DNA of 64,000 bases from Hyperoplus lanceolatus (Eukaryota; Chordata; Actinopteri; Uranoscopiformes; Ammodytidae). Positions 1 to 64,000 of this stretch are shown in pieces; position 1 is the first letter of the stretch; every line of letters begins with the position of its first letter. The position numbers and the translations under genes were made by a program. Location of the stretch: positions 20,767,001-20,831,000 of the forward strand of contig CM049410.1 in the NCBI GenBank assembly GCA_026929865.2, given 5' to 3'. A model generated the notes under the pieces. That model did no database searches. It had not been told where the DNA came from and saw nothing but the letters and a program-made list of their open reading frames with translations.

Positions 1-1080
1 GAGGCATCCTTCTAAGCAAGCACTAGTATGTATATGGTGTATAGTGTTTGAATAGTGATTTATGCATAAGCATATCATTACTCTGCACGGCTACTCCAGT
101 TTCATCCAAACTAGTATTAGTGTATTCTCTTGAGGCTTATAACATGAACTCTTTCATGGAAAAGCCTCTCTGCTCTAAGCTGATGAGAGCAGTACTGCAT
201 ATGATACTTTATTGATGTTTGTGTCATAGTCTCTCCTTATCCCATTCCCCTATCATAGAGCAGGGTCAGTTGCAGAATAGCATGCCTAAATGATTTTAAG
301 GGAATTGAAAGACTCGTTCAAGGACACATCCTTGTCCTGGTGTAATGTCCCTGAGCACAGCACTCTCTGTAGCCTATATCTCCACCTCTACTGACCGCCC
401 ATACACTACAGCTTATATGATTAAGCTTCCCAGATACAGTGTTGGTAAACCATTTTAGTGCTGATTTGATTTCCTGATGTAACAGTGAAGAGAGAGAAAA
501 AACAAATAGATTTACTCTGATTGTTTTAATGCATATCCATATCATATCCATGCAGCAGATAATATTTCACGGCAGCTGTGAAGAGGATCTAATCATGTTG
601 ACCAGTAATGGCTCTGTCCAATCAAAACAAGGAGTGACTTTACTATTTATAGTCCTGTGCACTTGCTAAATCTAATGGCTTGGGGATTAAAAGAAAAAAT
701 ACGTCTTGGAAAAAAGTCAATTAATAAAAGAAAGGCAGACAGCTGGCTTTACCCTAGCTGTGATTTCAGAGGAAATCTCTTCTAATGGTTGCCATCATCG
801 CGTCCCCTTCAGGGCACGCCCACTCACTGTCTTGTCCAATACCGACAGAAATCATTTCCCTGATTGAACAAAGACAGTCGACACATTTGGGCAACGTACC
901 CTTTTTCTCCCCACAACCCTGAAGTGTGAGCAGCACGTGCGCTGTGAGCCAGATGTGCTGGACAATGACAATCATACAATTAGGGCAGTTTTGGTACAGG
1001 CGTATTTAGTGGATAGTGTGTCACAGCTGGAGTTGAAACCGAAACACTAAAAAATGCATCTTCCGGTCAGACTGGCATGT
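1..1080. other. unassigned flank, no gene seen
   Basis: I see no exon with convincing splice sites, no RNA gene and no transposon with recognisable ends. Open frames here are short and compositionally random. Confidence 0.5.
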
Positions 1081-1960
1081 CACCTATACCGTTATGATGC
1101 ATCGGCACGAGAGCTGTTCGGTTAGCGGCACGTTCACATTTAAATGGAGCGGTGCTGCGTTCACAGGTGTGCGGCTTCACTGGGATATTTAGAACAGTTC
1201 AACGCGGGGTTTTAGTAAAAAGTCCATGGTTTAAGCCCGCACGGGCCGGTTTCATGAAATGTCCCTTAAAATTTCTGTAAACTGTATCCGTTTATTCCTC
1301 TAAAGTGAGCCTCTCATCACAATCATGTCTTGGCCTCTTCCAGGACGAACAGAACAGCAGCGGGGATTGGGGGAGGGGAGACAGAAACAAACTCCGTACC
1401 CACACACACACACACACACACACACAGAGCCAGGCCTCTCAGTAGCCGACCACCGACAAGTGCACAACTTTGTCCCACTATTCACCTAATATATGTGCTA
1501 TCGCCGCTAACAGCCGCTATAAACTACGCGAACAACATGACGACCGCAAACATCCCCCCTTCTCTCGTCTGAAGACACGCAGGGAATCCCACAACAAATT
1601 TCGGAATATATTTTACAAGCAGTAAAAGCGATGGCACATATCTCCCGACTATACCGCAATCCCAATCTGAGCTGTGGGAGAGAGAGATAGAGAGAGAGAG
1701 AAAAGTGACATATACTTAACCGGTGGAAATCGTGTTGCTGCCTTCGAGTGCATCGGGTGTTTGGACCGGCACGGGTGGCCGCGGACACTGTCATAGTTGC
1801 GATATTGCAAGAGTTTAAAAATAACAAAGAAAACAGTCCGCTACTCTCCACCTCTCCATGGCTGTCTCTCACTGTCTGTGCGGAGCGGACGGAGCCGAGG
1901 AGGCTACACGGCAGAGGATGCACAGCGCCTCGCCCGTTCACTACACAAACTACCAGTGTT
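1081..1960. promoter_or_regulatory. CpG-rich patch, possible promoter or first exon
   Basis: This stretch is richer in G+C and CpG than its AT-rich surroundings. It contains a CA microsatellite (1401-1426) and a GA-rich run (about 1679-1701). That composition is typical of a promoter or 5' exon, but I cannot identify a transcript or a recognisable coding segment. Short open frames on both strands are not supported by family resemblance. It could also be an old GC-rich repeat. Confidence 0.25.
1401..1426. repeat. (CA)n microsatellite
   Basis: Thirteen uninterrupted CA units lie in the CpG-rich patch. Confidence 0.95.
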
Positions 1961-4900
1961 TAGATTGGGTGCATGTAGTAGCTTACATTGATTTTTTTTT
2001 CTACCTCAAGTATTCAAATCAGTATTCCCTTTTTGGTTTACAATCCAAACACAAAAACAAATAATGATTTTTGAACGATTTAAATTAGATTATTGAACAT
2101 GTTGGATCTACAGCCCACAACACAATAGTGCATAGGCCTATACTCCAGAAATGTAGTATGCCTTTCAAAAAAGCTTGGTGGACAAAACTAATGCATAGTT
2201 TTGTCCTGATTTTCAATTGTCCTATTTGCTTGATCTATACTCCACGTTTGTGGCCCTTTCCAGACCAAACATAATGAGACATAGCCTATGTAAAAGGAGC
2301 ATATAGGCTACTTAAATGTAATAGCGATTGGCTACTCAAGATACCATACTCAAGATGGAAGATGTTTATACAACAGGTTGGACAACAACACCCTTTGGAG
2401 ACAGTGAGTCTGCAAGTTTCCATAATGCCAAAGAATGCACAGGATGACTTCACTCATTAGTTTATATATGATGGAGCACTCTGGCGGCCTTTGTCATGTT
2501 TTAACAGCTGACAAGGTGTTATAATTACCGGTGGCAACTCCTTCATACGATGAGTTTATGAGTTATTATATATTTTACAAGAACACATAATGGAACACAA
2601 TTGAATTACCAACCTCTTTATGCATAATGACTTATGAATCAGGCTACCAACATTTCAAGGCTTTTAACAGTTTACCAACAGTGAGCTATACATTTCTTGT
2701 TTCAAAGATAATCATATTGCAGAGACCTTTACATTTCTCTAAATATTTAGTCGTAGCCCCTCTAGCACAAACACTTGGGTTGGGATGCATTATGTCTTAA
2801 TGATTCATCTCAGAGCTCCTGAAGCTTTCCAACAGCCTTGGAGATATATTGGTTCTCGTCTTGGTGTGTGTATGAATAAAACCAAAACATCTATGGTGAA
2901 AACCAATCTAAGTGGTGACACACCTCTTCTGTGTAAGCACTGCTGAGTTACAAATAGCTATCAACATGCCACTTTGCACCGTTTGACAAAGGTGCTCTAA
3001 AAATAAAGATTATTATTATATTATTAATATTATTATTATTATTTAAATCTTTAGTTTGACTGTTCTCGCTGGGAGTGTGTCACGCAGCAGGGAAAACGAG
3101 CTACAATTAATACCATTAAACATTGTAACGACTACTTCTGATGCTTTGGGACCTGCTACAATGTTTCAACTCAGAGCATTTTAAGCAGCGCTGTTAGAAC
3201 TTGTCATTACTTATGACTTTACAGCACAAAGGCTAAAACATGCAACAAAGGCAGCACTAAAGGCTGTTATCAGCTTAGCAATCATTATACAGTCACACGG
3301 TTAACTGAGTCTAAGATGAAAGGCAGATAGAACACTATGAAAAGTAAATGATTATGTTATTAGATCAAACCATGTGGGAGCATGTGGAAAAGAACAGGAA
3401 TATACAGTATATATACAGTATATTCCACACTTTGTTTCATCACGTCACCTGAATTGCCTTTAAAAGTGTGCAGTGCACACATAGCTTACAATATGTATGG
3501 CCGTGAAACAAAACATGAAAAACACCTGACGCACTTCAGCTTCCTCGAGGTAAAATTGATTTTTGGGCAGCAACAATTTAAGAATCCTGATACTCAAATA
3601 CTCAGTTTTTTGGCAAAGCATCAATTCTTCTCTCTGACCATCTATGTTTTTTTTATTATTGTTGTTATTACCAAAAGCATTTCAATATTCTCAACAAAGT
3701 CAGATTTCTTCCTTTGGAAAATCTATCAGAACCTCAGAATGAAGATTATCACATCATACAATCCATGACTTCCAGCCACGACACCACTTTCTTTACGTCC
3801 CCGTTGCTTTCTGGACCGTGTTCCATTATAATCCCACATACAAGTCACCACGGAATATACTTTTGAAAGTTTGACATTCAAGTAAGGGTTGAGGATGCAG
3901 ATGACAATTTCTTTTTCTCCCATGGCAACTCAATCTGTTGTTTTTGTACACAGATACAATCCCTTCTCAGTCAGATTCCCAGTCCACATTGCATGCAGAT
4001 CAACACATCTTACCTTGAGTTTGTTTCTCTTCCTCACACATCCTCCAGCAGTACGTCCATTTTGTGAGGATCCCATTGCACTGTTATTTAACACAGTGGG
4101 CTGTAGCAACGGTAACATCCCTCCCTTCACTTTGACACAAGAAGGCCTGGCCAAAGCAGCATGACGCCAAAACAGTTTGTCTTTGCCATCCATTAGTTTC
4201 TGTAGAAGAAGGAATATGTTACGTCTTTATACAAGGTGAAGACCAGCAATACACTTTATGGTTTTATTTTACAATGTTTAGGAAAATTAACTTGATATTC
4301 TTCAATAGAAATTAATTTCAAAAGGTTTCAAATAGTACAGTACAAGCTCCCATTTTATACCATAAACTGAAATGGTGCCCTCTACTGAAACTCTTATCCC
4401 AACAGCCATTTTGTCAATGAAATTATTTATTGGATAGAAAATGTTTAATTTCCTCCATTCTTTTTTTGCAACAGCATGCTTTTGGAAAGGACATATACTG
4501 TACGGTGTACTGATGGAGACAAATAAACTGCTTTAAGTTTAATATCCTGTAAGACCATAGATAGTAAATAATATGGATGTAGCATCCGGGCTGACCTCAG
4601 TTATTCACACGGCATCCAATAATCCTGGTTTGTGCGCGTCGCCATTTTGTGAGGGGGAGGGAGATAGCTGACGTATACCTCCGAGGCAAAGTGAGGGACA
4701 ACGGGCGGAGAGCTGTCACTCAAGAGATCGCGCCAATACATTTTAACCTCCAAAAGAATACAAACTAGCGTGGTCCAAAAAAATTCACCCCCCTCAGTGT
4801 TGTCATGGAGATATGACCTAAACATACTGACTAAAATGGTTTTGTGGACCAGGCTGTAAATAGGTTTAATAAGACTTTGAAAACGGCCTGTCTAACAAGT

Positions 4901-5365
4901 GAGTCAAAGAAAAATTGCTCAGTCTTGGTACCACCCCCCCAGTGGCACTTCCGGTTACTACAGTTGTGGTCACTTCCTTATTGGATGCTGGTAAAAATTG
5001 CTGAGGTTGGGGCTTGTGTAAGACATAGCACATACATCACATTGTATTTAAGAACTTACAATGCCTGGACCCATTACGCCTCTGCAGCCAAATTTCTATA
5101 TGAGAAGGCCAATTATGCCATCCATGTGACAATGGGTGCACTGATTAATATTTGGCCCTTGCTTTAGTTCTACAAGTTATGACGGAAAGGAGTAAAAGCT
5201 GTAAGAGTAAGCAGACACAGTTTATCTGTGGCTTGCAGGGCATCTACTGAACTCAATGGATGCAATGACTTGAACAACTAGGCCTATACATCAACCGGAT
5301 GCATTTGTAGTTCTGTTTAAATATTGACTGACTTAAAAAAAAAGAGGAACACATAGGGCCATTTT
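1961..5365. other. intergenic DNA, nothing recognised
   Basis: AT-rich sequence with an ATT-rich low-complexity run near 3000-3045. No exon, RNA gene or bounded transposon could be supported. A somewhat GC-richer segment at about 4590-4830 has no recognised content. Confidence 0.4.
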
Positions 5366-5664
5366 TATCATTAACCATGGAGGGAACACTATACTTTTTT
5401 TAACCTTTATTTATACAGGTATATCCCATTGAGACCGAAGACTCTTTTGCAAGGGAGACCTGTTTTCCTTTCCCACGTTACCTTTCACACACACATTCAT
5501 ACACCGATAGCAGGCTAACTATCGACATTCACACGAGGCAAGGTGGGTGAAGTGTCTTGCCCAAGGACACAACAACTATGACACAGGTGGCGGGGCGGGG
5601 ATCTAACCTCCAACCCATTGATCATCGGCCGACCCGCTCTACCAACTGAGCCACAGTCGCCCCC
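5366..5664 (-). repeat. tRNA-derived SINE
   Basis: Read on the minus strand, the right end begins with a tRNA-like head. A box-A-like segment (complement of 5642-5653, TGGCTCAGTTGG) is followed by a box-B-like segment (complement of 5597-5615). This is the split RNA polymerase III promoter of a tRNA-derived SINE. The tail toward 5366 matches the common fish repeat text about 'fully paired' TTATTTA-rich ends. The head can fold only partly, so it is a SINE and not a tRNA gene. Limits are approximate. Confidence 0.7.
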
Positions 5665-5970
5665 AAACTACTGGCTACTGGCTTTGTACTTTTGCAGTAC
5701 AAAGCCAGTAGTCTGTGACTTCACAGCTTTGAATTACAATAACACTAGTGTTAATGCTTCCTGCACTGGGAGTACTAAATAAAAACGTAATGGACTCAAC
5801 CGCTATTATAAGATATAGTTTGCACCCTTGTATTAAAATATCAAATGTAAACGCATTTTGACCTCTATTGGCATCCTTGTTCAAAACCACATTCACAAAA
5901 ATGTTTAGAGTCAATTGTAGTAGAAAAGGTTTAAGAGAGAGAAGTTATGTGACCGTAAGGTTAGTATGTA

Positions 5971-7510
5971 CAGGTCCTTCTCAAAAAATTTGTATATTGT
6001 GATAAACTTCAATATTTTCTGTAATGTACTGAAAATTACACTCAACTGAAGTAGTTCAAGCCTTTTATTGTTTTAATATTGGTGATTTTGGCAAAAAAGT
6101 AAAGAAAAACCAAAAATCCCTATCTCAAAAAATTAGCATATTTCATCCGACCAATAAAAGAAAAGTGTTTTTAATACAAAAAACTCAACCTTCAAATAAT
6201 TATGTTCAGTTATGCACTCAATACTTGGTCGGGAATCCTTTCGCAGAAATGACTGCTTCAATGCGGCGTGGCATGGAGGCAATCAGCCTGTGGCACTGCT
6301 GAGATGTTATGGAGGCCCAGGATGCTTCGATAGCGGCCTTAAGCTCATCCACAGTGTTGGGTCTGGTGTCTCTCAACTTCCTCTTCACAATATCCCACAG
6401 ATTCTCATGTAATACCATGGTCAGTAAACCATTTACCAGTGGTTTTGGCACTGTGAGCAGGTGCCAGGTCTTGTTGAAAAATGAAATCTTCATCTCCATA
6501 AAGCTTTTCAGCAGATGGAAGCATGAAGTGCTCCAAAATCTCCTGATAGCTAGCTGCATTGACCCTGCCTTTGATAAAACACAGTGGACCAACACCAGCA
6601 GCTGACATGGCACCCCAGACCATCACTGACTGTGGTACTTGACACTGGACTTCTGGCATTTTGGCATTTCCTTCTCCCCAGTCTTCCTCCAGACTCTGGC
6701 ACCTTGATTTCCGAATGACATGCAAAATTTGCTTTCATCCGAAAAAAGTACTTTGGACCACTGAGCAACAGTCCAGTGCTGCTTCTCTGTAGCCCAGGTC
6801 AGGTGCTTCTGCCGTTGTTTCTGGTTCAAAAGTGGTTTGACCTGGGAAATGCGGCACCTGTAGCCCATTTCCTGCACACGCCTGTGCATGGTGGCTCTGG
6901 ATGTTTCTACTCCAGACTCAGTCCACTGCTTCCGCAGGTCCCCCAAGGTCTGGAATCGGCCCTTCTCCACAATCCTCCTCAGGGTCCGGTCACCTCTTCT
7001 GGTTGTGCAGAGTTTTCTGCCACACTTTTTCCTTCCCACAGACTTCCCACTGAGGTGCCTTGATACAGCACTCTGGGAACAGCCTATTCGCTCAGAAATT
7101 TCTTTCTGTGTCTTACCCTCTTGCTTGAGGGTGTCAATGATGGCCTTCTGGACAGCAGTCAGGTCGGCAGTCTTACCCATGATTGCGGTTTTGAGTAATG
7201 AACCAGGCTGGGAGTTTTTAAAAGCCTCAGGAATCTTTTGCAGGTGTTTAGAGTTAATTAGTTGATTCAGATGATCAGGTTAAGAGCTCGTTTATAGTAC
7301 CTTTTCATGATATGCTAATTTTTTGAGATAGGAATTTGGGGTTTTCATGAGCTGTATGCCAAAATCATCAGTATTAAAACAACAAAAGACCTGAAATATT
7401 TCAGTTGGTGTGCAATGAATCTAAAATATATGAAAGTTCAATTATTATCATTACATCATGGAAAATAATCAACTTTATCACAATATGCTAATTTTTTTAG
7501 AAGGACCTTG
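5971..7510 (-). mobile_element. Tc1/mariner-type transposon, degenerate
   Basis: The element is about 1.54 kb, the usual size for fish Tc1-like elements. Its ends are inverted repeats: a left end starting CAGGTCCTTCTC just after a TA dinucleotide (5969-5970), and a right end whose complement starts CAAGGTCCTTCT. Both continue into AAAAATT..ATATTGTGATAAA. The TA duplication is no longer clean on the right. The only long frames inside belong to one transposase on the minus strand, broken into three frames. It is a dead copy. Confidence 0.9.
6218..7180 (-). pseudogene. Tc1-like DD34E transposase, frameshifted
   Basis: The transposase would bind the inverted repeats and cut and paste the element at TA. 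The start is at 7180 (MGKTADLTAVQKAIIDTLKQ). Next come an N-terminal paired-like helix-turn-helix (EISERIGCSQSAVSRHL) and a second DNA-binding helical region. The first catalytic Asp is in the FSDESKF motif and the second is in FQQDLAPAHSA. The ENLWDIVKRK block carries the final Glu. These pieces lie in three frames: about 6623-7180, 6405-6725 and 6218-6440. A deletion of several dozen bases sits between the second Asp and the Glu, near 6410-6425, so the conserved proline-rich block before the Glu is missing. The pieces together are close to the usual ~340 residues. It cannot be functional. Confidence 0.9.
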
Positions 7511-9660
7511 TTATGAAATCTTGAGTAAGAGCATTACTTTGGAGTATTGGAGGGTATTACTTTGTGTCAGAATTGTTAAAATGATATATGTATAACACAT
7601 GATTTATTTCTACAGAAAGATGCTTATTCTGTGGTTTGTTGCTTATCAATACAGATATTCATGGCTCAAAAAAAGATGGATTGAAACAAATGTGTGAATG
7701 CTTATTCAATATCTTTTTGGAATTTACTGATGTGTTAAAAAGAGTTTCTAGTTTTTAAACTTCCAACTCAAGAGTTACCAGAGGACAACTTCATGTTTTC
7801 CCAATTCAGTCCTTTCAGTCGTCTTTTGTTCCACCTGTCAGTGTGGATTTAGACGCCCTAGTAGGCCTTGGCTGAAATAGGCTTATCTCTGTTGAAAATT
7901 CTCTGATGAACAAAGGCCCATTAAGGCGTTTAAATGAATCCTCCCATTTGGAGTGCATACAATAAAAGATTTCTATTTTCAAAGTGGCTGTTTACAAAGA
8001 ATTCACCGTGAGTGAAGACGAACAAAAGAAGCAACAAACAAGACATCTTTCAGCGCCCTCAAAACTACAATGGAAAACATAGAGTGTATACATTGAGACT
8101 CTCGAAAAGCGTAGATTCAACGTTTTTAGTAAACCTGTGGCAGGCTTATTAAAGTTTCTCAATGATAATAATAAGAGAATGATCAAAAGAGTAATATCAA
8201 ACGACTGTCAGAAAATGTATTCTGGAGTCCTGCTGATGTCCTTTGTCATGGCTGAATATATCATGACTAACAAGCCTTGGAGTGGATTAAGCACAGAGGA
8301 TTGAGCAATTTGCAGACGTTGAGTTTATTTTAGCCATGCTATTCGAGCTCAGAGAGCATCAAATTCGCACAAAGAGGGGAAAATCTTATTAAAAAGCCCA
8401 TATTTCCTATGATGACATAATAGCGAAGACATACATCCATAACCATGTACCAAGTGGCGAGAGTACATTGCCAGACATCTGCCGGCTTCAATAAATTCTA
8501 ATGAATTTGAAGCTTTCAGTCTGTCGGGGTGTCCAGTAGTCTGGTCATGGGATGAACATTCACTGGTCAAATCAAATGATGTGCTTCGGTTTTGATGCGA
8601 GTGAGGACACAACAGAACCAGCGGGGGCACTGACATGGGGAACGATAACAGACATAATAGAACTATAAACAATACAATGGAAAGTTACTGGTGAGCGTAG
8701 TTTTCATCATCAGATATTAAAAAGCAGACATCGTAACTGCTGGTTTACCTTGCCGTGCGGTTTTCGGTTTGGTTGTTTAGAATCGCAGACGACTCCTACC
8801 GCTTTTCTATGGATCGAGTATAGTCCTTCGTAGTCTGCAGTGAAGGCTGCCGCCATCTTTAATCACAACAGCGTCCATCTGTCGATGGTTTTTCCCTTTC
8901 CAGCCTCTCTTGTTCTGTTCCAGCCCTCCTGTGTTTGTTGTGGGGGGTTCTTATTTTCCATACAACATCAAACCAGCATATCGACAGGCTCGTGGGCCGC
9001 CCAGTAGGGGGGCAGCTTCAACATGCTGCATTGGCTCTTGTGCTTTTTTCAGAGCCGCAGATTCACTGACCACTCTTATCCTTCTCAGAACGAGACAGAT
9101 AGCCGGCAAAACATTTTTTTTAAATATATTTCAGCTCTCAGGCCTTTGATTTCAACAAAGCTTGGCCTCAAAGCTCCTTCATGATTGTCCCTGAAAGCAT
9201 CTTTTCCTCAGATGTTTCGATTGATGGGATTTATGAGCTCTCTTTTATTGTGGCCACAAATGTTTATTTACTTGCAAATGCATGAACAATAGATTCTGAT
9301 TATTTAGTTTAAAAAATGTTTAGACATTTTTCCACATTTTATAGCTGTTCCTTAATTTAAAACATAATGTTCTATTTGAGCAAAGCTGAGCTGGAATTCT
9401 TTGATCTGAACGATTGAACCTACATTTGACCTGAACAGCCTCAGACTACATGTCTAAGTATAAGCAGACTGTGTCTGCTTTCTTCCAACAAATGCAGTTT
9501 ATTTAAAGTGACACTTCCTTTTTGTTCCCCCTGGTCCCTATTTTTTGGCATTCAAAGCTTGAATGCAAAGGCGTATCTTGTTTACTGTCACTGTTTTGTT
9601 CAGCCAAACTCTTTCAATGAACAATAAGGAGTTGAATTTCAAAATGGTAGATGCTCTCAC
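7511..9660. other. intergenic DNA, nothing recognised
   Basis: No supported exon, RNA gene or bounded repeat. A moderately GC-rich stretch at 8750-9060 includes a sequence resembling a promoter-proximal region, but no transcript can be proposed. Confidence 0.4.
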
Positions 9661-9739
9661 CTTCGTCTCCTGCTGTGTGGCTTGTCGGATCTTGTTCCTG
9701 TGGTCCGCCATGACTGGGCGCAGTCCCCTGCCTGCCACT
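9661..9739 (-). CDS. candidate internal or first coding exon, unknown gene
   Basis: On the minus strand a pyrimidine-poor acceptor (GTATTGCAG) precedes 79 nt. These end in a good donor (GAAG|GTGAGAG at 9661/9660). The segment has an ATG in good context (GTCATGG) opening the peptide MADHRNKIRQATQQETK. A second frame (SGRQGTAPSHGG...) is also open. I recognise neither. Without neighbouring exons this is only a splice-bounded open segment. It may be chance or a 5' exon of a gene extending beyond what I can follow. Confidence 0.25.
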
Positions 9740-10790
9740 CTGCAATACTTTCTCGTATTCATAAACCTGATTCTTCCTAGTGTGTTGCTGAAAGATGAGC
9801 ATCTTTACTTTATATTGCAGCCTCATCCGTGCGACCCTATTGGAGGAAACAGGGACCAGATGATTGTCAGCAAAATCGTATTGTTGTAGCTATGGTAACA
9901 GACCCAACAGGCATGAGTGATGTGCACCTAATTGCTTTGTACGCATTAAACAATAGAAAAAAAAACATAAATGGAGCGGTGGGTGCTATTTAAAATGAGT
10001 GTCTTGAAAATGACACATTTCAGCCCCAAACGCTTTTTTAATTAACTTCCTCAGAAAGTGATATTTTATTTAAACTTACACCCATATGCTGTAGGAAGTT
10101 GTGAAAATAGCCCAGTAAATGAGAGATGAATGCAAATAAAAGAGAGAGAGAAAAATGAATGAAAAGATATTTCGGGCAGGGGGAAGAGATGATTTCGCCT
10201 TTGTTATGTAGCTTTATCAGCTGCTTACCTCTCAACTGGATTTCACACTTGCATGTCTGCTGGTAGCCAGGGTCAGATCCAGCATACCCTTCTCACAATG
10301 ACCAATTTTCTCCTCACACTGCGTCAGCAAAGAGCCACAGTGTTGGCTGCCACTTGCATTTGTCTGGATTGGGATGCATTTAAACACATTACATTTAAAG
10401 ATTTAAACTTCTTGGTTGTCAGTACAAACATGTAGCTGAATTAATATATAAAATTATATTTTGTCTAAAAAAGGGAAAAAAAGATGCAAAGGACTGGCTT
10501 AGTAAGATTGTACAAAATAGTGTCTTAACTTTATTAAAAATAGTCTTTCAACATAATTAATTAATTTGCTACAGTCAAAAGGCTATGGACTTACTGTACT
10601 TTGATGTCATTTCATGCAAATAAAAATAATAGAATTGAGCAGTTAAAAGAGATTTGTCTCACATTTAGGTTCCACCTACAAGATTCAGCTTAACTGCAAA
10701 CAATAGTTTTAGATCTACAAACAAATATTTCCATTTTCATAGATTTTTAGCCAAAATGTATCTTACTTGCAATAAAACGTTTTGATTTAA

Positions 10791-11005
10791 AAGGTGCTAT
10801 GGAGGAACTTTTAAATATTTCTGAAACAGTGTAAGTTTTCCTCTGCTGATCATAAATTACATGTAACAGCGAACGAGACCATCAGTGCAAAGAATGCTAT
10901 TTTTATATAGTTTTTCCTTCAACAGCTGCCATTGTAAGAAGACTACCGCTTTTGTCCAAAGGGGGTGCAAGAATGAACACAAACTGAAAGTTCCTCAGAG
11001 CAGCT
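10791..11005. mobile_element. TTAA-flanked MITE (same family as 41753-42685)
   Basis: TTAA occurs on both sides (10787-10790 and 11006-11009). The interior shares long stretches with the larger element in zc3h7a intron 1, for example ATCATAAATTAC and ACGAGACCATCAGTGCAAAG. This copy is about 215 bp and looks internally deleted. No coding capacity. Confidence 0.65.
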
Positions 11006-11032
11006 TTAAAGCTATATAGAGTAATTGTTTCT

Positions 11033-11136
11033 TTTTTTAAACTGAAAGGCTTACCTCATTTAGATGTATCGTCAGTGTTGTTATAATTACACATAATTCC
11101 TCATGGCAGCGACAGAAGTTACGAACTATAGCTTTT
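11033..11136. mobile_element. MITE fragment (family of 36943-37298 and 52014-52374)
   Basis: The right end, read as complement, carries AAAGCTATAGTTCGTAACTT followed by a CTGTCGC..CATGAGGAATT block. It matches the left end of the copy in zc3h7a intron 9. The left end is poorly preserved. Confidence 0.55.
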
Positions 11137-13846
11137 AGTGAGGTCGGTTTTGCTCTCAACTTTTTGATTGTAGGTTGGAAAGTGTTGCTCTCAATTTCAT
11201 TGTGTTTGATTGTATAATAGAGACAAAAAAAAGTAACTCAAGTAACAAACAAGACCTCCTCTTTATAGTGTTCATTCACAGCATAGTGAAATACTATTGA
11301 AAGGAAAAGTGGGGGGAGCTAATTGTAATGTCGCTCCTATACAACTAAGATGCAATATTTTTTATAAAGAAATAGAAAACACGTCAGCACACAACATGAA
11401 CTATTGACACAATATGTATGTATTGGGATGTATTATCCCATAATATTTTGGAATATTCAATATCTTGCCTTGAGTTATCCACACTGCTTTTTTTGTTTAT
11501 TGTAGCCTAAATATGATGCTTCTACCAGCGGCTAGCTAGATTAGCTTTGTGCAAGTACTTGAGATAGGGATAAAGCCTGCCTGGCTGTCTAAAGAAAACA
11601 CAATTAGTGTACCATTACAAGATAAACTCCCCAATTAACTGCTGTTAATAACCAATGGTTTTACTAGATGTGTTTAATTTTTGGCCTGGATCAGTTGCCA
11701 GCTAACGGACCCAATAAGGCTAAATCAATTAGCTGCCTGCAAAAATGGAAATGAAAAATAGCATTGATTGTTTCAAACTGTGCCATTGGAAGGTTCCTTA
11801 CAACTAAGACAACTATGCTGCAATGTGTAAATAGAAGTGGATAATGAATAATAGGTCTAATTCACACGAGTTTCACTCTTTTGGCATATCAAAGGACACT
11901 GTAAAAAAATATATATTCCTACAGTTCTAGGGCAGAGGAATATTCTTGAACAAGCACAGCAACATTTATAACATGATTTTTCAAAGCAATACTATACACA
12001 AATAAATAATTGAATAGATTGCTGCAGTTATACGTATAGGCTATTATTCTCCCAGGGAGTGAGATTCATGGTGTTCACTCCACATGAACAAAAATGCCCC
12101 AAATCCATGGTGTGATCTCTGACTCGAACATATTGTATGTCAGATTATGATGTTGCAGGGGATTATGATTAAAAAGCAGAGCAACTAAAAAGCTTAAATG
12201 TGATATCAAATATACTATAAAGCTCCCTATTTCAACTCCCCCATATTCACTCAAGGCTGCTTATCCTGTTTTATCATCAATGGTACAACATGCTTTTAAC
12301 ACATTTTGCTCAATAAAGCTTCATGTTAAGGTCACACTAAGTCCTAAATTACAGAGAATACACTTTAATTCCCTGAATGGATTATAGCTCAATAGTCAGA
12401 ATTCAGGCGTTAAAGGTGCAATACACATACATGTTATAACATATTATTTGGATAAATGTTTTGCACTGATGGAACAATACAGCAAGGCTGGACTTTCAGA
12501 GAAACAGAGTCACATTCCAAGGTGCATTGAGTGAAATCTACCTACTGTGTGTGTGGTTTATTTCAGAGAGGCCCCTCTTTTGGTTTCGTGCACTGACGTC
12601 TTGCTATAAGCAGGTCAAGGTGACTCCACAGCTGTGATGTTCACAGCTAACTCATTCCCAATGGAGATTAATCTTATTCATTTTTCAAAAAAGCCTCTAG
12701 GATATCTGATCCACTCTCACACAAAAAGAATGGGAAAAAAAGCCCTCAGGCGAGCATTCATCTTTGATGTTTTGAAAAGAAAGACAGTGAAAAGCTGCAG
12801 TCGGGCTTCATGCATATTGTATTGCTTAGAAAAGAATCACAAGCAGCCTACTGGTTCTCATAGTCATTACGGTCATTAGCCATGCAAGCTAATAACTCTA
12901 TTCTGCTCAATCTCAACTGTTTCAGACCACAGTCTCTTGATGCTGGGTAGCCTTCCTGCACAGATTGACTTTGACTTTACTTTGAATATTAATGGCCCTC
13001 ATAAGGTTTCTGCTGATTATGTTGACACACTGACCCTTTTTCTCCTTAAGATGTGCATTGTTCTGGGTCTGTTGTCATACACCACTGAGCTATCACAAAA
13101 ACAGGTAGTGGTCACATGACTATTTATTTTGCCTACTTACCAACACACGTCAGAGGACAGATCATGACAGATCCTCAATATAGGCTACAACTCCTAGTCT
13201 TTATGTGAGGATTGCTCGATTATTGTAGCCTAGGACAACTGTTGACCAAATCCTCAGTTAAATTAGGCTAACTAGGCCTAGCCTTTCTTTATTTAGGCAA
13301 TCAACCTCAGGACACAGCTTGTTTGATATTTGCCTTACACTGTTGTATTGTGGTCGGTATAGGCTTATTGTCAAGCCGGTTAGTAAAGTTAGCTTTAGTT
13401 GCGTAGGCCTACTGGTTAGCGTAGCCTACGGAAGACTAATATGCCTAACGCGAAAAATTACACCACATATTAACAAACAAAAAAATAGTATAGACTAAAT
13501 AGTGGATGCTCACATTCGTTGTGCTTTTTGTTGGTAGTAGTAGGCTTCTTGAGGTATCGAGCAGAGGCAGAGACCCCGGCTTGTAGAACTATGCAGGAGA
13601 TTGAGCAGCCTGTTGTCCGCACATGGTAAACAGCCTCCCCTTGTGGCCGAAATAAACTGATACATTTACATCGGTAGTCCTCGTCGTTCTCATAGCGGCT
13701 CATATGGTCCGTGTGCATGTACGGGGGAGGAAGTCGAGTTTATCGAGAATATAAAATATAACGCTTTGTTCTCCAATATTGTGTAATTTGATATTTCAAT
13801 ACCACAAAGGAAGTACATAGTTGATCAAGACACGCTCGTCAGCGCA
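11137..13846. other. intergenic DNA, nothing recognised
   Basis: AT-rich sequence without supported exons or bounded repeats up to the tRNA gene. Confidence 0.4.
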
Positions 13847-13918
13847 GGCGCGGTGGCCAAGTGGTAAGGCGTCGGTCTCGTAAACCGAAGATCGCGGGTT
13901 CGAACCCCGTCCGTGCCT
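13847..13918 (+). tRNA. tRNA-Thr (anticodon CGT)
   Basis: A 72-nt sequence folds as a complete cloverleaf. The acceptor stem is GGCGCGG/CCGTGCC with one G-T pair. The anticodon stem TCGGT/ACCGA encloses the loop CTCGTAA, with anticodon CGT at 13879-13881. The T arm is GCGGG-TTCGAAC-CCCGT, with a canonical box B. No intron and no encoded CCA, as in eukaryotes. A TTTT run (13918-13921) directly follows and serves as the RNA polymerase III terminator. It appears intact and matches the vertebrate tRNA-Thr-CGT as I know it. A Harbinger-type element starts 19 bp after the mature end. Confidence 0.97.
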
Positions 13919-15077
13919 TTTGAAGCACCTACTCTTAAGCCCAGTTCAGACCAAATAGTCTAGATGGACGAATAGGTCCATGCGCATAGGGTGGCTTTTT
14001 TTTTGCAACCTGTTTTTTTCTAATCCTTGAAGTGTGTATTTTAAGATTCTGCCAGGTAACAGGTTTTTTGGTTTATTTTTAACAGTTTATTACACATTTA
14101 CCAATTTCGAAAATGAAAACAGCAAAATTAAAGAAAGCATAACTTTTGAAGAAAAAAACATACAGAGGCAAATTAACACATTTTTCCATATAATTCTGAC
14201 TCAGGGAATTCAGAAAAATAGTTATTTTTAACATTCAAGTACATTTTCCCTGTTTTTCTGGACAAAAACAGCGAAAAACAGCAAAAAAATGTTTATTACA
14301 TCTATATTTTATTTTTTTTATTATTAAATAAACTAGTAAATGTAGTAAAAACGTAACTGTTTAGCAGTACCTAACTATTAAACTAACTAACTAACCTAGA
14401 ATTTTGATAAGAACTACATATTCCTACTCCCTACGGTCCAGGGAATAGGTATATGTGGTTCAAATTTAGAGTCTTGGGCCTGCCATATAGTCCAGCAGAT
14501 AGGTGCAATATATGAAGGAATTGTGCTTTTGATGATACAAATATGAGCTTTGGCACACTGTTAGAGCATGCCTTAAGGCAGATTTTTGGCTATAGGGCAG
14601 TGTTAATTTCGTAGACTAAGACTATGACGAAAAATATTCGTCTACGAACCTTTTTCACAGACGTAAACTAAATAAAAACTAAATAAAAAGGCAGATGTGA
14701 TGACGAAGACTGAGACTAATTTAACTGACACTATAGTCTACTAATAGGAACTAGACGAAACTGTTAGGGCGGGACGAATGGAGAAGAGATCCAATCAGAA
14801 CTACTCTTTTTGTGGGACAAGTTGGGAAGAAATCCAATCAGTGCAAAGCAGCGAATTCAATCCTGTGTCGGTGAAAATCGACGGGAGACCGCGCAGGTGT
14901 GAGCGGGTGGAGTGAGCCGCTGTGCTGAAAAACTCTGCAGTATGATGGACAAAAATGATAGTCAGGGATATCCTGCCCGTTAACGATGTCTAGGGGAACG
15001 GCTAAGTTCCGCGATCTGTTTGTAGTAGGCTCTGTCTCGAGTTTGAATACACAGACAGAGCCATGTGAAACTGCCGC

Positions 15078-16596
15078 TGTAGGTACCAGATCGACTCGGG
15101 CTGCAAGATTGACTCGGGGTCCTAGATGCGCGATTATGACGCACTTCCTGTAAACTTTGTCTTTTAAATGCGCATGCGCTATGGTTATGCGCATGCGCTC
15201 TGTTTATCCCACTTGGTTATCCCGCTATCTCGGTAAGTATTAAGGTTAACGATCTCTAATGATTTTCTAATTTAAGACTATGAATAATAATCTAATGTAC
15301 AAAGATAAACCTTAGTCATACGCTTATCAAATTACTGAAATTAAACATACATTGTATAAACATTAGCGGGGGGGGGGCAAACTCAATGTTTTTCTAACGG
15401 CCTATATGTTAGGGAAGTATGGGGATTGGAACGTGAACATCTCTTTAACACTTTGTTTCCTGTCTGTTATCAGGACCCCATCGTGCAGCCCATCCTGGAC
15501 CCCATCAATCATGAAAATAAATAATAAAAAGAATTGATGAAAATTAAGATTCAACACTGGCTTTATTCAACATCTAGATGTTTCAAACAAAAGTTGTTAT
15601 ACAAAAATGTATTGTTTTAATATTATCAACTAGCAGAGCTTCATGATATCTATTATTCCAAAAGTGTACCCTATTCACCTGCTGTGTCACACATTAAGTG
15701 AACTATTCCCATTGAGAAATGTTCTGCAGAGACTCACTGTAAATAGTAGGCTGTTTGGACAGTCGATGGCATTGCTGCAAGACACTACAAAAGGTGGTAT
15801 ATGTGGTTGAATAAGTAAAATACAAATCAGATTAAACAAAATCTGATGTACTTTTTTATTTTATTTAATGAAGGTTGAATGAATGAATCTATTTATCAGT
15901 GATGCAAGACACTACAAATGCTCCAGGGGCTGGAAATTATACATCTGAGCCACACCTTTACATTTTTTAACTGATAAATATCATTATGAAACTCTCATTA
16001 TACACATTGTTTTTCAGTGTGATGTAAAATAACAGTGAACCCAGGGGATAGTTGTTCTTTTAATAAAATAGTATTTCTTAAAATACATGCTAGAGTACAT
16101 TAAACTAAAATACTCATTCAATGTTTAAAGTATTATTAAATAAATGTTTAATTTAGCACTCAAACAGGGTTAAAACCGGGGGTTAAACCTTGCTAAACTA
16201 TAAATTCGTATAAAATAAAATGTAATTTAACCTTAATAATGAGAGATGACTACTATAAGCCAAACGTAACAACTAATTTTAAACCTTGCAGAACAATAAA
16301 TAAATCGATCTATCTATGGAGCCTACTGGCTAAGCTATCAGCTAGCGCGATCTTTTACATGTTGTTTGAGTTTCGCACCATCAGCTATCGCGATCTTTTC
16401 AAATGTTGTGTATGTCCACAATGCTTTGCAGTAGCGTAGCAGTAGCGTAGCAGTATCTATGGTGACAACGTCAAGTGTCGATACGTCTTGCCGTTGCGTA
16501 GCAGTATCTATGGTGACAACGTCAAGTGTTGATACGTCATCAGTAGGCGCAGGACCCCGAGTCAATCTTGCAGCCCGAGTCGATCTGGTACCTACA
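15078..16596. mobile_element. DNA transposon with 46-bp perfect TIRs, superfamily uncertain
   Basis: Positions 15078-15123 and 16551-16596 are perfect inverted repeats of 46 bp, starting TGTAGGTACC. CCGC occurs on both sides (15074-15077 and 16597-16600) and could be a 4-bp target duplication. TGT...ACA ends with a 4-bp duplication recall Ginger-type elements, but no integrase is present, so the assignment is open. Perfect long ends suggest recent movement. A tandem duplication of about 50 bp lies near the right end (about 16443-16538). One exon-like segment is described separately. Confidence 0.8.
15474..15530 (+). other. last-exon-like segment inside the 46-bp-TIR transposon
   Basis: A pyrimidine-containing acceptor (TGTTATCAG) is followed by an open frame reading DPIVQPILDPINHENK and a stop. 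Overlapping AATAAA signals (AATAAATAATAAAAAG) come immediately after. This is the shape of a terminal exon with a short 3' UTR. It could be the remaining end of the element's own gene or a captured host exon. I do not recognise the peptide. Confidence 0.3.
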
Positions 16597-17799
16597 CCGC
16601 CTCCGTCCGTTAGTTTCTGTTTTTAAGTTACAATCAACTCCGACGCATGGACAGTGTTCAATTAAAACCTCTAATTGTATTATCTAAAAGGCTTTGATGC
16701 AAAAGAAGTCCGAACACACAGGACAGCAGTATTGCTTAAAGGAAGGCGCAGTTGCTCAAATTTATCAGCACCTCAACTGCGTGCTGCTGCTGCTGCCCAG
16801 GGGCGGCCTTAACAATCTCGGGGCCCGTTTCAAGACCTAGTGTGGGGCCCCCCACTTTTTTAAAATATTTTCTTTATTTTATTTTTTTTTTTAAATAATG
16901 CTTGTGCATGCTCCCCGCAAAAAGAAAAAAAGATTGTGGAATCCAGTTGGTTCATAGACAGATCATGAGATAATGGACCCCCGGGCACAGGCTCTTAAAG
17001 CCCCCCCTCCCCCCTATCCAGTCAGGTACACTGATTTTATGTGAGATTATTACTAATGAAATAGAATACATGTTTTGTATTACAACCATTAAATCTGTGT
17101 CTGTATTGCATATTCAAACCTTAATACCATTCAATGAAGAAAAACACTTAGTCGACGAAGTCCGCTGTAGATTTAGTCAAACTAAAATCTGCTTATATTT
17201 AGTAGACTAGACTAGACTAAGACTAAAATATTTTAGATGACTAGAATAGGACTAAGACTAAATGGTGTGATATTCAAAAGACTAAGACTAAGGACTAAAT
17301 CAGAATTTGCTGCCAAAATTAACACTGCTATAGGGCCATCACCAATTTTTCCTATGGCACCAGTGGCCATTTTTAAAATGGCCGCCAACGGTTGTTATTT
17401 TACATGTAGCTTAGGTTCTAGACCACCTAGGATCTTGTTTCTGGTGGCTAATCCTACATTTTTAAGGATGAGGAAGACAGTGGCACTATTTAAAACATGC
17501 TGGAAACTACTGAAGTATATGTACATGGCATTCAGGGAACAAAATTATGGTAAAACCATTGAATATTAGCGGAAGTTTACATATTTTCCAGTATCAGGCA
17601 AGGTAAGTCGCGAGCAGAAACCTTTACTCACATAAAGTTTTAGGTAACACCCCAAATACATTTGCATAAAAATAAAAAAATGGACCTAATCCTACTTTTA
17701 CAAGAATGAGGAATGCAGAGGTTCTATGGACAATATGCTTATAACTACATACAAGCATGTATCTGGCATACAAGGAATTGAATAACTATACAGTAATTG

Positions 17800-20614
17800 A
17801 CAGATTTATAATTATTTTTGAAAAAACAGCCCACGTCAGTGACAAGAGGGCATTGCGCTGTCCACTGCACCCCTTTGTGAATCCACAGCAGAGGAGTTCA
17901 CAACAGGCCTGTATCGATCCTGGTAGTGCGGCCCAGTGAAGTTCCCATCCACCTGTGGCCTTCCACTTCCACTCCCAGTCAGCTGGTGATGGGAGATCAG
18001 GGGCTGCAACCATCATCTCTCCCAAGCTTTGGCTAGCTTGGTAGGCACTGGCAGCCCTCTTTCTGTGTTGATTCAGTGCTGCTTGCGTTGTACCTTTATG
18101 GGTGAAGAGCTGCTCGTGTGCCTGATTACTGGCTGCTAATGCAGTCATACAGCAATAACAAAAATCAAGAGGCTCCATCCAGTTGTCTAGGAGTCAGCCA
18201 AGACACAGAAGGGTCTCTTGATGTCATTAAAGTTCTCCATGTATCCCACCTTGTCTTCTACTCCCTGCCACTAAAAGATGATGGTGTCACAACCAGTAAA
18301 TGCTTTGAACACTAGTAAGGCTACACATCGATCTGGACCTAGTGCCCTCACCCTCACCATCTCCTGAGCTTCTAAATATCGAAAAATTTTCCCAGCTCCA
18401 AAGGAAACACACAACTCATTTATGTTGAGGGATAGGGCTGCTGTCACTGCCAGTAATGGCAAATCCATCTCAACTGTATATATTGACACCTTGGTATACC
18501 CTTCCTTCACATCATCTCCCAGGTGCAGTAAGGTGTTTTTCAGTGTTGAGGGCTATCACACCAGTTGCCAGGAAGGAGAACAGTTCAGTGCAACACTTTG
18601 GCCAGTTTTCAAGAATGGCACTGGATGCCTCATCGCGTTTACAGACGTGCTTCCCTCTCTTGCTGTATGTTCTGGCCTCAAGACTTTTAGGGAAATAATC
18701 ATTCATTCATCCACTCTGCTGACATGCTACAGCTGAGACATGCGGTATGGTGAGAACACTTTCTGTAATTAAGCATGTTATCAAGAGCAGCCCCTCCATG
18801 GATGATGACCTGTACTGTGGGGTTGGATATGTTTTTCGAGAAGAAATCCGTGGATATGCCTGGTTTTCATGCTCATAGAACTCATCCAGACTTCCGTCAC
18901 TTATAGACCTTCCCAACCCAAGGTGCGGCTCGTACTCGTGCATATCAAATGTCACTGTACGCAATTGGATAGCACTACAACCAATCAGTGCAATGAACAA
19001 GGTGACTTATTAAGCCCCGTTCGTTTAGGGAACAACGGGATTAACTGTTAAATTAAACTTTTGCCGCGGTCGGTCGGCAAAATAGAAAATTCCTCTTACT
19101 TGCTAATGAAAGATTTGAGTGCCGTCTTCCAAATCGTTAAGGGTCGAGGCCAAAGCCGTCTCAAACTCAAACAACATATCCACAGCCATCTCTGATGTTT
19201 ACTATCACGGCTTCGGTGGCGAATGCACAGCACTGTCGTTATCAGGTTACGTGCGTCCCAGAGTATCAGGTTACGTGCGTCACCATACATAGGGCTCTGG
19301 CCCGCCCATATCAGAAAGAATGATTTGATTGGTAGCTCAGGAATTCTTGACATATTTAATGAGCTTCAATGGAGAGTGTCCAGACCAACAGGCACAGCAA
19401 ATTTAATTTGCCAGTGGCAGGTCTGGATTTCCAGGCTAGTTGGGACCTGGACTCCTCTCAGACTGGAGGTTGGCTGAAATAGAGGGAGGTTAGATAGGCT
19501 GGTTGACCGTGTCTGTTATGGCACCAGTTAGTGTTTTAACATTGCGTGCAAATGGCATCAGTGCATGTGTGGTCTGCTCATGGTGCCAGCTGTCTCCTTT
19601 CTCGTCTTAGTGTAGGCCTAAAACTCTCTCCATCAGGCCTACAATACTACCGGTACCTTTCACAGAGGCAATGCTCTGCTTGTGGGCCTAGTCAATGGCA
19701 TTGGCTGAGAAGCTGCATGTCATCTTCTTCGCGGCAAGGTTTCCTTTCAGAAACTGCCCATTGACACCTGGATGAGTATATTTCAGTGTAATCATATCAA
19801 GCAAATAGACTGTTATCCATCTGGCAGAGTGGTTGTGTCCCAAAGCAATTAACTAAGGCACAATCTTGGTCAGGGCATCAATATTGAGTAGGGAGTTGGC
19901 CTCTCTTATTGATCAAACATACAGTAGTTCATCAACTATTTCCAGCTGCAGGGTGATGGACCAGAAGTGAAACTGGTCCATCACTTCTCTTTCAGTGCAC
20001 CTGTCTTCTGGGGATGTATGATTGTTTCCCTCCTCCAGATATAGGATGCTGGCTGTGACGTGATGAGCATGTCAGGTACGTGTCACTTTGGAGGCTTTCA
20101 GAAAGGGATCTATTGTCCCAGCAGTAGCAACTCCAACTTGTACATGTGCTTCTGTCCCCAAGCTACCCTCCAAGAGGTCGCCAATTACCTTTAGTGCTGA
20201 CATCTCAATGTGAAATCCATCAAGCATCACAATTAAGTTATCTTCACCTTGAATTGCTGGCAAGCTCCACATTTACAAGTTCTGTGGAGATGTCTAGCAC
20301 CGGATCATATGAATTGCACACAGTACCAGGTCAAAAAGGGTGTCCACAAGGGATGGTTTGCAGGTCCTCGTATGGATCATGATGCTCAGGTAGATGGGCA
20401 ATGGTGTCTCCCGGTCTTGGCTGTACCTGATGGTAGGCCTACATTTGTTGGAAATCTCCATCTGGCTTTCCAAACTGTTGTACGTGAGAGGGTGAGGGGC
20501 TGGTTGAGGCAAAAACACTAATTGGTTACCCTGCACATTGGTGCTACAGGGGATTCTCCATGTACACCTCAATATGGGAGACAAGTGCAGTGAATGTAAT
20601 GCCATGGTTAACAT
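17800..20614 (-). pseudogene. decayed gene of a multicopy, transposon-like fish/invertebrate family
   Basis: Read from 20614 downward, fragments in changing frames follow the order of a long hypothetical protein that I know as a multicopy family. A segment with TRTCKPSLVDTLFDL and then SYDPVLDISTEL (about 20290-20390) comes first. Next is LIVMLDGFHIEMSALKVIGDLLE with VATAGTIDPFLKASKVTRT (20072-20250). Then ALGPDRCVALLVFKAFTGCDT (about 18280-18380). Last is a C-terminal LPSPADWEWKWKATGGWELHW block leading to a cysteine-rich tail (17830-18000). Stops and frame changes lie between all parts, so it is dead. The molecular function of the family is not known to me. It may have travelled with the surrounding Harbinger element or been inserted separately. 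Confidence 0.7.
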
Positions 20615-21056
20615 TGTCTGTTATATTGTTTTGCTTTCTTGGATCTCACTCTATTGTACAGATAGATAAGACACTGAGTTTGGTACTTGGCCTCTTGGGC
20701 AAAGAGGTCTACAAAGTTTGTCAAATAGGGGTTTGTGCCACATTCAAAATTAGATGGACATTTCAGCTTATCATTTATATCTTACTGAAACGGAACACAT
20801 TTGTTCCAGGTTATTGGCCAGGCATTCGGAACTTTCTTGCTCATTAGGATCCACCACCTTGAATAGTTTGGCCATGGTCCCTCAATGCTCTATGCTACTA
20901 CTACTACTAGTTGAATTTATGTTCGATCTTTCTTTGTTTACCATTGGCTCAACTACTACTGTGAGATGGATAATAGAATAAGCTAAGTATAAACAATTGA
21001 TTAAAAATATAAAAAATATATATAATACAACTTGATTACAAACACATGATTAAATC

Positions 21057-21599
21057 TTATCCCATTGCCATGACAGAGCACCAGAGGTCTCTGTTTTGCT
21101 TAGCCTGCATAGTGGTATTCGTGCTGCGTGGCAGTGCAGCCTGGGCAAGGGTTTGGCCCTGTTCCTGCTCACAAAGCTGGGTGTTAACATCAGCACACTG
21201 GGCACGTAAAAAGTTGTGCAGCACGGTACAGGCCAGGACGATTTTATCCACAGTCTCCGGCTGCAGGTGGATTTTTGTGGTGAATACTCTCCAGCGGTTT
21301 GCCAATATGCCAAAGGCATTCTCCACCACCCTCCGCGCTCTTGATAGTCTGTGATTAGAGATGTAGGCCTAATAATGGTATTATTTCTTCCTATTACGAT
21401 AAACATTAACAACTTTTTGATTTGTTTTGTTTAAATGTGCAGAAATGTTCAAAAAAGTACTGTTTCTGCCGCTGTAACACCCAACTGCGGCTCCATATTC
21501 TTGTTTTTTTGGTTGTAGGCTACGGCGTCTTCTCCTTTTAGTGATTAGGGCGATCGCAAACGCTGCGACCATGTCGCTCTCACTAATATAGTTATCCAT
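21057..21599 (-). pseudogene. PIF/Harbinger (HARBI1-like) transposase, internally deleted
   Basis: The C-terminal part reads ISNHRLSRARRVVENAFGIL (from about 21361 downward), then NRWRVFTTKIHLQPE and VLACTVLHNFLRAQCAD. These are hallmark segments of the DDE nuclease fold of HARBI1 and PIF transposases. Upstream, 21599-21520 encodes a start MDNYISESDMVAAFAIALIT followed by a run of arginines, as at the N terminus of many Harbinger transposases. The central catalytic region is missing and the frame between the pieces is closed. It is therefore a deletion derivative, not active. Confidence 0.85.
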
Positions 21600-22021
21600 C
21601 TCCCAGTAGTAGTTGAGCCGATGGTAAACAAAGAAAGATCAAACAGAAATTCAACTAACAGGAAATGCAATGTATCCAACTAGCGGGTAATCTAAACAAA
21701 CTGTAAACTCCAGCTAATTACAACAATGCAGAAGTAGTGGAAAATGAAAGAATACAGTAACTCTAGCCTACTCTCAAACAAAATAAAAATACAAATAATC
21801 GCAAACCTAAATTGGGATAGCGGACGTAGCCTAAAGTGATGCTGCTGTTGTGGCTCTCAGCTGTGCCGGAGCGTTCACAGTTGCTAGGGAAACCACCTAC
21901 AGTCGCAGCCCGGTGCAGCAGTGTGAACTGCCCAGTTTTTAGAACGTCTCGTCGCAAGGAGTTGCGAGTTGCAAGCAGTTGCAAGCAGTTGCAAGGTGAG
22001 TCTTTGGTCTGAACTGGGCTT

Positions 22022-22555
22022 ATGTTCAACAGATGTTCCATTCCCTCCGCGAAAGCTGATTGACCGAAATCCAATTTAACATTGAAAAATTAGACCAACT
22101 AGGCTATCCGTCGGCAAGATCGGTCTGTCAATCAAAATAAAACATATGAGCCCACATCTGCTGACACTATCATATAGCTTAATTCTTTCTCGACATGTTT
22201 TACCTGTTAGATTTTAACTTACTTGTCTGTAATGACTCACTTCCAATTTATATCCATATCAAATAAATATTTGGTAACAAAGAAAGTCATCTGTGTTGCA
22301 TAGGTCCACAAGAGGCACTGTTGGCCTCATCCACTTATAATGAGCTTGCATTATGATGATGCAAAGACAGATGCTATAGGCACATGATGCAATATTACAT
22401 TGTTATTTGAGGAGGTTTTGATGATTTTTGAACAAATATGTATTCCTTAATTTTACATAACATGTTTGGTTGTTTATTATTAATATTTATCCAATTTTGA
22501 AGATGGAAGGACACTGCTTACATTCTAAAAGTGGCCGACTTTTACATTTCAACCA
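22022..22555. other. intergenic DNA, nothing recognised
   Basis: AT-rich, with no supported exon or repeat boundary. Confidence 0.4.
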
Positions 22556-22563
22556 GTAATTTG

Positions 22564-22637
22564 GTAGCCTGGTGCTGCCAGACCATCGTACTTCATGAAA
22601 TTTGGGCAGAAGTAGGTGGGCGGGCGGAGCCAGGCTA
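22564..22637. mobile_element. 74-bp hAT-type micro-MITE
   Basis: The 8-bp duplication GTAATTTG (22556-22563 and 22638-22645) flanks a tiny segment. Its ends are TAGCCTGG / CCAGGCTA. The sequence is a familiar dispersed fish repeat end. It is far too short to code. Confidence 0.75.
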
Positions 22638-22645
22638 GTAATTTG

Positions 22646-23700
22646 GTACACTTATGGAGAAGAAAAGGTGATTTATTTAGAGTTTGTTGTGTAATTTAGT
22701 AGCCTCACACATATAAGGTGTATTTAAGTTTCTCTCCAAAGACCAAGTTGTAGGCCTATGTTCACTGTCCTTTTACACAGGGATTAATATGTTCAGTCAT
22801 TTATGTTTTAAGAGGTAGGCTTCAAGTGTAACTTTAAAGTTACACCAATAACCTTGTTTTTGTGTTTGGACCTATAGGCCTACATGAGATATGTTTCTAC
22901 AAACCGCTCTTGAAGAGAGTGGTTAATTCAAGTGGGATGTCAATTAATAAAATCAATTTGAAAACAGTGCCTGAAGGTAGAGTGAGTGGACCTTAACAAG
23001 GCTATGTGTTTCAGATTTACTTTGGTTGTTTCCCCTGCAGAGCTCTCCTGAATTGATTTGAAAGCATATTTCTATAAAGGTTCAGGTTATATTTCAAACC
23101 AGGAAATGCAGATGGCAGGTGAACCCACCCGGCAGCATCTATTTGCAGCACTGGATAATGTCCGACCTCCAACTATTTGAACCACCTTCACTCTGAGGTG
23201 AAATACTGCATTAAGCACATCAATCACTACCTTGGCCTTTGAACATAAGATCCAGATGGTGAAATTGCTGGTTCTGAAGGTATTTCATCTGTTGGTGCAA
23301 AAAGGAAATGGTCCTTCATGACACTATGAGCAGCTCTGAGCATGTAAACAAACAGCATGCCCCAAGGTGTTGATGTAGCGTATGCAAGTAAAGCTCCCCA
23401 TAGATGTCCTTATTTAATCATTTCATACAGTGGTAAAGTGTAGCTAAAGGAGATTTTTTCTTAATGGGGAATTTTTGTCAGATGGTCCAGGACTATTTTT
23501 TAATTTGAGCACTACAAAATGTCTTATATGTATCGTGCTGCCAGGGACACAGTGATTGACATCTATTAGAAAGCTCATGCTGCAGTACCATCAGCTTGTT
23601 TCCATGGTAACCTGTATGGTTTGTAGTGAGTAGTGTAAATACTACAACAAAAACTCCCATACTACATGAGTATATGAAAATGAAATTTGATATGAAGTAA
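22646..23700. other. intergenic DNA with a 20-bp perfect palindrome
   Basis: No gene seen. A perfect palindrome GTGTAACTTTAAAGTTACAC lies at 22826-22845. Confidence 0.4.
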
Positions 23701-23719
23701 GAAATTAAATGTTTGTTCC

Positions 23720-23983
23720 TCCTCTTGATTTGTTGCCAATGAGGTTCTGATTGAGGGTTTTAAAGATGACTTTCGACTCTCCCAGAGATTTCTTCAAACT
23801 TTTTTTTTTAATCCCGGTGAAGTTTTTTTTACTGGGAGTTTTTTCTCAGCCGAGCTAAGGGTGTAGGGGCAGGGTGTCATATTGTATCATATTGTATGGA
23901 ATGTAAAGCCCACAGAGGCAAATGTCTATTTGTGATATTGGGCTATACAAATAAAACTGATTTGATTTGATTTGATTTGATTT
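23720..23983 (+). mobile_element. LINE 3' end with GATTT-type tail
   Basis: The segment ends in GGGCTATACAAATAAAACTG followed by about five TGATT units. It contains the GTAAAGCCCACAGAGGCAAAT type of text that precedes the tail of abundant fish non-LTR retrotransposons. It is a 5'-truncated fragment with no coding sequence. I assign it to a LINE by its simple-repeat tail and not to a named clade. The left limit is approximate. Confidence 0.6.
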
Positions 23984-24077
23984 GATAGGCAAAAATGGTA
24001 AAATGCATTTAAGATCAATCATTAGAAGTGGATTTTACTATGTATTCTAGTTGATCAAACAAATAGAGACAGTTTAA

Positions 24078-25255
24078 ACCTGCAGTGTGTAGAATTTGGG
24101 GTTTTATTTCCAAGCAGATTTTGTAGAAAGTAATTATAATATCCATAAGTAGGGGAGTTAGATTAGAACACAGTCTGGGGGTCAGACCACAGGACCCTTA
24201 GAGCCAGCTAGTGTCTGGGCCCTGGGGGTCAAAGCATAGGAAAATCAGAACCAGCGAGAACAGCCTGGGACTCAGAACACAGGAGAAGACCCAACTGGAT
24301 TATAACATCAGCCTGGCATACTCTACAACTAGGCCTACTCTACATTCCAGCCCTGAAGGTTACAGGGAAAGATGAGAAGGTGCTCTTTCCGTGTGGTTGC
24401 CCCAGGTCGTCTTCCTGGTGTATTTCCTTGGCATGATGGCTTTTCTACAATGTGTATGACATTAAAATAAAACATATGTTATGTAATATTACATTGAAAT
24501 ATGATTAAGACTAAACTTAACTTGTGCCTCATGGTGGGGGAAAGTGAGACAGTGGCTCACTTTCCCCCTCAGCATTTGGCTCACTTTCCTCCACCACCAC
24601 AATTTGAGAAAAAACTACCTCTCTTAGCATTTCAGGCTAATCTTCAGTTATCAGCATCACATGGTTTCATATGTTGGTAGTTCATCAACACGTATGATAG
24701 AAGTTTTTTCTACGTGAATACATTTGCTTTGGCACAACAGTTGATTAAGTTGACAGCAAGAACATTTACTTTTACATGCAAAATACCTATTTTGGTGAAA
24801 AAAACCTGCTTACAACATCACCATGAGGTCCTCTCTTTCAGGGCCATGGGGAAATGAGAGGGGCTTGAAAACATATATCTCACATGACCACAAATGTTTT
24901 CCGTTGCCGAGATACAGGGGGTGGCTCACATTACCCGATGCCTCAGATTCCCCCGTTCTCCCCTACGTTTAATTTAGAGCATAATAGCTGAAAAAATTTT
25001 TTTGAATTATTATTTTTTCCCTTAGAAAGGGTCTCATATATGTCCATATTTCTTCATATTTTGGACCAATCTTGAAAGTGTCACAGTTGGAATGTCATCA
25101 GCTGCATTGTTTAAAATTTAGAATTGTTCTTGTCCTTGAAGAATTGTCCACTATAGCTTCTGTTATTATTCGAAAGGGTTGGGATTACCCAGGGAGTGTT
25201 GCAGTCTAGAACTTTCTAGAACTTTCTTGATGATATCATATTACACACTGCACCT
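24078..25255. mobile_element. TTAA-flanked non-autonomous DNA transposon
   Basis: TTAA at 24074-24077 and 25256-25259 flanks ends that share GCAGTGTGTA in inverted orientation (left ACCTGCAGTGTGTA, right complement AGGTGCAGTGTGTA). Length is 1178 bp with no coding frame. The interior contains a hairpin of GGGGGAAAGTGAG / CTCACTTTCCCCC (24536-24569). TTAA targets with AG-type ends point to Kolobok rather than piggyBac. Confidence 0.65.
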
Positions 25256-26789
25256 TTAAGTTAAAGAGAGGAGAGAAGAGTCATCTCAAAATAATGTTAA
25301 CAGTAACAGTATGTGAGCTACGCACACTTACATAAGCATATGCCACTGTCTCACATTAGTGAAAATGAGTGTCTTGCTTTGTGTTTCCTCCAACAAAATT
25401 AGAAAAGCAATTATCAGGATCCTTCAAAATAGTTTTAGTCTTTCACGGCTGCTATTTATTTTCCACATATAGAAACAAAAAAAGTGTCTGAATTCCTTCT
25501 GTTTTAATGATCAAACTTTTTGCTGACTTTTCCCAGTGTTTAACTTTCTGCGGCACAGATGGGGGCTGTGTGGTGCAAGCTTGGAGAAAACATCTAACAG
25601 CATGGCACTTACTCTTAGTGCAAGAGATGCTCTTCCAATTAAGAAACAACACAATGCAGGAAATGTGCAGTCGCAAGCACAAAATACCCATACGTAAACC
25701 TTGCACTGATTGGCCAGATGGAGTCAGTAGAGGAAAAATGTAAAACTTATTCTACTGACTCTTCACTCTTAAAAAATATTTGACAATGTTGGTCTATGTT
25801 TCCCATTTTTCTCCCTGCCCTCAGGCCCTTTTGACATATTTTTTTGCAGCATATTTGTCTCCCCTCCTTTCATAAACGCTGCTACTGAAAATGACATTAT
25901 CATTAATTTGTGTAATATATTTAAAACAATGTACATGTTAATGTAATTGAAGCCCTCCTCAGTCCTGAGCATTTAATACAAGTGTTTCTACCTTTGTGAT
26001 TGAATCGCACGCATATCCTTTAATTGCCACCTGCAAAATGAAAGGAGCCTTCAAAGAAAAACAACACAAAGGAGACTAAAATAGGGGGTGGACGACAGGA
26101 GAGTCCATATCATGCAGTGAATTGGTAGCAGGTCTGCTGTCAGGCTTCACACATTGACTTCCTTGTTAGTGTGGGCGTAGTATTCTGAACAAATGTTTTA
26201 ATTTTTATGAATTTAAGTTGTTATTTATGGTTTTATATTTGAAAATAAATAAATACAGTAACTCAGCAGTCAAACTTATAATGTGAAACTGACTTGATGA
26301 CCATACGTCCTCTCTATTACAACAATGTTCATCTATAAAGCAGTCTAAATAGACATACAGATATGATGATAGCAAGAAGAAATGCTTTGTTATTGTTTAT
26401 GTTTGGAGCTGTTTAAGCCAATACCTCATTGTTAGCCATCTGGCTCTTGGCTGGGGAGCCAAACAGTTGATTAAAGAACACAATTAGCGGGGAAATAGGT
26501 TCTGTCAGCTCACCCAACGGGGATGAAAGAATGTGCACATTCATTGTGACAAACTAACTGTCAAGCATATGCAGGATGGGCAAACAGTGTTTCTTCCATC
26601 ATGGGGCTGCATTACAATTGCAATCCCCATACTTCCCTGCTATTTAGTGTGGAAGAAAAAGATTTAGGATGTCCCAATACATTTGGTCGGATGCAGCATA
26701 ATACCCTGGCGCCCTTCTACATCCAGTCGTAACGTTTAGGGTGGAAATCAGAATGCTTTTTTTTGTTGATTTACACAATCCTCTGCACA

Positions 26790-26873
26790 GCGGAAGTTAC
26801 CTCCCATCTACTGAGCCTCTGTGCGGAAACGACCAGCAATGCGATGGATATAAGCAAGAGGGACAAGTTCAAG
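26790..26873 (+). other. candidate first exon with ETS-type promoter motif
   Basis: CGGAAGTTAC, an ETS-type motif common at housekeeping start sites, lies just upstream of an ATG in good context (GCGATGG, 26844). The ATG opens MDISKRDKFK and runs to a donor AAG|GTACG (26873/26874). A short upstream frame precedes it. I find no second exon, so this is a weak suggestion only. Confidence 0.2.
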
Positions 26874-27302
26874 GTACGATGATATGACGAAATAAATATG
26901 TAAAAGTACAGTTTGTCCCAATTGTAAGCGTACTGCATGCTAACTACATACTTTAATGGTCAGCTGTTGTATGGAGAAGAGTAAAAAAGATATACAGGGC
27001 TAGTATTCCTTAAGAGCGCTACACTGCCTTGGAAATGTTAATGTTAATGAAAGCTGTCAGCTGAATCATCATTACCACGATGTGGATGTCTGTTGCAGCC
27101 AATCACCACTTCTACAGCTTAAGGTTACTGTGAAGTAACAAATTCCCCACAGATAAGTTATACTTAGCACCTGCAGCTGAGCATTTCACAATTAGACTTG
27201 GCCGCGTTACACAGGATGCATTTATTTTGGGTTTCCTGACTATGACCTGGTTATTTCGTAAACTTTGACAACTTTTCAATCAGCAGTGTGGACAAGATGC
27301 TT

Positions 27303-27397
27303 AGGGGTGGAGTCAGTGATTATGTAGAACGTTTGTTGTCAAAATCAATGATGTTGACAACAAGCGCAGTATTCCAGTATTTCTGACTCCACCTTTA
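27303..27397. mobile_element. short MITE (family of 33385-33704)
   Basis: The ends GGGTGGAGTCAGTGAT and CTGACTCCACCTTTAC are inverted repeats. They match the ends of the 320-bp copy in pla2g10 intron 2, as does the adjacent TTGTTGTCAAAATCA. The TTAA flanks are mutated. Confidence 0.7.
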
Positions 27398-28297
27398 CAT
27401 TTAGTGGTTAAAGACTGATGTATACACATAGTGTGTGTTGATGGCAAATGGCAAAAGTACATAAGATAGTCCAAACCTGAAATCCTGGAAAGGTCACCTC
27501 CAAGCAGAAGGATCAAAAGAGAGCTAGTGTGCTTCATGAAACCCACTCTTAGGAAAAACCGGTCAACCTTTGCAGGTAGGTAGTGAGGGCAAAAAAAAGG
27601 ACCAGGATTCAGGCTGCTCTCACAGAGTCTCCATGGTTCACGGGGCAAAAACGAAATGGAAACCTTGTGTGATGCATGTGAAGAAAACATTCTGAGACCC
27701 TCCTACATTGTTCAAATGTTCCACCAGTCACTCACAAACCAAGTAGGAGACGTCAAAGTTACACTAGACTTCCACAGCATCAGAGCTCATATAGGCTACC
27801 TGCTGACGGTTGGATACAATCGGGCAAGTGTTTGTGGGCCATGACCCAGATACTTATTTCCAATCCTGGACTTTGGACACTGCGCTATATCGTCTCCCAT
27901 TTCAGTCCACACTTATGAGCGGTCAATCGTTCAACAAACAAACTGTGTTTATTCCCACGGTGTGAACTGATAGACTATATGCTTATGGGGTACTAGAAGC
28001 TCACATGAGCAGTAAACATCTGGGAGAGCTTTCTTTACTGTTATTACAACCATGAGCAGTGTGTTTACTGGGTATCAGACGAGAAAAGTATGGTTCTGAC
28101 TTTGAGAGGGACTTTTACCCATTTATAATGTGAAGGAGGTTCCTAACCAAAACACCAACTGCGGGTGGACCAAAATAGTCTTTTACTGCATAATATAAAA
28201 CATTCAACCCCACAGACAACAGCCAGCTTCTTTCTAAGAGCCTCAATACATATTTTTTTTTACTCATCTAAATAACAATAATGTTATTGATCATTAA

Positions 28298-28891
28298 AGA
28301 GGACCTATGATGCTTTTTGACTTTTATGACCTATAAACGTTGTTATGATGATTCATAGTCATGCTTAACCATACTAAATTATCAAATAATGACTTACATG
28401 CATTTCGACGTATTCCCTGCTGACCGTCTGGGGTGTCTGCGCAGACCACTAAACACAGTGGAGAAGTTACGTGTTCAAAGCGGTCTAGCCTTTCATAATT
28501 TGTGACGTTGCATAAAAATTTGTGACGTCACCACGCGGATGTTTCCATGTATGGCAATGCTGTCACTTCCCTGTTCGCGTCTGCCTCGCGCCCTTATAGG
28601 GCCATGCTCGCGCTTCCCGCCACTGAAAGTGTTCCGGAAGGAAGGTAACCAATCACAAAGGAGTGGGGTTTGCAGGAGGGGGGGAAGGGTAGCGGAGATG
28701 GCCCGAAGCACAGGCGGAAGGAGCCGAAGCACACACACTCAAGTGTTGACAGGATGTGCTGGATCGCCAAAATAAGAGAAAGAGCTTCCCGAAAATCTAC
28801 ATAGTTTTTTGTGATGTGATTCGTGTCAGGTTGCTCTATAGCAGTGTAAAACAAGAAATTAAGACCAGAAAAGTAGCATAATAGGTCCTCT
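28298..28891. mobile_element. Kolobok-like TTAA element, non-autonomous
   Basis: TTAA target duplication (28294-28297 and 28892-28895). Termini AGAGGACCTATGATGC and its near complement GCATAATAGGTCCTCT share about 15 positions. The AG...CT ends with a TTAA site fit Kolobok; piggyBac ends would start CCC. Interior open frames of 80 residues on both strands are compositional and unrelated to a transposase. Confidence 0.8.
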
Positions 28892-28899
28892 TTAAGTTC

Positions 28900-29988
28900 A
28901 AAACTATTTAATTAACCAAGTTTGTACCCCAATAAATGCTCGGTTCCTGCAGCGTCAGTGTGCTTTAAGTTTGGTGTTTGTGAATACGGCACCATCTACA
29001 GGCCAATATCCAAACTTCAGACTTTACAAACCAAGTTATGCCTTGCTGGTTTTATGACACTATTAATGCATCCGTAGAGGAGAGCCACCTTGCAAAGGTT
29101 GCAGATATAAAAATTCGTCTTTTGTTTTTTCATACTGTGAGGAAAAGAACAAACTGTCCAGCAGCCAATGAGATCCTCACCCACGTGGCCATAATATTGA
29201 GGCCATATGAGATCACTGACTCAATAGCTACTTCGTGACTGTGATTTATTATTTCGGGGGATTTTAAGCACAACAATCTGACCTTAAAAGGAAACAGTTT
29301 TAACATTTCTGTTACATAACATTGGAGTTGATTAAGGTCTGAATCAGTCAGCTTGCTGCCACGTCCCTGAAGTAGCATTATACAAAAAGGAAGGAAACTT
29401 GTTTTACAGGAGACTTTAAAATAGAAAAGCAGGAAAACCTAAGTTTGTCTATTAGCTCACCAAATTTCCAAAAAGCTTATTTTTAAAACGCCAATGAATG
29501 AGGTGTAGTCATGAACATTTTCCATAGCACAGGGAGTGAACTGCACAGTTAGAAGGCAGGCAGGCGATGCCCTGCACAGTACTTCAACAAATAAAAGTAT
29601 GGTCCAGCTATTTAATCTTACACTGCACTGATTAACATATGGCTTTCGTGCTGAGCCTTGCCTGAGTTTCAACAGCAGGGAAACTCAAGTTGCCTTAACC
29701 ATTGTGTGAACCAGCTGTTATCCTCAGGACTTCTCAGGCATCCACAGTGTTCAGGAATTTTGATTTTTTTGTAAAACAACATAGGCCTTTGTGATTTTTT
29801 TTAAGTAAGAAAACCTCAGAAACACAACACTGTTTTACTTTTCACACTCCTCAATATTTTTGAAAAAGTACAATTTTCATTAGAATAACCTGATAATGAC
29901 ATACATGAACACAGTTAAATTCCCTGCAACGGCTGTATTTTCAAAAACACAGGCAACACAGGAGGACAGGCAAATGTATTTAACCGTG
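28900..29988 (-). other. pla2g10 downstream region / 3' UTR
   Basis: This is the stretch after the pla2g10 stop codon in its transcription direction. Candidate poly(A) signals on the minus strand are ATTAAA (complement of 29611-29616) and AATAAA (complement of 29245-29250). The true end cannot be chosen by eye. Confidence 0.35.
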
Positions 29989-32900
29989 TCAGTAAATATT
30001 ACACATTGGATGCTCGTAACCACAGAGAAAATCCGGCCACATGGTGTATTTCCGGATGAAAGGTGCTCTTCTCAAACACTTGCCGGCGTTTCTGTCACAC
30101 TTGCACAGCAGCTTTTCACATTTATCCTCCAAATCATCTGCAAAAAGAAGAACACAAATGTGTCCTTTGAGTGACAAGTTGAAAAGAGGATTGGAACTTT
30201 AAAAATGCTTGGTAACACTTTACAATAAGGTACACAAAATTGTAGTAGCTACTACAACCTACTACATAGTTTTTTTTTTGCGCTACCTATGTGATAGGTA
30301 GCACAAAAAAAAACCCTATGTGTTACCTACTACATAGTTTTTTTTTTTTGCGCTACCTATGTGTTAGGTAGCACAAAAAAAAACCCTATGTGTTACCTAC
30401 TACATAGTTTTTTTTTTGCGCTACCTATGTGTTAGGTAGCACAAAAAAAAAAACCCCTATGTGTTAGGTAGCACATAGGGTTTTTTTTTATGTGTATAGC
30501 AAAAAAAAAAACCCTATGTGTTACCTACTACATAGTTTTTTGGCTACCTATGTGTTAGGTAGCACAAAAAAAAACCCTATGTTTACCTACTACATAGTTT
30601 GTTTTTTGCGCTACCTATGTGTTAGGTAGCACAAAAAAAAAACCCTATGTGTTACCTACTACATAGTTTTTTTTTTGCGCTACCTATGTGTTAGGTAGCA
30701 CAAAAAAAAACCCTATGTGTTACCTACTACATAGTTTTTTTTTTGCGCTACCTATGTGTTAGGTAGCACAAAAAAAAACCCTATGTGTTACCTACTACAT
30801 AGTTTTTTTTGTGCTACCTAACACATAGGTAGCGCAAAAAAAAAACTATATAGTAGGTAACACATAGGGTTTTTTTGTGCTACCTAACACATAGGTAGCG
30901 CAAAAAAAAACTATATTAGGTAACACATAGGTTTTTTTTGTGCTACCTAACACATAGGTAAAAAAAAAAACTATGTAGTAGGTAACACATTTTTTTTTGT
31001 GCTACCTAACACATAGGTAGCAAAAAAAAACTATATAGTAGGTAACACATTGGGTTTTTTTTGTGCTACCTAACAGAAAAAAATATGTAGTAGGTAACAC
31101 ATAGGTTTTTTTTGTGCTACCTAACACATAGGTAGCAAAAAAAAAACTATGTAGTAGGTAACACATAGGGTTTTTTTTTTGTGCTAACTAACACATAGGT
31201 AGAAAAAAAAAAAATATGTAGTAGGTAACACATAGGTTTTTTTTGTGCTACCTAACACATAGGTAGCGCAAAAAAAAAAACTATGTAGTAGGTAACACAT
31301 AGGGTTTTTTTTTTGTGCTAACTAACACATAGGTAGCGCAAAAAAAAAAAACTATGTAGTAGGTAACACATAGGGGTTTTTTTTTGTGCTACCTTTAGGT
31401 AGCGCAAAAAAAAAACTATGTAGTAGGTAACACATAAGTTTTTTTTTTGTGCTACCTAACACATAGGTAGCGCAAAAAAAAAAAACTATGTAGTAGGTAA
31501 CACATAGGGTTTTTTTTTTGTGCTAACTAACACATAGGTAGCGCAAAAAAAAAAAACTATGTAGTAGGTAACACATAGGGTTTTTTTTTTGTGCTACCTA
31601 ACACATAGGTAGCACAAAAAAAAAACCCTATGTGCTACCTAACACATAGGTTTTTTTTTTGTGCTACCTAACACATAGGTATCAAAAAAAAAAAATATGT
31701 AGTAGGTATGTAGTAGCTACTACAATTTTGTGTACCTTATTGTAAAGTGTTACCAAATGCTTTGGTGTTGGAGTGGATTTTCGTCTCGGTTGTTGGTGCC
31801 TCATACAAGTCCAGCTTTTAGTTAGTAAAAAATAACCTGAAGTGGAAATTCTTCATATCTGAAACTATATGTAATTGTAGATATTGTGAATCAATTTATC
31901 ATTGATTTATCTAAAAGTATCATCAACAAGCCACTATGTTTGGTACTTAAAGGTGCTGTAAGCGGAATGGTCCTTTTAGCTAACTTCCTGTCAGTTACTG
32001 CAGTTAGCAGTCCCCTCGCTCGTCCCTACGTCACCACATTAATGCACTGCGGTCTTCAAGTAGCGAGTCATCTAGCATAATCTCAGATCCATAAGTGTGA
32101 TAAAACATGATAAAAACCATCAAAACAGACATTGGGAAGGATTTTACCTGCTCCGCCATTTTAGGTGAATAAACATTCACCCATCTGTTGCTCTGCGGGT
32201 ACACCGGCAGAGAGACGGGTGCCGGTTTGTAGCGTTCTTTCGAACAATTTAATTTGCCGACTACATGCAGAGCGGGTGACAGAGATCGGAGGTATGAAAC
32301 GCGCACACTATATAAGGGATTACTGTATGAATATGGAGCGATTTAATACTTGCATTAACCTAAATATATCCCTCACTTCACCTTTAAATGTGTAAGCTGT
32401 ATTAAACTTGTGGCTATTTACATTTCCACTTCTTTATGGAGGCTTAAAATACTACTTCACCTATGTTGTAAACAAGCTGGCTTTATCTTCCAATCAGCTG
32501 TGCATATACTGTTTTCACAAACTGCATGGATATTTGTAGATTACACACACAGCCTGATCTGTGTTTCTCACTCAGGTTTACCCATCAAGCACCATAATCA
32601 TCAGATTAATGTATGCACTTAAGAAAAAAAAATATACAGAGCAAAATATGTTCAAAATAGCAAAATATTATCCACACGTAAACATTAATAATGTATTACC
32701 ACACTCTGCTTTCTTGTCCTCGCACTTCCACTTATACTGGGCTGTTTTGGTTGAGCAGCCGAGACGTTCTGCATCTCCATAACAGCAATCATGTCTGTGG
32801 CAGCACCTACACACAGAAAGATTGACAACAGGGTAAATGTTTTTAGTTTTTTTAGTTTGAAGGCTGAACTACTAGACAAGACATGGGGCGAGGAGGCAGT

Positions 32901-35046
32901 ATACTGTGGTCTGAATCCCACCATGGCTATTTTAACGGCAGACCAGGATCACCACAGGGGTTTTCACAACAGATAGTTAGCCGTCAACTGGTTCAAAAGG
33001 GGGGGGGGGGGGGGTTTCAGTGTCTCGCGGTGCAGGAGGAAAAAAGTAGGAGACGGCAATTAAGATTTGGGTGTGGAATGTTTTGGGCCTATTTTGAAAA
33101 GGATGCGTGAGCCGGCTCCATTTGGATATCATTACCTCCTTCCTTCCCATGGCACAGCACATTTGTGGTTCAGTGGACTCTTTCAGGAGAGGAAACTGTG
33201 CGTACAGGCACAGGATGTAGGGCGGCTGAGAGGAGCCAAAAGCAGCCATCAGGAGGAGGAAATAATGTATACACACCATCCATAGGGAGGGGGGATAAAC
33301 GTCAGCATAACATGCTGGATTATATCTTTTGCATCACATAATGTATAGTTGGGACATATATAGGCCTATATATAAAGTGTTTAAGGTGGAGTCAACGATC
33401 CTGGAGAACGCTTGTTGTCAAAATCATTTTTTTTCATAACCAGTGAGTGTCTCCTCATGATTCGCTACCTGTCTGTACTGTGTGTACATGGACAAAATAG
33501 CTGGTGTTAATACACACCAAAAGCTCTGTAAACTGGTATGTAAACAATGGGGGCTCACCGTAGCAAAGCAGCATGCCGTTTACAGAACCTAGGCTGTGTA
33601 TTAACACTGAATTTTTTTTCAGCGCACACACAGCACAAACAGGTAGCGGAGATATCCACAGATTTTTACGAAAAAAAATATTTTAACAATCGCTGACTCC
33701 ACCTTTAAATGAATGTTGACATTTTTCAGCACATGCTATTAACAGGTGTTCAGACGATAACAGATAAAAACAGACTGGATTGTTTGGTGTTTTTTTCTTT
33801 TCTTTCATCTTTAAAATGATAGCTTTATTAAAGCTGCTGCCTCACCAGTCTGCCTTGTCTCTTGGCCAGCCTTGACCCCCCAGCCCACAGTAGCATCCGT
33901 ACATCATGTAAGCTAGGGCATTTCTCCCCGTGCTGCATTTAATGGCCCCCGCCAGCTCCAGCAAGCCTCTTTTGGTCCGATGAGACGTGTTCGCAGCCGC
34001 CGAGGCCAGGGCCACTGCCAGGAGAAATAAACAACAAAAGTGGAGGAGCAAACCCCGTCAAGTCTCGGTTTTCTTTGCATCAAACCAACTGTTTAGTCCA
34101 GTTCTGCACTGTGAGGTTGTAATGTATCTACTGTTTGATATTCAGGGGTGGACACACAACATTGAAAAAGGCTGCTGTCTATCTGACAGAAGTGCATCAA
34201 AATGTTTTTCTCGTGTTAACTTTTCCTTCTGTTCATCCTCTATATACATTCAGTTGACAGTTGATTAAGCACACCTGGCCTACCTAAAACTAATGCAACC
34301 TCCTGCTACAGCCCTGCACTATACCATTCAACTATACATGTTCCTTTTGGAGGATGGGGTTTGTGTTGAACTTTACAGAGATATTTATATCAGTGTGTGT
34401 ACTAAACAAGAGAAGCAGCTCTCTGTTAAAGGCGATACAATTCAAACTGCATCCTCCAAGATGATCATAAAGTTGGAGCTGTATAGTTCTTGACAAAAAC
34501 TGACCATTATAATATTCATATAGGGGGGATTCATCTCAGGACTAGTAGGTTTACTTTATAAACTGGCAACCAATTGTGTAAAAAGTGTCCACAGAAACTA
34601 AGCAATCTGGAAAAGTATACACTCTTTTTTTCCAGTCTGTTCCTTCACACATGTTTTCTGCAGAATCCACAGAGGCTAAGTACAATGGTAAACAGGATGC
34701 AGCTCTCTGTGTAATGAACACCAGAAACCCAAAGTCTGCACGCACACCTAAAGCAGGTTCAGACTTGAAATGATGGGACAGTAGATCAGATTGTAGAGCT
34801 AAAGGATTTTCTTTTGGTTTGCACTTCCTTCCCGAGAATAACACTTTCGCTGAATTATCATCACTGTGCAAACGTCAACAAAGGTATTTTGCAACCATAG
34901 CTGGTACCTGCACTGACTCCCTCTGTGCCCTGTTTAAAACAACTTCTTCAGACATCTATATTTGCATCACTTATAAGACCTCCTCAACAAAGTGAAATAT
35001 CAGTCTTACCAGATAACAGTAGAAGTGTCCGGTAAAAGGCAGTCAT
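29989..35046 (-). CDS. pla2g10: secreted phospholipase A2, group X-like, 4 coding exons
   Basis: Calcium-dependent secreted enzyme that hydrolyses the sn-2 ester of phospholipids outside the cell. Exons (minus): 35010-35046, 33846-34014, 32700-32806, 29989-30137. The sum is 462 nt = 153 aa plus stop, with all junctions GT-AG and in phase. Residues 1-18 or so form a hydrophobic signal peptide, then a short propeptide ends in Lys-Arg before GLLELAG (residue 29). This is the group X arrangement. The calcium loop YCGLGG is residues 54-59. The catalytic pair is His74-Asp75 in WCCHRHDCCYG. The cysteine pattern and the C-terminal extension WPDFLCGYEHPMC fit group X rather than IB or V. A TATA-like TCTAAAATAAG (complement of 35135-35145) lies about 90 bp before the ATG. 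Introns hold a hAT hairpin array and TTAA MITEs. An alternative start at 34051 is discussed in the findings. Confidence 0.9.
30211..31754. mobile_element. hAT-type element made of hairpin repeats in a giant inverted arrangement
   Basis: An exact 8-bp duplication AAATGCTT (30203-30210 and 31755-31762) flanks long inverted ends. These start GGTAACACTTTACAATAAGG and end with its complement. The interior is an array of roughly 66-bp units. Each unit is T-run, GCGCTACCTATGTGTTAGGTAGC, A-run, CCCTATGTG..ACATAG. Units face one way from about 30260 to 30802 and the opposite way from about 30812 to 31700. Each unit itself contains two stem-loops. No coding frame. It lies in pla2g10 intron 3. Confidence 0.9.
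31951..32383. mobile_element. TTAA-flanked MITE
   Basis: TTAA (31947-31950 and 32384-32387) bounds ends AGGTGCTGTA / TTCACCT. The interior, including TGGTCCTTTTAGCTAAC, recurs at 44370 onward in zc3h7a intron 3. It is in pla2g10 intron 3. Confidence 0.65.
32985..33016. repeat. 16-nt poly-G run
   Basis: An uninterrupted G run (32999-33014) lies in pla2g10 intron 2. It is long enough to form G-quadruplex structure and to stall sequencing, so its exact length is doubtful. Confidence 0.85.
33385..33704. mobile_element. TTAA-flanked MITE, 320 bp
   Basis: TTAA at 33381-33384 and 33705-33708. The inverted ends are GGTGGAGTCAACGAT and ATCGCTGACTCCACCT. A second, shorter copy is at 27303-27397. It lies in pla2g10 intron 2. 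Confidence 0.75.
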
Positions 35047-36942
35047 GGCATTCAACAGTCGACCCAAGGTCCACAGCAACAAGTGTCTCTTCACTAACTT
35101 ATTACGCTGTGAGAGTGCAGAGCGGGGTGGAGAGCTTATTTTAGAGCCTATTTGAATAATCTCCACAGCATCACCATTGGCCAGAGGCTTATCCAGAGTT
35201 TTTAGAAACGTGTACGCCCTCTAGAGGAAACAGCCTGAGGGTTTTTATTTTTACTGCCTCCTCTCAGCTCTGCCCCAACAGTGTTGTAAATGTGGTTTGT
35301 ATCAGACAAAGAAATTAGAATTTGGTTACTTTTCTAGAAATACAACACATATGGTATAGCTTCATGAAAATCAAATATACACAGCTAATGTTGAAGGCAT
35401 AATGCATGTTTATCGACAGTATAATTGAATAGATATGAATATATAGATACCATAATTGCTTCTTGTCTAAATGTCCTTTTTTTTGTCCTTGTCAAAGCCT
35501 CGCAGTCGGAGAGGTAATGGGATGTTCCACCGATTCCTCAACCACAGGAAAAGAAAAAAGTTGCTGGCTTTCCTACTGAGCAACATGTTACATGAAATAC
35601 AGAAATACAAATCAAACTCTTTCAATTTGTTAGGACCTGAGCTGCTCTGGATGGCTTATACATGAAAAAACTGAAGTATTTCACACAGGACTATTATTTA
35701 GTTACTGTAAGCAACACAATATAATATATGGTTTCACTTCCTCACAGTCACAACAACCAAAGTTACCTAGACTTGCAGACTATGGTAATTACATACTTAT
35801 GACATAGCTTGGCCTCCATGCAGTCTCCTTCCTCTTAACCATCTTCTTCCGACTTGTGAATAAACATGTCAGACAGTGGGGGTGAAGAGAACAGACCTCA
35901 TCTCCATAAAACAAACACTCACAACATACTGTGGCTATCATTACTGTCAGCGTGATTCACCGAGCAAGCACTCCAAGTGTCCAAGTTTAACAGCCCCCTT
36001 CAGATTGTTTAATTTGACAAATTGTGGATCTGATGTGAAAATGCCATGAATTGTGTCCTATATCGTTTCATTTCATCTTCTCACTATGCTGTCTGAGAGT
36101 GTATTTTCAGCTCTGTCTCTCTCGCCGGACTCCATTGTCATTCATAATGCTGTAATGTCAGGCCCAGCTAAATGATAAAAGACTCACGCATTGGGTTTTT
36201 TATAACAGGGGGGACACATTCAGATTTATGTTGTGATTCAGCTCTTCTGCACGACGTGAGATAAGCGCCTCCTCCTGGCAGTTATTAGAGCTGCCAGTCA
36301 GTGTGACAGCACTGCATGAGAGCAGACAGACACACATCCTCCGTCTTTTCTTTCGAGTATCTGATTATTATTTTCAGTTCAAGCAAATCCATCGCCACAA
36401 CACATCCAGTCAACATTTAAGATGGTATCAATTCTGAGCACACCTGAGTGAAAATGTGTGAACCCCCGAATGAGGTACAAAATGTGAAATGAACTGAGAC
36501 GGAAAGCAGGGTGAGATAAAAATGTGAAAGATATCAGGATTGCACACATAAACAATCCAAAAATATGTTTTTCAGTTTAAAATGAGAAACACTAGAGAAA
36601 AGAAAAAGTTCAGCTTGAGGAAACATCAAGATGATTCTGACTTGAATGTGCTTTTCATAGCAACGTGAAAAGAAAATCTATTGAGAGTACGAAAACACAT
36701 TCTTATCTACAAAATGACTTTTTTTCATTCATAATTCATTTGACAGTGATAAAGCACTCATCCAAAGTATTTTTTTCTTGGGTCAGAGCATAATTACTGC
36801 TGTTTAAATGGAACTGTCAGTCAGGCGAGAAGTCCAGCATGGATAAACACTTCCTACATGAACATGAGAATCAGAAAGTAGCTCAGTATGTAGTCAGTCT
36901 TTGATTGATGATCTGTTTGGAAAGGTTTTTTATTACTTTTTG
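35047..36942. other. intergenic DNA upstream of pla2g10
   Basis: The first ~100 bp should hold the pla2g10 promoter (TATA-like element at 35135-35145). The rest has no supported exon or bounded repeat. Several AT-rich stretches could be conserved non-coding DNA, which cannot be judged from one sequence. Confidence 0.4.
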
Positions 36943-37298
36943 GGCTACAGTGCATAACCGATGTCGCCTCCATGAGGAAAACACTGTCATCTACATGAGG
37001 TATGCCTTCGGCGATCGTGGATTGATTTTATTCTTTCTACTGTATGTCCAGGTGTTTTTCCTAGCAGTAGAATCAACAACTGAAACATTTTGTGGGCACT
37101 TCTTATATTATATACGTATTTTCCTGAGCTCCCGTGCCAGTGTTAGGAGGTGACACAAGTTTCTAAATGCTGCCATACTGAGAAATGCAGAGAGAGTTTT
37201 GAGGAGCTGATAGGCTTAATTAACCTTCTGTCAACTTATTTGCCAATGGCTTTAATGTAAGCGACATTCATTTAAGTGAAAAAGTTACGCACTATAGC
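36943..37298. mobile_element. TTAA-type MITE (family of 52014-52374)
   Basis: The right end GTTACGCACTATAGCT is followed by TTAA (37299-37302). The left end is a diverged complement. The interior shares TGAAACATTT..TGGGCACTT, GCTGCCATA.TGAGAAA and GGAGCTGATAGGCTT with the copy in zc3h7a intron 9. Confidence 0.7.
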
Positions 37299-37302
37299 TT
37301 TA

Positions 37303-38477
37303 AAGCTAAGTATTAGTTAGCAAAATGTATCACATCTCTCTTTGTATATACCGGAGGACAATCTAAAGCTCCCTCTTCTGCTCTTCTCTGTGAACCACAA
37401 ATCCACAGGATCACGAGAGAAGGCTTAGTGTGTTGACAATTTCAAAGATGAAATAACCAGGAAACTTACTGTCAGAGGAAGATATTTGCAGTGGTGAGTT
37501 GAGCGTGAGCGGATGTTCCATTGCTTCAGGCTCAACCATCTGAACTGCTGTTATTCTTAGATTTGGTGAAAGAGTTGGACAAAAGGTGCCTTGACAATGG
37601 GTAGGCCTATTTGCCCTCGGATTTTCAATGTTGCCATATGAATATAAACTGCTGAATGTACATGTCTGCAAATAAATGAATACGATATGGATTGATAAAT
37701 ACAGTATATCTTTTCAAAATGGTAATTTATTCTCTTTTTTTACATTAAATAATAATGAAAATGGGATTGTAGAAGCGTCGTACAATGTCTCTGAATTATA
37801 AATGGTAAGCCTTCTTAGTAAATGAAAACAATGATATTTAGTGAAGACATGAATTCCATCTTCATACCCCAGTTTTGACGGTTTTCTGTTATTTGCCTGA
37901 GGAAATCTCTGAGCGTACCCACACACTCACACTGGTTCTTTTTTTTATTTGCAAATGACAAGGCAATAATATGGCTTGAGGAAGATACATTGGATATACA
38001 CACAGTCATTAGTAACAGGGATAATCCTCATAAGCAAATTCAATGATACTACAGCAATAATGCATGTATATCATTATTATTTCCAGTGTTTACATTGTGT
38101 ACATTTTGTAGTATAATGTACTTATTTGTGTACAACATACTTCCTATTCTTATATTATTACTGCTATAGTTTAAAAAATATATATGATATAGCGTGTAGC
38201 ACATTACTTTTTACACTTTACATAGCCTTTTTCTTATTTTGTATATTTCTATTCTAAATTGGAGCGACTGTAACAAAACCAAAATTCAACACTGGGAATC
38301 AATACATTTTTTCTGATTCTATTAAACAAATGAACCTAAATATATACACATTTCTATATTTGCGTTTTAAACTGCATACTACTGTAGCCTATATTCATAA
38401 TAATAAGATATGGACATGTGTTTACCCTGAAGGAAACTTCTTACAGTTTTATAAAACTGTGGCTTGAGATGGACTAT
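37303..38477. other. intergenic DNA, nothing recognised
   Basis: AT-rich sequence with no supported exon, RNA gene or bounded element. Confidence 0.4.
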
Positions 38478-38598
<121 letters not shown>

Positions 38599-38757
38599 CT
38601 GTTGACAGTAAACATCTTCTGTACTGAAAAGGATACATACATAATATACAAAGTAGTAGCCTAATAATAATGTATTTTTCTAAAAAGAAAAAAAATTAAA
38701 GATTGGCTTATTAATTATTTCTAAATGAAGTTGCAATACATTTTTTGAGTGTAAAAA

Positions 38758-38963
38758 GACCACGTCCACTCTCCGCAGGGGGCAGCATTAGGCTGCAGCT
38801 GATGTTCGCTCTACCTCTGATCACAGAAGAAGAAGAGGAAGCAAAGGGCGGCCTTCAGCGACACAGCACATCTAGCCAAGTTATTTTAGCAATAACGAAA
38901 AATCACTTTCCCTCCCTTTTAGACAACCGACGCCAGGTTTGTTGGGAGTAAAGATCTATTCAT
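38758..38963 (+). promoter_or_regulatory. zc3h7a: putative zc3h7a promoter and 5' non-coding exon
   Basis: A purine-rich GAAGAAGAAGAGGAAG tract is followed by about 100 bp ending in a strong donor CAT|GTAAGTAG (38963/38964). No coding frame continues from it. It therefore fits a 5' UTR exon spliced to the acceptor at 40361, just before the coding start. Upstream, CCGCAGGGGGCAGCA resembles a CTCF-type site. The start of transcription is not visible. The assignment rests on position and the splice signal. Confidence 0.45.
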
Positions 38964-40361
38964 GTAAGTAGTTACTGCTGAATAACTTGTGTGATATTTA
39001 AAAGGTCTCTTATGGAGCGACACGTTTACTATTCGCTATTGTTTGCGTTGGGGAACTAGTTTAACTTGGACATGCCTTCGCTTTGTTAGGTTCAGTCTAC
39101 TTCCTAGAAACTTGGTCGGGCAACGTCATGCAGCCGCTTCCCAGCGCCGGAGCCAGCTGCTGAGTTTTTATTTGTTAGTATAATGTGTGCGTGTTTGCAG
39201 TGCTGAAACTATGTGAGCTACACATTGCTAACCTTTTGCTAGCAGATGATGATCGCTAACGATAATTGTATACACTCGGTGGTCCACAGCCGCGGGTTAA
39301 CACACGTGCGCTAACTGTCACGCGCCCATTATCGGACAAGCCGTTCGCGAGGTGTTTCCTCCTTCATAAAACTTAACATAGAGGATATATTTTCCCACCG
39401 TCAACCTGTGGTCGTGAAGTATACATAATTGTTTTACAAATTAAAGCTCAAATACACAAACATGTTCAAAGATTAAAGTCAATTTAAGCTTTTCAAACTG
39501 AAGCTGACATCACTATCTCTTACTCATGACTTGGACATAGTATGGGGATGTCTAGCTGCTACTTTTGATAAAGTGCTAATCAAAATGGTTCGGGCAATAA
39601 TGGACGTTATACATTTGCAATGATGGGTCTTGACTGCAATCCTTCTTTATCAAACATGATAACAACAGTAACAATGGCTGACGAAGTGATATGCTGACGT
39701 GATATGCTCCTATACTAGATACTTGGAAACCCAGGATAATTGTTTTTATTTTATCGATAACACGTGGATGTGTTAGATAATAGACTTTAAAAGCCAAGTT
39801 GTTGTTAGTCAGTGCCATGAAGAGGATGTGTCCGATAATGGAGCTCGTGCTTTCAAATGCTATGTTGAAACAGTTTACCCCGGGACGAATAAGTGCATAC
39901 TATTCTTGTATGTCTCCCACAGCTTCACGTGTGTAGTTTGCTGTGTCATTTAGACCAAGCGACACGTCGAACAACTGTTTTATTCACGTTATCAGATCGA
40001 GAGCGAACACGAATGTTTTTCGTCTTAATTTCCGGAGCTACGCGTGTCGTCATTACTAAATGCGGAAGTGGCAAAAATGACATGGGGGAGGCAAAAAAAG
40101 CTAACATGACATGGGAGGAAAGAAGATGACGTACGTGGGGACACACCGAGTAATATACTAATGCAGGTAACCTGTTGGACAACTTGCTGATGATGATTAA
40201 TGATAAGGAAGGAGTGTTTTTTTTTTCTTCATTGTTTGTTTGTGTTTGTTTCTGTCCATTTCACCTGCTGATAAGAGAAGATAATCCTTTGTCAGACCCA
40301 CACAGCAGGGAAAAAAAATACACTTTTAAAATAAATAATCCTTTTTATGTGATTACTTTAG
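38964..40361 (+). other. putative 5' UTR intron of zc3h7a
   Basis: It begins GTAAGTAG and ends TTACTTTAG before the coding exon. It is CpG-richer at 39000-39360 than elsewhere, consistent with proximity to a promoter. An alternative first exon inside it cannot be excluded. Confidence 0.4.
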
Positions 40362-40397
40362 GTGCTGACTGAGGAGTGGATATTAGAACACGCCAAC

Positions 40398-43300
40398 ATG
40401 TCCGGAGCGTGTCAGGACAGGAGGAGTCGCTGGCAGGAAATTCAGAAAGGCCTACAATTCATCCAGTAAGTGTTACTGTTTGTTGAAATTTGATTTAGTT
40501 TATGAGAATAATCACCATAAGCAACACACCAGAGAAATGGCTCTCCTGCGTTAATGTCACACCAATCACCATGACATCATCCCATATGGTCAAAAGTGAC
40601 ACATACTTTTTTTTATTTACCTGAAATAAAATAATGACATACCAAATAAAAAAAAACATATTTTTTTGAGTAGATCTCCTTACTTTTTCAAACAAAATTG
40701 TCCTTAACTTAACTGTAATTTGTTATTTTTCTCTTTTGTTTTGGTTTGTGTAAAACTTTTAGTTCAAACTTTCCTTGTAGGGATCCTGTCAGATGACGGT
40801 TGCCATCTTGCTCTGCCGCGTTCACTGTCTCTGCTTGTCATTTTAATGAAAAGGCATTGAGTGCTGTAGACTGCATGATGTAAGACTTATTTGTCAGCAC
40901 TAGAAGCCTTGCATCATGCATTCTCGTTCAGATCAACTGGGTGTCAGCGTGACAGCTGATGAATGGCTTTAGTTTGGTTGTTGTTTATAATGTGGGCTAT
41001 GTTCCTCATCTGATCGAAAGCTTTGTTTTTATGCATTAGGCCGAGTCATGGTTTGGGCACATATTGTTCTAGAGCTCTGCCAGCCAGCGCCCTGTTGCAT
41101 TTCATCTAGTGTGACAGGGCCTATTCATCTTAAAACAAAAGTGATAGTTAAAATACTAGTGTGCACCTCATCACTGTGCGCAGTCAACCTGAAAGTAAAC
41201 ATTCATGATAAGTTCAGTTGTCTATCATACATAGACAAAATGTAATGCCACTTAAATGCACCATATCATGTTATTACACATGTAATCAACACAGCACTGA
41301 TAAAGGCTGCGTTCTGATTGGACAATCATGGCATTTTACAGGCAATTATTTCTTCTTTAAATTTACCGATGCTATGGACCTACAAGTCAGCGATCTGATG
41401 AATCACTTCCTGCCATATCAATTCCATGACAGGTGTCTATAAACAGCTACATACTAACTCCTTCCAAAAAAAGTAAAAAAAAAATTAAATTAAATTTAAT
41501 GTAATTTAATTTGAATGTATCTATCTGGAGAGCAGGGAACTTCGCAGTCATGGTTCATTCCAGAAAAGTCTCCAGTCAAGACGCAAGTAAGCTTGGCCAC
41601 AGAGGGAGATAGTTACTGTTGCTATGGAGGGAGTTCTGACCGCAGCACACTATTTTTTTTTGTACCGTAAGCAATAAAAAGCATTTCTATATCGATAAAA
41701 ACAAACTTAAAACAAAATTTTGCTGCAATTAATTAATTAATTAATTGATTAAAGCGGCTACGAGTAACCGAGTAACTTTTAAACAGCCTCATGTTTCCTC
41801 TGATAATCATAAATTACTTTTAACAGCAAACGAGACCATCAGTGCAAAGAAAGACATTTTTAAATAGTTTTTATTACTGCTTTTGGTCTGGTCGCACACC
41901 CAGTCCGATTTTCGGTTCGCTCGTGCAAGCTCTATGGTCACATATCCGTATTGGTCGCAGATTTCAGTGTGGCGCAGCAATGTGAATTGAGAAGCCTATC
42001 CCTCCAGGTGAGGGAAGGGGAGCGGGAGCCTTGTTTGATACAGTTATTTGTCGTCATAATGACTGATAACGGGGCTGAACCATCAAAGAAAAAAAAGAAA
42101 ATGCAATGAAGAAAAGCTAAAAGGGAGAGTGATATAGGCAACTGGCGGGACCAGGGCGTTGCCAAGCAACGTGTATACAATTTCAAAAGAGCGAAACTAG
42201 ACTGCAGTGTTTACTCCTAAATGAATGAACGGTTGGTACTAACACAAAGTTTGCTTTGCTTCACCATCATCAGATAACCATTATCTGAAATAGTCATTAT
42301 TTACAACAACATAAACACATTACCTCATCGTGATCCATACTAACTGCCGTCTATCGTTCATTCGCTTTCTGTGAGGAGTCGGACACTTAATCTTTCAGCT
42401 CCGTGAGAGAGAGTAGTTAGGTGACACTGCTGCATCAACTCATTGCAATCAGGTGCGTGTGGCAGTGACTGGCAATAGTTGATGCAGTGTCAAAACCACT
42501 CTCACGGAGCGGAAAAGAGTCCTCACACTTTCAACACACGGACATGCACTATATTGCTCCCTTCTCAGTTCACACTCATGCGCCTGGCACGAGCTAGAAA
42601 ACAGCTTTGTGACAGCGGGCGTCGTAAAAATACTACCGCTTTTGTTCAAAGGGGATGCCAACGTGCCATGTTACTCGTTGTGGCTTTAAGTGAGTAGTAC
42701 ATCGGGCTCCTTCTGTAAATCTTGTCTGTCTTTATTTCCAATCAGTGGCCCGTTCGCTTTACATTATCCCTTTACATATATGTGGACTAATAACTGATGG
42801 TAGAAAAATGTATCAGAAAGAGTAGCAGCAGGAATTAGATTTAGCCTTTTTACTGGTGAGTTTGTATACCCTCCAGCATGTTGATGCTGTTATCTGGACT
42901 CTCTTATCCACTCAGACTTCGTGTTGCGTCTGTTTTTTTTCTTCATTACTTGGGAGTCCAGAAAGAGCACAGCCTGCCTCGGTGAAAACGAAAGTCACAG
43001 CAGCCCTGTTCGCAAGAGAGGAATGATGACTGTTAAATGCCAGACAGCAGCTGCACTAGAAACATCATAACAAAACAACTTCTCAGGAATTATTGCAACA
43101 CTTTCCATCCTGCCTTTAAATGTTGCAGCCTCAGATTTATGAAAGCCTGTTTTTAAAGTGAAATAAACATCATCAGCTGGATGTATCAATGCACCAAGTG
43201 ATTCATTCATGTTACTGATATCTATCTGGACGGTCACTGTAGTTTATTATTGACTTAGTTTTTATGATGCTGTTTTTGTATGGTTATACTGTAGATAGCA

Positions 43301-46300
43301 AACCAATAACTGAAAAAAAAACCATTTGATTTTAAACGGTCCATAAATACTTTCAGAATTGAGGTGAATCTGTTTCGTTGTTTGTTTACATAGTGTTCCT
43401 TTGCTGACTTTGCATTTGCAAGCCAATGTTGTCAGCACCTAGGTCAACACCCACACACACACACAGCAACCTACTAAACCAAAGAACACACTCACACACA
43501 CCTACACACCTTCCTGTCTTGATTTCCCTGTGTCTTTATGTACAGATCTGTTTTTCAGTGAAAATGCAGAGCAGAAATACAGTATCCACTGAAGTTTTAT
43601 AGACCAAAAGATATAGAAATGTATTTTCAATCGAAAAGGGATAATTAAGCAGCTTCACTCAATTGATTTGGATGTGTCTGGAGTATAATGTTTGTAGGAC
43701 GATCAAGTCATTAATTTAGTCGATGGATGAAAATGATCATTAGTTGCGGTCCAGATTTGTTCTGAATGAACTCATATTGAACTTCTCTCTCGATTTCTGT
43801 TCTTCTTGTTGTGCTTACATTTTAAAGGTTTGTAACATGAACTTTTTTTTTTTTTTTTTTTTTTTTTAGATCAACCCTTCCGTTTCCAGGAAGTCAAGAT
43901 CAGTATGAGGTAAGTTATTTATGATGATGACCGGGTCATAGAAAAGGAAATATGTGCCTGAGTGAAAGGTCAAACCAGCAGCACTGTGTTCATTTTGTAC
44001 TGATATGTTTTTCTTTCAAATTTCCAGGTGTTCATTAAGGATCTCGTGTGGAATCTTTTTGGTGAAGGAAATGACGTGTTTAAAGAAGGTGAATGGACAA
44101 AATCCATAGAGATGTACACCGAAGCCTTGAGTATAGCAGACTACGCCGACTCGGAAGATATCTGCATTCCAAAAGGTTTACTGGAGAAGTTGTATGCAAA
44201 TCGCAGCGCTGCGTACCTAAACATTGTTCCGGTAAGTAGGTGACACCTTTCATGCTCAAGTCTATTTTTCAGTTTCGGTCTCAATTACTTTGAATTCTCT
44301 CTCGTTTTGACTCCACCACACAGTTTACAATTGTAGTTAAAAAGAACAAGTATAGGCTAAATTACAACGAGGAGAAGTGATATGGTCCTTTTAGCTAACA
44401 TCCTGTCAGTGACTGCAGTTAGTAATCCCCTCCCTCGTCCCTAAGTCACCACCACATGAACACGCTGCCGTCTTCGTCAGATAGTGCTGCAATGGAGAGC
44501 AGCGAGTCATCATTCACGGGCACAGACCCGCCTGTTTAACCCATTGATGACGGCTGCTGCGCGATGCCACATTGGCTCTCCTGCCTGATGCTGCATCGCG
44601 CAGCATTATTACTTTATCTAATTTTCATGGCATTCCCAGCATAGAATGCACTGTCATTGGTTCAAATACACATGAGGTGGGTTTTGTTGATTTTTTTAAG
44701 ACCACGTGACCACCCAAAAGTTGTGTGGTTTGCCGAAAATCACGTCAATCAAAAAAATAATAAAAAAAAATAATAAAAAAAAATACGCCGGCTATGTTGG
44801 CAACGGAACAGTTAGTGGCGTTTGGTGCGCAGAATCAAGGTCTACTATAGACTACTGACGAAAATCACACAACACATTGCATCTATTTATTAACAATATT
44901 TAATAATTTTCTAATTTTGACGATTTTTAGGAATATTTGTTGGTTTGTAAGCGCTAAGGGAGCATGTTTAAATAAAACCTGTGAACCTTACCTTTTAAAT
45001 GTATTTTATTTCATGTTTCTATGTGCTACACAGGCTTAGATATTAAGGTTTTGGTAGACTTGACAATTCCTACTATTTTTTCAGAAAACCCTCAGGCATT
45101 AAGGACATGCATCCTAGATTGCCATAGTCATCAATGGGTTAAAGCGCTCTGTCACCTGATTGGATAAAAAAGAGCGGGATACTCCAAATTTTATCTGGCA
45201 ATTACTGAAAAGCTGAATGACTGGGAGACCTGTGTTATGAACTGTGCTTACTGTTTAAGTGATTGCTGAATGAATATAGAGTGATTTACAAAAGTATTTA
45301 AAAAATACTGGTATTGATAAAAATTTATTAATAATGGTAAACATAAATAAAATTCCAAAAGGCTCAAGGGGTTCACAAACTTTCACACAGCACTGTATGT
45401 ATTTGATGGTAAATGCGGGGGGACATTGTCTTCATTCAGACTGCTGAACATTTTTTTTTCTTTCTGTAATTAGGCAGCAGTTGTTAGCTAGTGCATTGAA
45501 TATTTGTTAGTCAGATTTAATGCAACCCTTTACGGAGTATACTGTAGTGTAGTTTGTCGATTTCTGTTACTGCGGTATTGGTATTATTTTTTCATTTTAG
45601 AGGTCTTAAAAAGGTCTTAAATGTCTTTAAATTTGAACTTTAAAAATGTGCAGATACCATGCAAATGTTTTCACTCAGTTTCACTTTCTTGCTATTGTTC
45701 CATTGTGATCTCCTCTCCGACCTGCTGTGAAACCACACTTTTTTTTTTTACATTATCACTAGGGCTGGCCCGAATGCCATTTTTCAGGCTTCGAGTATTC
45801 GTTGGTTTTTCCGAGCGAATATTCGGATATTCGTTCCAGAAAAACACTCCATCAAACCAACATTAATAATGCCAATGTACTCACTGAAACTGAGTGTGTG
45901 AGCCGAGACGGCAAGCTGCGTAGTTTGTAGACGCTTTAATAACTTTCGAACAGTAGTAAAGTTGGAGTTCCTTACTTTTTCCCCGTGGAGGCAAACGGCT
46001 GTTTTCCGTTCCAAATCAGCTGTCCTCCGCACCATCGTAACCCATACAGGAGCTTATCAATTCATCCAGGAACGTGCATCTTTTCGGCGATTTATAAATC
46101 CATACAAAGATCCAATATTGATATTTTGTGTCCATATTATATCCATTATTGACTGCCTATTCCCATGATGCAAGCAAGTTACGGTTGATGATGGCTGAAT
46201 ACAGGGCTGTACGCTTATTTTTTTTAGGTGGTAGCACTGGTGCTAGCAAGCAAAAAAATTCAGTAGCACAAAAATAAATTTGGTAGCACACAAAGTATGA

Positions 46301-49300
46301 TCGAAACTCTGCTTAACCTTAACCCTTGCATTTCGCTCTAATTACCTTTGAGCATGTCATCTTGGTCTCATTTGAGATTCTCAATTAATATTATATCCTA
46401 GTGTGTGCAGTAATAATTATGGAAAAATGAATAGGGGTGCACTGATTGCAATTTAGAAAAAATAATCTAACCTGCCAATTGCAATTTTTTGCTGATTCAG
46501 AATTATTATTATTATAATGTCCTTCTGTTAGTTAAAACCAAACTTTAAAACATTAAACATAGCCTATTAAATAAATAAGTATACATATTGGTACAATTTA
46601 GGATAAATTAAATAGTTTGTTGTGAATGTGTTGGGAGTAGCTTTTCAGTGGCCTATTTAAAACTTTGTTTAAATAGACTGGGCTACTGTTGACTGCTCGC
46701 TGCAGCTGAATGAGTTGCCTTTCTAGCTAGAAAAAAGTGCTAACTTCCTGTTCTTACCGGCTTCAAAAAAAAAGTCAACTCATGTTTGGCTAATAACAGG
46801 CTTTTAATGTCAAGGCGCACAGGAAATGTTCTGTTTGTACACGCGCTAACTTAACTGCGGTAATGTGCCGTCTCCTTCCGGTAATTGCCGTAGGTGAAGT
46901 TTTTATACCTAAAATCGCTGCACGAGCACATGATCCCGAGGACACCTTTCACCAGCCAAAGTGGAGGGTGGACTCAATAACTTACTTGCCTAAGACTCAT
47001 TTACCCGCAGTGTTAATGTAGAGCCCTCTAAGCACTGTTGTGCAGCGCTCCTCTGTCAGGCCTTTCACACCGCCGCAAAATCGGTGCTAGTTCTGGGCTA
47101 GTTCGGAGTTAGAGCCAGTGTTTTGGTTTCACACCACCAGAAAGCCTGCTCCGGGCCGTAAAAACCGGTTCAACTCATACCCCAGGATTGAGCTGGGTTT
47201 GAAGTGACCCGCTTGCGCCAGCGGCCGGGGGAGGGATTATCCTGACCAACCAGGCCAACTAAAACCTCATGCCCGCCATGTTTAAAAACACCGCTACTAC
47301 GAGACGTAAACATAACATAATTACCGAACGTAGCGATCAAATTGACCGGCGAGAATACGCTGTATGGGTCCTGTTTGGTTAAGAAAGCAAAGCGAGAGCT
47401 AACACGTGTAAAAATAAGACGTATTCGCCGCTGTTGTTGTGCTTAAAGCTAGCGGTAGCTTTAGCGTTAGCCACAAGAGCAGCGGCGTCGGGCGACGTAC
47501 ACACACGTTTACATTGACGTCATGACGTTGCTCTGTTGCCGGCTCCATGGCTGTCTCCGGTCGATGTGAAACCAACCGGTTCATAACTGGGATAAGGCTG
47601 TAACCAGTTTTGAACTGACCCCAACACCAGCCTGGAACTGACTCTTGGTTCATTTTGGTGTGAAAGGCTTATACGTTTCAAAGACAGCCTCCCCTCATTA
47701 GCAAGCTGTCGCACGAGTGCGAATGGATTTGTATTCATCATCACACGTGATCAATTTCAGTAGCAAATGCGATCAAAACTGTCGCACTATACAGCCCTGG
47801 CTGAATAGCATGGCTGAATGTAAACAAACAGCTGAGCTAAGCTAACGTTAGCATTACGTCAAGCATTACATTTCCTTCCGAAATCGCGCTAATGTTGTGG
47901 TAGCCTATAGAGTTATTAGGAACACATACTCTATTCTTCCTCCATCTCTCTCTCCCTCCTGCGCTTGGTGCCGCTTTTAGTTTGCCTCACGCTGGTAACA
48001 TCACGCAGCCTACTACAGCTGATATCACCGGAACTTGCGCTTTGAAAAGGCAACTGCCAACTAGGTCAAAGTTTAAATAATTCGATAATATATTTTAATT
48101 TGTATTTTACAATTGTTTTATAACTTGTATATCCAAATATTATTTGCTGGCAAAATATACTGCAGTTTGAGCTGCCTTTGGAAAAAAAAAATTAAAAGTT
48201 TTTGAAAAAAAAAAAAGAATATCCCGAATACTGAATTGTGCTCCGAATACTAATTTAACAAACAAATACTCGGATATTCAAATAATTCGGGCCAGCCCTA
48301 ATTATCACACCAGATTATAAACTGTAGCATTGATCTGTGATATTTATTTATTTATTTATTTATTTATTCATGACTCAAATCAGAGACCTGATGTCACCTC
48401 CTTTTACAGACAGGGTGTGGAGGCAATCTCATGAAAATGGAACATAATGTGGCCCCACCTTTCTTCTTGGCTGGGTGCTGCCACTTCCTCGAGTACCCAT
48501 TAGTTGCCTGGCAACCTTATGTGACAGGACTCCCACAAAATCTACTGCTTCCTCAAAAGAAGATGCCGTCTCGAATGTAGAATTATTCATTTTAAAACAT
48601 GAATTAGTTTTGCTCTAAGCAGTTAGCCTCATATTCAACAGTTTATTTCACAAGCGCCTTTGAGTCTAGGGAAATATTGTTTACTGAAATCAGTTGCAAT
48701 AACCTAAGATTGTCATAGTATGAGAGGGTTGGAAGTTTGATGAGATGCACAATCATTTAGTTGTCATGCTGAAATGGATCAATAAAAAATACATATGGTA
48801 GGACATTGATGAATTGCTGTTTTTTTTTTAAATGCATCAAATCATGGATCAGTCTGAAATGTGTGGGTTGGGTGTACAATGAGAACTTATATTTGATATA
48901 ATACATTCTTTATACTCAAGTTTAATTTAGTTGTATTTAACCTCTGCTGGACTTAACTGTGCTGGATATATAACAGGTCAAAATCATTGGTGGTTAATGG
49001 CAAAGAGGTTCCTCTTCTGAATAATTAACACAAATGTGAAGCAATTTTGCCTCATACATTTTGGCACGTCAATCAAATCCAATACCATCAATTCAGAGGT
49101 TGTACTTTCACACCCTCTGATCCTAATCATATGTTAAAGTGATACATTCTTATCTTCATGCTTCATCATATTGTTCATATCTGTATCTAGGCCAAGACAC
49201 AGTTGGCACATCACACATTGAACACTGTCAGATCATAAAAGTTTGTACAGGAGTCCACTGAGAAAACCTCCAATTGGGGAAAATTGATGTTTTCATAGGA

Positions 49301-52300
49301 ACATTGGGTTCCTCTTCCCTGTCTGTATTAAATCACGTTACATGGCAGTGAAAAACACTCTGCTGTCCTCAGGGAGGCCACACCCTTACCTCACTCAACT
49401 CACTCAACACGTAAAGTCAATTTATGACCAGAGAGCAGTTTCATTGTTCGCTACAGCACTATGGTTTAGTAAAGCGTTCATAACACTGGGACATGTTTCC
49501 TTTCTCAGGGACTGTTTGACCAAGCATTAGAAGACTGTGAAAAGGCTCTCCAGTTGAACGAGGGGAACTACAGAGCGCTCTACAGAAAAGCAAAATCCTT
49601 GAAGGAGATAGGGAGACATCAAGAGGCCTACGAGGCTGTTGCCAAATGTTCTCTAGCAGTGCCTCAGGTAAATTATAACATCTGTGTTTGTATGTAAATT
49701 TATTCAAAATGTCACGTTTTTTGTTGTTGTCAAAATGTAAGCAAATTGAAATGCCACAGAGTCTGCCTGCAGGAGCAGCAGCACCTGTAGTGGCATCATG
49801 ATGTTTCTGGCATGTTGCCAGACACTCAGTCTAATAGCTACATTAAAATGTGTGTGTCTGTTGGGGTGTTGCCTTTACTATGATTTGTAGGTCAAACTCA
49901 TGTTAGGTCCAACATTGGTGTAATACATTTGTTACAAGGCTATTTTTCTTTTCTTTGCTGTTGAAGTGGTTTTACCAATGAACACTTAAGCCCACTCAAA
50001 TAGAAAGAAAGCACTACATTTGACAGCTCTGCTTTAAGAAGTAATGGCTTCACCGCTCCATCATATTGCACACTGTTGTGTAATGTGGACAGGATATGGA
50101 AAAGAGTATCAGTCTGGATTTGTTGTGGCAGGAAGCATTAGACGACCTCTCTTCTACTGAAGTTAAAAGGCAGTTGTAAGCCAAAAATATGTGTTGCTTG
50201 GCTCCTTCACAACGTTGCTGTAATGCATGAAAAGTAAAAGTCTTATTTTTGATACATTTTAAGGAAATCGTCATCAATGCATTTTTAACAGCCTTAGGAG
50301 CATAATAGCAATACACCAAGATCAAAGTCAGTGGTTTTGAATAAACAATGTTAATTTCTACTGTTCCCACAGGATTCCAGTGTCACACAGCTGACTCAGG
50401 ACCTTGCCAAAATTTTAGGATTGAAAATCCGTAAAGCTTATGTGAGGAGTAAGGTATGTGTGTCTCATGAACCCTTTACTAGAAGAAAGTGTCATGTCAT
50501 AATTATTGTTGTAATGAGGTTTGTTTCAGATTTTGCATGTTGACTGTAATAATTAAATACTAATTTGTCATAATTTAATTTAACCAGCCTGCCTTGAATG
50601 TTATGCGGGGATCAAATGATCAAGATGCATCAGGTGATAAGGTTAGCAACATAACTTTTTCCTAGAACACTCTGAAACATGCATGATCACTCATCTGACA
50701 ACTACATTGTTCAATGAATTTCTTCTGCGTTTATTCAGTTTTTCTATGGCTCGTCTTCAGTTGAAGATATAGAAATTGGTAAGATTGATACTAAATTCTG
50801 CTTTGATTTCATAATTTAAAGAGCAACAGAAATCACTTACCCTGTTTTTTTTTTTTTTTTTTTCTCTGATGTGTTTTTTAGATGAGCCTCAGCCGTCAGA
50901 TAACTGCAGTGTCATGTCAGCGGTCCCTGCTCCTATCCAAGCTCCAGTGGCAGTGCACTCGCCCCTTCATGAAGCCATGGTGGACGATCTTCTGCCCAAC
51001 CACAACAACCACAGTATCTCCTCTGGTCCCGTGTCTGAGCCCCCGGGCTTTGAGTCAGTGTCCCTGCCCCGACCGGTCCCCTCGTCATCCCCCCTCCCCG
51101 TGCCCACATATGTTAACGGGTGCAGAAGCAGCCAGCCTTTGTCCATGCTCGACAACGGCCACGATTTCGACGCCGATATCATTGGCGACGACCTAGACGA
51201 TCTACTGGACCAAGCTGACTCGGATTCAGCCATGGTTAGTAGAGAGCGGATGATACATTTTTGTTTTGTTACAAAGTGCTTAGGTCCTCCGAGGAACTTT
51301 CAGTTTGTGTTAATTCTTGCACCCTCTTTGGACAAAAGCAGTAGTGCTTTTTACCAAGCCAGCTGTACTTCCTCATGAGTGAGCATGCCCAGTACAAAGG
51401 CATAAAGAAAAACTATATAAAAAATAGAATTATTTGCACGGACCGTCTTGTTTGCTGTTACATGTACTCGTAGCACCTTTTTAAAGAAATGTCTTAACTT
51501 TTAATTTAGCACTAATAAGCAAATGTTATCATACTAACGGGCACCTTTTAACAAGGGAAAAATAAGAAGACAGGATGGACGGACCTAAGCACAGAAACAT
51601 TATAAAATGTTGATATAGTATGATATGGCTGTGTGGGTCTCAGTGTGGATTAAAATGTTACACTGTGTGGATACCTATGCAAAATTGTGATTTTAGTTTG
51701 TCTCTTCCCTCAGGTTATACCCACAGTGAAGGGCCCTCTTCCCTTGCCAACCAGTATTGCCTCTAGCAGTTCCATGTCCAGTCCATTCCTGATGCCATCT
51801 CACATAAACCCATTCCTCCACAATAGTGCCACACACTGCACAGTAACACTGCCCCCGCTCTATCAACAGTCAGGGTCCAGTACGTATTTTGGTATGGACA
51901 CTTTTGACTCCCTTCCCCCACCACTGGACTCCCTGGACAGTCTCTCTATGACAGACTTTAAGACAGGTAGGCTGTTTTTTTTTCATCTTTTTTTTACCAC
52001 CTTGTCAGCTTAAAGGTATAGTACGTAACTTCTGTCGCCCCCATGAGGAATTCTGGGTAATTGCAACAACACTTTCGGCACATCTACATGATTTAAGTCT
52101 TCGGTGTTCGCACATGGATTCTATTCCTTCTGCTGTCCATGTTTTTTCTTACTGGTAGAAAGAGAAACTGAAACATTTCTTGGGTCACTTTTTGGGAATT
52201 TTTCTGAACTCCTGCGCAAGTGTCAGGGGGGCGACACCAATTTGTAAACGCTGCCATATTGAGAAACAAAGAGAGTTTTGTGGAGCTGATAGGCTTTACA

Positions 52301-55300
52301 CACTTTGTGTCAACTCGAGTGTCAATGGCTTGAATGTAAGCGCGATAATTTATATGAAAGTTACGCACTATAGCTTTTAGCCCTGGGTTCATATTAATAT
52401 TGTATTACCACCACCACTGTATTACTATTGCAAATGTCCATCAGTATCAAAAACATATCAGCTGGGTTAAATTAAACCTTATTAATTGTCTTTTTCTCCC
52501 CTTTGTTCAAATTATAGATTATATCCCCAGTCCATTCATGCCACAGGTATATTTTGTTTATGGTATTAATTATTGGGCATTGTCGATATAGATGTTGCTA
52601 CAGGCTTAAACTTTGTCTTTGTCTTTTTTTTTTGTTAAAACAGATGAACAATATTGAAAGTCCAATGGGAATGGCTGTGGGCATGCCTGAAGTGAGGGGT
52701 CTGCCTGCTGCTGTGGATTTAGCTAAAAACCCCTTAGCTGAAACGCATGAGTTTAGACAAGCATGCTCAATCTGCTATGTCAAAACTGGTGAGGAATTGT
52801 TTTTACAGTCCATATGTGTGTGGGTGGTCGGTGTCTTTTGAGGTTTGGTCTTTTATATATATTTCTTTATACCCACAGGGCCCGGTGTGCTGGATTACAC
52901 ACTTCATTCTGAAGAGCACAAATGCAAAAAGGACGCTTTACTCGGCAGAATCAAACACGTACCGGACAAAACGTGGAAGCTCATTCGGCCCAGACCAACA
53001 AAAACACAATACGTTGGACCCTATTACATTTGTAAAGGTACATTTTTTTTTCTCTAAATTTGTAGTTTCCTTTGCTAAGAAATTGTTGCGTTTGCCTTTC
53101 CTAATAATTTATTCATGTCTTTCCTTTTCCTTAAACCTACAAATCAATTTTATTTCCCAAGAAAAACAAATAATGATATCATTTTATAATAATAAAAAAA
53201 AGACATCCGTTCCCTTGGCATCTTTACATTGTTCACCAATTATTTCTGCAAGGCTGGTCCTTCCATACCTACCCTTTTATTTATTACTCATAAATATTCA
53301 CATGATTCCAGAGGCATTTGTTTCTATATATCTGGCACACTTCTTTTCCACACTAAGGGCTAATAGTCAAATGTTTTATTGCGTTGTTTCAGAGGTGGCT
53401 GTAGGGAAAGACTGCATGTACCCGGGCCATTGCACATTTGCATACTGCCAGGAAGAGATTGATGTTTGGACTCTGGAGCGAAAAGGCTTTATCTCCAGAG
53501 AGCTGCTCTTCGATCCTTATGGGCCCCACTCCAATGTCAGGTTGACCGTCCCTAAGATCCTACAGGAGCATCGGGGGATATTCATGTTTCTCTGTGGGGT
53601 GAGTATTTATTTAGTTTATTTTCACAACTAGTGTGACCGTATTGTACATTTTTAAGATACACTAACTGTAGTGGTATATAGTGCTGCCGGGACTGATGGC
53701 TGGATGCTGTTTTTTAATTCCAGTGTGAGGAAGAAAAGCTTTTGAATGAGCTTTTATCCAAGGCTAAAATTGAAGAATTAGGCCATTTTATACAGACATT
53801 TTAATGTGAGAAATGTAAATATGTGCTTTTCGTCAGAGCCTCTGCCTCTGTTTACATTGTCTCTCTGGTACTCATTAGTAGCTGGCCTATTTGATTCAGT
53901 TAATGTGATATTTTAACGATATTGTCTTGTTGTATTTTCCAGTGGTAAGCCATCTCAACTAGGGCTGGGCGATATATCGAATATATTCGATGTATCGCGA
54001 GATGTGCTCCAGGGGATGTATAAAATGACCCTATCGCGACCATCGAATACAAATTGGCACGTAATGTGTTTGTTTTAGTCGCCGCCGCCACCGGCAAACT
54101 CACTGGTGTTCGCTTCTCTCGCTCTTTCCTGTGGCTCTCTGCCTCAGACTACATGCATTGGCAACTCACTCACCCCTCCCAACCAGAGTCTCCTGGGCGC
54201 GCACCTGTGACGTAGTCTGTGCCTTGTGAGTGTTTACTTTAATCGCCATGTGAAAATAACGACGAGAGGGGGAGAAAAAAAGACGAGGGCTCTGATGCTC
54301 TTATGACAGCCGAACGAGCAGGTGGAGGGGGCGCGAAAGACGGCGATGGTGGCTGTCGTTCATAGCATGGACCTTTTTTGTAGACGGGCGCTTGACAGCA
54401 TAAGCGGCCGCTGTACAGAGCCTGGTCCTTATGAGAGGAAGGCGAACGAGCGCCGGGGGAGTTTTTGGTCCAACGTCACACAACCATGGCATCCGATTTA
54501 TTACGGGCAGCCTCTTATAATAGGTCCATGTCAGCACCAAGGGAGGTGCACACCGTTTATTAACTAAAAGTATGTAAAGTAGGCTACATTTGCGAGTATT
54601 TTTTATAAAATAAAACAGTGTTTTAGTGATAATGCAGGAGGGCTAGATCAATAGGTATGAATAGCATCCAGGAATGGTGCATCGGTTAGAATGCAAGGAA
54701 TGATGATGATGAGACTTTGCTTTCTTTAGACTATAGGCTATTATTCTCAGCCGTATTTATTTAAATCCTCTGATTGTCTTCCAGTTTTATTTTCATTAAC
54801 TAAATACAGGAGAATTAAACAAGGCAGGTAACAGAGGGACGATGAGCCACCGCTGTTTGCGCTCGCATGAATCTCTCTCTCGGACTAACAGGCAGAAAAC
54901 GAAACTTAACTTACACTATAGAGCAACTGCTCTTAAAGCGACAGTAACCATTATACATGTCAGAGCCTTTTATACACATAGACTACTATTATGGATCAAA
55001 ACCGGTTCTGCATTTTAAGTGTGGCTGCTATCTTCAGGGGGTTAGTGGTGATAAACAATTAGTAAGTGGTTGTAATGAGTCATAATTAGTGTTCTCAGTT
55101 TACAGATTAACAGAAGATGGAAAAAACTGTTTCCAAATAAAATAATGCTGGATCCATTGTATGGAAGTGGAAGGATGTGGAATAATCAATACAATGTGCA
55201 AACTCTTTGCCATGTGCAAGTTTCAAATTGTTCCAATAGAAAGCACTAAAGAATATAAACATGTTTCATGTAGCCTAATGCATTGTTAGTGCAGACACAT

Positions 55301-58276
55301 TTTGCAGGGACTATTTAAATCATATTACTGGTGTGATGTTATGCAAAAAATTAATTTAATTGAGCATTTAGGATGTGCTCTAGAGGAGATTTGAAATATA
55401 TCGAGATATATATCGTGTATCGAGATATAGTAAAAAAAATATCGATATTGTTTTTTGCCCATATCGCCCAGCCCTAATCTCAACCCACATACTCCTTTTT
55501 TCTGTAAATACAAAATCTGTTGTGTTTTTTTTTTTTGAATTTCAAATTTTTCCCAATTGTTTTATTTTGAAGGTGTGCTTTGACCACAAACCCAGAATAA
55601 TCAGCAAAACCAACAAAGATGACCCCTCACTTTGCTCTCATCCGGTGACAAAGCATATCTTTGAGGATCACAAGTGAGTCACTTTTTAACTGGAACATTT
55701 TGGCTTGTGAATCTAATAGTTCTAGTAATCTGGCAAAAGTAAATATGTGAGGGGGATAAAAATCATGAAAATGACTTTTGCTGTCTTGTTTGCTTTCTAA
55801 GGTGCCTGGTTCACATTTTGAAGGAGAATACAGTTCGTTATTCCAAAATCCGACCATTGAGTCCTCACTGCCAACTGGATCTGTGTCGCCATGAAGTCCG
55901 CTACGGGTGTGTGCGAGAGGACGACTGTTTCTACGCACACAGCCTCATCGAGCTCAAGGTCTGGATGATGCAGCACGAGCTAGGTAAGAGCGCTTTAAAA
56001 ATAAAATACTAGTGCAAGGGGGGCAATTTTAGTATGTACTATCTTTGCAGTGTTTTGTCACCGTTACATGTAATATAATCTTATTGATTTTTTTTTTTAC
56101 TTTGATTTTGCATCATATAGGTATCACTCATGAAAGTATTGTCCAAGAAGCAAAAAAGTATTGGAATGCAACGGCTTCGTTGCAGGGAGCTCAGGTAAGC
56201 CAACATTAGGACTTTGGTTGACTGTTTATTCCTTGCTGCTTGCATTTCTTTGAGGTTGCAGCTCATTAACTTTGACTTCAATTGTATATATTCTCCACTA
56301 AGGAATTTTTAAAATCAAACATAAATGTCTGTTATACATTTTCAGTAGTATTTAGTGATTGGTATAAATGTAGAGTTTTTATATTTTTTGGACCTATATT
56401 GGATTTGATGTTTCCCTTGGTTCAAGTGACATCATTGATGAATGTATTCTGGCTAAATGATTGAGGGGAATCACTGTTACTTTGATAAAAATGTTTGATA
56501 ATCACACATGTTCAAATTTCATCTGCAGCATTCCATTGCACAGAGGAGGTTCGGGCCTCCGAATCTGAAGATGATGTTTGTCTGTAGCCAGTGCTGGAGA
56601 AATGGCCAACTAAGCGAAGCTGACAAAAACAAGAAGTATTGCTCGGCCAAGGCGAGACACACGTGAGTAATCGCATGGTCTCATGACGGTGGACAAAAAG
56701 TTGAATTGACAAAGAGAAACGGTGAAATCCAAAAACATCAAACTCTGCTTCCTTCCTTCTCTCTGCTTCAGGTGGGCTAAAGACCGACGGGTTGTGCTAG
56801 TAAGCTCCATTGAAAGGAAAAAGTGGACAACAGTTAGAACGCTTCCAACCAAAAAACCCATCCCATCTCAGTTTGAGGTATGTCCCCCTAACAGTTTCCA
56901 CCCCAGGGGTTATTTTTTATTTTGTGTGTCTGATTAGGACAAATCTCCAGCAACGGGTCAAGAACACATGTTGTTTTTCCTTCATAGATTTGCATGCATG
57001 TGACAGCTGGGAAGAAGTGCCAGTACATTGGAAATTGCACGTTTGCTCACGGCATAGAAGAAAGGGACCTTTGGACCTACATGAAGGAAAACAACAGTAG
57101 GTTTTGGTTAAGGAGATGGATTCCTAAACTGGATAGTACTTTTATTGATAGTACTTATATCGTATGTGATTCCCCATCATAATCAAACTCCTTCCATCCC
57201 CTCATTTAGTTCCAGATTTGGATCAGCTTTATGAGCAGTGGTTGCAGTCTCAGAAGCCTGGCTGGGGTGAAGACACCTCCAATAACTCCATTCGGGAGAA
57301 TGGCAAACAGATCCACATGCCAACAGACTACGCTGAAGAAGTGGTGGGTTTAAAAGCCTTGCAAATATGGCACAGTGCTTATGTATGGTGATTAACACAA
57401 GGTTAATGTAATTAAGTTGTGTTTACTTCTTAGGTCCACTTACTAGTTCATTTTGGTTGCATGTGGCAAAAAAGGCTTTAAAATTAAATTGTAAAAGACA
57501 AGTATATATATCCAGTTAGCAGTTGTTATCAGTATAGGGTCTACAGATGTTACAATGTTGTGTTCTGTAAACAGACTCCTTAGCAGGGCGTCTTAACTTT
57601 CTTTTGGTAGACAATCATTTAGTCGTCAGGATCTATTGACGCAATCAAAACTATTCATGCCTAATGGGGAAATGTTGTGAACATTTTAATCACTCTGTTT
57701 GAATGGTGCTACTTTTACAAATACAAGGTGATGAATTTGAATGATGTAAGAAACAGAAAAATGATTGGGTCAATTATCTCAATGTGATGCGATTCCTCCC
57801 GTTTCTCTTCCCAGGCTGGCAATCACTGTTGGCTGTGTGGCAAAAACTGCAACAGCGAGAAGCAGTGGCAGCAGCATATCACTTCCGAAAAACACAAAGA
57901 CCGAGTGTTTAACTCTGAGGACGACCAGAACTGTTGGCAGTACCGGTTTCCTACAGGCACTTTCAAAGTTTGTGAGAGGTGAGACTTTGATCAGCCAACA
58001 GAACACTGTGTACTGTCTCTGCTTACCAGTTGGAATCCCAGTAGTTTTGGATGGTTGACTGATTTCGATCTCTGTTTTCCTGACAGGTACCTCAAAGACA
58101 CGTGCACAGAGGATGAGCTGTGTAAGATGGCACACGGGGATCAGGAACTAAAAGAGTGGATGGAGCGCAGGGAATTCCTTTTGATGAAACTTGCCAAAGC
58201 CAAAAAAGACCATCTTATAGCACCCAATGACAATGACTTTGGGAAATACAGTTTTCTGCTTAAAGACATATTATAA
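40398..58276 (+). CDS. zc3h7a: zinc finger CCCH-type protein 7A, 22 coding exons
   Basis: RNA-binding zinc-finger protein of the ZC3H7 family, linked in vertebrates to microRNA precursor binding. Exons: 40398-40465, 43870-43909, 44028-44231, 49509-49667, 50373-50453, 50588-50641, 50739-50778, 50882-51234, 51714-51966, 52518-52546, 52644-52788, 52879-53037, 53393-53598, 55573-55673, 55802-55983, 56121-56194, 56529-56662, 56772-56877, 56988-57096, 57210-57343, 57815-57978, 58087-58276. All junctions are GT-AG and in phase; total 994 aa, close to the ~970 of mammals. TPR-like helices span residues ~44-157. A low-complexity acidic middle includes DDLDDLLDQ (~325). CCCH fingers lie near 535, 655, 800 and 930, with a C2H2 finger (CWLCGK..QHITSEKHK) near 882. 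The C terminus NDNDFGKYSFLLKD and ENGKQIHMPTDYAE favour 7A over 7B. No disruption seen. Confidence 0.93.
41753..42685. mobile_element. TTAA-flanked non-autonomous element with internal foldback
   Basis: TTAA at 41749-41752 and 42686-42689. The ends AGCGGCTACGAGTAAC and GTTACTCGTTGTGGCT are inverted repeats. A second, inner inverted repeat (about 42399-42432 and 42477-42510, GCTCCGTGAGAG / CTCTCACGGAGC) forms a hairpin. A short copy is at 10791-11005. It is in zc3h7a intron 1. Confidence 0.7.
44370..45310. mobile_element. MITE copy split by a piggyBac-like insertion
   Basis: The left part (TGGTCCTTTTAGCTAACATC onward) and the right part (GAATATAGAGTGATTT near 45270) both match the element at 31951-32383. 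The 599-bp insertion at 44540-45138 separates them. Outer limits are approximate. Confidence 0.5.
44540..45138. mobile_element. piggyBac-like non-autonomous element
   Basis: A TTAA target duplication (44536-44539 and 45139-45142) and termini CCCATTGATGAC / GTCATCAATGGG. CCC...GGG ends at TTAA are the piggyBac signature. 599 bp, non-coding, inside a MITE in zc3h7a intron 3. Confidence 0.85.
46202..47799. mobile_element. hAT element nested in 45760-48300
   Basis: The 8-bp duplication GCTGAATA (46194-46201 and 47800-47807) flanks ends CAGGGCTGTA / TACAGCCCTG. The interior has repeated GGTAGCAC words near the left end. It is itself interrupted by a further element at about 47060-47668. Confidence 0.9.
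47060..47668. mobile_element. probable third-layer insertion with 12-bp inverted ends
   Basis: GCCTTTCACACC at 47060-47071 and its exact complement at 47657-47668 bound 609 bp. This is CpG-richer than its host element. No clear target duplication could be read, so an insertion is likely but not proven. Superfamily unknown. Confidence 0.5.
52014..52374. mobile_element. TTAA-type MITE in zc3h7a intron 9
   Basis: TTAA at 52010-52013 on the left; the right flank is TTTA. The ends AGGTATAGTACGTAACTT and AAGTTACGCACTATAGCT are inverted repeats. Related copies are at 36943-37298 and 11033-11136. Confidence 0.75.
53960..55476. mobile_element. hAT element in zc3h7a intron 13
   Basis: An exact 8-bp duplication ATCTCAAC (53952-53959 and 55477-55484) and 16-bp perfect ends TAGGGCTGGGCGATAT / ATATCGCCCAGCCCTA. 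Subterminal TATCGA words are abundant on both sides. 1517 bp with no transposase. It ends 96 bp before exon 14. Confidence 0.95.
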
Positions 58277-58760
58277 TGTGATGACAATATATCAAGCTCA
58301 CTTGCAAAATAATGCAGGATTGAAAACAGATCTTGAGTCAGGCGATCCTTAAGGGCCTCTGAGGTGAAACAGGAACTAGCGTGACCACAGCGTGATTTTA
58401 GAGGGTGGGTGTTCAGGACCGGGCCCTCTGATTGGTGGCTGGTTTACTCTGTTGTCATCAACAGCAAATTATGAGTGTGAGACACTTGAAGCTTTTGCTA
58501 TGCACCGTTCGGTAGAAGATCTAAAAAAAAAATGGATGAAAATAGCATGTGTAAACACTGATCAGAGACGAGTTCAGAGACTTACAGTAATTCTTTTTTT
58601 CATAAGCAGTTTGTATGTTAATTACCTTTTACCATTCAATAAGTTTAAAAGTATGGAATAATTAAATTTGAGAGTTCATTTGACATTCTCACTTTCCATG
58701 TATCTAATAGTGTTACCAGTGTAATGGGCACCACACCAAATAAAGCCTCTTTTTTAAAAT
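58277..58760 (+). terminator. zc3h7a: zc3h7a 3' UTR and poly(A) signal
   Basis: After the stop at 58274-58276 the first canonical AATAAA on the plus strand is at 58739-58744, followed by a T-rich stretch. Cleavage near 58760 is expected, giving a 3' UTR of about 480 nt. Confidence 0.7.
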
Positions 58761-58859
58761 CTGTTTTAAACTGCTGTTTTACTTACACTTATTATGGGTG
58801 GTGGATGACGTATGCAGGTATTTTACCTTGAAAAAAGTATTCATTACAAGTAAAACATC

Positions 58860-59738
58860 TTTATTAAGATATAATTTTGCTTAAAAGTATCAAATGTGAA
58901 AGTACTCACTGCATAAAAAATGTACTCCCGTATTATTGTATGTTATTTTCTTACTCATGCACCAATGTTTATTTTATACATTGTCAGGTTAACTTTATAA
59001 CAATGCTACACCTGTTCTAAACTCAGAATTATAATAAAGTAAAAAAAAAAAAAAAAAATACTATCTACCTCTAAAATGTCATGACTAAAATTGAATTACT
59101 GGAGTACAGTCAAACATTAATACAGGACCACCACAATCTCAGTGTGTAATTCCCTATGCAGTACATATAAATATATATTTTTTAAATTGGCATAGTAAAA
59201 GTTTTTGAAAATCTGATTCATCTTTAATTCACATTGTATACACATACATCTTGAATGCTCTAAACAAGGAACACATTATTACAAAACAGATAATAGTGGT
59301 ACAACCTGTTCACACATTTTCAAAGCTACATTAATGATCTAAGATGTTGCCATATCTGGGTGTAATATTCCTCCATAAGATGTATCACCCATGTTAGCAA
59401 TTGTCCCAGAGTAGGTTCACTTTAGCTATATGTGGGCTACACCCTTCATGGGTAAACTGTAAATCCAGCATTAAAGGGCTGCAGCTCCATTTCCAGCTTT
59501 TTCTCCATAAGACTCTGACCTTGTTGGCATAGGGGCCAAGTTAAGTCATGGCTTCTGTAATCCACGCATCACCCTTCACAGCGTTAATACTGTCTTCTCA
59601 TGTCAATATGTTGTCACTCTTGCATCAAAACTCCCAGTCAAGATCCTGACATCTAAAGAGGAGAATTTGCTGTGTAGTAGTTTCACCATTTGTCAAGAAC
59701 CACTTCAAGGTTGTTGCTTCCATCAAACAGCTGTGGAT
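58860..59738 (-). terminator. rmi2: rmi2 3' UTR with candidate poly(A) signals
   Basis: On the minus strand AATAAA lies at the complements of 58968-58973 and 58860-58865, about 770-880 nt after the rmi2 stop. If used, the convergent rmi2 and zc3h7a transcripts end within about 100-200 bp of each other. Confidence 0.4.
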
Positions 59739-59890
59739 TCAGACCATCATCTGCTGCAGCTCCTCCACCTCCAGCTTCCACATGCGCCTGTGTAGCGCAG
59801 CCAGCTCTGAGAGGTCGGCCATCTTCACCGCACGGATCACTGGCTCCGGGGAGGTGGCCTGGATCACACCCATCACCATCACATATTTGC
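59739..59890 (-). CDS. rmi2: RecQ-mediated genome instability protein 2, last exon (partial)
   Basis: RMI2 is the small OB-fold subunit of the BLM-TOP3A-RMI1-RMI2 complex, which dissolves double Holliday junctions and limits crossing over in the nucleus. The exon starts after a good acceptor (GTTTTCACAG) and encodes [17 protein letters not shown], then [12 protein letters not shown] and [14 protein letters not shown] with a TGA stop. These are the conserved C-terminal strands and helix of the OB fold, at the same place as in mammalian RMI2, which totals ~147 residues. The upstream exon or exons are not found between 59890 and 64000, so they should lie beyond the window. The intron would then contain the DIRS element. 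Phase: the exon begins with the last two bases of a Gly codon. Confidence 0.9.
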
Positions 59891-59962
59891 CTGTGAAAAC
59901 AGGCGAAAAGCAGGTGGTCAATTGATAATTGGAAAAATTAAAGGAATTTTGAGGAAAATTAA

Positions 59963-60309
59963 AGGTGCACTATGTTACTTTGGGTTTGTCAGAAAAGTGA
60001 GCATTTTCTAAGATATATTTTTACAACTGAATAAGCTTAATTAATTTTTTGGATCCCTGGAACACTGTTTGAAGTTACAAAGCTACCTTAAAAGTGGCTG
60101 TTTCTCTGTTGTTAACCCCTGTTGTTTGTCTACAAACATTCTGGTCTTACATTTGGTTCCAGGTGCCTCAAAATCATTTTGTTTGGATTTACCATGATAT
60201 AATTATTCAATACTATGACTCACATGTAGAGAAAACATTTTTTGTAAACTAAATGCAGTCTCTGCAAATATAAACAAATAACCTTCCTCAGAAACTGCAT
60301 AAAACACCT
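59963..60309. mobile_element. TTAA-flanked MITE in rmi2 intron
   Basis: TTAA at 59959-59962 and 60310-60313. Ends AGGTGCACTATG and CACCT. 347 bp, non-coding. It resembles other TTAA/AGGTG elements in the window in architecture. Confidence 0.6.
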
Positions 60310-60850
60310 TTAATGTTTCTGCTTTAGGCATAACTTTAATTGTCATTCTAATATCAATTTAATTAATGTTTTGATTAAACAGTGGCATTGCGGTGGTGGA
60401 ATCCATTAAAACTAACTTCATTTTTCATTTGTAATACTCCACACAGTAATGCTATATCATTTATGATCTGGACATGCAGTTCTATTTCATCCTTACTGAC
60501 CGCCAGAGGCGGTGCTTTAAGCACTGGATTTATCCGTCTCGCGCATGCGCAGTTCGAGTACCAATATCAACAAAGTCACCTGTGACCCTTGTGACACCAG
60601 AAGGGCTATATAGCCCGGTGTCTACAGAGGATCTGTTCCTTTTTCTTCTTGCATGAAGACGCAGACGTACCGCGTGCGATAAGTTTTCGCATTTGGAAAA
60701 GGATAAACAACGGTGTGCAGCCTCGGGACTAAGGTCAGAGCAACGGGTAAGGAACCCGTCCTCTAGGGGCTGTCTTAGCCGTGCAGCACTAAGTGCTTTT
60801 GCCCCACTATTGTGGCGCTAATTGATACCTTGCCCAGCAGTGTTACCGCT

Positions 60851-61118
60851 CCCGGTAACACTGCTGGGCAATTCTTTTTGGTTACTTACTGGTGAAGACT
60901 GCGCTTTCGCGTCCTCTCCCGGTAACACTGCTGTGCAATTCCTTTTTGTCACTTACTGGTGAAGACTGCGCTTTCGCGTCCTCTCCCGGTAACACTGCTG
61001 TGCAATTCCTTTTTGTCACTTACTGGTGAAGACTGCGCTTTCGCGTCCTCTTCCGGTAACACTGTTTTGTGTTTTTTGGATAAGTAGTTTACTGGTGAAG
61101 GCAGTGTTTTCGCTCCCT
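60851..61118. repeat. 67-bp tandem repeats
   Basis: Units begin at 60851, 60918, 60985 and 61052, each spaced 67 bp and starting CCGGTAACACTG. The first three are nearly identical; the fourth is degenerate. They lie between promoter and gag of the DIRS-like element. Confidence 0.9.
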
Positions 61119-61135
61119 CTCCCAGTGTTCTGCTG

Positions 61136-63470
61136 ATGGCTCATGTGTGTGGTGCCTGTGTGGCCCTCCTTGAGCCTAACGATGGCCATGATCGCTGCCC
61201 CTCGTGTCTCGGCTTCGAGCATTTGCGGGAGGGCCTTACTGAGAGGGCCTGCATGAACTGCGGCTCCATGCCCTTGGCGCTCAGGGTAGCTAGACTGGCA
61301 GCGGTGGAGCGTCCGACGGCTGTCGACCCTCCCTCAATTGCACCACTTCCTTCGGCTCAGCCCAGCCGTTCTTGGCGTCGGGGTAGGACGGTGCCCCCCC
61401 CCCCCCCAAGAAAAGGGCTAAGGATGAATTAGCATCCAAGGTGGATCGCTTGTAGGGATGGGAATTGATAAGAATTTAGCGATTCCGATTCTGCTTATCG
61501 ATCCGATTCCTTATCGATTCTCTTATCGATTCTCATTGGGTGAGAGAATATGTACAAATTAGTTTGTTTGTATTAACTCTCTTTAATATCTGATCAGAAG
61601 TGTCTAGTGTATGCATTGAAAGATTATCAAGCTACTTTAGGATTAGGAAATTGTCAATTTTCACATTAATTGGTCCAGACAATTTTTTTTTTGGTTTTTA
61701 AGCCCAAATGCCCTTATGTGCCCTACAAACTAAAAACACATACTTAAAACAGTCAAGGAAGAGCTTGTGCCTTTTGGAATATTAACAGTGCTCATTGGCA
61801 CTTAAAACAAAATTCAACTGACAGAAAAAACACAAATAAGTCTTTTGAAAAGATAATACCAACTCTTTTTATGCAGAACAATTATCATGTTTGCCCTCTC
61901 AGGAAGGATACGAGATCTTTAATGTATGTTAAGTGTTATTATATGATTGCGCCCTTACTCTGAAAGGCCAACGTGATGATGTCACTATGTTAATGCCTCA
62001 GGTCAAACTGTCACGACTGCACAGTAGACAGTCATGTAGGCTATTCAAGAAGAGAATAAATACGCCATAAAGGCTTTAAGAGAATGTATCACTTTGCTTA
62101 TTCTTCACCACGCCAACGACAAGGAGTCACCGCTCCATCTCAGCTTTACAATGTACGCTGTTATGTTCACCGCGCTGTTTATTAGGCTAATATAATGTCC
62201 CTGCATCAGACACGTAGCGGATGGTTTTATACACATCGATCGCTCAAGTAATCCAAGTCAGAGCTTTTTGTATCGGGCAGAGAGCGTTATTTTAAGTGTG
62301 TCTTACTGTCTTTATAAAGCGTATTGTTAAAGTTTCCTTACCACCGGACCGCCGAGTCCCGCTGTGTGTTGTTTTGCGTTCGTCCCCACTGCCGTGCTTC
62401 AAGGCAGCATTTAACAGCTGATGAACGAGAGTAAACAGCGGGCCTTTGGAAGCGAATAAGAAATCCTTTTTTCCTGTTTGTATGCTGCTCTCACCTTTTT
62501 ATGTATCTCCCTCTTTCACTTGCCCACACCTAGGCTTACACACACATTAATTCATATAGCCTACATTGTATGTTCAAATCCAAGTGATGGGCAATTCTGG
62601 TGCCGACGTTTAAACGTTCAACCGTCAGGATCGCAGTCTGCGCGCTTGCTTCTGCACGAGTCATTTGATGAAATGGAAACTTTACCGTATTGTTGCCTTT
62701 TCATGTGTAATACAACCACACTTTAGAGCGCTTCTGCCTCGACGTCATGTTTGCTGCGTTCTGAACCAAAACAAAGCAGCACGTGACTGAAGTCATGACG
62801 CATTTGCTACGAGCGGAACCGATAAGCGGCATTGTTAAGCAGGCATGTTAACGATTCCAAGGAATTGGTTGACTCGGAACCGGGTCTGAACAAGAACCGG
62901 TTCTCAATTCCCATCCCTAATCGCTTGTCATCCGATATGGAGAGAATACAGGAGCTCCTCCTGACCCTGCAACCGGGGGCGGGTGGGGCAGTGGCTGACG
63001 ACCAGCCTGTCCCTTCCGTGGGGGACGTGCCTGGTAGGGATGATGTCCTGTCGCTGGCGGCTTCGGCGAACTTCTTTGGTGAGGAGGGAGACTCAAACAC
63101 TCTTGGGGAGGCCTCCCGCTCCTCTGCTCAGAGCTCCGAGCACAGTGCAGAGGGTAACCCTATGGGGGCTGTCATCCGTGCGGCCCTGGCTCGCCTGGGG
63201 CTCGATGCTCCTCAGGCGGACGTGGCTCAGCCTAGCGCCTTTTTCAGGGGCAGCCCTGTCACAGCCTCTTTCTCTGTCCCCCCTTCGGAGGAGTACTTAA
63301 AGGAGCTACACGCTTGCTAGAAGAATGATAAGGCTTTCTCCCGTCCTACTGTCAAGTATTCTGAATCCCTCACTGCCCCACACCACCTGGTACAAAGCCA
63401 TAATAATGCTATGTTATCAGTCTGCCTCTCAAGGCCTAGGAAAAGGCTCGGAGAATATACCAGCGCTTAA
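61136..63470 (+). pseudogene. DIRS gag, interrupted
   Basis: The frame starts at 61136 with MAHVCGACVALLEPNDGHDR, then CPSCLGFEHLREGLTERACMNC; paired cysteines typical of DIRS gag. A run of 14 C (61394-61407) shifts the frame away from the downstream AKDELASKVDRL. The hAT insertion follows, and the frame resumes at SSDMERIQELLLTLQPGAGG (62928 onward) with an acidic, serine-rich middle. A TAG at 63318-63320 stands where the frame continues with KNDKAFSRPTVKYSESL. Not functional. Assignment rests on cysteine spacing and layout, not on an alignment. Confidence 0.65.
61453..62919. mobile_element. hAT element inserted in DIRS gag
   Basis: An exact 8-bp duplication ATCGCTTG (61445-61452 and 62920-62927) and 15-bp perfect ends TAGGGATGGGAATTG / CAATTCCCATCCCTA. 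1467 bp with no transposase frame. Removing it restores continuity of the surrounding gag reading, which confirms the limits. Confidence 0.95.
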
Positions 63471-64000
63471 GTGAATCATATAATCACATATAATCATGCA
63501 ATGTGAAGCACAGAGAGTATTATAACCCTATAACCTTATGCAAGCTAAAAGCAAGAGATAAAAAATGTAATGAATTATCATATTGCCATGAAATGGTTGA
63601 TTGAAGTATTATTGAGTGAAGTATTGTGTATTGTGTTGATTTAAGAAACAGTAAGTGTGTTGGAATATATTAAAAGAGTGTATAAGAGTTGACACACCCA
63701 CACACACACACACAGGGATATATGTCTGACCTATCAGAGCCCTCAGAGACCAATCAGAGCCTTTTAGGGAAGTTTCCCAAAAAGGGGGAGTTGACAACAA
63801 AAAGTTAGAAAAAAAACTGAGGGCTGTTGTGTATAAAAAGGCATGATTTTGCGGAGAAAAGTTTGTTAAGCCTCGTCGGACCTCGCGGACAGAAGCAAGA
63901 CGGACCTGAACGACCACCCCAGGAGAAGCAAGCTACGGACCGAAGAAAAAGACTGAGTCTGGAAAAGACTTAGCCTCTGGAGCGAGACAGAGAAGACAGA
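63471..64000 (+). mobile_element. possible LTR of a further retroelement (cut by window end)
   Basis: DIRS-like sequence stops near 63470. Then come AT-rich DNA, a CA-rich run (63696-63714), a TATA box (TATAAAA, 63832-63838) and GC-richer sequence. This is the layout of an LTR U3-R-U5. No terminal TG or duplication can be verified because the other end is outside. It could equally be ordinary intron with a promoter-like patch. Confidence 0.25.

Follow-up and report, generated by a model that had tools for sequence, protein, structure and literature searches.

An intronic palindrome of double-hairpin units and its family of probable foldback transposons in Hyperoplus lanceolatus

The window, by which we mean the whole 64,000-nucleotide stretch analysed here, contains minus-strand coding frames with YGCYCGLGGQGW near 33.9 kb, CCHRHDCCY near 32.8 kb and CKCDRNAGKC near 30.1 kb. 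A 41-amino-acid piece of the 33.9-kb frame has its best match in group X secretory phospholipase A2 (E 2.4e-13), in agreement with an earlier note on this DNA that had placed the element described below in an intron of pla2g10. Because of the positions of these frames, the element (30211-31754, ~1.5 kb) is placed between the last two exons seen, in an intron of the pla2g10-like gene. The predicted acceptor TTTTTGCAG, found by eye at an exon that is predicted and not annotated, has its AG at 30138-30139. The locus comprises the following features:

30138-30210, minus strand: host intron, 73 nt, from the element to the predicted exon start at 30137 (by eye and from the exon frame)
30203-30210, unstranded: left target duplication AAATGCTT, 8 bp, with an exact twin at 31755-31762
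30211-30256, plus strand: left terminal inverted repeat (TIR), 46 bp, containing the palindrome TGTAGTAGCTACTACA; perfect match to the right TIR
30257-30802, plus strand: left array, built of double-hairpin units of ~68 bp; 15 modules scored as left-oriented
30803-30810, unstranded: T8 run, the point at which the unit orientation flips
30811-30835, minus strand: H1 hairpin GTGCTACCTAACACATAGGTAGCGC, with ACACA as the apex loop of the predicted central fold
30836-31708, minus strand: right array of opposite-facing units, 26 right-oriented modules scored including the one at 30811-30835
31709-31754, minus strand: right TIR, 46 bp, perfect partner of the left
31755-31762, unstranded: right target duplication AAATGCTT, 8 bp, same as the left

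As the earlier note had seen, the element is enclosed by an 8-bp duplication, AAATGCTT on both sides, and by long inverted ends, the TIR being perfect over 46 bp. The TIR starts with GGTAACAC, its first bases being GGTAAC, and a 21-mer of it (up to 3 mismatches) is matched in the window only at the two ends of the element, with 0 matches expected in shuffled sequences. Between the TIRs lie only double-hairpin units with one flip, and the description as almost entirely a hairpin-repeat palindrome therefore holds. Each unit of ~68 bp reads T-run, H1 GCGCTACCTATGTGTTAGGTAGCAC, A-run, H2 CCCTATGTGTTACCTACTACATAG; at times a third module, CCCTATGTGTTAGGTAGCACATAGGG, stands in for H2. The tandem array had been recognised correctly beforehand, but not its period of ~66 bp, which is corrected here to about 68 bp: TRF reports period 68 for the left array (30257-30911) and 71, also 134 and 205, for the right array (31077-31708). 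When the element is split at A/T runs of at least 5, T and A alternate in 43/43 successive runs, which bears out the claim of two stem-loops per unit between A and T runs, and the lengths of these runs do vary from unit to unit, from 6 to 12 nt. The orientation switches a single time, between the end of an H2 at 30802 and the beginning of the next H1 at 30811, matching the flip formerly put at about 30802-30812. Since the halves are unequal (15 left- and 26 right-oriented modules, 2 unscored), the dyad of the window element is off-centre.

The motif CTACCT occurs at 24.6 per kb within the element and at 0.30 per kb elsewhere in the window. For the central 178 nt, the predicted DNA fold reaches -86.2 kcal/mol compared with -18.2 +/- 3.0 in 200 shuffles; the RNA fold of 851 nt of the minus strand, which is the strand of the host gene, reaches -519.6 compared with -196.0 (20 shuffles). 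The window also contains another 67-bp tandem repeat at 60849-61064 (3.2 copies, 96% matches), the consensus of which is different from that of the element, and a GATA microsatellite of 30 copies at 38478-38598.

The genome searched comprises 806.7 Mb in 527 contigs. A search with the left half of the element gave 322 matches, 40 of 680 first-look candidates being scored, and a 31-mer of the TIR (up to 2 mismatches) detected 782 + 736 = 1518 ends, with 0 for the reversed-pattern control. One exact 26-mer had 0 matches in viral contigs. Copies were fetched by array similarity (39) and from the first 100 listed exact TIR places on C1-C4 (27), together with one further copy, L075. Sixty of these 100 places form 30 facing pairs, all of which were fetched (L058 incomplete, 4 from the array-chosen fetch), and 3 of the 40 unpaired places were fetched as well (in L038 and L056). 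Of the pairs, 23 belong to the window's class and 7 to a simpler one, L075 being counted with the window's class despite its insert. Both ends are present in 38/40 array-chosen places including the window, L040 and L042 being without a right end. In L040 (C210:12069-14592), the 2.5-kb array keeps one orientation throughout and has only one TIR, the fetched stretch containing no partner for it.

An exact target duplication of 8 bp flanks 53/64 two-ended elements. In the other 11, one base is different in 6, two in 1 and three or more in 4; no recognisable duplication is seen in 4/64, namely L015, L037, L051 and L047 (3 mismatches). The targets show the bias nAnnnnTn, with A in 28 and T in 15 at position 2 and T in 29 and A in 11 at position 7 (n=53). 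In the TIR-based sample of the window's class (n=24: the 23 pairs and L038) lengths range from 246 to 2740 bp with a median of 1280; array-chosen copies measure 782 to 4578 bp, the upper value belonging to a copy with a 1.1-kb insert; copies read without large inserts span 0.25 to about 3.7 kb. Extended end patterns assign 369 ends to the window's class (up to 3 mismatches; 289 perfect over 68 bp) and 166 to the simple class (up to 3 mismatches; 62 perfect over 71 bp), while some 980/1518 TIR ends (about two thirds) fit neither pattern, more diverged ends being missed at the 3-mismatch limit. Only 3 exact TIRs were found that diverge directly after base 31. A recent spread is implied by the 1518 TIR ends and the 289/369 perfect ends of the window's class. 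Within its family the window copy is unremarkable and not a one-off oddity.

Among 57 copies of the window's class, exactly one orientation switch is found in 51, none in 1 and more in 5. In L015, L035 and L059 each surplus switch comes from one call of the third module, which is nearly symmetric; in L013 a short piece is inverted, and in L041 inner blocks are repeated. In 37/38 array-chosen copies the first switch is left-to-right, the remaining copy having no switch. As the orientation of the array is fixed relative to its own TIR in the copies read, the single flip represents the dyad of a long inverted repeat. Its position is variable, with left-oriented shares from 15% to 100% in array-chosen copies with at most one switch, and these positions are consistent with a single dyad that is inherited while each arm grows and shrinks on its own. 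An apparent trade-off between arm lengths in the array-chosen copies (rho -0.53) was rejected as a selection effect, the TIR-based sample giving rho 0.11 (p 0.64, n=22). The rule that the flip always falls at H1 was dropped too, since aB and bA switches are the two possible outcomes of a chain that alternates H1 and H2. At L039:3009-3075, two truncated TIR ends stand face to face inside one element, which suggests a fusion of two copies.

Turnover of the arms was followed by pairwise comparison of 52 elements in both orientations, with A/T runs set to a fixed length (2652 comparisons). In 68 of the 100 best pairs there are 15 mismatches or fewer, with substitutions averaging 0.71%, and the same 68 pairs have a mean of 3.75 gaps of >20 bp each. 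Altogether 151/255 gaps are no more than 5 bp away from a whole number of units (65 bp each in shortened form) compared with 43 expected if uniform, a count that is descriptive and no measure of significance because pairs share members and are not independent. The remaining 104/255 are off unit multiples, 23 of them near half-units and the rest elsewhere. The expectation that such a structure should be unstable, yet persists, is not borne out in this form: the unit number differs between near-identical copies. Whole arrays can also be copied faithfully, as L030 and L068 agree with 2 mismatches in 1578 identities and no unit difference; 36/46 of their run lengths differ, through mutation or sequencing error.

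The rank of a variant H2 is fixed when counted from the TIR (148.7 vs a permutation maximum of 28.8; 90 arms, 45 elements, 500 permutations), whereas no order is seen when it is counted from the flip (15.2 vs 23.4; 90 arms, 45 elements). For H2 ranks 1, 3 and 5 from the TIR its frequency is 32%, 64% and 30%, and for ranks 2, 4 and 6 it is 6-9%. As this rank is kept, the outer ~0.5 kb acts like a long, conserved TIR, and unit turnover would occur more on the dyad side. Of two common end types, one has its outermost variant at the first H2 and the other at the third; 19 of 45 copies have one end of each type, 9 both ends of the third, 3 both of the first, and 14 other combinations. Over the outer 330 bp, the two arms of one element have a mean similarity of 0.916 (31 elements; 7 odd ones of 38 left out), and arms of different elements 0.907-0.917. 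Because arms within an element are no more similar than arms between elements, the inverted arms look inherited and not formed on site. Homogenisation of arms within an element was also considered, and none was seen, same-element arms being no closer than others.

The simple class has the same TIR and comprises L053, L057, L066, L073, L052, L061 and L058. On most ends its TIR continues with CATAGATATGTGTTACC or nearly so (in L061 at the right end only, in L058 with changes), and its arms consist of ~27-bp monomers, mostly with T-runs on the left and A-runs on the right. L053 is the cleanest copy, with 4 T_T modules, 1 T_A centre and 4 A_A modules. L066 (13, 1 and 1 modules, with a truncated centre) is not clean, and in L073 ~600 bp of other sequence replaces the centre. 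T_A and A_T modules make up 2296/2318 in the window's class. The centre GTGCTACCTATGTGTTAGGTAGCAC of L053 and L057 is an exact common module of the window's class (224/2310) and is one base off its commonest module (491 occurrences). From this identity it follows that the unit T-H1-A-H2 corresponds to one T monomer joined head to head with one A monomer. In L057, a 164-bp block containing a centre is present in 3.2 tandem copies with 90% matches, an apparent intermediate step from the simple to the double class. Judged from the divergence of the ends and this one intermediate, without a tree, the simple class is taken as ancestral.

Long TIRs with tandem subrepeats, a fixed 8-bp target duplication and a variable subrepeat number with conserved ends are features of foldback elements, and all were observed here. 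Very probably the window element inserted fairly recently and belongs to a family of foldback DNA transposons that are non-autonomous and duplicate 8 bp of their target. Assembly is difficult across palindromes and A/T runs, and the run-length differences between L030 and L068, which have 2 substitutions, may partly be sequencing error; still, it is highly improbable that the flip or the array is an artefact of assembly, as 57 copies share the layout in different flanks and with mostly exact duplications. For the layout, the doubt raised in the earlier note about the inverted half is thereby answered, the other copies having their own target duplications. A satellite array mimicking a transposon would explain tandem units of ~68 bp in variable number, but not near-identical TIRs at both ends with 8-bp duplications. 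A local inverted duplication at each site is at odds with the arm similarities given above, those within an element being no higher than those between elements, and we give either of these origins hardly any weight. The best reading of the family is a second-order foldback, i.e. a 'foldback of foldbacks', which is a known kind of element in an unusually clear variant.

Merlin, P, KDZ/Zisupton and Mutator-like elements make duplications of about 8 bp, and the TIRs of hAT elements have a CAG/TAG-type terminus. The 'hAT-type' label of the earlier note had the 8-bp duplication as its sole support and is not retained. That the family belongs specifically to the hAT superfamily appears rather doubtful: its TIR starts with GGTAAC, unlike the CAG-type end, while the 8-bp duplications of 53/64 copies speak in favour. 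So do the Atlantic cod MITEs assigned to hAT, with ~600-bp TIRs of 167-169-bp tandem repeats (PMC12368964, available part), and Hermes, a hAT that uses repeated subterminal sites according to the excerpt at hand (PMC10368747). However, the bias nAnnnnTn is the reverse of the nTnnnnAn given for Hermes in the accessible text of PMC2803484. A search for the hAT dimerisation domain (150 scored matches of 722 candidates) placed 29 matches on C1-C3 and the first 13.5 Mb of C4, all at least 21 kb from the 100 TIR ends compared (of 1518). For another superfamily with ~8-bp duplications (Merlin, P, KDZ/Zisupton or Mutator-like) we see close to an even chance. The duplication length fits, and end and target bias are unlike Hermes-type hAT; on the other side, 3/18 KDZ and 3/11 IS1595/Merlin matches lie in the stretch of the 100 listed TIR ends, all of them >300 kb away (by eye). 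These distances are a weak test of which transposase moves the family.

No autonomous partner is found among the longer two-ended candidates read (L052, L058, L061 and L075), and in a Pfam scan of nine of their reading frames only a Tc1/Tc3-like fragment in L061 matched. In L058, which was read in part, 4 of 6 listed frames were scanned and had no Pfam match. L061, a simple-class copy, was rejected as partner: its insert at about 640-1745 is a fragment of a Tc1/Tc3-like transposase (PF01498; weak DDE_3), a family that is not known to make 8-bp duplications. L052 was rejected as well, its 4150-bp insert being of another kind and without a Pfam match in its two frames >80 aa. This insert (L052:439-4588), nested in a simple-class copy, has the ends CAGAGGTGG...CCCCTG (CAGAGG...CCCCTG) and its own 8-bp duplication TACATAGG, so this genome does contain elements whose ends are of the ordinary hAT-like kind. 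The 3.4-kb repetitive insert of L075 (roughly 580-3980), the longest frame of which is without a Pfam match, was likewise discarded; in this window-class copy there are minisatellite-like frames with PQAPASSSK and FQRGTAFYA repeats. The same 1120-bp insert, with GGGGAAGGTGGGGTGATTTG inverted ends and flanked by TA, is found in L041:4688-5807 and L042:3030-4149 at the identical point of an H2 module, either as co-transposed cargo or through a shared target preference.

The FB elements of Drosophila and the TU elements of sea urchin are foldbacks with long inverted arms of short, simple tandem repeats, and resemble the simple class more closely than the window's class. Galileo, Tetris and the cod MITEs are known precedents for foldback elements whose long TIRs contain tandem subrepeats. 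By host, the closest known system are gadMor-hAT-1784 and -8043 of Atlantic cod, which are hAT by their authors' annotation and, in the part of the paper available, resemble the window family as non-autonomous fish elements with tandem-repeat TIRs (~600 bp in 1784) and little internal sequence (PMC12368964). The unit of gadMor-hAT-1784 has 167-169 bp compared with 68 bp here, a comparison made by description and not by sequence (same excerpt of PMC12368964). Tetris of Drosophila virilis, as far as the accessible portion of its description goes, is likewise a foldback, non-autonomous without a partner found, with 8-10-bp duplications, TIR tandem repeats that share a stretch with the TIR end, and a variable unit number; it differs in its 220-bp units, a separate inner domain and three structurally complete copies, and that portion describes no double hairpin for its units (PMC4079207). 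Galileo, of the P superfamily, also has long TIRs with internal tandem repeats, to which binding of the THAP domain has been shown. It differs in its known transposase, mapped THAP-binding sites and TIRs >1 kb, and the available text mentions no alternating hairpins (PMC3688188, in part). New in the present family are the unit, a head-to-head pair forming two hairpins, and a visible route to it. TIR and unit strings occur in none of the PMC full texts searched, although the family may be catalogued in Repbase or Dfam, and among the foldback papers listed no title points to such a fish element besides that of cod.

Read from the copies, the likely course of events would begin with the central hairpin of a simpler foldback, in which ~27-bp T-run monomers meet A-run monomers, and its tandem amplification would have given the 68-bp unit. 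Units would then probably have been gained and lost by slippage or unequal exchange, and a transposase encoded elsewhere is likely to move the elements. More tentatively, and by analogy to Galileo, the repeated CTACCTA/TACCTACTACATAG motif, which is also the inner end of the TIR, may multiply putative subterminal transposase-binding sites. As a wider proposal, which we rate somewhat short of an even chance, a simple foldback with T-run arm, hairpin and A-run arm may have amplified its own centre in tandem, the copied centres becoming inverted arms in their turn, and this palindrome of palindromes may then have out-spread its parent. If this is true, the hairpin itself, both as a hotspot of replication slippage and as a dense array of transposase-binding sites, would drive growth as well as success of the element, and the amplification of the centre could in principle recur.

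Origin and growth of foldback arms are hard to trace where intact copies are few, as in Tetris with three (PMC4079207, available part). Here, many copies, two structural classes and an apparent intermediate occur in one genome, and the order of events and the unit of gain and loss become readable from sequence. The same genome also lets the sequence show whether more repeats accompany more copies. Finally, the copies offer a natural series of long palindromes, 0.25 to about 3.7 kb in length and including at least one in an intron, for studies on replication stability, splicing and double-stranded RNA.
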